Part shown: positions 1 through 64,000 of the stretch, in pieces
How the letters are laid out: each line of letters opens with the position of its first letter
How positions within the stretch are numbered: position 1 is the stretch's first letter
From: Diphasiastrum complanatum
Taxonomy: Eukaryota; Streptophyta; Lycopodiopsida; Lycopodiales; Lycopodiaceae
NCBI GenBank assembly: GCA_029204225.1
Contig: CM055100.1
Location: 2,379,334-2,443,333, forward strand
Direction: 5' to 3'
DNA: 64,000 bases
Notes under the pieces: generated by a model
What the model saw: only the letters and a program-made list of their open reading frames with translations
Told to the model about the DNA's origin: nothing
Database searches by the model: none
Position numbers and translations under genes: made by a program

Positions 1-745
1 CTAAGACTTTTTCTAATTTTTCAAATGATTCCAATGTCTCAACTATCCAAATTGGTACAATGGTCAACCTGTATATAGGTCGTGCTAAATCTGCGAAGAA
101 CATGATAAATATTCGATAATAATTTGCATGACCTACAAAAATGTAAACTCCTCTAATAGTTCCTAGAGGGAGTAATACCATAATAATTTTGATCTTAGAA
201 AAATCTGTAGCAATGTTGTGTCTCGAAATTATGTGGCCTAGAGTAATCCAAATTTGACATTTTTTGGATTCAAAGAGATTTGGTACTAACAACAACATTC
301 AAAGCACTTTCTCCAAGTGTTCGAGATGTTCTGGCTTCAAGATTATCCAAATAGGTTTTAACAAATTTCTGTAAATAATCCTTGAAAGCAAACTGTATAA
401 CTCATTGAAATGTATTTGGTATGTTACATAGCCCAAAAGGCATAACTCTGTAAGCATAGTCTCCCATTTTGTTGCAAAGGCTGTTTTGTGCTAATCAGCA
501 TGAGCAATCTTCACTTGATTGTATCCACTAAATCCATCCAAAAGACTCTAAGCTTTAGCACCAACAAGGTGATCCAAAATGCTTTTCGCGAAAGGTAATG
601 GAAAATGATCACTTCGTGTAACCTTGTTCAAAGCCTTAATGTTCAAACAAATACGCATCTTGCCATTTGTTTTGGGTATAATAACAATGGGTAAAATCCA
701 TTCAGTATGCTCGATCTCGTAAATGAAATCATCTTCCAGTAATCT
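1..745 (-). pseudogene. Ty3/Gypsy reverse transcriptase remnant
   Basis: The reverse strand reads as a decayed Ty3/Gypsy reverse transcriptase. Visible pieces are a WILPIVIIPKTNGKMRICLN stretch (family pattern: W-SP-V-V-KK-NG-R-CVDYR), then ALNKVTRSDHFPLPF, then LLDGFSGYNQVKIA, the conserved block around the first catalytic aspartate. In-frame stops interrupt it, for example right before SLLDGFSGYN, and the frame is lost further on. The fragment runs off the left edge. No YxDD motif survives. It is a dead copy. Confidence 0.75.
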
Positions 746-3681
<2,936 letters not shown>

Positions 3682-3939
3682 TGTTAGAAATCAATGATAA
3701 ACTGCATTGTTACTGTTTACGAGGTACATTAATGTTGACAGCTGTGACCAGTTGTCATTAGCCGTAGGCTAGTCTATTAGTCTACTCGTAGGTTTTCTCT
3801 CTCTATCAGGGGTTCAGGATTTATTTGTACATTTTACATTCTGTATGAGTTAGTATGATAGAGTGACAGTGCGTGTTCTTCTTCCGCCTTCTTGTGGTGA
3901 TTGCTTTTGGTGAATGCTTGATGTTGCATATCTAATTCT
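3682..3939 (+). repeat. 3' LTR of the truncated Copia element (approximate end)
   Basis: The LTR begins TGTTAGAAATC directly after the polypurine tract TTGAGGGAGAG; the pol stop codon TAG lies inside its first bases. No 5' copy was found upstream, in line with the truncation. The right end is set by the start of the next LTR and is uncertain by a few bases. Confidence 0.6.
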
Positions 3940-4208
3940 TGACAATGCATGAACCCATGCAATCCCCATGCAGGTCAACTACAAATGGGTCACATCTCTT
4001 CATGCAGTCCTCCTGCTTATATCCGTCACACGTACATGCACTACTCCATATGTCTCAATTAGAGTGTCTAGGTTCTCTCAAGGTAATTAATCACAAACAG
4101 GCCTCGACATGGAATTAAATATCGGCGTGACCAATAATCTCGAATATCGAAGGGCCGGTCTACCATATTAGGACTATTCCATGTCCTTAGCTAAATATGG
4201 CTGGAACA
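3940..4208 (-). repeat. LTR of a minus-strand retrotransposon
   Basis: Read on the minus strand this is TGTTCCAGCC...GCATTGTCA, with TG and CA ends. It is preceded by a polypurine tract (AAGGGAGGAAGAA, plus-strand 4209-4221) and a GAGGACAAAACCAGTTTAAGG motif typical of the end of plant Gypsy pol. No coding body was recognised on the higher-coordinate side, so the element is gutted or non-autonomous. Confidence 0.5.
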
Positions 4209-4221
4209 TTCTTCCTCCCTT

Positions 4222-7200
4222 AAACTGGTTTTGTCCTCAGAACGAAAAAACGAAGACATGAAATTCTTCCTTAAGCTTTCAACTTTTAACCAGGAATGAT
4301 TATCCTTAGTTTGATCTTTCCTTTGAATAAGTACTTAAAGACACAACAATTCACAATTGCTTGACTCTACATGGGAGTACCAACTCAAAATCCAAAGATA
4401 CACTAAGCAATAAATATTATAAACGGGTTGATCTTCTCCAAATAAAGTTCATCACATTCATATAATACCAACTACATGAACCACTGGGTGAATTAACTCT
4501 TTACTTCAGATATCAAGTCCAAAGCTAAAGTGATTTTATTGTTTTGATGCTCTAAATCTTATCCACAATTTCTTGTAGATATCAGGATTTCTTGGTACAA
4601 ATATTTTTAAAATATCCAAAATATTCTAAAATATAACAATTCAATCAACTAAAATCTCTAGGAGATCCATCAAGTTTTAGACAATTATAACTCACTCCGG
4701 AGTTCTGCAATTACTCTAACAAGTTATTAGCCCCATTTCTAGCATCACATGCAAGAAATCAGCAATCTATCTAAATCTCAATAGATTTAACTGTCTCCTA
4801 TAATTCGGAGATGTAGATTGAACTTCTACACAAACACAAATAGACTACCATATATAGTAGAATACCATCCACTAAAGTAAGCAAAATTCCACATAAGTAA
4901 AAATAATTCACTTAACGAGAAATGCCTGTGAGATCCATAAGACTCGATAAAATACTTGAGTAGAGAGATTTACACTTCCAAAGTGCAACTCTGAAATCTC
5001 AACTCAATTAGACCTGGGAATTACTCACAATACCTAGATGATTATCGTCTGATTAAGTATCCATTTATGATCCGTCAATCACAAACAATTATATTCTTAT
5101 GATTCAGCAATCATATTTCACTAGAATCTCAAAACATACTTAAATTAATTCCTAAAGGATATTGGAGTTTATGTTTAATTCACAACTTAGGAAACGTATA
5201 AGAATAATTCCAAAATCTTTTCCACTATCAGGTAGTCAAAGATAGAAAGCATACCAAAATGATATTAATAACCATCTTTATCCACCAAAAACTTTAGATT
5301 ACAGTCTAGACCTAAATTTAGATGTCCAAAGTTTTGCCAAATTTATCAAAAATTCAGTTGTCATTCTTGGAATCGTTATGATTCGTCCAATTGAGTGCTT
5401 TGGGATACAATCACTAATGAATTGAGTTTATTTCTCAACTGAGAAATACTCACCCAAGAATTCCATATATCCTATGCACACAATTTTTCTAATAAATCCA
5501 AATGACTCATAAATCATGTGTCTTATAAGCAATACACACAAAACAAACAGTTCCTAGTGAATTCCCTTCACTGTCCGTTTTACCAATTAACTTTCTCAGG
5601 AATAACCAACTACTCAAGTTAATTGCCAATGATTCATAAATCTTAATGTATAGGTGAAAAATTCAATTATACTAGTATAACACCACATTTAGATCCTCAT
5701 CCAAATCATTTATAAGTTAATCCATAAATCTTCCACACACAAATTTGTTAACTCTGCAAGTATCTATCAAAACAATACTTGATCATATGTCTATGTTTAC
5801 CGACTAGGTTAAGTGCACCAAATAACCCTAGCAACCAAGAATACACAGTAGATTCATACAAGATTAATTGTGCACATATGAGAATAATCTCAGTATGACC
5901 TAGTACATAAACACATTCTTATCTGGCAGATTCCTCCAGAATCCACATATGCTACTCACATATTTCACCGAGAGTCTTGTAACTCAGCTACTAAAAAGTT
6001 TCTATTTCTCATGAGTAAATAACATATCCGAAAAATCTCGGAGATGAATAACATTCAATCTAAACAGTTTTTTAATCCAACTTGCCTTTAATTACATGAT
6101 TTTTTCCATTCAATCAACCCCTCTTTGATCTTAGTACTCAAACTAAGATTAGGTTGATTCAATACAAAACTCTCAGACTTAAATTTTGATCAAGCTTATT
6201 CATATTCCAATAAAAATGCAAATGGTAACCTTTGACCATTCATTGTGCTACTTATAGATAATGATTCAAATTTCAAATCTGTTCTAGTTCCAGATTGTCC
6301 ACACAATCCCTAGAGAATTTCTCTTATTCGAAAAGTTCCAATTAGGTATCTTACTTTGAATCTATCTGAAATGACTTTCAGAAAAATCTCATTTCTATAC
6401 CACAACTGGTTTTCTTTCAAAAACTATGCAACCAACAAATTCCCAAATCAAATTTTATCCCATCACTTCATCCCTCCTTTTAAAGAATTTATCAATTTCA
6501 ATGGAAGTATGATACATGAAAATATCCAAATCCATGAAAAGTCAGTAATGACCATGAATATGGCAATTCATTCTTTTTTGAGATTGTATTGGACAATCTA
6601 AATTCGAACAGATTACCCTTGGACTTTTCTCTCCTCGTAGGGATTTGTAAGCCACAAGGTTGTGAAACAATGACAACCTTACAAAATTTGCCATTTGGGA
6701 TTTGATTTGCACCTATGTGGCCACAATTTCGATCTTATCAAACATTCAGTTTAGTTGGAAGAGGTAACATATTAAGTTCACTATTGCTTTTCTCTATCCA
6801 ATAACAAAAGAACATTGTTTACCATTCACTTGATATATATGTGAAATGTCACTTGCATTTTTATGAGTGGATGTAAAGAGAGAATTGTCCTCTCATGTGA
6901 GAATGTGGACTTTGCCCTTATAAAATTACACTCGTTGTATAAAAGTATGAATTGGGTGCTATTACAATGTTGTAGTGCTTGCCAAAAACCTATAATGCAC
7001 TTAAAAAAGCCTACCAAACTTTAAATTACCTAGTAAGATATATTATTTGTAGGTTCTCATAACCTACATGTTTGAGCTTTTATATGTTATGAGCCTATCA
7101 AATATGAAATTACAGGTTTCCAATTTTCATAAAAATTAATACTTAAATGTTTTTAGTTTAAGATTTTTAAAAAATAATTAGGTTGGCTTTAGGCTTTATT

Positions 7201-7540
7201 TCATTCTTTAAGCGGCTCAAGATAAACTTTTAACAAAGTGCATGTCATTTTACTTCTTGTTGACTACAAAAACCATACAAATATTTCTTAATCATTCTTA
7301 ACTTCTAATATAAATCAAACTGTATAAATTTGACATTTTAGTATTAATTATTGCATCACCCAAAATTTGAATCAATTGAACTTCTAATAAAAAAGGATAA
7401 ATGACATATTAGACTTTAAAATAAAAATTTAACTTTTATTGAAAGAAATACTTTGAGACTTCTCCACTTAAAATCGATAGGCTTTTGGCCCATGACTTGC
7501 TAAAAATCCTGTAAAAATTTTGTTTAATAGCTTAAGTGTT
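4222..7540. other. AT-rich gene-free DNA
   Basis: I read this on both strands and found only short chance frames, no domain signature and no clear repeat structure. The part next to 4222 should be the inside of the element whose LTR is at 3940-4208, but it holds no recognisable gag or pol. Confidence 0.5.
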
Positions 7541-7563
7541 GGGTTTAAAAAAAAGCAACCACT

Positions 7564-7616
7564 GGGTGGGAGGGAGGGGAGTTTTCAAGCTTGACTTTAG
7601 GGGGGGAGGGGGGAGG
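7564..7616 (+). other. G-quadruplex motif and G-rich strand tract
   Basis: GGGTGGGAGGGAGGGG at 7564-7579 has four G3+ runs with one-base loops, the tightest canonical G-quadruplex pattern. A second G-rich run lies at 7600-7616. It stands out from the AT-rich flanks and lies about 240 bp before a TATA box ahead of the DUF579 gene. Confidence 0.7.
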
Positions 7617-7813
7617 TGTTCGGCCGAGGCAGGTAGCCCGAGGCGGACTGCCCTTGGCCAAAGGCCCTTCTCATGATGGAATGCCTTGGAGGTGAACTTT
7701 ATGCATCTAAAAAATTTTGAAAACAAAATGGAGACGCAAAAATTATATTCTGTGAGGCCAGAAGATGATTTTGGTGATTAGTAGTACTCTGGAATATGTT
7801 GAGTTGGCGTGCC

Positions 7814-7821
7814 CTATATAA
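7814..7821 (+). promoter_or_regulatory. Candidate TATA box for the DUF579 gene
   Basis: CTATATAA inside GCCCTATATAAGC, followed by a GC-richer stretch with a CCACGTAG element near 7969 and then a leader of about 1 kb before the start codon. A CCTTACAG at 8093-8100 could be a leader intron acceptor. The 7942-8310 stretch is open in one frame but shows no domain and is probably leader or promoter. Confidence 0.45.
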
Positions 7822-8452
7822 GCTTTTCATTTTTTGGCCTTCGAAGTTGACGTTTCACCACATTCTAAAGCGTCGAGACTCGAGTTTGACGTTTGACGCG
7901 CGTGCTGGCCGTCAAGTAGAAAACGTGCTCACCTGCTGCATGTGCGAGGTACGGTGGGTCGGGCCTGGCCACGTAGTTACCAGGGGACCCTCTCATCTTT
8001 TGCCGCGTGTCACTGTCACAGCCGTCCCTTTCTGTGTCCTGGAGTCGTGGGCCGTACATTGACTGACTCTCTTCCGCCCTGTTTTCTTCCTCCCTTACAG
8101 CTACTTCAAAACCCAAAAAAAATGGTTGAAATCTTGCATGGATTTCAGAAGAAAATCCCAAAATGCTTCTGTTTTGGTTGTGGGGCTGTTGATCTTTGGA
8201 AGCTTATCTCACAAAACCTGTCAAAAACTGATGTCAAGCTGTGGCTATGGTTCAGGATTGGATCATTAAGAGCTGCTTGCCCTGCAAGGCACCTGGGCTA
8301 CCTGACTTGAGATAATTGTGTGTGTTCATATAGCAAATCACGTGTGAGTTCTCTTTTGTCGCTGTTTTGTGCCCAAAGTTTTCAGTTTTTGCACAACTCT
8401 TCTGTGTACTCATAACCCATCTCATTTGTCTCCTTCCCCATTGTTTTGGCAG

Positions 8453-8830
8453 CCTTTTAGGCCATAAGCTTTATGTACAGGTCTGATCTTCATCCCTGGC
8501 AGAAGTCACGTCCATTGAGCTTGAATCCCTTGTTCCATACCTCACTGTTTTCTGCTCAAGGGTCTCAGCTCTTTGGATCATAAGCTGGATGTGAAGTCAT
8601 TCCTGTAGCAGGAAATCACCGATCTCACTTTTCTCATTCCTACCTGTATTCTGCTCAAAGATCTCCGCTTTTTGGGCTTTAAGCTACATGCGCAACCATC
8701 GCTGTACTGCCCGTCTCACTTTTCCATTCCTCACCGTTTTCTGCTGGGAGATCTCAGCTTTTTGGGGCATAAGCTCTATTTGCTGTCATCCCTGTTGCAG
8801 GGAACGGCCCATTTGACCATAGTTCATTAC
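8453..8830 (+). repeat. Imperfect tandem repeats in the DUF579 leader
   Basis: About four diverged units begin with a CTTTTTGGGC.TAAGCT-like core at about 8453, 8569, 8669 and 8759 (period about 90-116 bp). Units share CTCACTTTTC.CATTCCT, TTTTCTGCT and GATCTCAGCT boxes. The array ends just before the start codon at 8839, so it probably lies in the 5' untranslated leader. Confidence 0.7.
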
Positions 8831-8838
8831 TAGTGATC

Positions 8839-9735
8839 ATGCTGAAAGGTAGGCTGCTTATGTCATTCATTTTTCTGAAAAAGAATCACCAAGTTGTCAC
8901 TGCCGTGGGGTCAGTCCTTTTTTCAGGTGCAGCTCTAGCTTTCTTGCTCGTATTCACGTCCTTGAAATTTGCAGTAACTGGCCCCCTGATCGATCACCTG
9001 CCTGGCTTTCAAGAATGCTCAAGATTCAATAATACAAAGCCGAGCAGTATTCCTCCAGATCTAGCTTTAGCATTGCTTCACTTTGCTAAAACTACCCAGA
9101 TTCCCCAACAAAGCAAAGAAGAGATCAATGTGACTTTGCAGATATTGCAGCAAAGGTCTCCATGCAACTTCCTAGTAGTCGGTATGTGGCATGACAGCCT
9201 ATTGTGGGCAGTACTCAATCATGGGGGGAGAACAGTCTTCCTGGATGAGAGCCAAGAGTGGATTGACAGAATGGGAGAGAAGCATCCTCAGCTGGAAACA
9301 TACAAGGTAGATTATCCCACTACCCTGGGACAGGCATCTAGCTTGCTAGAAAATGCAAGGGATAGAAGATCCACAGCTTGTAGCCCGAACCAGCCCATTG
9401 AGAGCTCACCCTGCCCACTTTCACTGTCCCCAGTTCTTCCAAGAAAGCTGCTGACAGTAGAGTGGGATGTGATCCTCATAGATGGGCCTCGGAGCTATAA
9501 GAACCTATCTTTTCCAGGAAGAATGAGCCCCATTTTCTCAGCTGCAATCATGGCAAGGAGCAGGACTGCTCCTGGTCATGTGGATGTACTCGTGCACGAT
9601 GTCTCTCGCCCAGTGGAAAGACAGTATGCGGAGGAGTTTCTGTGCTTGAGCAATCTTGTTTCCAGTGTAGATGATCTATGGCACTTCAGAATCAGTCCAA
9701 GTAATTATTCTACGTTCTGTCCAAGCTCCTCTTAG
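8839..9735 (+). CDS. DUF579 family protein (glucuronoxylan methyltransferase / IRX15-like)
   Basis: An intronless 298-residue protein. A single membrane-spanning segment near the N terminus (about residues 20-42, hydrophobic GSVLFSGAALAFLLVF) fits a type II Golgi membrane protein. The DUF579 core follows: NFLVVGMWHDSLLWAVLNHGG and RTVFLDE near residues 117-145, VEWDVILIDGPR near 210, PGRMSPIFSAAIMAR near 228, and VDVLVHDVSRPVE with YAEEFLC toward the C terminus. In land plants this family includes GXM enzymes, which methylate glucuronic acid side chains of xylan using S-adenosylmethionine, and the IRX15 proteins needed for xylan deposition. The HDSLLW form resembles GXM, whereas YAEEFLC resembles IRX15, so the subfamily is undecided. 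The ATG at 8839 is preferred; a GTG six bases upstream is in frame. Length and domain order match the family and no lesion is visible. Confidence 0.9.
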   Translation: MLKGRLLMSFIFLKKNHQVVTAVGSVLFSGAALAFLLVFTSLKFAVTGPLIDHLPGFQECSRFNNTKPSSIPPDLALALLHFAKTTQIPQQSKEEINVTLQILQQRSPCNFLVVGMWHDSLLWAVLNHGGRTVFLDESQEWIDRMGEKHPQLETYKVDYPTTLGQASSLLENARDRRSTACSPNQPIESSPCPLSLSPVLPRKLLTVEWDVILIDGPRSYKNLSFPGRMSPIFSAAIMARSRTAPGHVDVLVHDVSRPVERQYAEEFLCLSNLVSSVDDLWHFRISPSNYSTFCPSSS

Positions 9736-9800
9736 CAGCTAGCAGCGGCAGGCTCGGAAAAGTTGAACTGATTACTCTCAGCTGATTGAGTGTGTGGAGT

Positions 9801-9892
9801 GGGTATTAAGCAGGGAATAAATTGCTTGAGCTTAACCCATGAACAAGGGTATTAAGCAGGAAATAAATTGCTTCAGCTTAACCCATGAACAA
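9801..9892 (+). repeat. 46-bp direct duplication after the DUF579 stop
   Basis: Two near-identical copies (9801-9846 and 9847-9892) starting GGGTATTAAGCAGG, each with AATAAA, the plant poly(A) near-upstream element. They lie 65-157 bp after the stop codon, so they are probably in the 3' untranslated region and give two alternative poly(A) signals. Confidence 0.8.
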
Positions 9893-12800
9893 GCTCCTTT
9901 TTTTACGTTTGTGTCTGCAATCTACAAGGAAGGCAGTTCTTGCTAGATGCGTTGAGCTGACTTTTCTCAGTTTAGGTGCAACTAATCATCTTCATGCTAT
10001 GGTGAATAAAGATCCTTACAGTAAAAAACTAAGGTGCCTCCTTCCCCACCAGAATCTCGGGCAGTTTTCGGTGTTTAACATCCGCATTATTGGCAGCAAG
10101 AAAGCTGTTGGTATACTCTACTGTCTTCTGTCTTTCACACTGGCTCGGTGCTCTATTATTGTATTACGGGGTTGTAAAAGTAAGATTCTGAAAAATGTGT
10201 GCCATGCTTGATTTCTTGCTAGAAATCGACTGACACTCATTTCCAAGAATAGGAATTTAGTGCTGGTATTGATATTGTGAAAGTTTTCCTTCCAACTCTT
10301 TGATGTGATTGCATTTTATTCTTTAGAGGAAAACGCGTAGCTATAATAATGCAATCTCTCCGAGGGCATGTGCTTCAAATTGCAATTATCCCATCTCGGC
10401 CTTTTCCAGAGTCGATTTACCCTGACTTTGCTTTTTAGTTTTTCTAAGATTTGATTAGAGGGATTTCAAGTCGAAAAGCAATCTACTTAAAATCCTGAAG
10501 AAAGTAAGTATATCTTTCTGGAAAACCAAGCAATTTTGGCAGCAAAGCTAACCTTCATCAGAGTTGCCCGTGGCCCTTCCAAGTCACTTGAGGATCTAGC
10601 TTAGGAGATTGCGTAAATTCGCTCAAGAAGGTGTTAACGAGTTTCTATCACTTTACAATGCACTCAGGCACTTGCACTACTTCGACATGCCGTAGTTGCA
10701 GGAACGGCTGTGGTTGCAGGAACGGCTGCTTCACAGCTTCCTGCATTACCTAAACTTCCAACTGTCTTAATTAGCGACTTACATCAAGCAGTAGGCTTTT
10801 TATAGATACTCTCTGAGATTGTTGCTTTGTTATAGTTCATTTTTACATGCATTCCTTTGTACTCCAATGGGTTTCCCCATCTTTTATTAATAAAAACGAG
10901 AAGTTTCTTATGTTTAAAGAGAAATGCTTCTATTTTCCAATAATTCTATAATACGAAGAAGTATTCTCCAATAATTCAGTGAGATAGAATTGCAAATAAC
11001 TATTTTCCAAGATAGGTGTTGAACCATGGTCCTTTACTTTTTTAGGGTTAGAAAGTAGTTGGACATAGTGAGCACAATGAAACTAGCCAGTACTAAAGGG
11101 GTATGCTGTTATGAGTTAGCTTGTTCTATCATTTTTTCAGGGGTTGGCACATAAAAAGTTTCAAACTAATCTTATAAAAAACCCACAACACTATTACGCA
11201 ATCGGTAAAAGGTTAAAATAAAACCTTAAAATCTAAGATTTTTAACTAAAACCAATTGGTTTTGAGCCATGTAAAAAACTTAAAAACATAAAATGAAATG
11301 ATAAAAAATGAATTTCAACAACTGGGTTGTCTGTCGGTTTTTCGTGAGCAATGGCCCGGTATATGCAGACAAAAAGATTCTCAACATTTTACAATTTTAT
11401 TGCAAGAATTTTGTCCTTTAAATGCACTTTCATATTCACGTTGTAAACAACAAAAAGTTCTTCTCTCTTGTTTTTTTTTTGCATGATTCCCTAGGCTCTT
11501 GACATACATGATGCATAGACATCAACATTAGCAACAATAATTAAATAAAAATTATTTATTTGCATACACAGTCATTTCATGTATGTTTTTTTTATCATTG
11601 TTATATATCTTCTCATGCGCACGTTTTGTTGTCATATCTCTTCTCATGCACACGCTTTGAATTAGAGTCTATTTCTTATGGTAAAAAAGGTAAGTGTTAA
11701 CTGTCATGCCACATTTCTAAGACAACTAGCACTTCAAAATAGCTTATTACTTTCCATTGAGTCTTAAACAATCACATATTTGGCATTGCTTCGTAAAAAG
11801 CAATATTATGTATTTCAATAAATCAACGAAGATTTTGCAAAAGTGAATGTTTTAAATCATAAGAGTGTCTGTGCACAACAAGCTTTGGCACATTGCTAAG
11901 AACTTTATTGCAAGAACTTGGTCCTTTAAAAGCACCTTCATACGCAAGTCATAAACAATAAAAAATTCATGTTCTTTCTTGTTTCTTACATGTATGCCCA
12001 TGCTTTATATTTACTTTCATATGAAGTCACACATAGCAAAGAGTTTGTATCTCTCTCTTTTTCTTGCATGCTTTTCTAAGCTCAAAATTGCATGATGCAC
12101 CAACATCATCACCAACAACAACAATCAAATAAATATAATTTTTTTTTAGCATTCACATAATCATTTTATGTATGTCATGTCAGTATAATCTACAGATTTT
12201 GAAATTTTTGTAGTGAGAACCTTGAACTGTATCTTACATGCATCTTTATGGTGATTCGTGCCAAAGCTGATTTAAACACACTCACAATATGCATGTGTGC
12301 ACGTGTGATGAATTAATCTTTATGTAGAATGGAGTACACACTCCATTTACATATGTGGATAGAACGTATAACTCCAATGGCCACTACAATCACAAGTACA
12401 CAACAAATCAGTTTTCAAAACCATAATTTATAAGTTTGAACAAAGCTCCCAACAAACCACTTCAAAGAAATATATAGACTTTCAAAATCTTCGAAAACAA
12501 TAGAAATTTTGGCATTTCAAAAACTCGATTTGAATTGATCCGAAACAGTTTCAAAAAAGTTCAAATGGTGATTCTTTGGAACTCTGGTCTATCATGTAAA
12601 TTTCCATTGCTGAGTTGATTTTCTGCTGAACTTTCCAGCAGGTTCAACGGGCCATCTGAGATGGCGCAGGCAAGGGGACCCAACGTATTGGGCACAGGTG
12701 CAGTACAACCCTGCGCACATAGGCATAAATGCATGTGTGCATTTCAGCCCAAGGCGTGCATAATAAAAAAATGATGAAAATAATGTACCCATATCAAGCT

Positions 12801-13980
12801 AGAATCACCATGAAGACATTCACACATATCGGAAAAAAAATCTACTATATTTCGTATGGTATAAATCACCATATTTCCAGCTACATCCTCTTGGATGCCC
12901 TTTTCCACTAAAGCTCCAATCTAAGGTATCTCCAACATCCCACTATAGGGGAGGGCCACTGAATTTAAAGCTTTGATGTCATTCTTAAAATTCAACTTCA
13001 ATAAGATGTAAATGTGAATTCACCTTTAATAAGATGTAAATGTGAAAATGTGAGCTAGAAGGTTCCCAAATGGCAATGAAAGTCACAAATGCTCAAATCT
13101 AACAACACCTTTTTGCAAGGTCATATTCTATGGTCTATGAAGTAGAAATGCTACCTTGCAAATCGTTGTGAAAATATTGCATATGGACATAAGAGACTGC
13201 CCATGGCTTCATATTAGCCCCCTAGAGATGATGAATAGAGACTCTACAGGTCAATATGTGGAATATTTTACGAAATATTTTATCTTTGTCTCTATTGTTT
13301 CTGTTCCTTGCCCGATTTTAATTCAATCAATACGATACTGAAATGCACAACGATGCATCTGAAACTCAAAGCCCGCAAAAATCACGATCAACCTAAAGAA
13401 TTTTTTTTGGTTTAAAATCAATTCAAAAGTCAAGAGGGCCAAATTGTAAAACCGCTTCAAGGATTGTTGGTGAAAATTGCACAGAATCTTGAGGTGCAAA
13501 CAGGTGTATTTCGTTATTGCCAGAGATGAAATATGTCTCAATAAAAATCACGACTCACCTCATGCATTTACAAATATTTATGACTTCTTTGTTGGCGCGG
13601 ATATGAGGAAGCAAAAATCAGCATTCGCAACCTGAAAATTGCACCACAAATTTTGTTGTGTCAATAATCTCTAGAAGCTTATTCACGTTAACAATTCAGT
13701 TGAGTAGGATGCATCAGGCATTCAAGACAAGAAAGTCCTAGGTTGAACAAAAATGTGAGAAAATTCTAAAGCTTCAAACTATTTGTATAACAGTTCCGAG
13801 CAACCAGCTTAAAGGTGTAGATGTCTTGGCTTACGATCAGAGGCGTACGCCTATCGTGATAAATGAAAGCCACATGATAAAGCTGACAATCTCCGGTTAG
13901 AATAGATGAGATATTTTCTTCTTTGTAATTTCCCCAGTTGTTTTTTGATAAAACTATATTGGCAAGCTAAAAGTTCCATG
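9893..13980. other. Intergenic, no gene recognised
   Basis: The first few hundred bases are probably DUF579 3' flank. The rest is AT-rich with only short unsupported frames. Two loosely similar blocks (around 11380-11560 and 11900-12170) share GCAAGAA.TT.GTCCTTTAAA and ATCAACA..A.CAACAATAATTAAATAAA-like text, indicating an old local duplication. Confidence 0.45.
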
Positions 13981-15270
13981 GCTTTAGATTTCAATTTTCA
14001 GAACTTCACTCTTTACTCTTTCTGCAACACTCTGCTCCGTTGAAAATGTATAAGTTCGTAGGTACCGCTGCCTGTCAAAGGAGCTATAAATTTTCTTACG
14101 GCCTCCTTGGTGTATCTCCTCATCCAGGAGAGAGCCTAAATCATCACTTAAATGGCTCTGATACACAACAATGCTGTCGTAGGTAGTAGCGTAGGTAGTA
14201 GAAAAGCAAGAATCAACATTATATGCTATTAACTTTGCTGAAGAATCCAGTTTCCGTTCTTGTTGTCAGTCGACTTGTTAGAAAGGCTTGCAGACGAGAT
14301 ACATGTATTAATGATTGACGACAAGGAAACTTATCAGTTTAAACTAATCTCCTACACTTATGATTTCACCATAAATGCAATACTTTTGCATGTAGTTATG
14401 CGTGTCAAGGAACTTACACAACAATCTTCCGCTTCGCCACCTCCAAGTGCACTTGCCACAGCCAAATTGCAAAATAAATCAGAACTTTCATCCAAACAAC
14501 TATCAAAGCAGGGAGTATTTATAAACAATTTTTATGACTGTTAGATCGCTTCAAGGCTCCACTAGGCACACAGCATAAAGCAAATGTTTGTTCATGGAAT
14601 CTGGACTTCTCATAACTGCATCAATCTTCAACACCAAGAATGCCTATGATTACATTTACAATAATCGCAATAGGTAAAGGTCAAAGGGGACTCCGAGCTT
14701 GTAGAACAAACAAGGCGATCGTGCTCAGAGATTGATTGAAAAGGAGAGAGTGCGACGGATCGAAAATTGCAAGCTCCACTTTCTCCATTGATCTGAAGCT
14801 GAGAGCACCCAGGCCAAGTGATTACTTGGATCTTGTGATGATTAGAAGCAAGGATGGGCTCGTGTCATGCTATAGGATCGTATTCATAGATTATAATCGA
14901 GAGCTGAGCTGAGTGCGCTGTCGTGGGCCGCTACTATGTAATCCTCAGCTATCATGCACCATTTTCAGCCGATTCTGCATCATTCTCACCCGATTCTGCA
15001 TCATTTTAAGATTTACAAAAACCAAAAAGCAAATAGGATCAACGGGAAGCGTGATTTGGGATGGGATCGTAGCTCATGCTGCTCGCGAGCAGCTGGCATT
15101 TCCGAGGAAGGAGAAGAGAAGCGAGATGGCGGGGTCAAACGTTTTTGAACAAAGCGGGGGGGGGGTGGGAGGAGTTGCCCGGACCCCGTGACGAGCATCA
15201 GGAGAGGGCTGGGGGCAGTCACGGGCAGCGTGAGCTGCTCGGAAGCCCAATTAGTTTTAGTATATATAGA
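13981..15270 (-). other. Possible minus-strand transcription unit, unrecognised
   Basis: The minus strand has a TATATATA box near 15257-15265, then GC-richer leader-like DNA, a short frame opening MEKVELAIFDPSH near 14790, and coding-like text downstream (SDDLGSLLDEEIHQGG near 14150-14100). Stops separate these pieces and no domain is recognised. It could be a decayed gene or chance. Direct repeats GATTCTGCATCATT near 14970-15000 are also present. Confidence 0.2.
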
Positions 15271-15939
15271 TTAAGGGAATGGTATCATTGCCCTTCTAGT
15301 CAAGGAAAAATTTGACACATTATTGGTGCACTGTGCAACCGCACATGTATGGCATGCCAAGCATTGGTTTAGTTCATGCAGGGTTGTGGAATACAAGCAT
15401 ATGATTATGTCAATGCAATCACTTTCAATTTGTACGAACATTTTTGCAAATTTGAAGTCATTGCTACACAAATTGATCTCACTTTAGATGAATACGAGAG
15501 CATAGCAGTGCAGTGCGGTTTGCACTCAATGAGTGTAAACTTTACATAGGTCCAAACGTCTATACTCCATGGTCATTACTAATTCTCAATCAAAGCTTAT
15601 TACGTAGAACATATTAGGGTTTAACTTTCAAGAGTACTATGATAAGACACATTACATTATATATAGGAAATATGAGCGTGTAAATGGAAACTCAAAGGTT
15701 TTAAAATCCTAGATAATGAAATTTACAAAGGAAGACAAAATTTAGGTAGGAACTAGAAGTTTATGAATGGAATTTTGTAGAATCTTATCTTAGACCTCCG
15801 AAAAAAAACTTGTGCAAGGAAAGTGTGGTCACCCTTTAAGAATTTAAAGGATTCTGAAGGTTAAAAACTATGATTTTAAGAACTCCTATTTTATACCAGG
15901 TTTTGTTAGGGAAATTGGCAAGAGATTTCCCGAGCACTG

Positions 15940-16500
15940 TCCCCGCCCCCTCCACCCGAGGGAATTGGCAAAATAGATTTTGAAATTTTTTTTTTCGAAA
16001 TTTTTTTTAAATTTTTTTTTATGTAGGCGACCTCCACCCGCCGCGCTGGGTGGAGGGGATCGGCAAAAAGAAAATTTGGATTTTTTTTCAAATCTGTTTT
16101 TGAAGGGGACCGGCAAAAAATAAATTTGAATTTTTTTTTTCAAAATTCTTCTTTGAAGAATTGCGGCTGGTGGATGGGCCATAAAAAATTTGAAAAAAAA
16201 ATAAATCTTTTCAAGAATTTTATGTATGTATATGTTTCCCCGTCCACCCTCCTCGACCGATGGAGGGGACTAGCAAAACATTTAAAAAAAAAAAATTCTT
16301 TTCAAAAAATGTGTATGTTCCCTCCCCCCTTTCCACCCACCGCGGCGGGTGGAGGGGATCAGCAAAAAAAAAAAAATTGAATTTTTTTTTTCTGCATGCT
16401 CTCTCCACCCGCAAGGATTGACAAAAAAAAAAATTTCTTTCAAATTTTTTTTGTCGGGTCGCCTCCACCCGCTGTGGTAGGTGGAGATAAAGAGGCATAT
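15940..16500. repeat. GC-rich hairpin units in poly(A)/poly(T) DNA
   Basis: A block of about 20-30 bp built on CCTCCACCCGC...GCGGGTGGAGGGG recurs roughly every 60-100 bp (near 15948, 16028, 16160, 16240, 16335, 16404, 16460), each separated by A or T homopolymer-rich spacers containing GGCAAAAA. The best copy, CCACCCACCGCGGCGGGTGG at 16334-16353, is a near-perfect palindrome. No coding sense is seen on either strand. Confidence 0.8.
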
Positions 16501-16860
16501 ATATCCCCCCCGCTCTCCAACTACCTAAGACCCGCAAGAAATTAAAAAAAAATAAAGTCTAAATAATACAGTCTTAAATAGTCCAAAATAAAATCAAAAT
16601 AACTAAATAGAAGATAAAAATAAATAGTAGTTCTAGAGCACAAATAAAATTTTTAATAAATAAAACCCTTGATATAAAGCGTAGGAGGGATTCTATGAAC
16701 TAAATATCTTATTCTACCTGTGGTTTTTTAAGCTTCGGTCACCTTGATCTTTTGATGGAAGAAAATGGTTCCAAAGATCAGTTTGAAATTCCTTGTAGAA
16801 TGCCTCATCTTATATAGTATTCTAATGGTTATGTATAGCTCATCAATCCATGTCAAATTG

Positions 16861-17125
16861 TTCCAAATTTGTGTACAGGTCAGCAATCCAAGGCTAGTTG
16901 TTTATTTTGTTTCTTTGACATGTCACGAGCACGTTTTTGACTATTATCTATCCACATCATCTATCCAAGCCGAACGCGTTTTCCTATTTCCAAGTTGTGT
17001 ACAGGTCAGCAATCCAAGGCTTAGTTGTTTATTTTGTTTCTTTGCTTGCCACAAAGCCAACACGTTTTCGACTATTATCTGTCCACATCATCAATCCACA
17101 CCGAACGCATTTTCGTCTCTCCAAG
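16861..17125 (+). repeat. 127-bp tandem duplication
   Basis: Two diverged copies start at 16861 and 16988 with TTCCAA..TTGTGTACAGGTC followed by AGCAATCCAAGGCT and a shared CCACATCAT..ATCCA end. A TATATATAG near 17165 follows, so this may be promoter or LTR material, but no partner was found. Confidence 0.75.
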
Positions 17126-17454
17126 ACATCGATCCAAACATTTTGTCCCCTGGTCCATAGAGTTTATATATAGTGCAACATTCTATTTTTCAGTTCTTTC
17201 TTTCAGCTTGTGCTCTCTAACAATCTATTTGATTCTCAGTCCCTCTTTTATTTCTGATTATTCATCTTTTCTTTCTACTCTCTTACAATCACTCTTCTAA
17301 TTTCTGATTCATTCTCTCTTTTATTACTTCTATCTCTTACAATTCGTCTTCTTATAAATACTAATGTACTTAAAAGTACCCGTTTTAGAATTCCTCATAA
17401 GAATGCCAACTTTTTATGTTATCAATTTATAATTTTGAAAAAAACAAATTTGTC

Positions 17455-17569
17455 GGTCCCTCTCCACCCGCATCGGCAGGTACAGGGTACCGACAAATAA
17501 AAATTCAAAAAAAATTGTCGATCCCTCCACCCGCTGCGGCGGGTGGGAGGACAAGGGGAGGGTAACTAT

Positions 17570-17642
<73 letters not shown>

Positions 17643-17765
17643 GGTGGGAGGAAGGGGCGACGTTGGGAGGAAAGGGGGAGGGTATATATATATTATAGAG
17701 GGGTCTATATATATTATCTATGTATATATATCCACCCGCCATGGTGGGTGGACATCTCCCTTTAT
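17455..17765. repeat. More GC hairpin units with a TA/CATA microsatellite
   Basis: Further copies of the CCACCCGC..GCGGGTGG hairpin lie near 17465, 17525 and 17731. Between them is a (CATA)n/(TA)n microsatellite at 17568-17639. Confidence 0.8.
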
Positions 17766-17785
17766 CCCCCCCCCCCCCCCCCCCA

Positions 17786-17812
<27 letters not shown>
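17766..17812 (+). repeat. Poly(C) followed by (CA)n
   Basis: Nineteen consecutive C (17766-17784) run straight into a CA dinucleotide tract. Confidence 0.95.
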
Positions 17813-17816
<4 letters not shown>

Positions 17817-17823
17817 TTCCTTG

Positions 17824-17880
17824 ATCGGCAAGCCCAGTTTTTGCAGAGAAGGGGTTCGACTCCTCTTGAGCGTAAAAAAA
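17824..17880 (+). mobile_element. Possible SINE / tRNA-derived head
   Basis: GGTTCGACTCC at 17853-17863 matches the pol III B box GGTTCGANTCC exactly, and TCGGCAAGCCCAG about 28 bp upstream resembles an A box. An A-rich stretch follows. A full tRNA cloverleaf cannot be drawn, so a SINE 5' end or tRNA relic is more likely than a tRNA gene. Confidence 0.3.
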
Positions 17881-18221
17881 AGAAAAGTATGTGGCGGCAG
17901 GTAGAGACCAACACATAAAAACTAGTACATATAAAAGTAATATATAATACTATAAGTCGATATCGAATCGTTGGGCATAGTTTGTGCCATTTACACGACA
18001 CCCATTGATTCAATTAATCAAATATAAGAATACTTATTCCTATTTTCAGTGAGCTTTACAAGAATGTCTCATGATATATTGTCAATAATACAATTTTTTA
18101 TGTATTTTAAAGCTACAATAGAAATGTTTATTATTCCAATAATTACATCTTAAAATTCTCATGTCCATTTTTGAAAATGGATTTTGCACAAGTCCAAAAT
18201 TAATTAATCCTATGCTATATG

Positions 18222-18473
18222 TGGATGTAAGAGACAACTTAAGACAATTTTCAAACAATAAGAAACTATTGATCAAAAATGAATTTTTATAACTCTGAAT
18301 TTGAATCTTCAATATGCATCTCTTGTTGTCTTATCTCGCTGTTGTGTCTCTGATTGAGTGAGTGAGTTACAAAGAGTAGTGCACATGTATTTATATTGCT
18401 ATAGGACAAGCCTTTTGGCCTTTTATTTATAGTCTTTCGGCCTTTTATTGTTGTAATAGTAGATATGAACAAT
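18222..18473 (-). repeat. Copia LTR fragment (same family as 46662-47036)
   Basis: About 250 bp aligns by eye with the LTR at 46823-47036: shared GTAAGAGACAACTTAAGACAATTTT, CTTATCTCG.TGTTGT.TCTCTGATTGA and GTAGTGCACATGTATTTATATTGCTA. Its minus-strand orientation is opposite to the Copia pol that starts three bases later. Confidence 0.75.
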
Positions 18474-18475
18474 GT

Positions 18476-19836
18476 ATGGACACTTGCACCTATACTTGAT
18501 GGCAGAAAATCAGTCAAGTACAAGTGGATCTACAAGATCAAAATAGGTCCTATGGAGAAGACATCAGATACAAAGCAAGGTTAGTTGCTAAAGGATTTTC
18601 ACAGAAGTATGGAATCGACTACATTGATACTTTCTCACTGGTAGTCAAACATACATCAATTCGCTTGTTATTCGCGTATGTAGTGGCTCATGATCTGAAA
18701 ATCCATATTGTGGATGAGAATATTGCTTTCTTGCTCGTAGAATTGGAAGAAGACTTATTCATGGACCAAGCCCTTGGTTTTGTAAGCCAAGAATATCCAG
18801 AGTACGGATGTCACATGAATAAAAGCATTTATGGTCTGAAACAAGCAGCTAGAGACAATGGTATAGAAAGAAGGACGCAACACTATGTTTCTTAGGCTTC
18901 AAATCTCTATTTGCTAAGTCAAATGTCTATATCAAACATGTCCAAAATGAAACAATCATTCTAGCTGTCTATGTTGATGACACACTTATCTTCTCTAGAA
19001 AAGATAAGTTAATTTCAGATGTCAAAAGAGACATTTCTGAAATATTTGAGATCGCTGACCTAGGAGAAGATAAAATCTATCTAGGCTTGCAGATCGTGAG
19101 AGGCTTTGAAGGTGGTAAGTTGTATCTTCACCAACAAAAGTACACTCAAAAGATCATTGAAGACTTCAACATGCTTGAATGCAAAGGTGTGCATAATCCC
19201 ATGATACTTGGAACAATACTGAACAAGGTAGATTGTCCGCAGACTCTCGAGGAAGAGGAAGGAATGGCCAAAACACCCTATCGTAGGCTAATTGGATCAT
19301 TGTTATATCTAGCAGACAACACCAGACCTGATATAGCGTTTGCAGTATATAGGCTGAGCCAATATAATCAGAACCCAGGATCGCTGCATTGGATGTTGGC
19401 AAAGAGAGTACTACAATATCTCCAGAAAATGAAAGACTATGGACTGTGTTATTCAAAGGAAGCTGGATTTCACATCGAATCTTATAGTGACGCAAGTTGG
19501 GCATCCATGAAGGATGATAGCAAAAGTATTTCAAGAGGTTGTACTCTAGTATCTAGCGTAGCCATACTCTAGATAAGCAGGAAGCAAACAACAATAGCTC
19601 AATCTTCCTGTGAAGCAGAATATGTAGCAACAGCCAAGATGGCAAATGAGAAATTTGAATCTATTTCTGAACCTTATGTCTTGTTAATGGATAACACTTC
19701 AGCAATCTATCTTACGAAAGATCCTATATTTCACTCAAAAATGAAGCACATAGCTATCAAATATCATGTGATTCAGGACTTAGTCGAGAAGAAGATATTG
19801 AAGACAGTCTTCATACCCACAGAGGAAATGACAGCA
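18476..19836 (+). pseudogene. Copia retrotransposon RT-RNase H, decayed
   Basis: It opens within the reverse transcriptase (WTLAPILDGRKSVKYKWIYK, then KARLVAKGFSQKYGIDY in another frame), followed by KSIYGLKQAA, AVYVDDTLIFSRKD near 18965, TPYRRLIGSLLYLADNTRPD and RNase H (YSDASWASMKDDSKSIS, TIAQSSCEAEYVA, MKHIAIKYHVIQD). At least two frameshifts and a TAG at 19570-19572 break it. The catalytic YVDD is retained. gag, protease and integrase are missing. The pol homology stops at PTEEM near 19830, just before the expected end (usually EEMVADIFTK), where unrelated sequence begins. Confidence 0.9.
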
Positions 19837-19838
19837 AG

Positions 19839-20078
19839 GTCAACATTGGTTATGGCGAGAAAGACCGGCACCTTGCACATAAAGGCGACCACAGCCCGCG
19901 CATGGAAAACGGGGGCGAGAAGAAGAAGGAGAAAGTTGAGAAACTGAAAGAGAGGAAGAAAGCTGGTGGCGAAGATGGGGCGGGCAGTATCGTGTCACCT
20001 GGCCAGAGGAAACAAACAAGGAATCCACAACATCACGGTGGGCTTCACAACAACGCGCACATGAAGGGGAAGCACTAG
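19839..20078 (+). CDS. Lys/Glu-rich hydrophilic protein, dehydrin-like, 5' part missing
   Basis: A 79-residue open frame from the Copia junction to a TAG at 20076-20078. It is GC-richer than its flanks and very hydrophilic: GYGEKDRHLAHKGDHSP, then a lysine-rich segment EKKKEKVEKLKERKKAGG, then a Gly/His-rich tail (QHHGGLHNNAHMKGKH). The lysine segment can be laid over the dehydrin K-segment (EKKGIMDKIKEKLPG), an amphipathic helix that binds membranes under dehydration, but the match is loose. It has no start codon of its own: the frame begins at AG/GTC, which could be a splice acceptor, so this may be the last exon of a gene whose first part was lost to the Copia insertion. Chance coding in GC-richer DNA remains possible. 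Confidence 0.3.
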   Translation, partial: VNIGYGEKDRHLAHKGDHSPRMENGGEKKKEKVEKLKERKKAGGEDGAGSIVSPGQRKQTRNPQHHGGLHNNAHMKGKH

Positions 20079-21780
20079 AAGGATGGTATGAAGGTGAAGC
20101 AGGTCTCTTTTCTCCACGTCGAGCAAGAGAATTGAAATCCGAGAGTTGCAAAGGATGAGAAGATTCATGAGGAACCATATTGACAAGTAAAGATGATCTC
20201 ACCTTTAAAAACAACACGAGGAATGCACAAGCAGAAGGCAAAATGGAAAGCAGAGACAAGAAGACAGACTTTGTTTTCTAAGACCAAGAGGACTATCCTC
20301 AAACTAAACCTGAAAAGAGAGAAAAAAAGAAAAAACTTCTACAACAAGAAATAGACGAAACTGCTGGCAGTCGCTGGGTGGAGACGCTTTGAGAAAACAC
20401 CAGCGGCCAAACATAAGAAGAGCTTTGTACACGTACACAGCTGTAGCACCAATCTCAGTCAACAAGTTTCCCTGATCAGCTTTGCAGGCTTTTATGAACA
20501 AAATAGACAGTTATTGACATGAAATCAAGCTCAAGATGCTGCGCCACCTTTGTATACTTACACCCGATCCTAGGATGAAGCCGAGGTTGTGGAAGCATCC
20601 GTTAGGTTTGAAATTGGTCCTTGAAGGATGTGAGAGCAATCCGTGTATGATGAACCTAATTCCCTGCCGGCAACAAACCAAACCAATTTTTCTTTTCTGC
20701 TTCTACATCTAGAGAGGAGAAGCGATTGATGCGCTGAGCCTTGACACAAGATACGTTATAACCCAAAGCCAGTGTGACTGCTGCCCGTCAAAGACATGTA
20801 TAACCAGAACACAGAACACAGAATTTGCTGTAGAATACATAATCTCTGATCCATCAACGCGACCTATGTCTTGGCTGATTGAGACTGAAGAACTATGAAA
20901 GTATTGTGTTGATGACTGAAGATGTTGAGAATGTAAAGCGTCTAAAAACTCATTGAGGAAAGGAGGTCTGTACAAGAAGCTAAAGCTAGTAGAATCCACA
21001 TTGGCTAACAGCTAGCCCACGCATGAAATTGTTTATCTGAGGAACAATATATAGCATTCAGACCTTAGCTTGATGCTGTAGCTACCATCACAATCATAAA
21101 CCCCAAAGCGCCTTCGATATATTTTAGAATCAAACAGATCCGAGGTTCAGAAAAGTGGCCCAATAAGACAGGCTCCTTTTCCAGCTAGGGGAGTCAGGAC
21201 TATGAGACAGAGTGGCAGTTGCTTCTGCCTCGTACGCTACACAGCTAGGAACTCAATGGGCAATCGATACTTGAATTGCTGCTTTGTGAGCTTTTCCTTA
21301 ATTAAGCAAACACTGAATGGATCGGATCAAAAGAAAGCGAGACAGATAGACAAAAAGCAAGAAGGATGGGTACGACATTGAGATAGGGAACTAGTTGGTT
21401 TGATGGATATGGGTTCAAGTTGGACTTGCCCTTGTACTGATGGGGAATAGATTAATCAAGAGTCGAATGACTTTTAGTCCCCCACTCAATTTGAGGGTTG
21501 GGTTGTAAGATTTCCAACTGCACCCACCAGTACACCTTATGGAGGGATGGGTAGGCATTGTAAATGAGTATAGTTGTTGTGGTCGCACTTCGCTAATCTG
21601 GGTAACCATGGAATAAAGCATTAAAGTTGAATAGTAAACTAACAACCCTTGTGAAAGGTAGTTTGTTATTTAGCCAATTGGGCTACTTCACACAACCATG
21701 TAGGGACACCTACCCCACTAATAGCCAAAGCACTGGTGCATTGGATCTCATTAAGGTTATGTTGTTTTCTCATGGCTCCT
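20079..21780. other. Intergenic, no gene recognised
   Basis: The first few hundred bases may be 3' flank of the dehydrin-like ORF. A 96-codon minus-strand frame at 20709-20999 shows no domain and odd composition, and I do not call it. Confidence 0.4.
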
Positions 21781-21799
21781 CTTATTTTTAGCACCCTGC

Positions 21800-22120
21800 G
21801 CACACGTCAGGGTGGGCCAAGCAGGGAGGGTTTTTTTTTTTTTTTTTAAACTGGTTGCCTTGGTGCCACGTGTCGACCACCAGGGTTTATCCCATAAGCA
21901 AATCTCTGAGATAAACCAGTACCTATATATAACTGAACCCACCTGCTTACTCACATGTGTGCAAGTGGGTGTGAAGCTGCCCAGTGCCACCTGCCCGGAT
22001 CCCGGTGCCACCTGGGCCTACCTGGCGTCACCTGGGCTCTGCTTGCCCCCTGGCGCCACGGCGCCCGCCTGTGCCCTTTTGGCCAGCACCTGGCTGGCGC
22101 ACCCTGACGCGCCAAGGTGC
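21800..22120. mobile_element. Possible foldback / MITE-like insertion, GC-rich
   Basis: ACGTCAGGGTGGGCCA near 21806 is roughly the reverse complement of TGGCGCACCCTGACGCG near 22092-22108, giving inverted ends about 300 bp apart. Inside are a 17-T run near 21832-21848 and a GC-rich stretch with repeated CACCTGGG and CTGGCGCC words. No target duplication was confirmed. Confidence 0.25.
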
Positions 22121-22694
22121 TACAATTATGTGGAGCCGTTTTCTCATCTTGGGGGGCTTTGCAATGAGGCCGTTTGACCAGATTTGCATGAGGCCTTGGA
22201 AGTTCAAAGATATGACATTTGTGCTTCTAGAACCAGGTCTTCAACTTTTGATTGAAGAAGATTCAAACTTCTTTGACCGTCATAAAAACACGGATTATTA
22301 TTAGGTTGGAGAGTGTGGAGGTAGAGGGAGGCCAGGTGGTGTTTTGGCCTTAGAAAGGCATCTACTTTTTGAGATGCTTGGATGCTCTGCAGCTTCTTCT
22401 CTAGAACCCTCCCTCACATCCTGTTATCGCCACTTGGCACTTACAGTCTGGCCACGTACCGCTGGTTTGTGGTCTCTCAGCCACACGTTTGCACTAGTAC
22501 CCACGGATACTTCAAGCACTGATATTTTGCCACGTGTATGATAAAAAGCACATCTAACACGTGGCAGCATCCAAGTGGGCGGCCTGAAAGGTGGGCTGTG
22601 CCGGTAAGCCGCCATTGGGGTTTTCCTTTCTCTAAAAGCCGCCTCAGAGAGAAAGAAATGAAGTGTGTGAAGGAAGGAGATAGGAAATAAGGTG

Positions 22695-22898
22695 ATGCAA
22701 GAGATGGAAGAGATCGCCAAAGATGGCATCTTTGGATCAATCTGGAAGCAGGGGAAGAATGTGGAAAGTGGGCTGTGTAGAAATTTGAGTAAATGTTGGA
22801 AGCTTGAATGGAAGTTGGGAAATTTGCATTGCCTTTTGGAAAGCTGGTGGGTGTGTATCCATATTCATGGCTTCCAGTTTTGGGCATCGGGTAAATAG
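22695..22898 (+). CDS. Possible uORF in the IFRD leader
   Basis: A 67-codon frame (MQEMEEIAKDGIFGSIWKQG...) upstream of the IFRD gene. The flank has plant leader features: CACGTG-type boxes at about 22531 and 22558, and a probable leader-intron acceptor TTTTGCAG ending at 23196. It could be translated ahead of the main ORF or be removed by splicing. There is no homology to offer. Confidence 0.2.
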   Translation: MQEMEEIAKDGIFGSIWKQGKNVESGLCRNLSKCWKLEWKLGNLHCLLESWWVCIHIHGFQFWASGK

Positions 22899-23277
22899 AT
22901 TCCGCAGAAGGACAGGCTTTCATCTGTTTGGAGGATTTGGCAGGCTATTCAATCAGCTAAAGATTCCAAACTGGAAGCTGGAGGGGAGGTTTTGGTTTAA
23001 CTAAGGGAAGAACTTGTGATGCTTATTGCAAAGATCTGTATTTTGTACTTGAAGAATATTGAAATTTGCATCATAAAAGAGAGATTTGGGCTTGAGAAAT
23101 TCGAGGGAAGATTGAGAACAGCAAAAGGAATTTTTCTAGCTACTCTTATAAGATTTTGAGTAGTCGCAAAACTCCTTTTATTTAATTATTTTGCAGAGTC
23201 AATTGAGTATTGGGATGCTTATGTAGCAGAGACAGATCGAATTTTGCAGCATAATAGAGTGATTTTAGCTTTAGAAA

Positions 23278-24600
23278 ATGGGGAGGGGTAGAAAACAGCA
23301 AAAGGGTTTGAGGATGGATGATCCCGATGAAGACACTGCCAGCACTTCTTCCACCAGTGCATCATCAGATTTGGTTGTGAACCCAAAGATGGAAGAGGAG
23401 CATGACGAAGAAGCCTTACTTGAGGGTTTCATAGAAGCTCTTTATGAGAAAAGGGCAAGTATTCGCGAAGCCGCCCTAAAAAGTCTCATAAATGCGTTCA
23501 CTGGTAGTATTTTGGATGATTATGTTGAACAAGAATGGGAAACTCTGTCCAGTCTTCTTATTGGCTCGATCAAGCGCGGGTCTTCGTCCGAGACCGCATT
23601 GGCAGCCCGTGCTCTCGGATTGCTGGTTGTGACGGTAGGTTCTGGAGATGCTGCACAGAATCTGCTTGCTGAGGCCTCCCCCCATCTTGCGAAGGTTGCA
23701 AAGCTTGGATCGGACGCATCTATCCGCATCTCAGCTGTGGAATCACTAGCAATTTTGGGTTTTGTTTCTGGTGTAGAGGATGATTCTATTGAGAAAGTGA
23801 TGGCCATATTGTGGCAAATTGCTACACATGCGGGGGATCAGCACGCAGATCAGACATCGGGTATGATCAAGCCCTCGTCTGAACTTAGGGCAGCAGCCAT
23901 TACTTCGTGGGCAGTGCTTTTGTCAGCTTCACCTTTCAATTCCAGCTTTAGCAATCATGTGTTTGACAATCTTTCAAGTCTATCTACACTACTGGATACA
24001 GGAAGTCTGGAAATCCAGAGAGCTGCAGGGGAAGCCATTGCGCTAATATATGAAATGTATAATTCAAACAAACACATGGAAGATTCTTTCCAGCATTCAG
24101 TCTCTGACAATGCGACAGACGTGAACAAAATTATGCAAGCAAGGGAGGATCAGCTTCTTGAGCAGATGAAGGCTTTGTCCATTGAAGCTGGGGGGAAAGG
24201 ACATTCAAGGAAGGAAATTTCTTTGCAGCGGAGTTCGTTTCGCGGGCTTGTAGCTTCAATAGAGGATGGTGTATGCCCAGAAACGCATATCCGGCTTCGA
24301 CATGGTGATATTTTGAAGATAGATACTTGGATTAAAACCCTACAGTTAAATGCATTTCGAAAGCTTTTGGCTCAGGGTTTTCATATCCATATGCAGGAGA
24401 ATAGTCTTCTTCATGACATTTTTGGGTTTTCACCTCGCCAAGAGAAGCAAAAATCCTTGACTGCAAAAGAAAAGAGGCTCTTTTTTTCCCCCAATTCTGT
24501 CACAAGCAAAAGGAGGACTCAGGTTAGGAACCATAGCAGGTCAATTGCTCAAGCTGGAAATGTAGGCCACTATCGTTTAAATGAAAGTGAGATTGATTAA
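23278..24600 (+). CDS. Interferon-related developmental regulator (IFRD) family protein
   Basis: An intact intronless protein of 440 residues. It starts MGRGRKQQKG and has an acidic Ser/Thr-rich N terminus. The IFRD domain is an ARM-like helical repeat: FIEALYEKRASIREAALKSL near residue 50, the VEQEWETLSSLLIGSIKRG block near 83, and SSELRAAAITSWAVLL near 200. The C-terminal IFRD_C signature follows: RSSFRGLVASIEDG, TWIKTLQLNAFRKLLAQGFH and MQENSLLHDIFGFSP around residues 320-390, then a basic tail. Family members are nuclear or cytoplasmic transcriptional co-regulators; plant ones are little studied and linked to stress responses. The ATG at 23278 follows an AG-rich leader and a probable leader intron. 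Length matches plant relatives. I see no lesion. Confidence 0.9.
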   Translation: MGRGRKQQKGLRMDDPDEDTASTSSTSASSDLVVNPKMEEEHDEEALLEGFIEALYEKRASIREAALKSLINAFTGSILDDYVEQEWETLSSLLIGSIKRGSSSETALAARALGLLVVTVGSGDAAQNLLAEASPHLAKVAKLGSDASIRISAVESLAILGFVSGVEDDSIEKVMAILWQIATHAGDQHADQTSGMIKPSSELRAAAITSWAVLLSASPFNSSFSNHVFDNLSSLSTLLDTGSLEIQRAAGEAIALIYEMYNSNKHMEDSFQHSVSDNATDVNKIMQAREDQLLEQMKALSIEAGGKGHSRKEISLQRSSFRGLVASIEDGVCPETHIRLRHGDILKIDTWIKTLQLNAFRKLLAQGFHIHMQENSLLHDIFGFSPRQEKQKSLTAKEKRLFFSPNSVTSKRRTQVRNHSRSIAQAGNVGHYRLNESEID

Positions 24601-26500
24601 GTAGCCTCTGGGACAAATAGGCTTTGATGGAACGGTTAAGTAGTACTGAGCATACATAACATACGGATAGACTTAGAGTGGCATATTTTGTGCTTCTTTT
24701 TTCAAAGCATTAGTCTCACATGTCTATCAGATTCACAGAGCACAATCTGCTAGCATTTATTCATTATTCAACAAAGGGGTTATGACTCTATATATCTGAG
24801 CTATTTTTTTGAACTCAGCATGTTCTTCCCAACCTTAGGTTAGCCCTAATATTATTGTTTCCAAGCCTTATTTTGCACCAGAGTAGTACTTGAGATTTTG
24901 ATTGAGAAGAACTAAATTTTGGAGTTATTTTCCTTCTGTTTTTTTAATCCTGCAAAGCTTTGCAGGTAGGCTTGTATAGCAATCAAATGCAGTATAGGTG
25001 TCACACTTTGTAAAGTCACAGTAGATACTTGTTCCAGGGTTTGTGGGATCCCACATTTTGTTCTGTATGTACAGACCAAAACATGTTCCATACTTTATGG
25101 AACGTCATAATCAATTCTTCCTTTTAAAAAAAATCTAGAAGTGAAGTTTTTCTGAGTCTCCGTAGAACATGTGGTTCTGTATAGCTGTGAATAATGGGAT
25201 TCACTCACTTTAAAAGCTTGTTCAATAATTCCAATGCAGTTCTATCTTATGAGATTTATATCAACACAAACATGTGCAGTTCCTATTTGCAACAAGATTG
25301 CCTTTGGATTGCTTTTTCTGTAAGTGAATTGGTCACTTAACTGTTCACGTTGTAAGGAATGGATTGTCCAGTGACACTTCCACCTTGTGAAATGGTTGTA
25401 AATTTAATGGCCTCTCCATGAACGAATGGTCGTTGAACCCAGTCGACAGGCCAAGTCTAGAAAATCTTTTCCCCAGTTTAACAAATGTCACGGCACACCC
25501 CTTTTACAGCTGACTTTTTTTACTGGCCACTCTTTTAACTTTCTGTGAGTCTTAATCTCTTTCTAAAATTTCTATATGATCTTGTTATGAACTACAATTC
25601 ACTCGTGAAATCTCTTTATGGCCATAATCTGCTTTTAAAATCTCTGATGGGCACCTTTATTTCTCAATGCCCTTTGTTGAAAACATTCGAGTAAAAAGAC
25701 AGGCACAGCCCAGGCATAACCAGTACAGTCAACTTTCGATACTCCCAAGCATTTGATACTCCCAAGCATTTTACAAAGCAAAAGGGTCAACTGTTATTTG
25801 TTAAAATAGCTTACTCCCCCCCATAGTTGCATGGGGCGCTCCGGAACGAGTTCCGGGATTTTGGTCTGGAAAACTGCCCGGGAATGCTTTTTTTTTTTTC
25901 CAATATGAGTCTTAAACAACAGCTTTTTTTATGTGGAATTTGATGGTATTATGCATTGTAGGAGCCTACTTTTCCCAGATACTATGTAATGTATTGTTGA
26001 TTGACTGATTCCTGATGCAATGATTCACTAATTTACTGAATTGTTGTTTAAGAGAATAACACAGTTTCCATATTATTGGAGCAGGAGTATATGTGAGAGT
26101 TGGAACACACAATATTTCGCTAAGGATTTAAGGTTTTCCTTTTAACCAAAGACAACTCTCAGTGACCTTCAATGTTGAACTTAGGGATGAGTAACAATCG
26201 AAAGCCTTCATTGGCAACTACATTACAAGTGATTGCAATATGCAAAAGAACGCTCAGCCAGCGGAACGCATCCTGCTTGCATAATGCTCCCTCCTTTAAG
26301 AACTTGACCTAGGGACTGTTACTTCACACTTATATTAGGGGTCTAGTGCACCATCGTCCATTCTCTGCACAGGCTAAATGCAACATCTGATGCAAATTGA
26401 GTAGCAATAGTTTTCAGTTTTGGTTGTAAGCCAAATGTGCACAAGTTCAATGCAACCTCTAATGCAAGCTAACTTAGAATTTGCTTCGAACAGGAACACA
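24601..26500. other. IFRD 3' flank and intergenic DNA
   Basis: No coding frame or element ends were seen. There are T-rich runs and short duplicated words (for example AGCATTTGATACTCCCAAGCATTT near 25750). Poly(A) signals are likely in the first 300 bases but none stands out. Confidence 0.45.
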
Positions 26501-26506
26501 GATCAT

Positions 26507-26745
26507 GCTACACAGTAACACAGACAGAAAACACTCTCCGCAGCAAGTTCACATAGCAACTGTATTTCTCAAAATGAAATTACATTGTACATATAGGTGT
26601 TCACTCAGACAACTCATGCATGACCCAGGTTGCCGTTGACGGGACACGTGTCCCGTCGACTTGCCTCGTGGCGAGGCCAACTGATCCTTATCAACTGATA
26701 GGACCCACAGTACAGTAACACAATGATTCTATTTTAATTCTAACT
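26507..26745 (-). repeat. 3' LTR of minus-strand Copia element (approximate)
   Basis: On the minus strand a polypurine tract CTAAGGGAGAG is followed by AGTTAGAATTAAAATAG, probably a decayed TGTTAGAA start. The far end is taken at TGTAGCA but is not certain. A TATA-like CCTATATGT lies inside. Confidence 0.45.
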
Positions 26746-29700
26746 CTCTCCCTTAGAGTAGAGTCTACTTTTTATACAGTCATATACATAGATTTAAAGT
26801 CAACAAACTTTAAGTACAGAAAGCTTTGATTTAAACTTATCAAACTTTTCTCCAACAAGTGGCTTAGTGAAAATATCAGCTAGTTAGTCTTCCGTACTAT
26901 AGTGAACAACATGAATTTCACGACTCATCAACCTCTCACGTATAAAGTGATTCTGAATCTCAATGTGTTTGGTTGCCAACTTCTTCCAAGATTTGTCTCA
27001 ACCATATAACTTCTTGTGCTGCACTACACATTGCCTTATACTCTGCTTCTGTGGTGGATAGAGCAATTGTACTTTGCTTCTTACTAGACCAGGAAAAGCA
27101 ACTACCACAAAACTGGAATACATATCCTGTGGTGGATCTACGATCATCATAGTCACCTCCCCAATCCGCATCCACATAGCCGCACAACTCTGGTAAACCC
27201 TCATGCTTCTTGTAAATCAAGCCATAATCTGAAGTGCCTTTGACATAACGCAAAATGCGTTTAGCTGCCTTCCAATGTGTTTTTGTAGGTGTTGCCATAA
27301 ACTGACTTACAATGCCAACATCATAGCATATATCTGGTCTAGTCGTGGTAAGGTAAATCAAGCTCCCTACTAACTGCCTATATAACGTAGCATCAAATGA
27401 CTGTGACTCATCAAGCTTAGAAAGTTTTTTACCTGGTTCAATAGGAGTATTCACTGGTTTGCAATCCTACAACCTAAACCTGTGCAGCAACTCTTTGACA
27501 TACTTCACTTGTGTTAAACCCACTTCGTGTTCTTTTTGCCACACCTCTACTCCAAGGCAATAATACATCAGGCTGAGATCTGTCATCTGGAATTGTTCCA
27601 TGAGGTCTTTCTTGATCATGTCTATCATCTCTTGATTATTTCCCGTAATAATCAAGTCATCAACATAAAGAGCTATCAAAGCAACCATATCATCAAAGCA
27701 TAAGACATAGAGATTTGGATCAAAATGTATTCTCACCATTCCCTTTGAACGAAAGTAGGCATCAATCCTGCTATACCACGCGCGTGGTGCCTGTTTAAGA
27801 CCATAAAGCGCTTTCTTCAAGCGACATACATTATTTTGTTGTCCCTTCGCTACAAAGCCTTCAAGTTGATCCATGAACACCTCTTCTTCTAACTCACCAT
27901 TTAGAAAAGCAGATTTCACATCCATCTGATGCAAAGGCCAACCAAAATGTGAAGCTAAAGCAACAAGTAGGCATAGAGTATTTCACTTACATACTGGCGC
28001 AAAGGTCTCCTCATAGTCAATGCCTTTACTTTGTGATCACCAATCTTGCCTTGTGCTTTGCGATACTTCCATCTGCATGGTACTTAGTGACTCCATCTCC
28101 TCTCCCATGGCCTTGACCCAAATGTCATCATCCTTCGCTTCACCATAAGTCGAAGGTTCTTTGCTTTGAATAATGCTAGATTTGAGAGCATAATTTGCTT
28201 CATACCTTTTAGGTTGTGTCTTCTCTCTTGTTGATCTTCGTAGCACTCCTTGGCTAGATGATCTTGGAAAGTCATCCATGTTGCGGCTCTCCAACAATCT
28301 CTCAAACCACTTGGGGAGCTTCCTGTCAGGTGATCGGCTTCCTGGTGAAAATGTATCCCACGATACATCCTTCTCCTTGCGTTTGTCACCTGCAACTTCA
28401 ATCCTACTTGCACCAAAAAGTTTGTCTCTACCTCTCCAACCTGTTTCTTGGGGTTGAGTAGTAGTATCATGAAATGTCTTCTCATGTTCATCACTTGGAA
28501 GGTCAATGAACGGATCATCATCAGGAGGTATCCTCACTATACCATCTTTCCCGCTGGATGTGTCTATCTTCTCAGCATCCTCGTTTTCATACATTTTGGA
28601 TTCATCAAAGATAACATCACGGCTTACATGGATTTTATTTTCCACTGGATCAAAACATCTATAGCCCTTCACACGTTCATCATATCCTAGGAATATACAC
28701 TTGATAGCTTTTACATCAAGTTTACGTTTCTCTTCCTTAGGAATGTGTACAAAGGCCTTACATCCAAAGATTCGCAAGTGGTTCACCTTTGGCTTTTTCT
28801 TCGTGAATGCTTCCTCAGGTGTTATCTTTGGTGTGGCAATGGTAGGACTTCTATTTTGAAGATAGACTGCCGTACTGCATGCTTTGTCCAAAAATCTTTT
28901 GTTAGTTTCATCTCAGCTAGCATAAATCTGACACTTTCCACAATCGTACGATTCTTGCGCTCAGCTACACCATTGAGAGCAGGAGTATGAGCTTGTGTAA
29001 ATTGTCTTTTAATCCCACATTGATCACAAAGATCATTGAAGTCATTAGACTTGTACTCACCTCCACTATCTGATCTTAGGACTTTGATCTTCCTACCTGT
29101 CTGATTTTCGACCAATTGAAGCTCTTGAAATTGTCAAATGCATCTGATTTCTTCTTCAAGAAGTAAATCCACGTCTTACGTGCCATATCATCAATAAAGG
29201 TCATGAAATAGAAGGATTTACCTAAGGACATGGTTCTCATAGGCCCGCATAAATCTGTGTGGATTAAATCCAGGATGTTCTTTGCTCTTGCAACACCACC
29301 TTTATTGAATTTCTCTCGATGCTGCTTCTCATATACACATGATTCGCACATCGATTTCAAGTGGTCTTCTATGGTAGGCAATCTTGTTTCCATCTCCAAT
29401 TTTCTCATCAAACTGAGGCTTCCCAAGTTCAAGTGACCAAGCCTCTTATGCCACAACTCAGTTTGCGATGGAATGGACGATACGAGTCCATGTTGCCCCT
29501 TGATTGTAGCATTCAACCTGTACAATTTTGTATTGGGCTCCCTTACTCCATCCGTAATAGCTTTGAACTTTTGTTTCACATCATTCACAAAGCAACGATC
29601 ATGGGCGAATTCTACTTTCAACTTTTGATCAGTAATGACTCCAACAAAAAGTAGATTTTTCTTAAAACTTGGTACGTAAAGTACCTCCCTAATCATCCTG

Positions 29701-30768
29701 CTTTTGTCATCAGGTAGTTGGATTGAAACAGTGCCTATCCCCTTGATCTTGCACACATCGCCATTTGCTTGTGAAATAGACGTTCCATTATCCAACACTT
29801 TCAAGCTACTGAACCAATTCTTGTTACCCGTCATGTGTCTTGTGGCTCCCGAGTCAATATACCACGCTTGATCATCTTGATTAGATGACAATGCAGATAT
29901 GAAGATGCTAGAGTCTTCAATCTCACCCTCATCGACAAGGTTACCTGCTTGTTTTGGTTTTTCCTTGGTTTGTTCCGCCAGGAATTTGCGACATTCACTC
30001 TTCCAATGACCCTTTTTACCACAATGGAAGCACTTGTCTTTCTTCTTGGTCTTATTGGAAGATCCCTCATCCTCTTGAGACTTGGCAAATTGTTGTTTAA
30101 GCTTCTTCTTGCCCTTGCCCTTGTCTTGTTTTTGGCGTGTCGCAAGTGCCTGATCATCAGTATTCTGACGTCTAGCTTTCATCATTTCTCGCCGTTGCTC
30201 TTCCTGCATCAAGATTCCTGTGAGCTCGTCAAAGGTTGGCAATCTTTCTCTTGATGCTATTCCGCTCACAAACATCTGATAGGGTTCTGCAATGCCGCAC
30301 AATGCATTGTGCACCAGCTCCACATCACGTATGCGCTCACCAATAGAATGCAGTGCATCCCTATGATTGTTTTGATTCTGGTCATATACGTCTGGATGTG
30401 CTCTCCTTGCTCCATTCGGACACTATTCAACTTTGACTTACTTCAGATACATGATTCTTGACGGATTTGATGTCTCGAACTGCTCCTTTAGCACATCCCA
30501 TGCCTGTCTGGGTGTAACAACATCACAAATGTGGGTAATGATGTGATCCTTCACTAACAAGTTAATGAAGGTCAAAGCTTTCCTCATCTTTTTGTCAAAC
30601 ACTTTGATATCCGCTTCATTTGGCGGTCTTCTCTCATCACCTGTGACGACTTCCCACACATCTTTCTCCATCAGTATGTTTTTCATTTTGAATTTCCACA
30701 CCAAATAGTTGGAAATCCCGTTTTGAATTTGCTATTTTCACTCAAAATGGACTCTCCCATGTTTGCCA
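26746..30768 (-). pseudogene. Copia retrotransposon gag-pol, near full length but decayed
   Basis: In minus-strand order: gag from MANMGESILSENSK near 30768 with a frameshift, then LVWKFKMKNILMEKDVW; a CCHC zinc knuckle CFHCGKKGHWKSEC near 30040; protease WYIDSGATRHMTG; a pre-integrase LWHKRLGHLNLGSL and CESC; integrase HTDLCGPMRTMS, SDSGGEYKS and AHTPALNGVAERKNR split by frameshifts near 29110 and 28890; reverse transcriptase DVKSAFLNGELEEEV and ALYVDDLIITGN with a stop near 27980; RNase H YVDADWGGDYDDRRSTTGY and STTEAEYKA. Protease DSGA, RT YVDD and RNase H residues are kept, but several frameshifts and stops prevent a single polyprotein. gag-PR-INT-RT-RH order defines Ty1/Copia. Confidence 0.93.
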
Positions 30769-31030
30769 TCGCAAAACTGCTTGAAACTTCTGCCGTAGGC
30801 TGAAAGCAGTATGTCGAGGCCAACTGTGATGTCAGAAGTTGAAAATAATGACCTGCACTTTTTCCCTTACTAGGCCACTCGCCGCTCCACTACCTTTTCA
30901 CACCTCTTCCGCTAGCTGAGAACAGTCCAATCACAAAAAAGCACACAAAACAAGCTAACTCTACCCTCTAAAACACACTAAATAACAAAAGCAACTAAAA
31001 GGGCAATTAAAGCTAGTTAGTGATAGCCTA

Positions 31031-31049
31031 TCCCCGGCAACAACGCCAC
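31031..31049 (-). other. Primer binding site-like sequence of a Gypsy-type element
   Basis: The minus strand reads TGGCGTTGTTGCCGGGGA, close to the TGGCGCCGTTGCCGGGGA found next to the LTR of many plant Gypsy elements, and directly follows an LTR end (...CCCTACA). Only about 270 bp of leader remains before Copia sequence takes over. Confidence 0.6.
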
Positions 31050-31222
31050 TGTAGGGTGTTTAGAATGCGTGGTGAGTAGCCCTCCACTTGTCAAAGGGGT
31101 TGGAACACAAAGATAGGTTTCTAACTATGCTTAGTTGCTAGTTTAGATGTTTGTCTAACTCTATCTTCACAACTTAACTCTACTTTCTCTAACTCTAAAC
31201 ACAAGCATTCATCATAATTGTA

Positions 31223-31293
<71 letters not shown>

Positions 31294-31835
31294 CTCAAGT
31301 GCTCAATATGCATGCTAAAGTAGAAGCCATAACTATTACAAACAATAACAATGGAAATGAAAGCAAAAAGCAGAACACAACAAGAGACAATAGCAAGATT
31401 GATTACACTTGAGGATGCTTGCGCTCCAATTTGGTAGAGTTTCTTCCTCTCAAATAAGCATGTAAAATGGTTACAAAATGGTGTCTTTGGGGTGGTCCTT
31501 GCCCCTTGCTTCCTATTGGCTACTTGCAAGAAAGTGGGATTGAAATCCGCACCCTTCACAAGAAGCACAAACTAATCTATGGTGTAGGAAGAAACACACC
31601 CCACCTAACACCATTTGACCTTTGACTAATTACAAAAATTTAGGAACTTAAGTTTAACTTAGCTTTGGACTTCTAATATTATTTTTAATTACATGGCCCA
31701 AAGCCTAGTTTATTAAAAAATGATTATATACAAGTGCTCATTGGGCCATGGGCTTACGCACGCAGGATGCCACGACCCTCACAACTTATTTTTACTTCTC
31801 CGACTATTTTATTTATTTACATGGGAATACCTACA
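31050..31835 (-). repeat. Gypsy-type 5' LTR with internal (GA)n tract
   Basis: About 790 bp, TGTAGGTATTCC...CCCTACA on the minus strand. It aligns with a second copy at 47470-48208 through shared blocks (CACCCCACCTA.CACCATTT, ACATGGCCCAAAG, GTAGGATGCCACG.CCCTC). A (GA)n run at 31226-31290 lies at the matching position of both copies. Confidence 0.75.
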
Positions 31836-31848
31836 ATTTGTGGCCATG

Positions 31849-31943
31849 TGTAGTGTGTAGCGAATAGATGGTGAGTAGCCCTCCGCCTGTCAAAAGGATT
31901 AGAACACAAGGATAGGTAATCTTACTTAGATTAGTTGCCTTCG
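31849..31943 (-). repeat. Truncated second copy of the same LTR end
   Basis: GGTGAGTAGCCCTCCGCCTGTCAAAAGGATTAGAACACA matches 31070-31110 with a few changes, 14 bp beyond the first LTR. It is an LTR fragment from a nested or rearranged copy. Confidence 0.65.
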
Positions 31944-34530
31944 ACACAACACTAATTCCTTCTGTTGAATCCAATACATACTACGTCATCATTCGAATAT
32001 ATTATCACGCAGTAACTGCTCATTTCACATATGCTTACTATACAATTTATACTAAATTGTTTAACCTTATCTTGTAAACTCTACATCATGCCTAAACCCT
32101 TGGGTTAGCCGCTATCTCTATAAAATTCACAATAAATCAAAACAGTGTGAGATGATCATCAAAATATATGCGTAACCAAGAGTTCAAATACAACCTCCAT
32201 TGTATCATATTATCTGATTTCTCATCATCAAAAATCTCAAGAGAGAGTGAAAGCTCAGCATAGTAGAATCACAACGCATAGCACAATACTATTGTGAACC
32301 ATCTCCGGACACAAGATTCATGACTGATCGTTATTATCACAATAATTATTATACATATTCTCTATTTTTTTTTATGTGTGTTAGTATTGTCGAATGCTTT
32401 CTGATTATTTCTCTTTCTATTATTGATACTCTCTCCAATGACTCACATAGAATATCCGATCCGAAGAGAGCACGACTGTTACAGACACCTAACCATTTCA
32501 CTCTCTATGGATGTCTTAATTGCCTACCCAGATATTCTACTAGTCGAAAGAACGATCTAAGTAATCGTCCAAGTTCTATAATTTGATTCGATCCTTTATA
32601 ATTTCAATTGTTTTTCTTTTTTTTGTTAAGAAATCTTGCAGTACTCAAGGACTGTGGATTCATTGAGTCTAAAATTTGAACTAGATTTGATTCACTAACA
32701 CAATATGCAATCATTACTTGAGTTATTGGAGAGACAAGGAGTAAGAATCGATTGGGATGTTGCTTCTGAGGTATGGCTTCAAAATAGATTTTAACTTCAC
32801 TACATTCATATAGTCTGACTCTCACTCTCACCACATTTCTCAAAGCACAGATTCATTTTTGTTGCATGCAAGTACTGCAATCCCAATCTCATGCATCACA
32901 GTCACATGAGTCCAATGTCCATGGTCAGAACGAGGATGACTCAGCTGGATCTAACTAGATTATTCATTCTAGCACATACATATGTATGCTTGGATCGAGT
33001 CAACTTTTGGGGTAGAATGGAGCCAATATACTGGTTCCATTCTACCCTAAAAAGAAAAATTGGTTCTCGACCCCTTGGAATAATCCTACGAGAAAATTCT
33101 CTTTATGATGCTCGAAATAACCCTCGCAAACTACTCTTCGTTTGTAGGGCTTCGTTGGATATTTTGAGGGACCTCAACATATCCCTTGAAAAATACTATT
33201 TGTTAATGGCCAGGGGTGAAAATGCTATGATATTCCTTGGGGCCCGATGCAAATTTCGAGGGTATGTTATTGAGGGATATATCGTTCGATATACTGTTGT
33301 AAAAGGACATTTTTTTATTTTTTTATTTTTGCTTCAAAAAAGCCTTAGCTTAGGGTCGAAAATGTTCTAATGTTGTAGTGCTCGAAGACTAGGGTCGATC
33401 GCACACTTGAAATGTACCTTCTCAATTTTCTCAAAAGGCAATATTTTCTAAAAGTAGGATTTTCTTAAAGTGACTCTAATTTATCTTTTAGGTTGAACAA
33501 TGTAATGTCTGATACAAATGCCAATTGAAAGGCCATTGCATAATGTTATCTTGGCATGGGAGTGAGGGTTATTTGTACTAATGCCATCAAAATATTGATT
33601 AGGCCCATTTTGTCCTTGATGCCATCATGACTATTTTTTATACAATAGGTTGTCATTAAATTTTCATAGGCTTGTGACTTTGAATGTACCCTGTATGAAA
33701 CTATGTCGAGCTCTAAGATTGGCGGGCTCTAACTTATAGACTAAGTTGGATAGCTTGCTTGATGGAATTTACATTGTCTGTGATAAAGTTCTAAGTTGGT
33801 TAAGTCTCTGAGGATGAAGATCTTGTGATCTGAACTATGTTAGTTGTTCAATTGGAAGGGCACGATCCGTTCAAACATGTGACATGGCCTCTATAGTCGC
33901 CCATTCAAGGTCTTTGGGAGTATTAGGTACACCCCATTCAACTTTACAACAAAGAGCTATCCTTGATATCTATGAAGCTAGGGTGTTGTCTTGAAAGCTT
34001 AGAAAGACACAATTGTGGATGTGTGGGACTATGCATTCAATTTGATCCAATGGCTGCTTACAGCATCCTTTGTGGCGTGACTTACCACTACGAGTGATGT
34101 ATTGATATTGTTATTGTTCTTCCATATGACCGAAAATCGTGGAGCCCATATGGATCATGTACCTGTGATCCATCAACTTTGATTAATCTCAAAGCACCTC
34201 TTGAGGATTTACATTCACCTTCCCTCCTTTGCTCGAAGCTTTCACTGTGCATAATTATGTAGCATCATTCTGAATACCCACTTAATTGAATGCCAGAAAG
34301 GATCTATTATAACTTTTTTCCCCAGAATATTTGACTTGCCTGGGCAACTCTCACTTTTTCATGTCTTGTAATCTGCCTTTTCATTTTTTTTCCTCTTATC
34401 ATTCTCAATGCAGTGCTTCCTTAATACATCCTTTCTTCTGGCTATCCTTCCCTTTGCGATCTCAGGCTAAGCATTCTACAGCCACCATTGGAGGATGTAT
34501 TGTTCTCTTCAAAGTCGGAGCATAACATCT
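31944..34530. other. Intergenic, no gene recognised
   Basis: AT-rich. A 159-codon plus-strand frame at 32891-33370 has no domain and is not called. It contains a short perfect hairpin (33005-33052). No element ends were seen. Confidence 0.45.
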
Positions 34531-34540
34531 TATTGCTACC

Positions 34541-34879
34541 TCACAAGAAGATTGGCCTTTCAATCTGCTCCTCAATCTCACTTGTGTTTATATCTCCCAC
34601 TTCATCTGCTGAATAAGTAACACTTGCTAGATCTTTAAAGCACTTGATCTCCTTGTCTCCTTGGTTGTCACGATCATTGCTTCTGTCTGCCACCATCACA
34701 CAGACTCCACCGTGTCCTAAGTTTGCCACTTCCTCCATTGTTCTTTTCAAGAGCGACCCATTAATCGGATCCTCTATCTGCTGTTGAGCATCAGTCGTGC
34801 ATGACATAAAATATTCGCTTAGGTTCTCATCATTCTGGCTGTAAAGAGACACAAGGCACATCCATTTAAATTTTGACAT
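34541..34879 (-). CDS. Hypothetical small acidic protein
   Basis: A 112-codon minus-strand frame, MSKFKWMCLVSLYSQ..., ending ...IEEQIERPIFL. Its second half is acidic (DRSNDRDNQGDKEIKC, SADEVGDINTSEIEEQ), and its codon use looks more gene-like than nearby frames. No domain is recognised. It lies about 640 bp downstream of the PGK gene on the same strand and could be a small gene, part of a longer spliced one, or chance. Confidence 0.2.
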   Translation of the reverse strand: MSKFKWMCLVSLYSQNDENLSEYFMSCTTDAQQQIEDPINGSLLKRTMEEVANLGHGGVCVMVADRSNDRDNQGDKEIKCFKDLASVTYSADEVGDINTSEIEEQIERPIFL

Positions 34880-35513
34880 CTACGCACAAGTATCCCCCAG
34901 GAAAAGCGTAAACTTAGAAAAGCTTTAAAAATGAGACTTGCATTTCTCAGAGCCCAGGCCAATGCTCAGATCAGTCACACGGCCTGAGCAGACTCGCCTT
35001 CCGTTTTGAAAGTCAGACTCGGTCGTTAATCCTAATACATTATTGTAGATTACCATCTTGATCGGATGACAACTTTCATTACTTCAAAGGCTTGTGTTCC
35101 ATTTTTTTTCCTGCACATGGGCAGGGACATCATTTACACGTTGTGACTATGGAACTCGTATAACTGGTCCCCTCACTTAAACAAAAAGCATTGCTGCAAA
35201 AAATTTGACTTGGGACTCAAACAAACAAAAAGCCTTTTAAAATCATACAGAGACTTGGCCATCTCACTCCATATTTAAAGTAAGACACATAAAAATACTT
35301 CTATGTATTGAGAATGTATCAACAATGTTTTGAAGGAATAAATATGGCAGCCTTTCTCGTATTCAATTTTGAGAAGGATGCAAGGAATGTTATTGAATAG
35401 CTAGATGGTGCATGGGCACCACAGCCAAGTTAAAGTTGTAAAAACATCATGAATTAAAAGATAATCCATCAGCAAAGTTGTCATCCAGCTTCTTCGTTGA
35501 TTGATTTTTGATG

Positions 35514-37399
35514 TCACCTAGCTCCGTTTTTTATCTGTTTTGCATAGGTTTTCTTGTTTTCTACGAGAGCTTTAACAGTCTCCAGTCCATATGGATCACC
35601 TTCTTCAATGATTTTCAGAACTGTGCCTCCTCCAGTAAACAGGTAATACTCAGGTTTGTCCAGTGCAGCATGGTAGAGCCCTGGATTCAAACTGCAAGAA
35701 GGCCAGAAATAATTAAACCCACAGATCGCCAGTAATACATGTGGTTTTTTAAACTAAAGTAAGCCAAATGAACAGAAAAATTTGATTGACGACGACTTCC
35801 TTACTTAGAAAAACAAACCTTTTAAATTCCTGAAGTGTATCACCACCAGCAAATAGCTTCTGGGCAGCTCTATTGCCGTCAATGAGGTCGTATATTTTGC
35901 TTGTCCCTTGCCAGAAATGTGGCATGAGGCCCATTACTGCATTTACAAATATTGTTTTGGCAGAATTCACTGCTTCCAGAACTTCATGCAGCTCAAAAGA
36001 AGTGGGATCGACATCCACAATATACTTATAACTTTTTCCTGGAGAAGCATCCTGCAAGTCGTATACCACCAGAACATTTTATAATGTGAGAATTACATCC
36101 TTATCTGCGAAGGTTTTTTGAGCATTTCACTGATGAAGACTACGAATATACCTTCAAAAAAACTGTGCGATGTTGTCCTTCCTGGGCTCTTTCTAAAGTG
36201 TCTGATTCAACCAGGTATGGCAGTTCAATAATTTTCTTGTCAATCTTGTCCTGCTCCACTAGAGCTCTTGCCAATTCTATGCCCGACTCCTGCTCAATCC
36301 ATATCCAACATCACTTTCTTTCCTACTGAATCAGTAGTAAAGAAGCAAGATACTTGATAATGTTGATAGCAAAACTTCGGTCGGTCTTGCTGGATTCAAA
36401 TATATTTGGCATACAAGAAAACAAAATTTAGTGGTGAACCCGATAAATCATACCTCCACTCCAGCAATTTTCACTCCGTATTTTGCACAGAGAAAGGTGT
36501 TGTACAGGAGGCCACCCAAAATTAGTCTGTCTACTTTCTTGTAGATTTCAGTCAGTGGTCCAATCTTGGTATCATACTTAGCACCTGCAACTACAGCCAG
36601 GAATGGCCTCTTTGGGTTGAGCACTGAACTGACATGGCAAAGCTCATCCTGCAGTTGCAACACAAATTCAATACGCATTCCTGCTGCAGAAGCTGCAGCC
36701 TTAGAGTTGTTCCATCCCACAGAACATGCTACAATACAAACCATAAAGGGTTAAATATGAATCTAAGTAGGGAAGGAGGGATTGACCTGCATGCACAGGC
36801 CTGCATAGGATGGAAGCAGTTTAGTGATGTGGTAAGTGGAGGCATGTGACTGCCACGATCCGAAAGCATCGTTCACGTAAACATCGGCCAGTCCAGCAAG
36901 CTGCACAATCAGTCTTTCCATCTTCTCGCCCTTATCCTCCTCTCCCTAATAAGATATTCGATTCCCACATGACGCAGAAACAAAGCAAAATGAAGTTGGG
37001 CTTCGGAGCAAGATTTACTAAATGAAAAGGCAGAAAAAACTGGCTCTGATGGTGGATCAGATGTGTGTTTGTGTATGGGATCTTACTGCAAACCATCGAG
37101 TATTGGGGAGATAGATTCCTCCAATCTTGCGAGATTTCAAGTCCTGGATGAGCCAGTTGATGGAGGTATCTACGTCAGGAATTCCTTCATTCTCGGTAGC
37201 GTGAAATTGCGGCACAGCGAACTTAATCCGAAGCTTCCTCTGTAAGTAGGCTACCACTGCATCCACGGATTCATCCTGGCTGATGCTGATCTTCTTCTTC
37301 TTCTTGTCATAGGGACGACCGATGTGGGTCATAAGGATCGGCCTGATCACAAACACCCCCATTTTTACAGGCAGGCCACATACACCGAGAGAATTGGAT

Positions 37400-37460
<61 letters not shown>

Positions 37461-38001
37461 ACCTGCCGCCTCTTTCCACGATATTATGCAGCGTTGCCAT
37501 CGTGACATTGATCCTATGCTGATCAGAAATCTTTCCTGCCATAAAATAGAGAAAACGAACACATCAAATATCAACTTCCATGTCCCAACGCAACGTAGAT
37601 AAATACCTCCGTACCAGCATCAAATCAAACAAATAACAAAATGGTTTTTCCCCTGTTGGTAGCAATAGATAGCCGAAACAAAAGCAAGCGCATACAGCAC
37701 ATCAACACACATTCTAACGCAAAGCAGACAAACACCTCTGTATCAGAATCAAATCAAATCAACAACAACAGGTATCTTTTCTTTCTTCCATTCATTAGCT
37801 AGATAGCTTAACAGCAACAAACGCGCAAGCACCTTTCCTCACAACGTTGTGATCCACCCGCAGCAGCACCACCTTGTCTTCAAGATCCGCATCCTCCAGA
37901 AGAGGCAAGCTCTCATCCGGCCTTGCACCATCCCTGCCATCGTCTACACTATAACCCACATGCATCAACCCATGGAAGAGCTCCGCAGTGTAAGGAGGCA
38001 T
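35514..38001 (-). CDS. PGK: Divergent phosphoglycerate kinase, 8 exons
   Basis: The glycolytic enzyme that moves phosphate between 1,3-bisphosphoglycerate and ADP. My splicing, all GT-AG and phase-consistent: 37833-38001, 37463-37535, 37087-37342, 36787-36945, 36454-36648, 36152-36289, 35819-36051, 35514-35691; total 466 residues. The ATG at 38001 is the first after an in-frame TAA. Family landmarks, in order: [15 protein letters not shown] (usual RVDFN), [11 protein letters not shown] (substrate-binding HxGRP), [69 protein letters not shown] and [16 protein letters not shown] near the C terminus, where classical plant PGKs have STGGGASLE. Both Rossmann lobes are present. Length is above the usual 400, mainly through a longer N terminus. 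There is no obvious transit peptide, so a cytosolic location is inferred. It is clearly not a standard plant PGK. No lesion is seen. Confidence 0.88.
37403..37459 (+). repeat. (GA)n microsatellite in PGK intron 2
   Basis: A 57-bp GA tract (CT on the gene strand) starting four bases after the donor of intron 2 (intron 37343-37462). It makes up almost half of that 120-bp intron. Confidence 0.95.
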
Positions 38002-38393
38002 CTCTACTTGCAATTAACACACTTGCAATTCCCTCTTTTCCGTCTACCCTGACCTCAAGCAGCTCCATGCAACATAAATACTCAACCCTGCAGCTGTGCT
38101 CAGTGGGCTAAGTCTGCTTCGCTGCAAAAACCTGATTTGTCCTCTGCAATGGAGGTTGCACTCAGAAATCTTCTCCAGATAGGACTGAGCAAGCATCATG
38201 ATTAAGTGAGAGATTGAGATTGCTTGCCACATCTGCTGAGAAAGAGCTTGCTTGCTCCGGTGAGTTATGCAAAGCCAGCCACGTTGGAAACGCACCCAGA
38301 TCCTTCTTTGGCGTTTCCTGCTCCTACCAGCTACCGGCTACAAGCTCGGTGTGAGCCGCAGCGGGATAAGGCTCAGGAATCATGCCCATCCCC

Positions 38394-38395
<2 letters not shown>

Positions 38396-38428
<33 letters not shown>
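38396..38428 (+). repeat. (CT)n microsatellite upstream of PGK
   Basis: A 33-bp CT tract about 400 bp upstream of the PGK start (GA on the gene strand); GAGA-type tracts are common in plant promoters. Confidence 0.95.
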
Positions 38429-38430
<2 letters not shown>

Positions 38431-38586
38431 CACCGCTGCTGATTCCGCCATCGCTGCCCAGCTCCCGGAAGAAAAGAACAAAGACCCAATCAGCCTAGAA
38501 ACGTCGTTTCGCGCGCCATTTATCCGCCCGGTTTTCTCCTTGACAAACTACGCGCCGTGTAGTTCATCAATACTGGAAGAGAACCG

Positions 38587-39020
38587 CGTGGTTCTGCCGC
38601 GGGGTCCATGGATGCGTTACATTCAGCCACTTGGATTACGTCCACGTGGCACACTGCCAGTAGAACACGCCTCAATGATTTGATAAAACGTGGCAGAATC
38701 TGAGGGCTATTCAGGGGATCCAACGGTAGCAGATCGACTGTTATAGAAATAGATACCCTTCTATCTGAAAGGGAGATATGCCCTTCAAATTCCCAGCCTG
38801 CAGCGTTGGAATCTACGATCGTTTAGGAGGCGTGAAAGGCAGTCGTCTACAGTCCACGTGGCAGAAGATGCAAGATTCCGAGCCACGTGTCGAATAATAA
38901 TAGGCCATCCACTCAAGAAAGATACTGCGGCACGTGCGCCACGCTGCAAATGGACACATGTTCAAAGGATTGCGTTGAACGAGGCACCGTTCGACACGTG
39001 GAGGTCCATCGAACACGTGG
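38587..39020. promoter_or_regulatory. Cluster of ACGTG (G-box / ABRE-like) motifs
   Basis: In about 430 bp: CCACGTGGCAC near 38641, AACGTGGCAG near 38687, CCACGTGGCAG near 38855, GCCACGTGTCG near 38882, GGCACGTGCGCC near 38929, GACACGTGGAGG near 38994 and ACACGTGGCATGG near 39013. CACGTG is the core bound by plant bZIP and bHLH factors; CACGTGGC is the ABA-response type. The cluster lies 0.6-1.0 kb upstream of the PGK start on the minus strand; whether it drives PGK or an unseen plus-strand gene is open. Confidence 0.65.
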
Positions 39021-39057
39021 CATGGACGGTAAAGTACCAGGATCTGGGTGAGTGACT

Positions 39058-39086
39058 AGTTTAGGTTTAGGTTTAGGGTTTAGGTG
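39058..39086 (+). promoter_or_regulatory. Telo-box / short interstitial telomere-like repeat
   Basis: TTTAGGTTTAGGTTTAGGG followed by TTTAGGTGG: degenerate units of the plant telomere repeat TTTAGGG, including a perfect telo-box (AAACCCTAA on the minus strand). Short telo-boxes occur in promoters of growth-related plant genes. It sits at the upstream edge of the G-box cluster. Confidence 0.7.
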
Positions 39087-39089
39087 GGT

Positions 39090-42000
39090 GGTATCATGTA
39101 TGTATAGTGGGTGTGGGTTGACTACAATTGGGAGAATCAAGTTTTGGAAAAGCCTTTACAATCAAATCTTTGACCCTACATTTTGGGTGTAGCTTCCTGA
39201 GGTAGGAGGGAGGGGCCAGCAGGCCTATGCTTGTTGGGAAAGAATTCACATATTTTGTATCGGTAAATACCAAATTCTCAAAAGTAGCCATATATAAGCG
39301 CGCACATGAATACACACTAATATGGGAAAGGGCTTACATAGTATTACTATTTTAGAGATAAAAGAAATACTAAAAAAAGGGACATAAAATCACCTCTTGT
39401 ATTAAGGAATGTATTCTTAATGATCTTTCTAGATTAGTAGAGAATCAAGTCATATGGTGAAATGATTATTGATTCATGGTGCGGTGATAATAAACAATTT
39501 GTTTGTAGTATATCATTAGGGTTTGCAATGTATCTCAAAGCCTCTATGTATGAAGTAGAAGCTTGCTTGAAATACATGCTCTTCAATGTTTGACTAGAAG
39601 CATAACTCGAATTTGAAGGGTATGCATGATACATACCTGCGATATTTTCTGACTGACTTAATATTTTTCAATAATATGTTTAATGATAAATTTTAGTAAG
39701 CATTTCTAAAACTTTGGCTTTAGATAAAGTTTATCTTATTCATTCAACTTTTTTATTTAAAGACTTTTTTGAAAGTTGCTTTGATACTTACCATACTTCA
39801 TCTCAAGTTTAAATAAAAGAGAGACATTAGGTAGAATGTGTGCAAATTTGTCGAACCACCCTAACTAAACAATAAGTTTCTTACCCTACCTTATAACTTT
39901 CCCAAGGATTCATTCTTTGAACAAGAAGTTACTCATTTGCTTGCATAATCTCTTCAAAATTTCATCCTTGTGTAGAATCTAATCCTCTCCAAATTTGACC
40001 ACTAAAATGATGAGCAAATCATGTATTCAAAGTTGTCTTATTGGAACCCATTCTTGTGTGTATCTTGAAGGGTACAAGCCTCTTGAGCTTTTCTTGTACA
40101 TAAAATTTGACAAGTGTCTATCATCTTGCACGTCTATATTGCAAGACACATTGACTCTAGATGAGGTGGCATCAACACAACCTCACTACTAATAAGCAAT
40201 TGTTAGCCCATTTAGTTATCAATATCCATTCTCATATTTTATTATATGGCATTACTACATATAAAAGCTGTCAAATTCCTTCCCAAATATAGAGTATCCA
40301 CTATGGCAAAAAAAAATTCCAATAGTTTTAAGAATCTAGTAAGTGATATGGTCAAATCTTACTTTAATAACTATACCTTCAAAGTTTGATCCTTTCCAAC
40401 ATAGTCAACAAACTAAACATTACTCAATTTATAAATAATCAAAGGCCTAACATTCTTGGTTAAAATTTTGTTATCTATTGATACTCAAAAGACTTTCTTC
40501 TTGTTAACAAGTTGCGTAAACTTGCTCGAGAACCTATTTCACCATTTTCACATACATGTTCAACTTTGGATAATATGCTATGTTGTCGCATGGTGACTAT
40601 GTGAGTTCTTATGAGAAGTGAGATAATATTTCTATAAAAATTGCATTCTCTTTTTTTTTTTCAAAAGAGACAAAAAAAACTTTGAAGGTGATTGCAGCAT
40701 CACTTCTTGGGGATGGGGATCATATAGAAGGATTGCTAGAGAGACAAATAATTCATTGCAAAGTATCCATTCACTAATGAGAAGACTCAAGCATGATTGC
40801 ATCCCACTAGCAAGTAATGATTGCATGGTTCGACAAATCTCATTGTAGGTATCCTAAAGCTTATTGACTATCACTCTTTTGAAAAGCACATTTTTCAAAA
40901 ATCTTGAATTCTATATGATTTTGATCTTCAATCTCTTTTTTTCTCATTTTGTTCTCAATAGCGGCTAACTTTCTCAAGTTTTTATGTGGGGGATGGTGAT
41001 CGTGGAGGAGACCACAATGAAGAAAGTAAGTGTTGTCAATAATCCAAAAGATGTTGGTAGACAAATGGGGGATAGCTACGATGGAAGAGACAAGAACAAA
41101 GACTTTGAAAGAATAATGGCTGAGCCATTTTTTATGGCATGAGGACCCAATAATATAAAATAGCTTGAAAGCATGTGTTCACATAATAAATGTATCTATC
41201 ACTACATGAAAAAGGATTATTTTGGGCATTTATATTGTAGATTGGAGATGTGGGCTCTCATCCTTGGTAGCACAAGAATTTCGAAAGTGGGGATGAGGCT
41301 CAAAGGGAATTTGAGAAGCTAGGATCCACAAAGAGCTTATTTTTTGGTGGAATTTTTGTAGACTGAGGAGAAATCATTGGCATATAGGAAACTATGATCC
41401 CAGGTTAACAAGAAAGTTATTTAGTAAAATGTCTCTTGATTTTCAAGATGCACTTCTTTGCCCCTCAAGTTTTGTTGTAACCTTCTATGTCTAGGCATAA
41501 GAGGAGTTCCAAGATAAATAAGGGCCCTTCAAAAGATATTTTTTATTAGTGTCAATTGAACATGTTTATATGCATTTTGGGCTCAATATGCAATCTTGGA
41601 ATCCCCATGGTTGTGAGTGTAAGTAACGTTATGTATAAATTTTTGTAATTTTCTCATTTTTTTGCTCTCAACATTATGAATTTTTTTAGTATTATAATCA
41701 TTTGAATCATGTAGAATTATGTCCATCAAGCATAAATAAATGGAAGCCAAACAATCACTAGTAAAAATTCAATGCCAAGCAACCAAACAAATAGAGGCAA
41801 CCATCGCATCTATGTTGAAAAATACCAAAGTTAGCAAATAGCCATAAGTTGCCATAAAGCTCATATCAAAATGAAGGACAAAAAGAGTAGGATTCCATTA
41901 TGGAGGGAATGAAGTACATGGATTCATGTGATGGGGCACATGAGACCTAGTAAGATCAAATCCCAAGGCTCACATTCACAAAGAGGAAGAGGAGATGGAA

Positions 42001-43100
42001 CTCCAAGTTCACTCAGTTGCAAATGAGCAAATGGATCTTCCAAAATGATGTCTATTGCCTATTTATAGGCAAGGCCCATGTCTAGCTAAATATAACTATC
42101 TTTAAGTCTAGTAAGGCCCTGTCAGTCTTCTTTAAGCCCTTTTTGGCTTGTTATTCTAATTTAAGACACTTCGATAGGCCTAAAGAGGGAATTGCATTCA
42201 TTCTTCAGGCCAATAATTTCTTTTGGGCCCAACAAAGCTTACAATGGACATTATTATTCTCTTATGAGTACCAATATATTAAAAATACATGACCATGTGA
42301 GGAAGAAAATCATCTCCTATATGGACAGTGGTACTGCTAGCCAATAGCCTGGAAGCCCGCTAGTCAGACTACTCCTATATGCTTGTGGGTCTTTGTTACC
42401 TTGTAACACATTTTGACTATATCCTCAACTCTATCATTATCACTATACTCAAGCTAGGATGGGGGCCATCTAAAATCTAGACTTGTGCTTGAATAAGTCT
42501 TTACACGCCACCCACACGTTGTTATTGAGTCCCTATTGAAGGTCACCGTCATTCCTTGTGTAAGCATGCAGTAAGTCATCGTCTGTTTTGATTACTGCTT
42601 GTATGAGGATCATTGAGTAGTTAGTGTCAATGATTGGTAAGTATTGGGCTTTCTCAAAGTACAACAAGATTTAAAACAAGTGGAAAGTTCTTATTTGGGT
42701 AGATCAATGTGAACTAGAGATGAAAAAAAAAAATCACATCCCAATATCCTTAAGCAAACAATGGAAAAATGGCATGGAAAAGAATCAAATCATGATCAGA
42801 GTAGGGGAGACAAGATAGAAGCCAACAATAGCCATATATTATGATGATGTCATTAGAATTTGGACAATTGGTTATATTATGTAGTTATATAAAAGCCACC
42901 CAAAATGGACAAAACTCATTTTCAAAATACTAATTGGTCCACCACATGCTCAACTAGGGTTTTGTTGAAAGTACAGTACTAAGGACCATAAATGGACCTA
43001 CATAAGGCTCCAAGAGTGATAGATTGATTGATACATCCATCTATTGCAAAACTAGTCACAAAATCTTGATCTAGAAAAGCAATATTGGATCCCACAATCA
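39090..43100. other. AT-rich DNA, no gene recognised
   Basis: Only short unsupported frames on either strand. The 41.5-43.1 kb part reads like old LTR-retrotransposon non-coding DNA but no paired ends were found. Confidence 0.45.
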
Positions 43101-43640
43101 AGAGCAATCAAAAGCATTGATCAAACATGGAATTTTGACCCCACACATGTGTGGTACGTACAACCTATTATTAGAGATTAAGTGTAATCAAGTTTAGATT
43201 CCAAAGCATTCTCAAAAACTCAACACAAATGTGTAGAAAACTCAAGGTTGCCAATGTGCTTTAAAAAAACTTCTCCTCACTATGGAATGATAGATTGTAT
43301 CTACAATAGGGTTCCTCCTCTCAAGTTAGGTGAAAATACAACATGTAATAAGGAGATTGATTGACCTTTCTTGCCCTCAATCTTACCTAACCCTAGAGTG
43401 ATGGTTAGGTTGATCTCAACAACCTCCATGATTTGAGGATTTTGGTCTTACAATTTAGGAATCATGACCAAAGAAACCTAAGTAACCCTATGAATGAGAT
43501 CTAATCTATCCAGGGTAGCCTTGACACGTGGAAACATGGATTCACACATGTGGGACCCACCTATGTACAAATTTACATGGTTTAATCAGGGTAGATTTGC
43601 CAAATTTGACAATTTCTCACACTCCTCCTCAAATTAAACT
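43101..43640 (-). repeat. LTR and 3' end of a minus-strand Copia remnant (left end unset)
   Basis: On the minus strand, polypurine tract TTTGAGGAGGAG (43622-43633) is followed at 43621 by TGTGAGAAATTGTC, a typical LTR start. The coding side (43640-43900) shows only decayed text. The far LTR end could not be placed; 43101 is nominal. Confidence 0.45.
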
Positions 43641-43997
43641 TGATCTATCTACAACTATCTTTGCTTGATGAATGAATACTTTAGAAGTGTCTTAAAAAAT
43701 CCAGCTACAAACAAGGAACTTTTGACACTCCAATAGTTGGATTCTATGTGTTCTTAAAGCTCTCTATTCGTCTTGTGTTCTAATTTAGATTTATGTGTCT
43801 AAAAGCACGTGAGAGCTTTGATCATGATCTAGTTTTAGGCCCTATGAATTGAATGATCAATAGTGATGATGGATCTTTCCTATCTTTGCCATATTTAACA
43901 AAGATTTCTCTATTTCGTCTGTTTTCTTGATTTTTTGTTTTTCCATGCAAATTTGATGTTCAAAAATGGCTTCGATGTTTGAATGCTAAGATTGGCA

Positions 43998-44340
43998 CAT
44001 GGCAATACATGTGTGTGTGTATGTGTGTGTCTCTCATACATATACATACATACATGTACACAAACATACAATACACATACACATACACACAGATACACAT
44101 ACATCCATACACACACACACATACATATACTTATACATATACATACACGTACACATACATTGACATACACATACATATACACATAGATACACATGCATAT
44201 ACATGTAGTATGTACATATATATAAACATACACCTAAGTGTGTGTGCATGTGTGATGTGTACGTGTGTATATATATGTGTGTTGTCTGTGTGTGCACGTG
44301 TATGTGTATGTGTATGTGTTGTGTGTGTATGTGTGTTTGA
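43998..44340. repeat. Compound (CATA)n/(GT)n microsatellite
   Basis: A long mixed tract of TGTGTATG, CATACACA and ATATACAT words. It is low-complexity, gives spurious frames on both strands, and contains no gene. Confidence 0.9.
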
Positions 44341-44399
44341 TCAGCTTATCTGGTATGTGCATATACACTACGCATCCAAATTTTCGAACATGTGCAAGA

Positions 44400-46500
44400 T
44401 TTGGCTTTGACTTCCACCATATCTAATGAGGAGTTTTATCTAGTATTCGAGATTTCAGAATACGATTCTGAAGATAATTTGATGTAGCCACTACTTCTAC
44501 CCACAACTGTTTTGGTGCTTTTGCATGAGCCATCATACGCCTTGCAGCTTCCATAAGTGTACGATTCCTTCGTTCAGCTATCCCATTGTGCTCAGGTGTG
44601 TATGATGCAGTCTTTGTATGCATAATACCTCAATCAGTACAAAAAACCTTGAATTTGTTGGAAATGTACTCACCTCCACGATCTGTGCGACTCTGCTTCA
44701 ACTTATTGCATGTCTGCTTCTCAGCCCAATTCGTATACTCAACGAATTTCTCGAAAGCTTCAGATTTAGTACATGTAAAGTATACTATAGCGAACTTGCT
44801 GATCAATAAACGTAATAAAGTACTTTTGCATCACCCAACGACAATACTCTGAATGGTTCACAAATATCTGAATGCACAATCTCAAGTACCTTAGCTGCTT
44901 TATAAACATCCTTACTGAAAGTTGTTCTAGTCATCTTGTCTTTAAGACAGGATTCACAGGTAGTTCGAATATCTCTACTTTTGATTTCAACTCCTTGAAT
45001 TCTCTGACTTTTGTTGGCTTGGCACAAGGCTTCCATGTTCAGGTGACATAGCCTCTTGTGCCACAGTATATCTGTTGATTCCTAAGTTTTATTCGCTTGT
45101 TTGATTCTTGTTTGAATGTTCAAGTGGCACAGTTTTTTCTCTTTGCTGCCTTTAGCAACCAGGTTATCAGAATCTTCCTCAAACAGTTTACAAGAGCTCT
45201 TTGTGAAGGTTACTGACATGCCTGTATCGACTATCTTAGCTACTGATCATAGAAGATCTTTGTCAAGAGAAGGGACATAGAGAACTTCCTCCAGTTTCTT
45301 GTCACCATGATTCGTGTCCAGCCATAATACACCAATTCCATCAACCACGTGCTTAGAACCGTCTCCAAGTATAATGAATCTTGAATAGTTCGTCTTCTTG
45401 TACTCAGATAGAATTTGTTTTGAGAAAACAAAATGTGAGGTGGGTCCTGAATCAAGTATCACTTCTCAAATTGAATTAGATGAACAACATAGATCAGCAC
45501 TAATAGAAGCTGCTGAATTCCTTCTTGCCCTATCTTCTGCTACTCTGGAGCATTCTGCTTTGTCTTCGACATAGTTTGAATTTGAAGGTTCGCTTCGATT
45601 TTTCTCATTTTTATTTCTGGGATTCTAATAACAGTCTACTACTGCATGACCCTATTTGTGACAATGAGTGCATTCAATCTTTGGATTTAGCCAACACTTT
45701 TCTTCTGTGTGACTTGATCTTCTACATCTGTTGCAGATCTTCTTATCACCAAAATTCTTCTATTGTTTACCATATTGTTGTTCATTTGTCTTAGACTCAT
45801 TCTTTTTAGATGACTCCCTCTTAAACTTAGAATTCTTAGAAGACTTATTCTTCTGAGTAACTAGAGCATTTTTGGAATCACCATTGTCGTCATAGCGTTC
45901 ACGAGCTTCTACTTCCTCTTTAACTTCGTCTATTGCCTTTTGAAGTGTCATTGTCGCATCTTTCACCAATAAGGTTCTTGTTGTGTGGAATGACCTGGGT
46001 AGGGCTCAAAGAAAATAATTAAGCTGTTTTGCCTTAGAAATTGTATTTTCCGCGCCAAAATTCTGCAAGGAAATAAAAAATCTTTAATCTTTTGCATGAA
46101 TGTGTTGAGGTCTTTGTCGTCCCATAGTAGGTAAGTTAATTGGTCTTCCAAGAACATGATCTGATTACGAGATCGAGTCTCATTCTTGGTTTGCAATTCT
46201 TCCCATAAATCTTTTGCATTCGAGATTAGTGTAAGGTCTAGCATTATATTGTCATGCACTGAAGACACAATAATTGCTATAACTTTGTCATTTTTTAAAC
46301 TTCATTCTCGAAGTTCTTTGCCAGGAGTAGTTGCTGGCTTCTCCTCTATCGGTTCTACCCATTGTCATAGACCTTTGCCCTTCAATAAGAGTGAAGTCTT
46401 TAATTTCCAAATCAAGGACTTTTAACCTTCTAGATCCAAGATCGTAGTGATCTTAGCTTGAATATTGATGATCGACAACATCTTCTATTTTTGAATAACC
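44400..46500 (-). pseudogene. Copia retrotransposon gag-to-integrase remnant
   Basis: In minus-strand order: gag (MLDLTLISNAKDLWEELQTK, DDKDLNTFMQKIKDFL), a decayed zinc knuckle near 45660 (CTHCHK then a stop then GHAVVDC), protease LDSGPTSHFVFSKQ (DSG kept), CESCLKDKMTRTTF with VHSDICEPFRVLS (start of integrase), and SYTPEHNGIAERRNRTLMEAAR near 44590. Frameshifts and stops separate every piece. The integrase C terminus, RT and RNase H are missing: the element ends at the microsatellite. Confidence 0.88.
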
Positions 46501-46661
46501 TCCAGATAGCGGCTTGCTGATGGATGTATGAAGAATGTTGAGAGGGGTGCGAAGATACCACCGTATCGACTCTGATTTGTTTTGATATCACTATATCAGC
46601 TTTGAACCTGTGTTCTCTGATATCACTATATCAGATTTAATTCTGTAAGCCTTGATACCGT

Positions 46662-47036
46662 TGTAGGAAAAATAGTAATTTCTTCCACAGATAATACGAT
46701 GAAAGTTTGCATAAATCAAACTAATATCAATGTCTTCAATCGAGTCTGTATCTGATCTATTTACTAATAGAAGAGTATTTGCTCTGATTAAATATGCGTG
46801 TGGAAATAATATGCAAAAGTAAGAGACAACTTAAGACAATTTTTTTGGACAAATAAAAACTATTGGTCAAAAATGAATTTATAATTCTGAATCTAAATGG
46901 GTATACATCTCATGATGTCTTATCTCGTTGTTGTATCTCTGATTGAATGAGTTACAACGAGTAGTGCACATGTATTTATATTGCTACAAGACAGGTCTTT
47001 TGGCCTTTTAATTCTGTAACAGTAGATATCTAACCA
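46662..47036 (-). repeat. 5' LTR and primer site of the Copia remnant
   Basis: On the minus strand the LTR ends CCTACA and is followed by ACGGTATCAAGGC (46649-46660), a variant of the Copia primer site TGGTATCAGAGC. A related LTR fragment is at 18222-18473. Confidence 0.7.
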
Positions 47037-47089
47037 TTTACGATGGTTGATATTCATATAGACGCTTTGTTTCCAGGGTCAAATAAATT

Positions 47090-47465
47090 CTGTTTGCGAA
47101 GTATTCGCGACAGTCCATCTCTTCGTCATAGCTTTGTGTTTCGCGAATTGTATGCGACACTTGTCTTTTCGCGACATTTTCATCTTTCGTGAATTGTTCG
47201 CGACAAATAACTTTGATCTTGAAGAAAAAATCCAGAATATTTCGCAAATTGTTCGTGACAATTTCGCGATAGGTGAGCTTGGAGAAGAATCAGATGATTT
47301 TGTGAATTGTTTGCGACATCTGAGGTTTGAACAAGAAATAGAATATTTTGTGACAAGATTCTATTCGCAAATCTTTCGAGCTTCAACAAGAAAGCCACGA
47401 GCTTCTACAAGAAATTGTTTCGCAATTCTTTTGCAAATCTTTCGAGTTGACTGCAAGATAAATTT
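47090..47465. repeat. CpG-rich TCGCGA-containing interspersed repeat
   Basis: The word TTCGCGAATTGTTCGCGACA and decayed forms recur about every 45-65 bp (near 47098, 47135, 47168, 47203, 47240, 47298, 47352), several with the palindrome TCGCGA. CpG density is far above the surrounding AT-rich DNA. Frames on both strands are products of the repeat and I call no gene. Confidence 0.6.
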
Positions 47466-47469
47466 GGTA

Positions 47470-47584
47470 ATCTAACTTAGAGTAGTTACTTCTTTAGTTG
47501 CTTACTAGACAGCAACTCTAGCCCACACTAACTCTAACTTCAGACTAACAGTAACCACCTACACATCATAGATAGAGGTGAAAG

Positions 47585-47664
<80 letters not shown>

Positions 47665-48208
47665 GCTCATGTGCTCAACACTACATACTATTGGAAAAGC
47701 TATTAAAAACATAAAGTAAGAACAATGCAAAAAGGGAAAATAATTAGCAAACATAAACAATAACAAAGCATGAGAGCATTATCACATGAGGATGTTTGGA
47801 TCTCCAAAATGGTAGAGTTTCCTCCTCTCTATTAGCATGTCAAATGGGTTACAATAGGTGTCTTTTTATCTTTGAGGAGGTTCTTGCCCCTTGGTTTCTA
47901 TTGGCTACTTCAAGAAGGTAGGATTGAAATCCTAAGTCAAACCCTTTAAAATAAAACACATTCTAATCTATGGTACACAAAGAAGCACACCCCACCTACC
48001 ACCATTTTGACTTTGACTACTTAACAAAAACTTATCAACTTAGTTAACTTAAGCTTTGGCCTTTTTAACATTATTTAATTACATGGCCCAAAGTCTAATT
48101 AGTTTAGAATACATTATTTTACAAGTGCTACGCTCGTAGGATGCCACGGCCCTCGCAACTTATTTTCTACTTCCGGTCATTTTTATTTATATGCATGGAA
48201 TACCCACA
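47470..48208 (-). repeat. Second copy of the (GA)n-bearing Gypsy-type LTR
   Basis: Matches the LTR at 31050-31835, including the GA tract (here 47589-47660) at the same place, and ends TGTGGGTATTCC on the minus strand. The 3' end is truncated relative to the first copy and no internal body is attached, so it is a solo or partial LTR. Confidence 0.75.
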
Positions 48209-48371
48209 ACAGGGCCTCCGACCTGAAGTAGTGCCATCCCTCAGCACTATGGTGCTTAGTACTAGCCTCGGGTTTCATGTTGGCGCTTTATTAAGTGTCC
48301 GGTGATGTCTTCCATATATTCGACATGCGAGAAGCTATGCTTATCTTTCAGCGAAAAAAAGACCTTATGGA

Positions 48372-49005
48372 TGTGAAAGATTTCAGATCCTTAAGATCCG
48401 ATCTACTTGAATGATCTTTGGTTAGAAAGAGAAATACACTACAATTTCACCAATGTAGAAAAATCAGCATCTACACACAATTTGAGATGCAAACACTAAT
48501 AGAACTTGATCAAACTTGAATGAAATGATTATGTATTGTTGCTGTCCATACAAAACCAGCAAGCTACTGTATTTCACACGTGTGGATCCAAAAATAACAA
48601 ATATAGATCATTCTACACATAGAATTGCAAGCAATCACCAAGATAGTGCATCAATGGATAGTAGAACCCAAGAGAACCATGTATAAGCATGAAATGAGAT
48701 AGAGAAGAGAGAAGATCAATCTGTCCACGAGTTACATCCTTTTATAGCAGGTCCAAACCCTATTTGGCCACTTGGCTTTCCCACCAAAATGCTAACCCTA
48801 CCAATTTTGGGTCTAGATTCAATGTACCCAACTTATTCAAATTGAATCTACTCAAACTCGCATTCTATCTTTCTCACACATTCAAAAAGTGTTTATTCAA
48901 ATGAAATTTAGACTAATGAACTTTGAAAAGTCAAGCTCTAAGTCTAAAACAAGTTTAAATATGGAAATATTGCAAAATGTGAGGAAACTAGTTGAATCTT
49001 TCACA
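48372..49005 (-). repeat. 3' LTR of the complete Copia element
   Basis: 634 bp, with ends TGTGAAAGATT and AATCTTTCACA forming perfect short inverted repeats. A purine tract GAAGAGGGAG lies immediately upstream on the minus strand. The LTR contains a TATAAAAGG promoter motif. Confidence 0.95.
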
Positions 49006-50965
49006 CTCCCTCTTCAACTAGTTTTAGCATAGACTTTGATAATACTCCAAGTGAAGTCCTATGCTTCATGAACAAGTCTTTTTCCAATGCTTTGGTGAAG
49101 ATATCAGCTACACATTCCCTTGAAGACACATGTTGAAGCTCCACCTCCTTTGCAATGACTCGCTCCCTCACAAAATGATATTGTATCTCAATATGCTTGC
49201 TCCTAGCATGAAAGATAGGATTGGATGCCATTCTTTGGGCTGATTGATTGTCACAAAAGATGATTGGGCTCTCTGAAAAATCCAGCAAGTGAATATCCTT
49301 GATCATCCTTTTGATCCATACCATCTCCTTTGTGAAATGTGTAAGAGCTTTGTACTCGGCCTCACTAGATGACAATGAGATAGTGGCTTGTTTCTTTGAC
49401 ATCCATGATATAGCTCCATCACCTATGAAAATACAATAAGCACTAATGGATTTCCTATCCATTACATCTCCAGCATAGTCCGAATCTGATAATCCAAAAA
49501 GATTAGGTGATGATCCCTCATACAATATGCCAAAATCTCGAGCTCCAATGATGTACCTCAAAACTCGCTTTCCTAGCTTCCAATGCTCCTCACTAGGATC
49601 TTGCATGAATTGACTCAATCTTCCAACACAATAGCTTAGATCAGGTCTAGTAATGGTTAGATAGATGAGTGAACCAACTAGCTTTCTACAAAGAGTAATG
49701 TCCTCGAAGGATCTTTCATTACCTCTTACAGTTAGCTTTACATGAGACTCCATAGGTGTATCAATAGCTTTTGCATCCACCATATGAAATCTTTCTAGAA
49801 TAGAATTAGCATACTTCTCTTGACAAATGAAAGTAGATTGAGAAGATCTAATGACTTCTATTCCTAAAATGTAATGCAAATTACCAAGATCATGCACCTC
49901 AAACTCCTTCTTAAGAGCATTCTCGATATCCTCCACATCTTGATTGTCTCCACCACTCAAGATGATATCATCCACATAGATTAGCAAGATGGTAACATCA
50001 TTTCCAGCAAACCTATAATAAAGTGAATGATCATACTCACTCATAACAAAGTCTTGAGAGAGTAAAAAAGTGTTAAGCTTAGCATACCAACTCCTTGGTG
50101 CTTGCTTAAGGCCATACAAACTCTTTTGTAGAAGACACACATGATTTGGCTTTGTTGATGAAATGTAGCTCTCGGGTTGCTCCATGTATACTTCCTCCTC
50201 AAGATCACCATTCAAGAATGCATTTGAAATGTCCATTTGCCATAGATCCCATCCATAAAGTGTATCAAGTGAAATGATGACTCGAATGCTTAGCATCTTT
50301 GCCACGGGTGCAAAGGTCTCATCATAGTCAATTCCTTGTTGTTGAGCATATCCTTTTGCCACTAACCCTGCCTTGTACTTGTTGATAGATCCATCTTGGT
50401 TTGTCTTCACCTTGAAGATCCATTTGCATCCAATAGCTTTCTTGTCCTTAGGCAACTCCACCAATCTCCATGTTCCATTCTTCATAAGAGCTTGATACTC
50501 GAGATCCATTGCTTGGATCCACTCCTCTTCTTTCCTTGCCTGATCTACACTTGTAGGCTCATCCAAAGAGGTTAGGAAAGCAACATAATTTCCAGAAACT
50601 ACTTGCTTACCCTTTTGATCATATGTGAGCCTTGAAGGTACTTGTCTTTCTCTTGATGTTCCCCTTGGCTTTTGACTTGATGAAGGTCCATCATCACCAC
50701 CATCCAAAGTAGGATCCTTCTCATCAACATCAACAATGTTAGATCCATCTATTTTACCATCAATCATGCTTGAAGACACCTTTGGAATGTTTCTCTCATA
50801 AAAAATGACATCTCTACCAACAATCACTTTGTTAGTAGAAGGAATGTAAACCTTATAGGCTTTACTCACCTCACTATATCCAACAAAAATACCTCTTCTT
50901 GAAGATGGATCCTCCTTGGTCCTATCATCTATCGAGAGTAATGTTGACATAGCATGTGCATCCAA
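49001..50965 (-). CDS. Copia pol, integrase C-term, reverse transcriptase and RNase H
   Basis: A 654-codon frame that overlaps the upstream gag-INT frame by about 40 bp. It covers the integrase C-terminal part (RRGIFVGYSEVSKAYKVY), reverse transcriptase (CKWIFKVKTNQDGS, DISNAFLNGDLEEEVYMEQP, SLYGLKQAPRSWY, catalytic YVDDIIL near 49980) and RNase H (LSDSDYAGDVMDRKS, SLSSSEAEYKALTHF, KHIEIQYHFVRE). The stop codon is inside the LTR start (GTGTGA). It copies element RNA to DNA. The break from the first frame is a single shift in the integrase, probably a small indel rather than programmed frameshifting, because Copia elements normally use one ORF. Confidence 0.92.
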   Translation of the reverse strand: MDAHAMSTLLSIDDRTKEDPSSRRGIFVGYSEVSKAYKVYIPSTNKVIVGRDVIFYERNIPKVSSSMIDGKIDGSNIVDVDEKDPTLDGGDDGPSSSQKPRGTSRERQVPSRLTYDQKGKQVVSGNYVAFLTSLDEPTSVDQARKEEEWIQAMDLEYQALMKNGTWRLVELPKDKKAIGCKWIFKVKTNQDGSINKYKAGLVAKGYAQQQGIDYDETFAPVAKMLSIRVIISLDTLYGWDLWQMDISNAFLNGDLEEEVYMEQPESYISSTKPNHVCLLQKSLYGLKQAPRSWYAKLNTFLLSQDFVMSEYDHSLYYRFAGNDVTILLIYVDDIILSGGDNQDVEDIENALKKEFEVHDLGNLHYILGIEVIRSSQSTFICQEKYANSILERFHMVDAKAIDTPMESHVKLTVRGNERSFEDITLCRKLVGSLIYLTITRPDLSYCVGRLSQFMQDPSEEHWKLGKRVLRYIIGARDFGILYEGSSPNLFGLSDSDYAGDVMDRKSISAYCIFIGDGAISWMSKKQATISLSSSEAEYKALTHFTKEMVWIKRMIKDIHLLDFSESPIIFCDNQSAQRMASNPIFHARSKHIEIQYHFVRERVIAKEVELQHVSSRECVADIFTKALEKDLFMKHRTSLGVLSKSMLKLVEEGV

Positions 50966-52943
50966 AGGTTCTTAGAAAGTTGACACTCGGCCTCCTCTTG
51001 AATAGCATCTCAAAAGGTGTCCTTCCATCCAAAATAGCACTCGGCCACCTATTGCACAAGAAATTGGCACACAACAAAGCTTGATCCCAAAATGGTTTGT
51101 CAAGATTAGCACTTAACCTCATAGCTTTAGCACTTTCACATAAAGTTCTATTCTTCCTTTCAGCCACTCCATTTTGTTGTGGGGTCCTTGATGTTGTATA
51201 CTCCCTCTTGATCCCATGCTCATCACAAAAGGCCTTGAATTTGTTAGATATGTACTCACCACCATTGTCACCTCTCAAGCACTTGATCTTTGTGGAAAAT
51301 TGGTTCTCCCTTGCATTCTTGAACTTGACAAAGACATCATACACTTCATCCTTGCCCTTTAGTAGATAGATCCAACAAAATCTACTAAAATCATCAATGA
51401 ATGTTACATGCATCTTAGCTCCACTATTGCTAATTGTAGTAAATCCATGAATATCCGAATGTACAAGTTGAAAAGGCTTTGTAGATCTAGAAATAGATCT
51501 AGTATAAGGTAGTCTATGTGACTTAGACAAAGCACAAGACTCACAAACATGCTTGTCATTACTTAAGGAACTTGGAAGACCAATCACAACCTTCTTCCTT
51601 GCCATTACCTCCAATGACTTGAAGTTGAGGTGTCCCATCCTTTTGTGCCAAACCTCGTGAATAGAAATTTGCTCCCTTGCAACACATCCAACTTGGTTAG
51701 CAATAACACAAGCATCAAGTTTGAACAACTTCCCTTTCCTTTTACCTTTTCCAATCAAGACATCCTTCCTTTTGATCAAACAAGCATCTCCATCAAACTC
51801 CACCTTGAGGCCCTTACTTAGCATTTGACTCACACTAAGCAAATTCTTGGTAATAGATGGAATAAAAAAGACATCCTCCAAATGAACATTCCTATTTGTA
51901 GAGAGAGAAATAGGAATTATGCCAATCCCTTTGATTGCACACTCACCATCATTGGCCGTGTAGATCACCCTCTTGTCATCTCCATATGCCAACAAAGAGG
52001 TGAAGTACTCTTTGTGAAATGTCATGTGTGAACTTGCTCTACTATCAATCCACCAAGGATCTAAATCTCCATCATTAGCAAGCATACATGAAGACATCAC
52101 AAAAGCATCATCATTTGCATCTTGCACATCCAAACCATCCTCATCAAGAGTAAGATTACCTTGCTTGTCTCCTTGATCTCTCTTCTTCTTGTAGCACTCA
52201 CTTGCAAAGTGTCCTTTGATGCCACAATAGACGCACTTGAGCTTTGATCTATCCTTCTTTTTGCCACTTGAAGAAGCATCCACTTGATCTTGCCCTTTAA
52301 ACCACTTGCTTTTGGTTTTGCCCTTGAATTTGCCCTTTGTGAACATAGCATCCTCTTGAAGTGTCGATGTAGATCCACCTCTTGCTTGAAGCCTATATTC
52401 CTCATTGATCAAGATCTCTTGAAGATCCATCAAACTTGGCAAAGTCTTTTGAATAGCAATACTTTGAACAATGTTAGCATGAGCATCCAACAAGCCATTA
52501 AGAATCACTTGAATAAGCTCTCCTTCCTTAATGCTTTCATCTATGCAAGCTAACTCATCATTCAATGCTTTCATTCTCAAAACAAAAGTACTTGGACTTT
52601 CTTCATTCTTTTGCAAACAAGAAAAGATTTTCCTTCTTAGAGTCAACACTCTAGAAGTAGACTTGGATTCATAAAGCTTCTTCAATGAATTCCAAGCTTC
52701 CAAAGATGATGTGCACTTACCAACTTCCTTGAGAAGTTCATTGGTAACATTCATCTTTATCATGTGTAGAGCCTTCTTGGCCCTCTTGTCATACCTCAAT
52801 TGATCTTGTTGTGTTGCTGGTATCTCCTCCAAACCTACAACATTCATCTCAAGAAGTGACTCCATCCTCACTTTCCATAATGAATAGTTACTTGAGGTAA
52901 GCCTATCATTGGCTTCCAACATGACTCCAATTGAGGTTGCCAT
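50925..52943 (-). CDS. Copia gag, protease and integrase core
   Basis: A 672-codon frame starting MATSIGVMLEANDRL. gag UBN2-type region (LLKEVGKCTSSLEAWNSLKK), CCHC knuckle CVYCGIKGHFASEC near residue 235, protease motif WWIDSRASSHMTFH near residue 297, pre-integrase VWHKRMGHLNFKSLE and CESC, then the integrase D-D-E core: HSDIHGFTTI, FIDDFSRFCWIYLLKG, RGDNGGEYIS, RTPQQNGVAERKNRTL. The protease carries DSR where the active site needs D-S/T-G, so this copy probably cannot process its polyprotein. The frame ends at FGCTCYVNITL, where the second frame takes over. Otherwise it looks freshly inserted. Confidence 0.93.
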   Translation of the reverse strand: MATSIGVMLEANDRLTSSNYSLWKVRMESLLEMNVVGLEEIPATQQDQLRYDKRAKKALHMIKMNVTNELLKEVGKCTSSLEAWNSLKKLYESKSTSRVLTLRRKIFSCLQKNEESPSTFVLRMKALNDELACIDESIKEGELIQVILNGLLDAHANIVQSIAIQKTLPSLMDLQEILINEEYRLQARGGSTSTLQEDAMFTKGKFKGKTKSKWFKGQDQVDASSSGKKKDRSKLKCVYCGIKGHFASECYKKKRDQGDKQGNLTLDEDGLDVQDANDDAFVMSSCMLANDGDLDPWWIDSRASSHMTFHKEYFTSLLAYGDDKRVIYTANDGECAIKGIGIIPISLSTNRNVHLEDVFFIPSITKNLLSVSQMLSKGLKVEFDGDACLIKRKDVLIGKGKRKGKLFKLDACVIANQVGCVAREQISIHEVWHKRMGHLNFKSLEVMARKKVVIGLPSSLSNDKHVCESCALSKSHRLPYTRSISRSTKPFQLVHSDIHGFTTISNSGAKMHVTFIDDFSRFCWIYLLKGKDEVYDVFVKFKNARENQFSTKIKCLRGDNGGEYISNKFKAFCDEHGIKREYTTSRTPQQNGVAERKNRTLCESAKAMRLSANLDKPFWDQALLCANFLCNRWPSAILDGRTPFEMLFKRRPSVNFLRTFGCTCYVNITLDR

Positions 52944-53531
52944 GTAGCAATGACCTGATCTTCTCTTTCAACCTGCTTCAATGCACAAAGCACTCCTTTG
53001 AACAACAACAAATGCTTTCACAAGAAATCACCAAGATTTGAAACTATCTCACAAATTCTCTTCTAGCACTTATCCAAGCAAATCAACACATAGAATCATG
53101 GAATCTTGATCAACCTATGATCTATCCTCAATCTAATGACTTTTGCCACTTCCTAAGATTGAAACACACTCAAATGAAGTCCAGCAACCTCACTATCTAG
53201 AGATCCAATCAAAATTAGGGTTTTGACAAAATCACAAAAAATTGACTATTCCAAATCTACATGCAAATGCTGAAAAATTTGATATGCAATCTATAAGCCA
53301 CCACTTAGGCTGAACCAATGATCCAAAAATCGGCCAAATCCAGTATGTGAATTCAAAAAAAGGAATTGAACAAGTATATTGACCTATTTAGTGTTTTGAT
53401 CTACAAAAGATCCAATCTACAAAAGCAAAAAATCCGATTTTGGTGTAGAATCCTCTCTAGCATGCTCTAGACTTGATATCTTCACCAAATCATTGATAGA
53501 TCTGATTTCCTCCTTCATAACCTGAAACACA

Positions 53532-53543
53532 AGCTTTGATACC
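53532..53543 (-). other. Primer binding site of the complete Copia element
   Basis: TGGTATCAAAGC on the minus strand, one base after the 5' LTR end: the usual initiator-Met tRNA site TGGTATCAGAGC with one change. Confidence 0.9.
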
Positions 53544-53544
53544 A

Positions 53545-54194
53545 TGTGAAAGATTTCAGATCCTTAAGATCCAATCTACTTGAATGATCTTTGGTTAGAA
53601 AGAGAAATACACTACCAATTTCACCAATGTAGAAAAATCAGCATCTACACACAATTTGAGATGCAAACACTAATAGAACTTGATCAAACTTGAATGAAAT
53701 GATTATGTATTGTTGCTGTCCATACAAAACCAGCAAGCTACTGTATTTCACACGTGTGGATCCAAAAATAACAAATATAGATCATTCTACACATAGAATT
53801 GCAAGCAATCACCAAGATAGTGCATCAATGGATAGTAGAACCCAAGAGAACCATGTATAAGCATGAAATGAGATAGAGAAGAGAGAAGATCACTCTGTCC
53901 ACGAGTTACATCCTTTTATAGCAGGTCCAAACCCTATTTGGCCACTTGGCTTTCCCACCAAAATGCTAACCCTACCAATTTTGGGTCTAGATTCAATGTA
54001 CCCAACTTATTCAAATTGAATCTACTCAAACTCGCATTCTATCTTTCTCACACATTCAAAAAGTGTTTATTCAAATGAAATTTAGACTAATGAACTTTGA
54101 AAAGTCAGCCTCTAAGTCTAAAACAAGTTTTGGCCTCAATATGCCAAATATGATAATATTGCAAAATGTGATGAAACTAGTTGAATCTTTCACA
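53545..54194 (-). repeat. 5' LTR of the complete Copia element
   Basis: 650 bp, nearly identical to 48372-49005. It has an extra segment near 54130-54155 (TTTGGCCTCAATATGCC...) replaced by a shorter sequence in the other copy. TATAAAAGG near 53917 on the minus strand is its likely promoter. Confidence 0.95.
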
Positions 54195-54199
54195 ATGGA

Positions 54200-54540
54200 C
54201 ACTCTCGATCCAAAGTTGGGCTATCCAGGTATGAAATTGTGGGGGCATGGATGGCCTAACATTGTCGCTTTGTAATATACTTGGGCCATTGGAAGTTGGT
54301 CTTCCATCTTGGTTGATGCCAGGGCCGTATTAGGATCAAAAGATGGGGGCGACAAAAAGTTATCCTATCTGGTGGTAACCCACAACAAAAATTCTAAGTC
54401 CCGGGCGAATTCGGTTGTTGGGTGGACTCTTGAATTGGGGCATGTAATATATCATTTTGAAAACTGGACGAGGGCCCTCTTGGCATCTACTTCCATTCTC
54501 CATCCATTCTCGGAGTCAGAGTTTGATCTAAAATGAGCTA
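54200..54540 (+). other. Coding-like GC-richer DNA, unrecognised
   Basis: Two short plus-strand frames: one ending WGHGWPNIVAL at 54275, continuous with frame left of the Copia insertion, and SKDGGDKKLSYLVVTHNKNS... ending at 54536. Composition is less AT-rich than the flanks. No domain is recognised. Confidence 0.25.
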
Positions 54541-57282
54541 ATATGCCAAAAGCTAAAAGAAGCAATCACAAATACGTGAAGATTGTATGTTTTACCAAAC
54601 AACATATTTTGTGGCATACGACAAACTTTGGCATACTTCAAAAACTTGGTTTGGCAACAAATTAAAAAAATTATTTCTAATGTGGATATAGTACCGAAGG
54701 GTGATCACTAGAATGATGGTCTGAAACCATACCAAACCTGCCCCAGTATGGTGTAAGTGCTACAAGTAGCGGACGTACATGAATAGTTGCCCATAAACTC
54801 ACTGGGAAAGTGGCACAAACTGAATGACTCAATCTATTTTACGATGTCTTTGGTAAAAAATGTAGAAAATGCAAAAATTTATTCTATGTTGCTATTTGCA
54901 AAGAAATTAACGTCTACACGGCATCACTTTCCTCTGGTTCAAGTAACACTCACACCTGCAATGCATCATGACAATGCGTTATCAATCTAGATTTGTGACA
55001 TTAAAAACAATGGCAAATGGATGTTAAAAAATCAAGTTGTAGCACTTTTCTCCCCAATAATTCACCTCAAAAATCAAACTGCAGGACTTATCGTTGGCTC
55101 ACCCCAATAATTCACTAGCCATTTGTAAAGATCAGTCTGGTTTTCCAATCCGACGACAGACCTACCAAGGCTAGTGGCCTCATGCAACAAAGTGCCCGTT
55201 CCAACAGTGAGATCAACTATGACATCACCAGGATCGCTAAATAGTTGTACAATATAATTCATGAGATTTCTTCCTCTCTGCGCTCCACCTATGCAAAGAT
55301 TACAACAATAGTTAATGAAAACTCAATCCATGGTGGCAAAAATGGGTGCAAAATTATGGCAAAAATTGGGCGCAAGTACATGATGGCAAAAAGATGTAAT
55401 TTCACCTCTCCATGGTTTGCTACTTAAATCAAGTTCCCAGTCACTGCTGTTGATGTTGTCCGCAACATAATCTCTAAAGGGAGTCCAACATTTACTTCTC
55501 AATCCGCGAAAGTGCTCTATATTATAACGTCCTCCTACTTTCATATCTCTTTTGAACCTAGACATATGTAATATATGCACCTACGCGACACCATTTAAGA
55601 TTAGTGTCCTCACATTAAAATGGACAAAGCTTAATGAAACAAGTAAAAGAAGGGAAATCCGCAACACATGACCTCACCTCCTCGTTCATGTCATAGAAAG
55701 CTGTAGTGGAGCACAAGATTACTTGAGAATTGATATATGTAAGATGTTCATACTCGGCATATTCTCGAAGGCTGAACATCTCATTTTTGGTGTGTATGAC
55801 TACAAAGTGTCCCTCATCAGCAAATACCCTCTTTGACAGTGCGAACATACTTTGCATCATTTCTGAATTGAATTCATTCCATAAAGGAATATTAACGTCC
55901 ATGCCAAAAACCAACAGACCATTAGGAAGCATTGCAATCACCAACGGTGATGCATGACTCACCTCCTCATCGTTGATGTGGAGAGTAGTAGATCTTTTCC
56001 ATGCTAATCTTACAACATTTTCAAGGCAAAACACTCCATGGAGAACATCATGTTTTACTAGTCTACTACCCAATGTAAAACATGACTCATTGATCAACCT
56101 GACCATATTCTCTTGTGGATCATATGAGGCATGGCTCTTACCCGCATCAACATTCTCTTGCTCATACTAATCAGGCGAAGATGGCTCTCCATGACTACGA
56201 GATTCTGATGATAAAACATGATCAAATTTATCACCTGTTGTAAAAAAAATTGCATAAACAAAATGATCATAATTTAAGAACATTACGGATGAAAAATGAT
56301 TGTAAATATATGCATGTGAAAGAAATTGCTATCTACTCACGAGAACTAGAGGTATAGGTCTTCGTTGTAGTGAAGTTTCGTGGCCTCTTGGTACGATCTC
56401 GTAAAATCCTTGTCTATATTCACAAGTAGCACCAAATAAAAAAAAGTAGAAAAAAATTGACACAAACAAGAAGAAGTTATGATGCATACACAATTTACTA
56501 AAAATATCATACTTGTGCCTCTGTTGCCTTCTTTAATAGCTTGCTTTCGTGTAAAAAATTTTCTTTCTCGTCTGATGGATGGGAAAATCCAACCACCATG
56601 GACAATGCTTGAAAACCCATGTGCTCCATTTGCTATTTTTCATTGAGGATGTGTACATGCAATCATTATTTGCTGAATCACACCACTCCAAGGCCATGGG
56701 AGGCATGTACTCCAAGTTTTTGGTATTTACTTGAACGCTCAGCCATCTACATTGATTTATGTAAAAACATGAAATAAGAATTGCAATTAATAGAGATGAA
56801 ATTAATATCAACTTGCAAGAAAAAAATATTAATATGCAATACCTCACCTGAACACAACTCTCTGTGCTGCCAAAGCCAGCCTTGGTTGCTTATTAAAATC
56901 ATATGATGATTTGGCTTTTCCAATCATCTCTAAGAATACTTTTGGAAAGTTCTTTCTCTTGTACTCTCGAGTGTGCAAAGAAAATCGTGTGGATCGTAAT
57001 CTCATGTCATAGCTAGCCTCCATATTTCGGAGTATAACAATACCAACATCAATAATCTGATCCCACAAGACCTCTTTCACAAGATATACTCGAAAGGTCT
57101 TGTTATCTGCAATCACCAAAACATTCGTGGAAGTGTAGACTGACGACAATGAGTGCAATTGCATATAGAAAACGACAATATGTTAAAATTTACCAGTTGG
57201 TATGTGGAGTTGTTTTCTAAAAGGATCATCTTCTTTAGTTAGTGCACGTGCAACGTTTGCCTTGTGATCTTGGGACAACTTC

Positions 57283-58364
57283 TGTTACATACCTATGTAA
57301 CTAGCAGTACTTCAGACCCCTAATAGTCCATTTAGTGTTGGGGGCTATATGGCAAGGTACCCTTAGGATTAAGGGTATGTGCCCTTGGATAAGGGCAGGC
57401 AAGTGACTATACCTTAGTTGGAAGTATGGGGTCACGTGACCCTTGGATAAGGGGTACCCTTACTATTAACGGTAGGTGCCTTAGATTAAGGTACTACTAT
57501 CCTTGATTAAGAGCAGGTAGGTGTCTATGCCTTGGATGGAGGTAAGGAACCTAGTGAGGTGTTAGAAAGTCAGTGGATGACTATTTTTCTAAACCTTGGG
57601 CCTCAACCTTGAACCATATCACTTTATTGGTCTAGGACCAAAGTATACTTGCAGAACTTGGGCAATGGGACCTAGTAGGAGGGCGCCCTTCTAAAGTGTC
57701 CATTGAGTTCCCAACTCCCACAAGAAAGGCATTCAAAGAGTCATAGGTTATGGAAGGAGTCTCTTGACATTCCATAAGTCTATGGAGGCTCTTGGAGATT
57801 CTTTAACTCCCCTAGGCTTCTCTCTCTCTCTCATTGAATGAGCATGGAACTCCATAGTGCATTGGAGGGGTCCATGGGCCATCTATATGAGGGTAGTAGG
57901 GCACCCATTGTGGAGGAGAGATCTCTCTTGTTTGCTTGGCTTATGCTCTAGTGTTGCTACTAGTGTGTAGAGTGCTTTCTTTTGGTAGTATGCTTGAGGT
58001 TTGGATCTTGCTTATGGTATGGGACATAAGTAGGGTTTGGATCTTGAGTATGCTATGGAGTGTTGTGGTATGCTTGTGATTTGTTTATGGTTAGCAAGGG
58101 GGGTGCTAGATAGGTCTTGCTTGGAGCTTGGATCTAGCTATGGTTGGCTGGTGAATACTTGAGGCCAGCTTGTTATCTATCTTTGTGTTTAAAGAGTAGG
58201 GACACATGTGGAGGAGAGATCCTTGGAGGCTTGCAGATCCTTACTTGCAGGTGGAGGCATCCTAGCTTGGAGTTGGGGAGCATCTAGAAGCTTGCAGGTT
58301 GCTTGGAGGACATTTGGAGGCTCTACCTTGGATTTGGAGGACTTCCTCACCTCTATTTGTAAAA
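57283..58364 (+). repeat. 5' LTR of the Gypsy element
   Basis: 1082 bp, TGTTACATACC...TTTGTAAAA. The last 330 bp are repeated almost exactly at 61527-61858. The right terminus is not the usual CA, but it is set by the target duplication and the primer site. It contains many ACCCTTGGATAAGG-like short repeats near 57370-57500. Confidence 0.85.
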
Positions 58365-58365
58365 G

Positions 58366-58377
58366 TGGTATCAGAGC
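58366..58377 (+). other. Primer binding site of the Gypsy element
   Basis: TGGTATCAGAGC, the exact complement of the plant initiator-Met tRNA 3' end used by many LTR elements, one base after the LTR. Confidence 0.93.
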
Positions 58378-58780
58378 TAGACAAAGGATGGTAACCTTTC
58401 TAACCTTCTTCAAGTTCTATTAAGATCACCAACTAATTTTTTTTTTTGGGAAAGATTATAGGCTTTTCTAATTGTAGGAAGCTTGTAGTTGAAGTACCCA
58501 ATGAATCTAGTTCTCTTTGGAAGAGAGTAGTGATGCTTATAGAATTGTTTAGGGGCTGATTTTTTATAATGTTAGAGAAGTTTTAAAGTGGGCTTTGGAT
58601 TTTTAAAAGTTCTGAAAAAGGATTTGTGGGATAGGTAGAGGAAGTCTTCATCTACATACAGAAACTTTTTTTTGGCAAAAAGATTGATTCTAGCTATGTG
58701 TTTTGATCAAAACTAGTGTTTTTTTTTGCATAAATGAAGTGTTTGAAGTTCTGATTTTTATTTTGAAGTTTTGTTTTTTT

Positions 58781-59060
58781 AGACCTGTAAATCTGAAAAT
58801 CAGATCTGAAAAGTGAAGTTTTCATTCAAACTTCATTAGTTACACCTTTCTATCTCCTAGTTTCATGAAGATGACAATGTAGGAAGGGAATGCTAGTGTA
58901 ACTTTGTGCGTAAAACAAGTTTTGAAATTCTATTTTTTGTCATTTTGAAATTCTGATTTTCAGACCTGTAAATCTGAAAATCAGATCTGAAAATTGAAGT
59001 TTTCATAAAGCTTCATTAGTTATCCATTTCTAGACGCTAGTTTCTTGGTTTTGGAAATCT
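58781..59060 (+). repeat. Duplicated segment in the Gypsy leader
   Basis: AGACCTGTAAATCTGAAAATCAGATCTGAAAA followed by TGAAGTTTTCAT...CTTCATTAGTTA occurs at 58781 and again at 58962, a 181-bp period. Each copy has the palindrome-like CTGAAAATCAGATCTGA. Confidence 0.8.
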
Positions 59061-59422
59061 AGAATAGTGAGAAATGTGAAAACTTTGGTTGCTTTTGAAA
59101 TGACAAATAGAATTGGAATGGGAATGGAATGGGAAATTTATGTAAACATTAGCTTGGATTAGTTGATTGAAGTTTACATAAAGATTTGGTTTTCATTTTT
59201 GCTTTTGATTAAGGCAAATGTAGCTTGTTGTTGTTTTCCTTTTAAGCTTGGATTAAGCTTGCAAATAGTAGGCTTGGATTGAGCTTACAAACAATTAGAT
59301 TGAATGATTAGAAGTAAACGCTTTTTATTTGCATTGGATGTAACAATTGAAGCATTTCTATCATTCTAATTTGAGCACTTGTTGTTGTATTTGCATAATA
59401 GGAAAACACACAAGCAACCCCA

Positions 59423-61526
59423 ATGGATCAAACCAATGAAAACCCAACATTTGATCTATCAAACCCATCCAATGTAGCACAAGCTCTTGAACTATTATAC
59501 CAACAAATTCAAGCCACTAATAAGCAGCTTCTTGAAACTAATCAAAGAAACCAAGACTTACAGTCTAGGTTAGCCAATCAGAAGAAACATGTAGTTCCAC
59601 CTCCTGTAAAAGTGTTTAAGGGGGAGAAGAAGGATAGGAACTTACAAGTGGTAAGTTCTTGGCTGAATGTTTGGAACAAATACTTTGCCATGAACCAATT
59701 CCCTGAATCTGAGAAGCTATCCACTGTCACTATGTTCCTTGAAGGAAGAGCCTTAGTTTGGTGGGATGACTTAGTTGCAAAGGGCAATCAACCTTGTACA
59801 TGGGATGATTTTTGCAAGCTTTTTAGGGATTATTTTCTACCACTTTTAGATGACTATGAACACTTCCAAAAGTTGAGTCATCTAACCATGAATAAAGGTT
59901 TGGAACAGTTTATTCAAGATTTTCATGAGTACTTGAATCCACCTTATAGTGATATTCTGCCTAAGGTACAAATGTTAATGTTTATTGATGGGTTACCAAA
60001 AGATTATCAAGTGGATGTTCGTAGGAACCATCCAAAAACCCTAGAAGATGCTATTAGGGCTGCAAAATACTTTGATGACACACCTAAGCCACCTAGGGGT
60101 CAACAGCCTAATGAGCAGAAAAAAGGTTTTCAATTTAAGAGGAAGGATAGGGAAGTTGTTAATGAAACACATCCCAATTCCAACAATCTTAAGAAAACCA
60201 AGAAAAACTTTAAAAAACATCATGGTGGCAATGATAAAGTTGAAGCTCGTAAGAAGAACCTGTGCTTCAAGTGCAATGGCGAGGGTCACCTTGCACGTGA
60301 TTGCGACAAAAAACAAGCTTCAACCTCAGGTAATCTATCTCGAAGTAATGAGATGGATGTTTGTTTCCTTAGTTCTTTAGTTTTTGGTCCTAATGACCTT
60401 ATTTGCATTAAAGGTAAAGTTAATGATCTAGCTGTTAATGTTCTTTTTGACACGGGATCCACTCATAACTTTATTAATGTAAATTTGGTGCAGATGCTAA
60501 ACCTTCCTACCAGAAAAAGTGAGAAAAAATACCGTGTGACAATGGCATCGGGAACTAATTCCGATTTGATGGATTTTATTGTTTCTGATGTAGAATTGCA
60601 CATTCAGGATTATTCTGAAAAACTAGAATTCTATGTTGTTCAATTAGCTAATGTAGATATTGTTCTTGGGCAACAATGGCATTTTGATAAGAACAAATCA
60701 TTGAGAATCGATTTTGTTGAGAAATCTTTATCTTTTATGCATGAGAATTCTTTAATTAAGATCAAGGCTAGTTTAAGTGTTGACTCTAAAAATGTTAACT
60801 CTGATTCTAAACAGAAACTTAATTCTATTATGAAGAATTCTGATTTTAAAGTTTATTTATGTTTTCATAATGATATCATTTGCTCCAATGATGAAGAACT
60901 TAACATAAATTTCATGAATATACCCAGTGAGAACCCTACAGAATTTGAAGCCTATAATGAACTTAGGCAGGAATTCAATGATGTTTTTTTAGACCTTCCT
61001 GTAGGTTTACCACCAGATAGGACAGTTGATCATAAAATTGACCTAATATCTGGAGCAATTCCAATTGCACAGCGTCCTTATAGGATGAGTGCATCGGAAG
61101 AGGCTGAGGTAAATAGGCAATTACATGATTACCTGAAAAAGAGGTGGGTACAACCTAGTAAGTCTCCATGGGCATCACCAGTGGTTCTGGTGGCCAAGAA
61201 GGATGGGACTATAAGGTTTTGCATCGACTATAAGAAATTGAACAAGGTAACCGTTAAGAATAGATATCCACTGCCACAGATGGATGATCTAATAGACTAT
61301 CTTGGTGGTGCTGGGTACTTTACCAAGATAGATTTAAGATCGGGCTACCATCAGATACGCTACCAAAAATCGGGTTTCGAACTCGCTTTGGTCACTACAA
61401 ATTTTTGGTGTTGCCTTTTGGTTTGACCAATGCACCGGCAACTTTCCAACAAATGATGAACGATTTGTTCAAGCCATATTTGGGAAGATTCGTAGTGGTA
61501 TTCTTAGATGATATCCTAGTGTTCAG
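59423..61526 (+). pseudogene. Gypsy gag-protease and truncated reverse transcriptase
   Basis: A 667-codon frame from ATG 59423 (MDQTNENPTFDLSN...). gag retrotransposon domain (SWLNVWNKYFAMNQFPE, TMFLEGRALVWWDDLV, FIDGLPKDYQVDVR), CCHC knuckle CFKCNGEGHLARDC near residue 285, aspartic protease VLFDTGSTHNFIN near 340, and reverse transcriptase from [69 protein letters not shown] frameshift near 61380 moves [20 protein letters not shown] and the catalytic FLDDILVFS to another frame. Deletion right after FLDD removes the RT C-terminus, RNase H and integrase. It cannot move on its own, although gag and protease look intact. Confidence 0.92.
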
Positions 61527-61858
61527 TAGGGTTTGGATCTTGAGTATGCTATGGAGTGTTGTGGTATGCTTGTGATTGTTTATGGTTAGCAAGGGGGTGC
61601 TAGATAGGTCTTGCTTGGAGCTTGGATCTAGCTATGGTTGGCTGGTGAATACTTGAGGCCAGCTTGTTATCTATCTTTGTGTTTAAAGAGTAGGGACACA
61701 GGTGGAGGAGAGATCCTTGGAGGCTTGTAGATCCTTACTTGTAGGTGGAGGCATCCTAGCTTGGAGTTGGGGAGCATCTAGAAGCTTGCAGGTTGCTTGG
61801 AGGACATTTGGAGGCTCTACCTTGGATTTGGAGGACTTCCTCACCTCTATTTGTAAAA
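61527..61858 (+). repeat. Truncated 3' LTR of the Gypsy element
   Basis: Begins TAGGGTTTGGATCTTGAG, matching 58032 onward in the 5' LTR, and runs to TTTGTAAAA. About the first 750 bp of the LTR are missing. It has a few single-base differences from the 5' copy. Confidence 0.9.
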
Positions 61859-64000
61859 ACTTCGTGCAAGCTATATTGTATAATCTCTCCTCTGTAACAG
61901 ATTTCTATCTTTTAGCATGCTCTGTTTTGCATCACAGATTATGCAAGATCTTTCTACACCAAAGCTATTATCTAAAATTTCAGATCAAGCATTCATCTGA
62001 TTATTACAGTTTGCAAGGAAAGGTTGTAAGACTGAATTTTTTAATTATCAGATTTGCAAAATTGTAATTTCAGTTAGATGGAAAAGTTAAATGGTGTTTA
62101 TGCAAGCACAGTCCAGATTCCGCAGTAGGTTAATGGAGAGAGCAACCAGAGTAGAAACTAGAGCAACCAAGCAGGCTCTGATTACTCATTGCCACCATGA
62201 CTGGTGAAAAGGCTCTAGTAAGAAGCTCCATCGCCAGATCGACACGTAACACAACACTAAACAAAAATAACATTTGTTATTTTTTATAATACTCATCAAT
62301 AAACTTGACAAACATTTTGATGAAAATAATTAAAATGAAATATAATGTATTGACAAAACTGCTTACTTATAAAATTCATCGCCGTTGGCTGGATTTGCAA
62401 GTGTGGCCAACTTTCATGTTTGACGTCTACATTTCAAATCCAATGCATGAAATGTTGTAGCCCACTCCACCTCGTAATTAACTAGCGGAATCGAGTTTTG
62501 CTTTTCAAGAACAGGCTGTAGCTCCAAATGATATACATCCTATATATTACATAGAACCACCAAAAATCAATCAACACATAAAACAAGTTGGAAATAAAAA
62601 TGTGTAGTAATTTTATTTTAAAACGTGCAATGTAGCAAAGATGAGTCCTTACCTGGTACACCACTTGAGTAAGAACTCCAAGTGGACAATTGTACCATGC
62701 TTTAAAGGCACCCTTGTTTTCTTTTTAGCACTTAATAAGTCAACCATGTATTTTTTATCCTCTTCTGTCACGTGCTTTAGTAAGCTAGCCTTATCGGACT
62801 GGCCCAATGCTCGAATCATGCATACCTTGTCACTGATGGTGGTTTTTATGAAGCCCGTCTCATTTAATCTACAAAAAGAGTTTGATCACGTTATGCAATC
62901 AAGATGTGATTCATGTCTAAAAACAAATTGAACATTCATAATTCATAGGTGATGAACTTATATACCGATTCATATGCGCTAGTGCTGACAACAACTCCCC
63001 CTCATCATGCTCTCCTATCTCGACAATATTGACATCCACTCGAGGGTGGAGCATGTGATCATTTGAAAAATCTACACAAAAAAAAATATAACAAAAAGTC
63101 TATTACTTGACATCAATACATGTGAGGCAAATCAAATTTATTAGAAGATAAAACAACAAATGTGCTACTTAGTCTTGGTGATTTCTTCCATGAATGCGCG
63201 AAGCCTATGGTTTCCATCCCACACGTAAAGCATTTTATTACTTAAAAACCTCCAATCATTGTTGTGACTAAGCTCATTTTCAAACTGTGCATTTATTTGT
63301 TGCCATATAGGATCCCACCCAGCCATGTATGTATCCATAGTGCGCTCCTCATTCTTGGGTGTTTTGAGCGAGCAAATAAAATGTCCTTTTTGCTTGACGT
63401 AGCCATGCATGTAAAATTCAATGCATACTTGTTTGTAACGATCACCCAACTGTCTAATTGTGGAATTGGGAATCAGTCGGCATAAGGGAATTGTGGGAGG
63501 AGCTGTACCCCTTGACACCTTTGTGGAAAAAGAGAAATATAAGTGTTTATGGCTTAGAAAAATAGGAAGGTAATGCATAGCCTAGGCAAGGTAATGCACG
63601 AGATTGTAAGTGCAATATTTTACCTGTAATCGATCCATAACAACCTGAAGTAAATCCAACTGAAGTTTTTTTGTCGTAGGAAACAAAGTGACCAGGTTCT
63701 TCATCTTCATCTTGTTCATCATCATCTTCTTCAAGAATGACGTATGAACTCTGCCATTAGTGAGAGAATAACAATAGTCAGCTGCATATACTTCTAGGAA
63801 ACAAATGCAATCAACATAATTTGATAGTCTTTGAGTCAACCTGGCTTTCTACATTCTTTTGTTTTGAGGCTCCTTTTGGGGTCCTCCTCCTTTTCACAGA
63901 ACTACCTCGACCTTCCTCCACTGTCATTGCGCTCTACAAAACAAAAATAAAACCAAGAAAATAAATAGGAAAAAAAAATTCAAGTATTCACAAAATAGTA

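Follow-up and report, generated by a model that had tools for sequence, protein, structure and literature searches.

What a proposed bacterial-type gene fusion is doing in a plant nuclear genome, and whether it modifies DNA, is the question raised by a locus on contig CM055100.1 of Diphasiastrum complanatum. Within the window, the 64,000-nucleotide stretch of DNA that was analysed, the minus strand at 55074..63933 had been predicted to hold a broken, intron-bearing plant gene joining a ParB-like domain to a DNA amino-methyltransferase. The gene is present there, and the protein would run from an N-terminal segment through a probable ParB-like domain and a linker to a beta-class amino-methyltransferase-like domain (Table 1). 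Exon borders were read from the sequence, not from RNA: a scripted test located AG/GT borders for 11 of 12 candidate exons, and the twelfth, exon 8, was read by eye. The gene extends beyond the window end, with at least one further exon at ~64.2-64.5 kb in extended coordinates. That this copy is broken was borne out by in-frame stops in exons 6 and 10 and by an intronic Ty3/gypsy insertion, whose direct repeats (58029-58364 and 61525-61858) are 98.5% alike and which is flanked by a 5-base target duplication; locus L015 supplies the matching uninterrupted site.

Table 1. Features of the gene and of its intronic insertion, in window coordinates.
Feature	Coordinates	Strand	Evidence and remarks
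Exon 1 in window, N-terminal segment	63841..63933	-	AG/GT borders, open frame; the gene's first exon lies elsewhere
Exon 2, acidic segment	63624..63750	-	AG/GT borders, open frame; phase gives no clean join to exon 3
Exon 3, probable ParB/Srx-like domain with WDGNHR	63169..63518	-	Open frame; aligned with 18 paralogue exons
Exon 4, ParB-like domain continued	62966..63071	-	Borders tested; by position, contiguous sequence in L044
Exon 5, linker start (LNETGF...)	62653..62868	-	Borders tested; 29% match to L073, E 2.5e-4
Exon 6, linker, in-frame stop	62367..62539	-	Borders tested
Exon 7, linker	56848..57106	-	Borders tested; region collinear in L012, L015, L018, L024
Exon 8, linker	56513..56746	-	Borders by eye
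Exon 9	56341..56413	-	Borders tested
Exon 10, methyltransferase motif IV region	55678..56234	-	IAMLPNG at motif IV; in-frame stop just before 56166
Exon 11, methyltransferase	55406..55580	-	Borders tested; relatives genome-wide
Exon 12, methyltransferase SAM motif DLTVGTGTLLHEA	55103..55288	-	Borders tested; PF01555 match
Ty3/gypsy retrotransposon, intronic insertion	57283..61858	+	Pfam Ty3_capsid, protease, RT

The bacterial-type domain is the one point in favour of bacterial contamination or a misassembled bacterial insertion, to which we give almost no credence and which we rejected on the strength of the introns, at least 150 genome-wide matches over chromosome-sized contigs, and the plant genes IRX15/GXM and IFRD elsewhere in the window. 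The assignment to an intron-bearing plant nuclear gene is supported. The ParB-like and methyltransferase exons are collinear in L010, L044 and L066, which argues against the exon pieces belonging to separate genes.

The beta-class amino-methyltransferase was confirmed in exons with AG/GT borders. Exons 11 and 12, when joined, matched PF01555 (N6_N4_Mtase) at 34.5 bits (cut-off 26.7; E 2.7e-8), with the best stretch in exon 12; the SAM exon of L044, a copy from a second clade, scored 21.9 bits, under the cut-off. By exon order in both the window copy and L044, motif IV precedes motif I along the chain. The catalytic motif IV of beta-class amino-methyltransferases has the consensus (D/N/S)PP(Y/F). 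At this position the window clade (the window copy, L016 and L032) has MLPNG, MLPTG or MVPNG, and in the L044 clade the motif is missing in L044 itself and altered in L066 and L068, where the D and P are kept and the aromatic residue is absent. Against a phage methyltransferase profile, L032 ranked 11th of 1,676 plant ORFs with a match just after motif IV, at an E of 1.2 that is not significant. Judged from these residues, the catalytic motif seems to be lost from the methyltransferase domain in the copies examined. The suggestion that the gene lays 6mA or 4mC is so far unsupported, since neither clade in which motif IV was readable has it unaltered; because only those two were read, and because L066 and L068 keep the D and P, some clade of the family may be active. 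An old bacterial ParB-methylase fusion that was transferred to plants and still writes 6mA or 4mC would share its domain order with phage fusions such as L081, and the SAM motif retained in the window copy speaks for it, but motif IV is in this state, the window copy is broken, the few copies read at length include no gene that is both whole and intact, and the SAM exon of L044 falls short of the Pfam threshold; we consider such an active enzyme improbable.

A second methyltransferase family (L001-L008) is also found by PF01555, is high in copy number and has frames split as if by introns. It shares 34.5% identity over 55 residues with the window SAM exon and keeps DLFSGSGTTSACA or close variants, together with the intact-looking motifs DIPYG, which is kept in L004, L005, L006 and L008, and DLFSGSGTT. 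No ParB-like exon lies upstream of it in the two regions examined (L045, and L072 joined to L005). That the two sets form one family was considered and rejected, as the family best found by PF01555 has different exons 5′ of its methyltransferase part. On its motifs, the second family would be a better candidate writer than the window family, and a candidate source of plant 6mA or 4mC that can be put to the test.

The predicted fusion fared less evenly at its other end. The DGNHR exon is genuine and its sequence is conserved among paralogues, with W118 and D119 invariant among the 19 rows of alignment A3, and profile searches on the exons placed the methyltransferase above its cut-off. The same searches returned nothing relevant from Pfam, NCBIfam or PHROG, and hence no ParB family, for the DGNHR domain. 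A PDB sequence search with the domain likewise gave no relevant match, and ParB_N (PF02195) had no match in the whole genome at E<=1, with matches in 11 of 14 control genomes. Comparisons of the plant domain with phage ParB were negative by HMMER in both directions and by global hhalign, and the AlphaFold2 model was of low confidence (pLDDT 49.8). These results favour a plant-specific domain unrelated to ParB, which would limit the bacterial type to the methyltransferase part. Against this, profile-profile alignment by hhalign was marginal both for phage ParB-methylase fusions (P 0.015; 3 of 200 shuffles score as well) and for another ParB set (P 0.082; 4 of 200 shuffles reach the score), and a relaxed realignment places WDGNHR on the ParB GGHxR motif and keeps the helix-GY, GxHR, strand and ALN-helix landmarks in the correct order in both sets. 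We regard the plant-specific reading as the less likely one, and a ParB/Srx-like identity for the exon 3 domain as plausible but unproven. Scans of viral contigs with ParB exons or a piece of the second methyltransferase family, and of genome contigs with alignment A2, yielded nothing useful, and we found no plant ParB-methylase in the literature.

The high-copy, dispersed nature of the family was missed in the original prediction. Two ParB-exon queries each gave at least 150 scored matches genome-wide (from 829 and 1,088 candidates) and a methyltransferase-exon query gave 161 (from 840), counts that are inflated because unplaced contigs repeat chromosomal copies (L046/L047) and some duplication is plainly segmental, extending over >8 kb at ~99% identity. 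With one of the two ParB queries, matches were present on each of contigs C1-C24. With 150 or more scored matches to either half, this is no lone transfer. By eye, ParB-like and methyltransferase exons are co-oriented within 7.6 kb at eight places, the window included, against ~0.05 expected by simple arithmetic. The proposal that a transfer had become an old eukaryotic family gains support as far as an old, multi-copy family with paralogues is concerned. Paralogues are many, but the small number followed over a long stretch, namely all of L044 and L066 and parts of L067, L068 and L073, include no fully intact gene.

Copies resemble one another in introns as well as exons, at ~80-95% DNA identity overall. 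Introns included, the window copy is ~92-96% identical to L010-L012 and L015 in most pieces and 79-86% identical to L013, L014, L018 and L024, and L044, L066, L067 and L068 are 91-95% identical in their main blocks; many L044-type copies stand at ~90-95% in their main pieces. Selection differs with age. Of 78 ParB-exon pairs, 72 are between clades, with pS of 0.67-0.94 and pN of 0.26-0.54, and four pairs with L013 have pN/pS of 0.29-0.33. Among the window copy, L010, L011 and L012 the ratio ranges from 0.52 to 2.25, on just 2-5 synonymous changes per pair. Fifteen L044-type copies (the 20 loci L046-L065 minus the repeats L047, L049, L052, L059 and L060) have a pooled pN/pS of 0.71, so that some constraint is left, and six of them carry stops (L053, L054, L055, L063, L064 and L065). 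Between older clades, synonymous change approaches saturation while the protein stays conserved; recent copies are little constrained.

Many dispersed copies alike at the DNA level, in coding and non-coding parts, are what is expected of a transposable element, and the combination of intron and exon copying, weakly constrained recent copies and conserved deep clades is the behaviour of a mobile element or of element cargo. No terminal repeat pair or target duplication was seen for the unit, in sequence that stops short of its 3′ limit. A sharp shared 3′ end was considered as a transposon terminus and rejected, as six other copies continue together and L044 alone stops; of 41 matches farther 3′, 22 reach the end of the query and 14 break off at position 140. 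The 5′ limits of L044-type copies are ragged. An imperfect palindrome of ~124 bases lies 5′ of many of these copies and, by eye, upstream of 14 chromosomal ParB matches; it occurs more than once near some (L054 and L057) and had been considered as a terminal repeat. In the units of L044 and L066, incidental reading of ORFs brought neither a reverse transcriptase nor a recombinase to notice. We entertain, with low confidence, a new plant mobile unit in which a conserved, intron-bearing ParB-like and pseudo-methyltransferase product sits behind this palindrome, a methylase-fusion ancestor having become the protein with which a eukaryotic selfish element handles DNA.

Ragged 5′ limits and unseen terminal structures suit a host gene family with no mobility of its own, duplicated segmentally and by neighbouring transposons under birth-and-death evolution. 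Near-identical duplications of >8 kb containing a copy, the Ty3 element in the window copy and copia-like pieces in L041 and L073 (by eye) point the same way. Matches on every one of C1-C24 and the closeness of L044-type copies look instead like a burst, and weak constraint on young copies, set against constraint on the deep branches, is what elements typically show; we hold such passive duplication to be the less likely reading. The reading we prefer, to which we give about an even chance, takes the locus for a defunct member of an old plant nuclear family, rich in copies and bearing introns, that persists as an element or cargo, with the methyltransferase domain as a scaffold. This reading builds on directly observed methyltransferase homology, exon collinearity, copy number, intron copying and constraint that is weak in recent copies and long-term across clades. 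The family would maintain itself by its own propagation or as the cargo of an element that propagates, and selection would act on those few copies from which new ones arise. As motif IV is not intact in the two clades read, the methyltransferase domain is most likely a DNA- or SAM-binding scaffold, and the ParB-like part would be the conserved DNA-acting part of a protein that binds, and perhaps nicks, DNA during repeat spread.

If this is correct, a plant genome holds well over 100 copies of a bacterial-type DNA-methyltransferase gene under long protein-level selection, with a catalytic motif that is not intact in the clades seen, raising the question of what use a dead methylase is to the element or to its host. 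It would also add an intron-bearing example to the eukaryotic repeats that carry DNA methyltransferases.

Among known systems, the phage ParB-methylase fusions (PHROG 498; L081, from a Christensenellales phage) have the same arrangement of a ParB-type domain, a linker and a C-terminal beta-class methyltransferase, with motif IV before motif I as in the plant family, and Bacillus cereus Bce_0392 is presented as a ParB-methylase fusion in PMC5512222. The plant family differs from the phage fusions in its introns, altered motif IV and high copy number, and in the hhalign alignment by an insert of ~50 residues before DGNHR, with marginal ParB homology. Retrotransposons carrying a DNA methyltransferase, namely DIRS with a Dam-like enzyme, SymbioLINE-Dnmt and SymbioDIRS-Dnmt3 (as described in PMC5890265), likewise place many dispersed copies of such a domain in eukaryotes; by that description they differ from the plant family in being >90% intronless and in carrying C5 or Dam-type methyltransferases, and they have reverse transcriptase, of which ORF reading noticed none in the L044 and L066 units. 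Bdelloid N4CMT (PMC8885841) and Marchantia DN4MT (PMC8566409) share with the plant family a bacterial-type amino-methyltransferase in a eukaryotic nucleus, and are set apart from it by their descriptions as active eukaryotic N4C methyltransferases.

The original prediction had treated this gene as a transferred one represented by a broken copy. The copy is indeed broken, and the gene proved in fact to belong to a real, unusual, high-copy dispersed repeat. The window lies at G000:C9:2379334-2443333 in an assembly of 1,744,706,496 bases and 5,176 contigs (16 of contigs C1-C24, when measured, spanned 10.9-101.6 Mb), and the gene extends beyond the window's end. A scripted test confirmed AG/GT borders for 11 of 12 exon-like stretches, and the twelfth has the same borders in the window sequence. 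Exons 6 and 10 carry in-frame stops, and the gypsy element within the gene is flanked by a five-base duplication, its empty site being known from a relative. Exons 11 and 12 joined scored 34.5 bits against PF01555 (cut-off 26.7) and matched PHROG methyltransferases (best E 3.1e-8). The window clade also has an extra N-terminal exon, GEVFQAKSGEMLHNRPLPKNHV...AWPIDRL, which gave zero matches in a Pfam search and is reminiscent of DUF8039, a domain of plant transposon-associated proteins.

Features of the window, the gene family and its co-oriented exon pairs
Feature	Location	Strand	Basis or remark
IRX15/GXM plant gene (glucuronoxylan methyltransferase-like)	window 8773-9732	+	PF21729, E 3.6e-65
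IFRD plant gene	window 23275-24597	+	PF05004, E 1.4e-66
Ty1/copia element, fairly intact by eye	window 49001-52967	-	a pair of long ORFs (656 and 680 aa) resembling copia gag-pol by eye
Broken ParB-like/MTase gene copy	window 55103-63933	-	at least 12 exon-like stretches
Ty3/gypsy element	window 57283-61858		inserted within an intron of the window copy; Pfam content and repeats
Extra N-terminal exon, window clade	L039:2249-2494		corresponds to ~64.2-64.5 kb of the extended window
Imperfect palindrome, ~124 bases	L046:884-1007		85% self-complementary
Co-oriented ParB-like/MTase pair	C9:2442501		window copy, lengthened by gypsy insert
Co-oriented ParB-like/MTase pairs	C7:14034951; C13:16916695; C5:59575623; C5:66837235; C6:15851560
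Co-oriented ParB-like/MTase pairs	C14:46472363; C14:46779609		perhaps a single duplicated block

Two queries with the ParB-like exon gave at least 150 scored matches each (829 and 1,088 candidates), the second on each of contigs C1-C24, and the MTase exons gave at least 161 (840 candidates); these counts are lower bounds for the repeat, yet include duplicate unplaced contigs and segmental duplications. Chromosomal copies recur on several unplaced contigs (for example C329, C2394 and C4631; the copies L047 and L046 are 99.9% alike), so that copy counts in the assembly are inflated. When the match lists were compared by eye, the two exon types lay in the same orientation and no more than 7.6 kb apart at 8 places, against a chance expectation, by our own arithmetic, of ~0.05. 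Three blocks of more than 8 kb (L041, L042 and L043; one on C6, two on C8, one of them inverted) are 98.6-99.7% identical and are recent large duplications; each carries a copy of the ParB-like exon followed by what looks by eye like a piece of copia.

The window copy shares ~92-96% DNA identity over most pieces with its relatives L010-L012 and L015, and 79-86% with L013, L014, L018 and L024; in both sets introns are as similar as exons, indicating copying at the DNA level and not via spliced RNA. The L044-type copies show the same pattern: L044, L066, L067 and L068 are 91-95% identical over their main blocks, with smaller pieces as low as 77%. Many L044-type copies have the palindrome directly 5' of the gene, and by eye it lies upstream of 14 chromosomal ParB matches; a search for it gave 90 matches, many counted on both strands, and near one locus (L057) it occurs in several inverted copies. 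The 5' limits are ragged, and an apparently sharp 3' limit considered as a shared terminus turned out to be private to L044. Farther 3', 22 of 41 matches reach the query end and 14 halt at position 140, two stopping patterns that may represent two subfamilies. No target duplication was observed for the repeat unit.

Among the window copy and L010-L012, pN/pS for the ParB-like exon ranged from 0.52 to 2.25 (6 pairs, with merely 2-5 synonymous changes each), and the four pairs involving L013 gave 0.29-0.33. Pooled over 15 L044-type copies (105 pairs) the ratio was 0.71, so these copies may still be under some constraint. Of the 78 pairs from 13 sequences, 72 compare different clades; in these pS was 0.67-0.94, at or near saturation, and pN 0.26-0.54. 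Taken together, the ratios indicate that the protein was long constrained and that recent copies are decaying. This pattern of selection, together with the dispersion, fits a mobile element.

Of the predicted fusion of a ParB-like domain to a methyltransferase, the methyltransferase half is borne out by PF01555. The ParB identity of the first domain is not proven, although we judge it fairly probable, an estimate that is our judgement and not a computed value. Pfam, NCBIfam and PHROGs held no relevant match to this domain in the exons of the window or L044, nor NCBIfam for a further locus, L033. At E ≤ 1 the ParB_N profile found 0 places in the whole genome, against positives in 11 of 14 control genomes, though a search made on single exons may lack sensitivity; a 19-row profile of the plant exon retrieved no ParB chain from the PDB. 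Because family matches were lacking, we built a reference set around L081, a phage ORF obtained via PF02195 that is itself a ParB-methylase fusion (PF01555, 4.7e-21; ParB_N, 3.2e-5, slightly below the family cut-off); L081 and the best 80 of its 494 viral relatives were reduced to 39 sequences. Against this set hhalign gave the plant profile a score of 22.6 (P 0.015, probability only 2.9%), a score reached in 3 of 200 column shuffles, and 13.4 for the reversed profile. An earlier run with fewer plant sequences gave P 0.036 on a different island, and a mixed ParB set gave 17.1 (P 0.082, equalled in 4 of 200 shuffles).

Relaxed realignment to both ParB sets recovered the expected succession of landmarks: helix and GY, DGNHR on GxHR, the following strand, and a helix in which plant ALLSSMNRIN aligns with ALNIVLNK of the ParB-methylases. 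hhalign in global mode was negative for the plant profile against the phage ParB-methylase set, HMMER searches in both directions, covering 1,962 ORFs from phage and 1,676 from the plant, were also negative, and an AlphaFold2 model of the DGNHR exon alone had a pLDDT of 49.8.

Beta-class amino-methyltransferases need motif IV, (D/N/S)PP(Y/F). At this position the window copy, L016 and L032 read IAMLPNG or near variants; the motif is absent from L044, and L066 and L068 retain the D and P without the aromatic residue. This reading covers the window and L044 clades; in L073, from a further clade, an element that looks by eye like copia breaks the motif IV region. No complete intact gene was found, the full-length reading comprising L044, L066 and the window copy, and L044 has an apparent frame break close to its N-terminal part. 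The suggestion that the enzyme lays 6mA or 4mC thus fares poorly: with motif IV altered or missing in both clades read, the family is probably not DNA-methylating in the clades seen.

A second, distinct high-copy PF01555 family appears, from its intact-looking motifs, the better candidate for a 6mA or 4mC writer. Searched with PF01555, the genome yielded 1,605 candidates, at least 150 of them scored, and every match listed exceeded the cut-off. Loci L001-L008 of this family carry DLFSGSGTTSACA or a near variant, and DIPYG is present in L004, L005, L006/L045 and L008. No ParB-like exon was found in two upstream regions of ~7 kb each.

Searches of open-licence PMC papers turned up, judging from titles and abstract openings, no description of a plant ParB-methylase family. 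Marchantia 4mC enzymes are mentioned in PMC8885841 and PMC8566409, and by a reference entry in PMC10952607. In PMC5512222, ParB domains are described as nucleases or NTPases, and a Bacillus cereus fusion of ParB to an adenine methylase is cited with nicking activity. In PMC5890265, dinoflagellate retrotransposons are described as encoding hundreds of DNA methyltransferases, and DIRS elements as carrying Dam-like ones.
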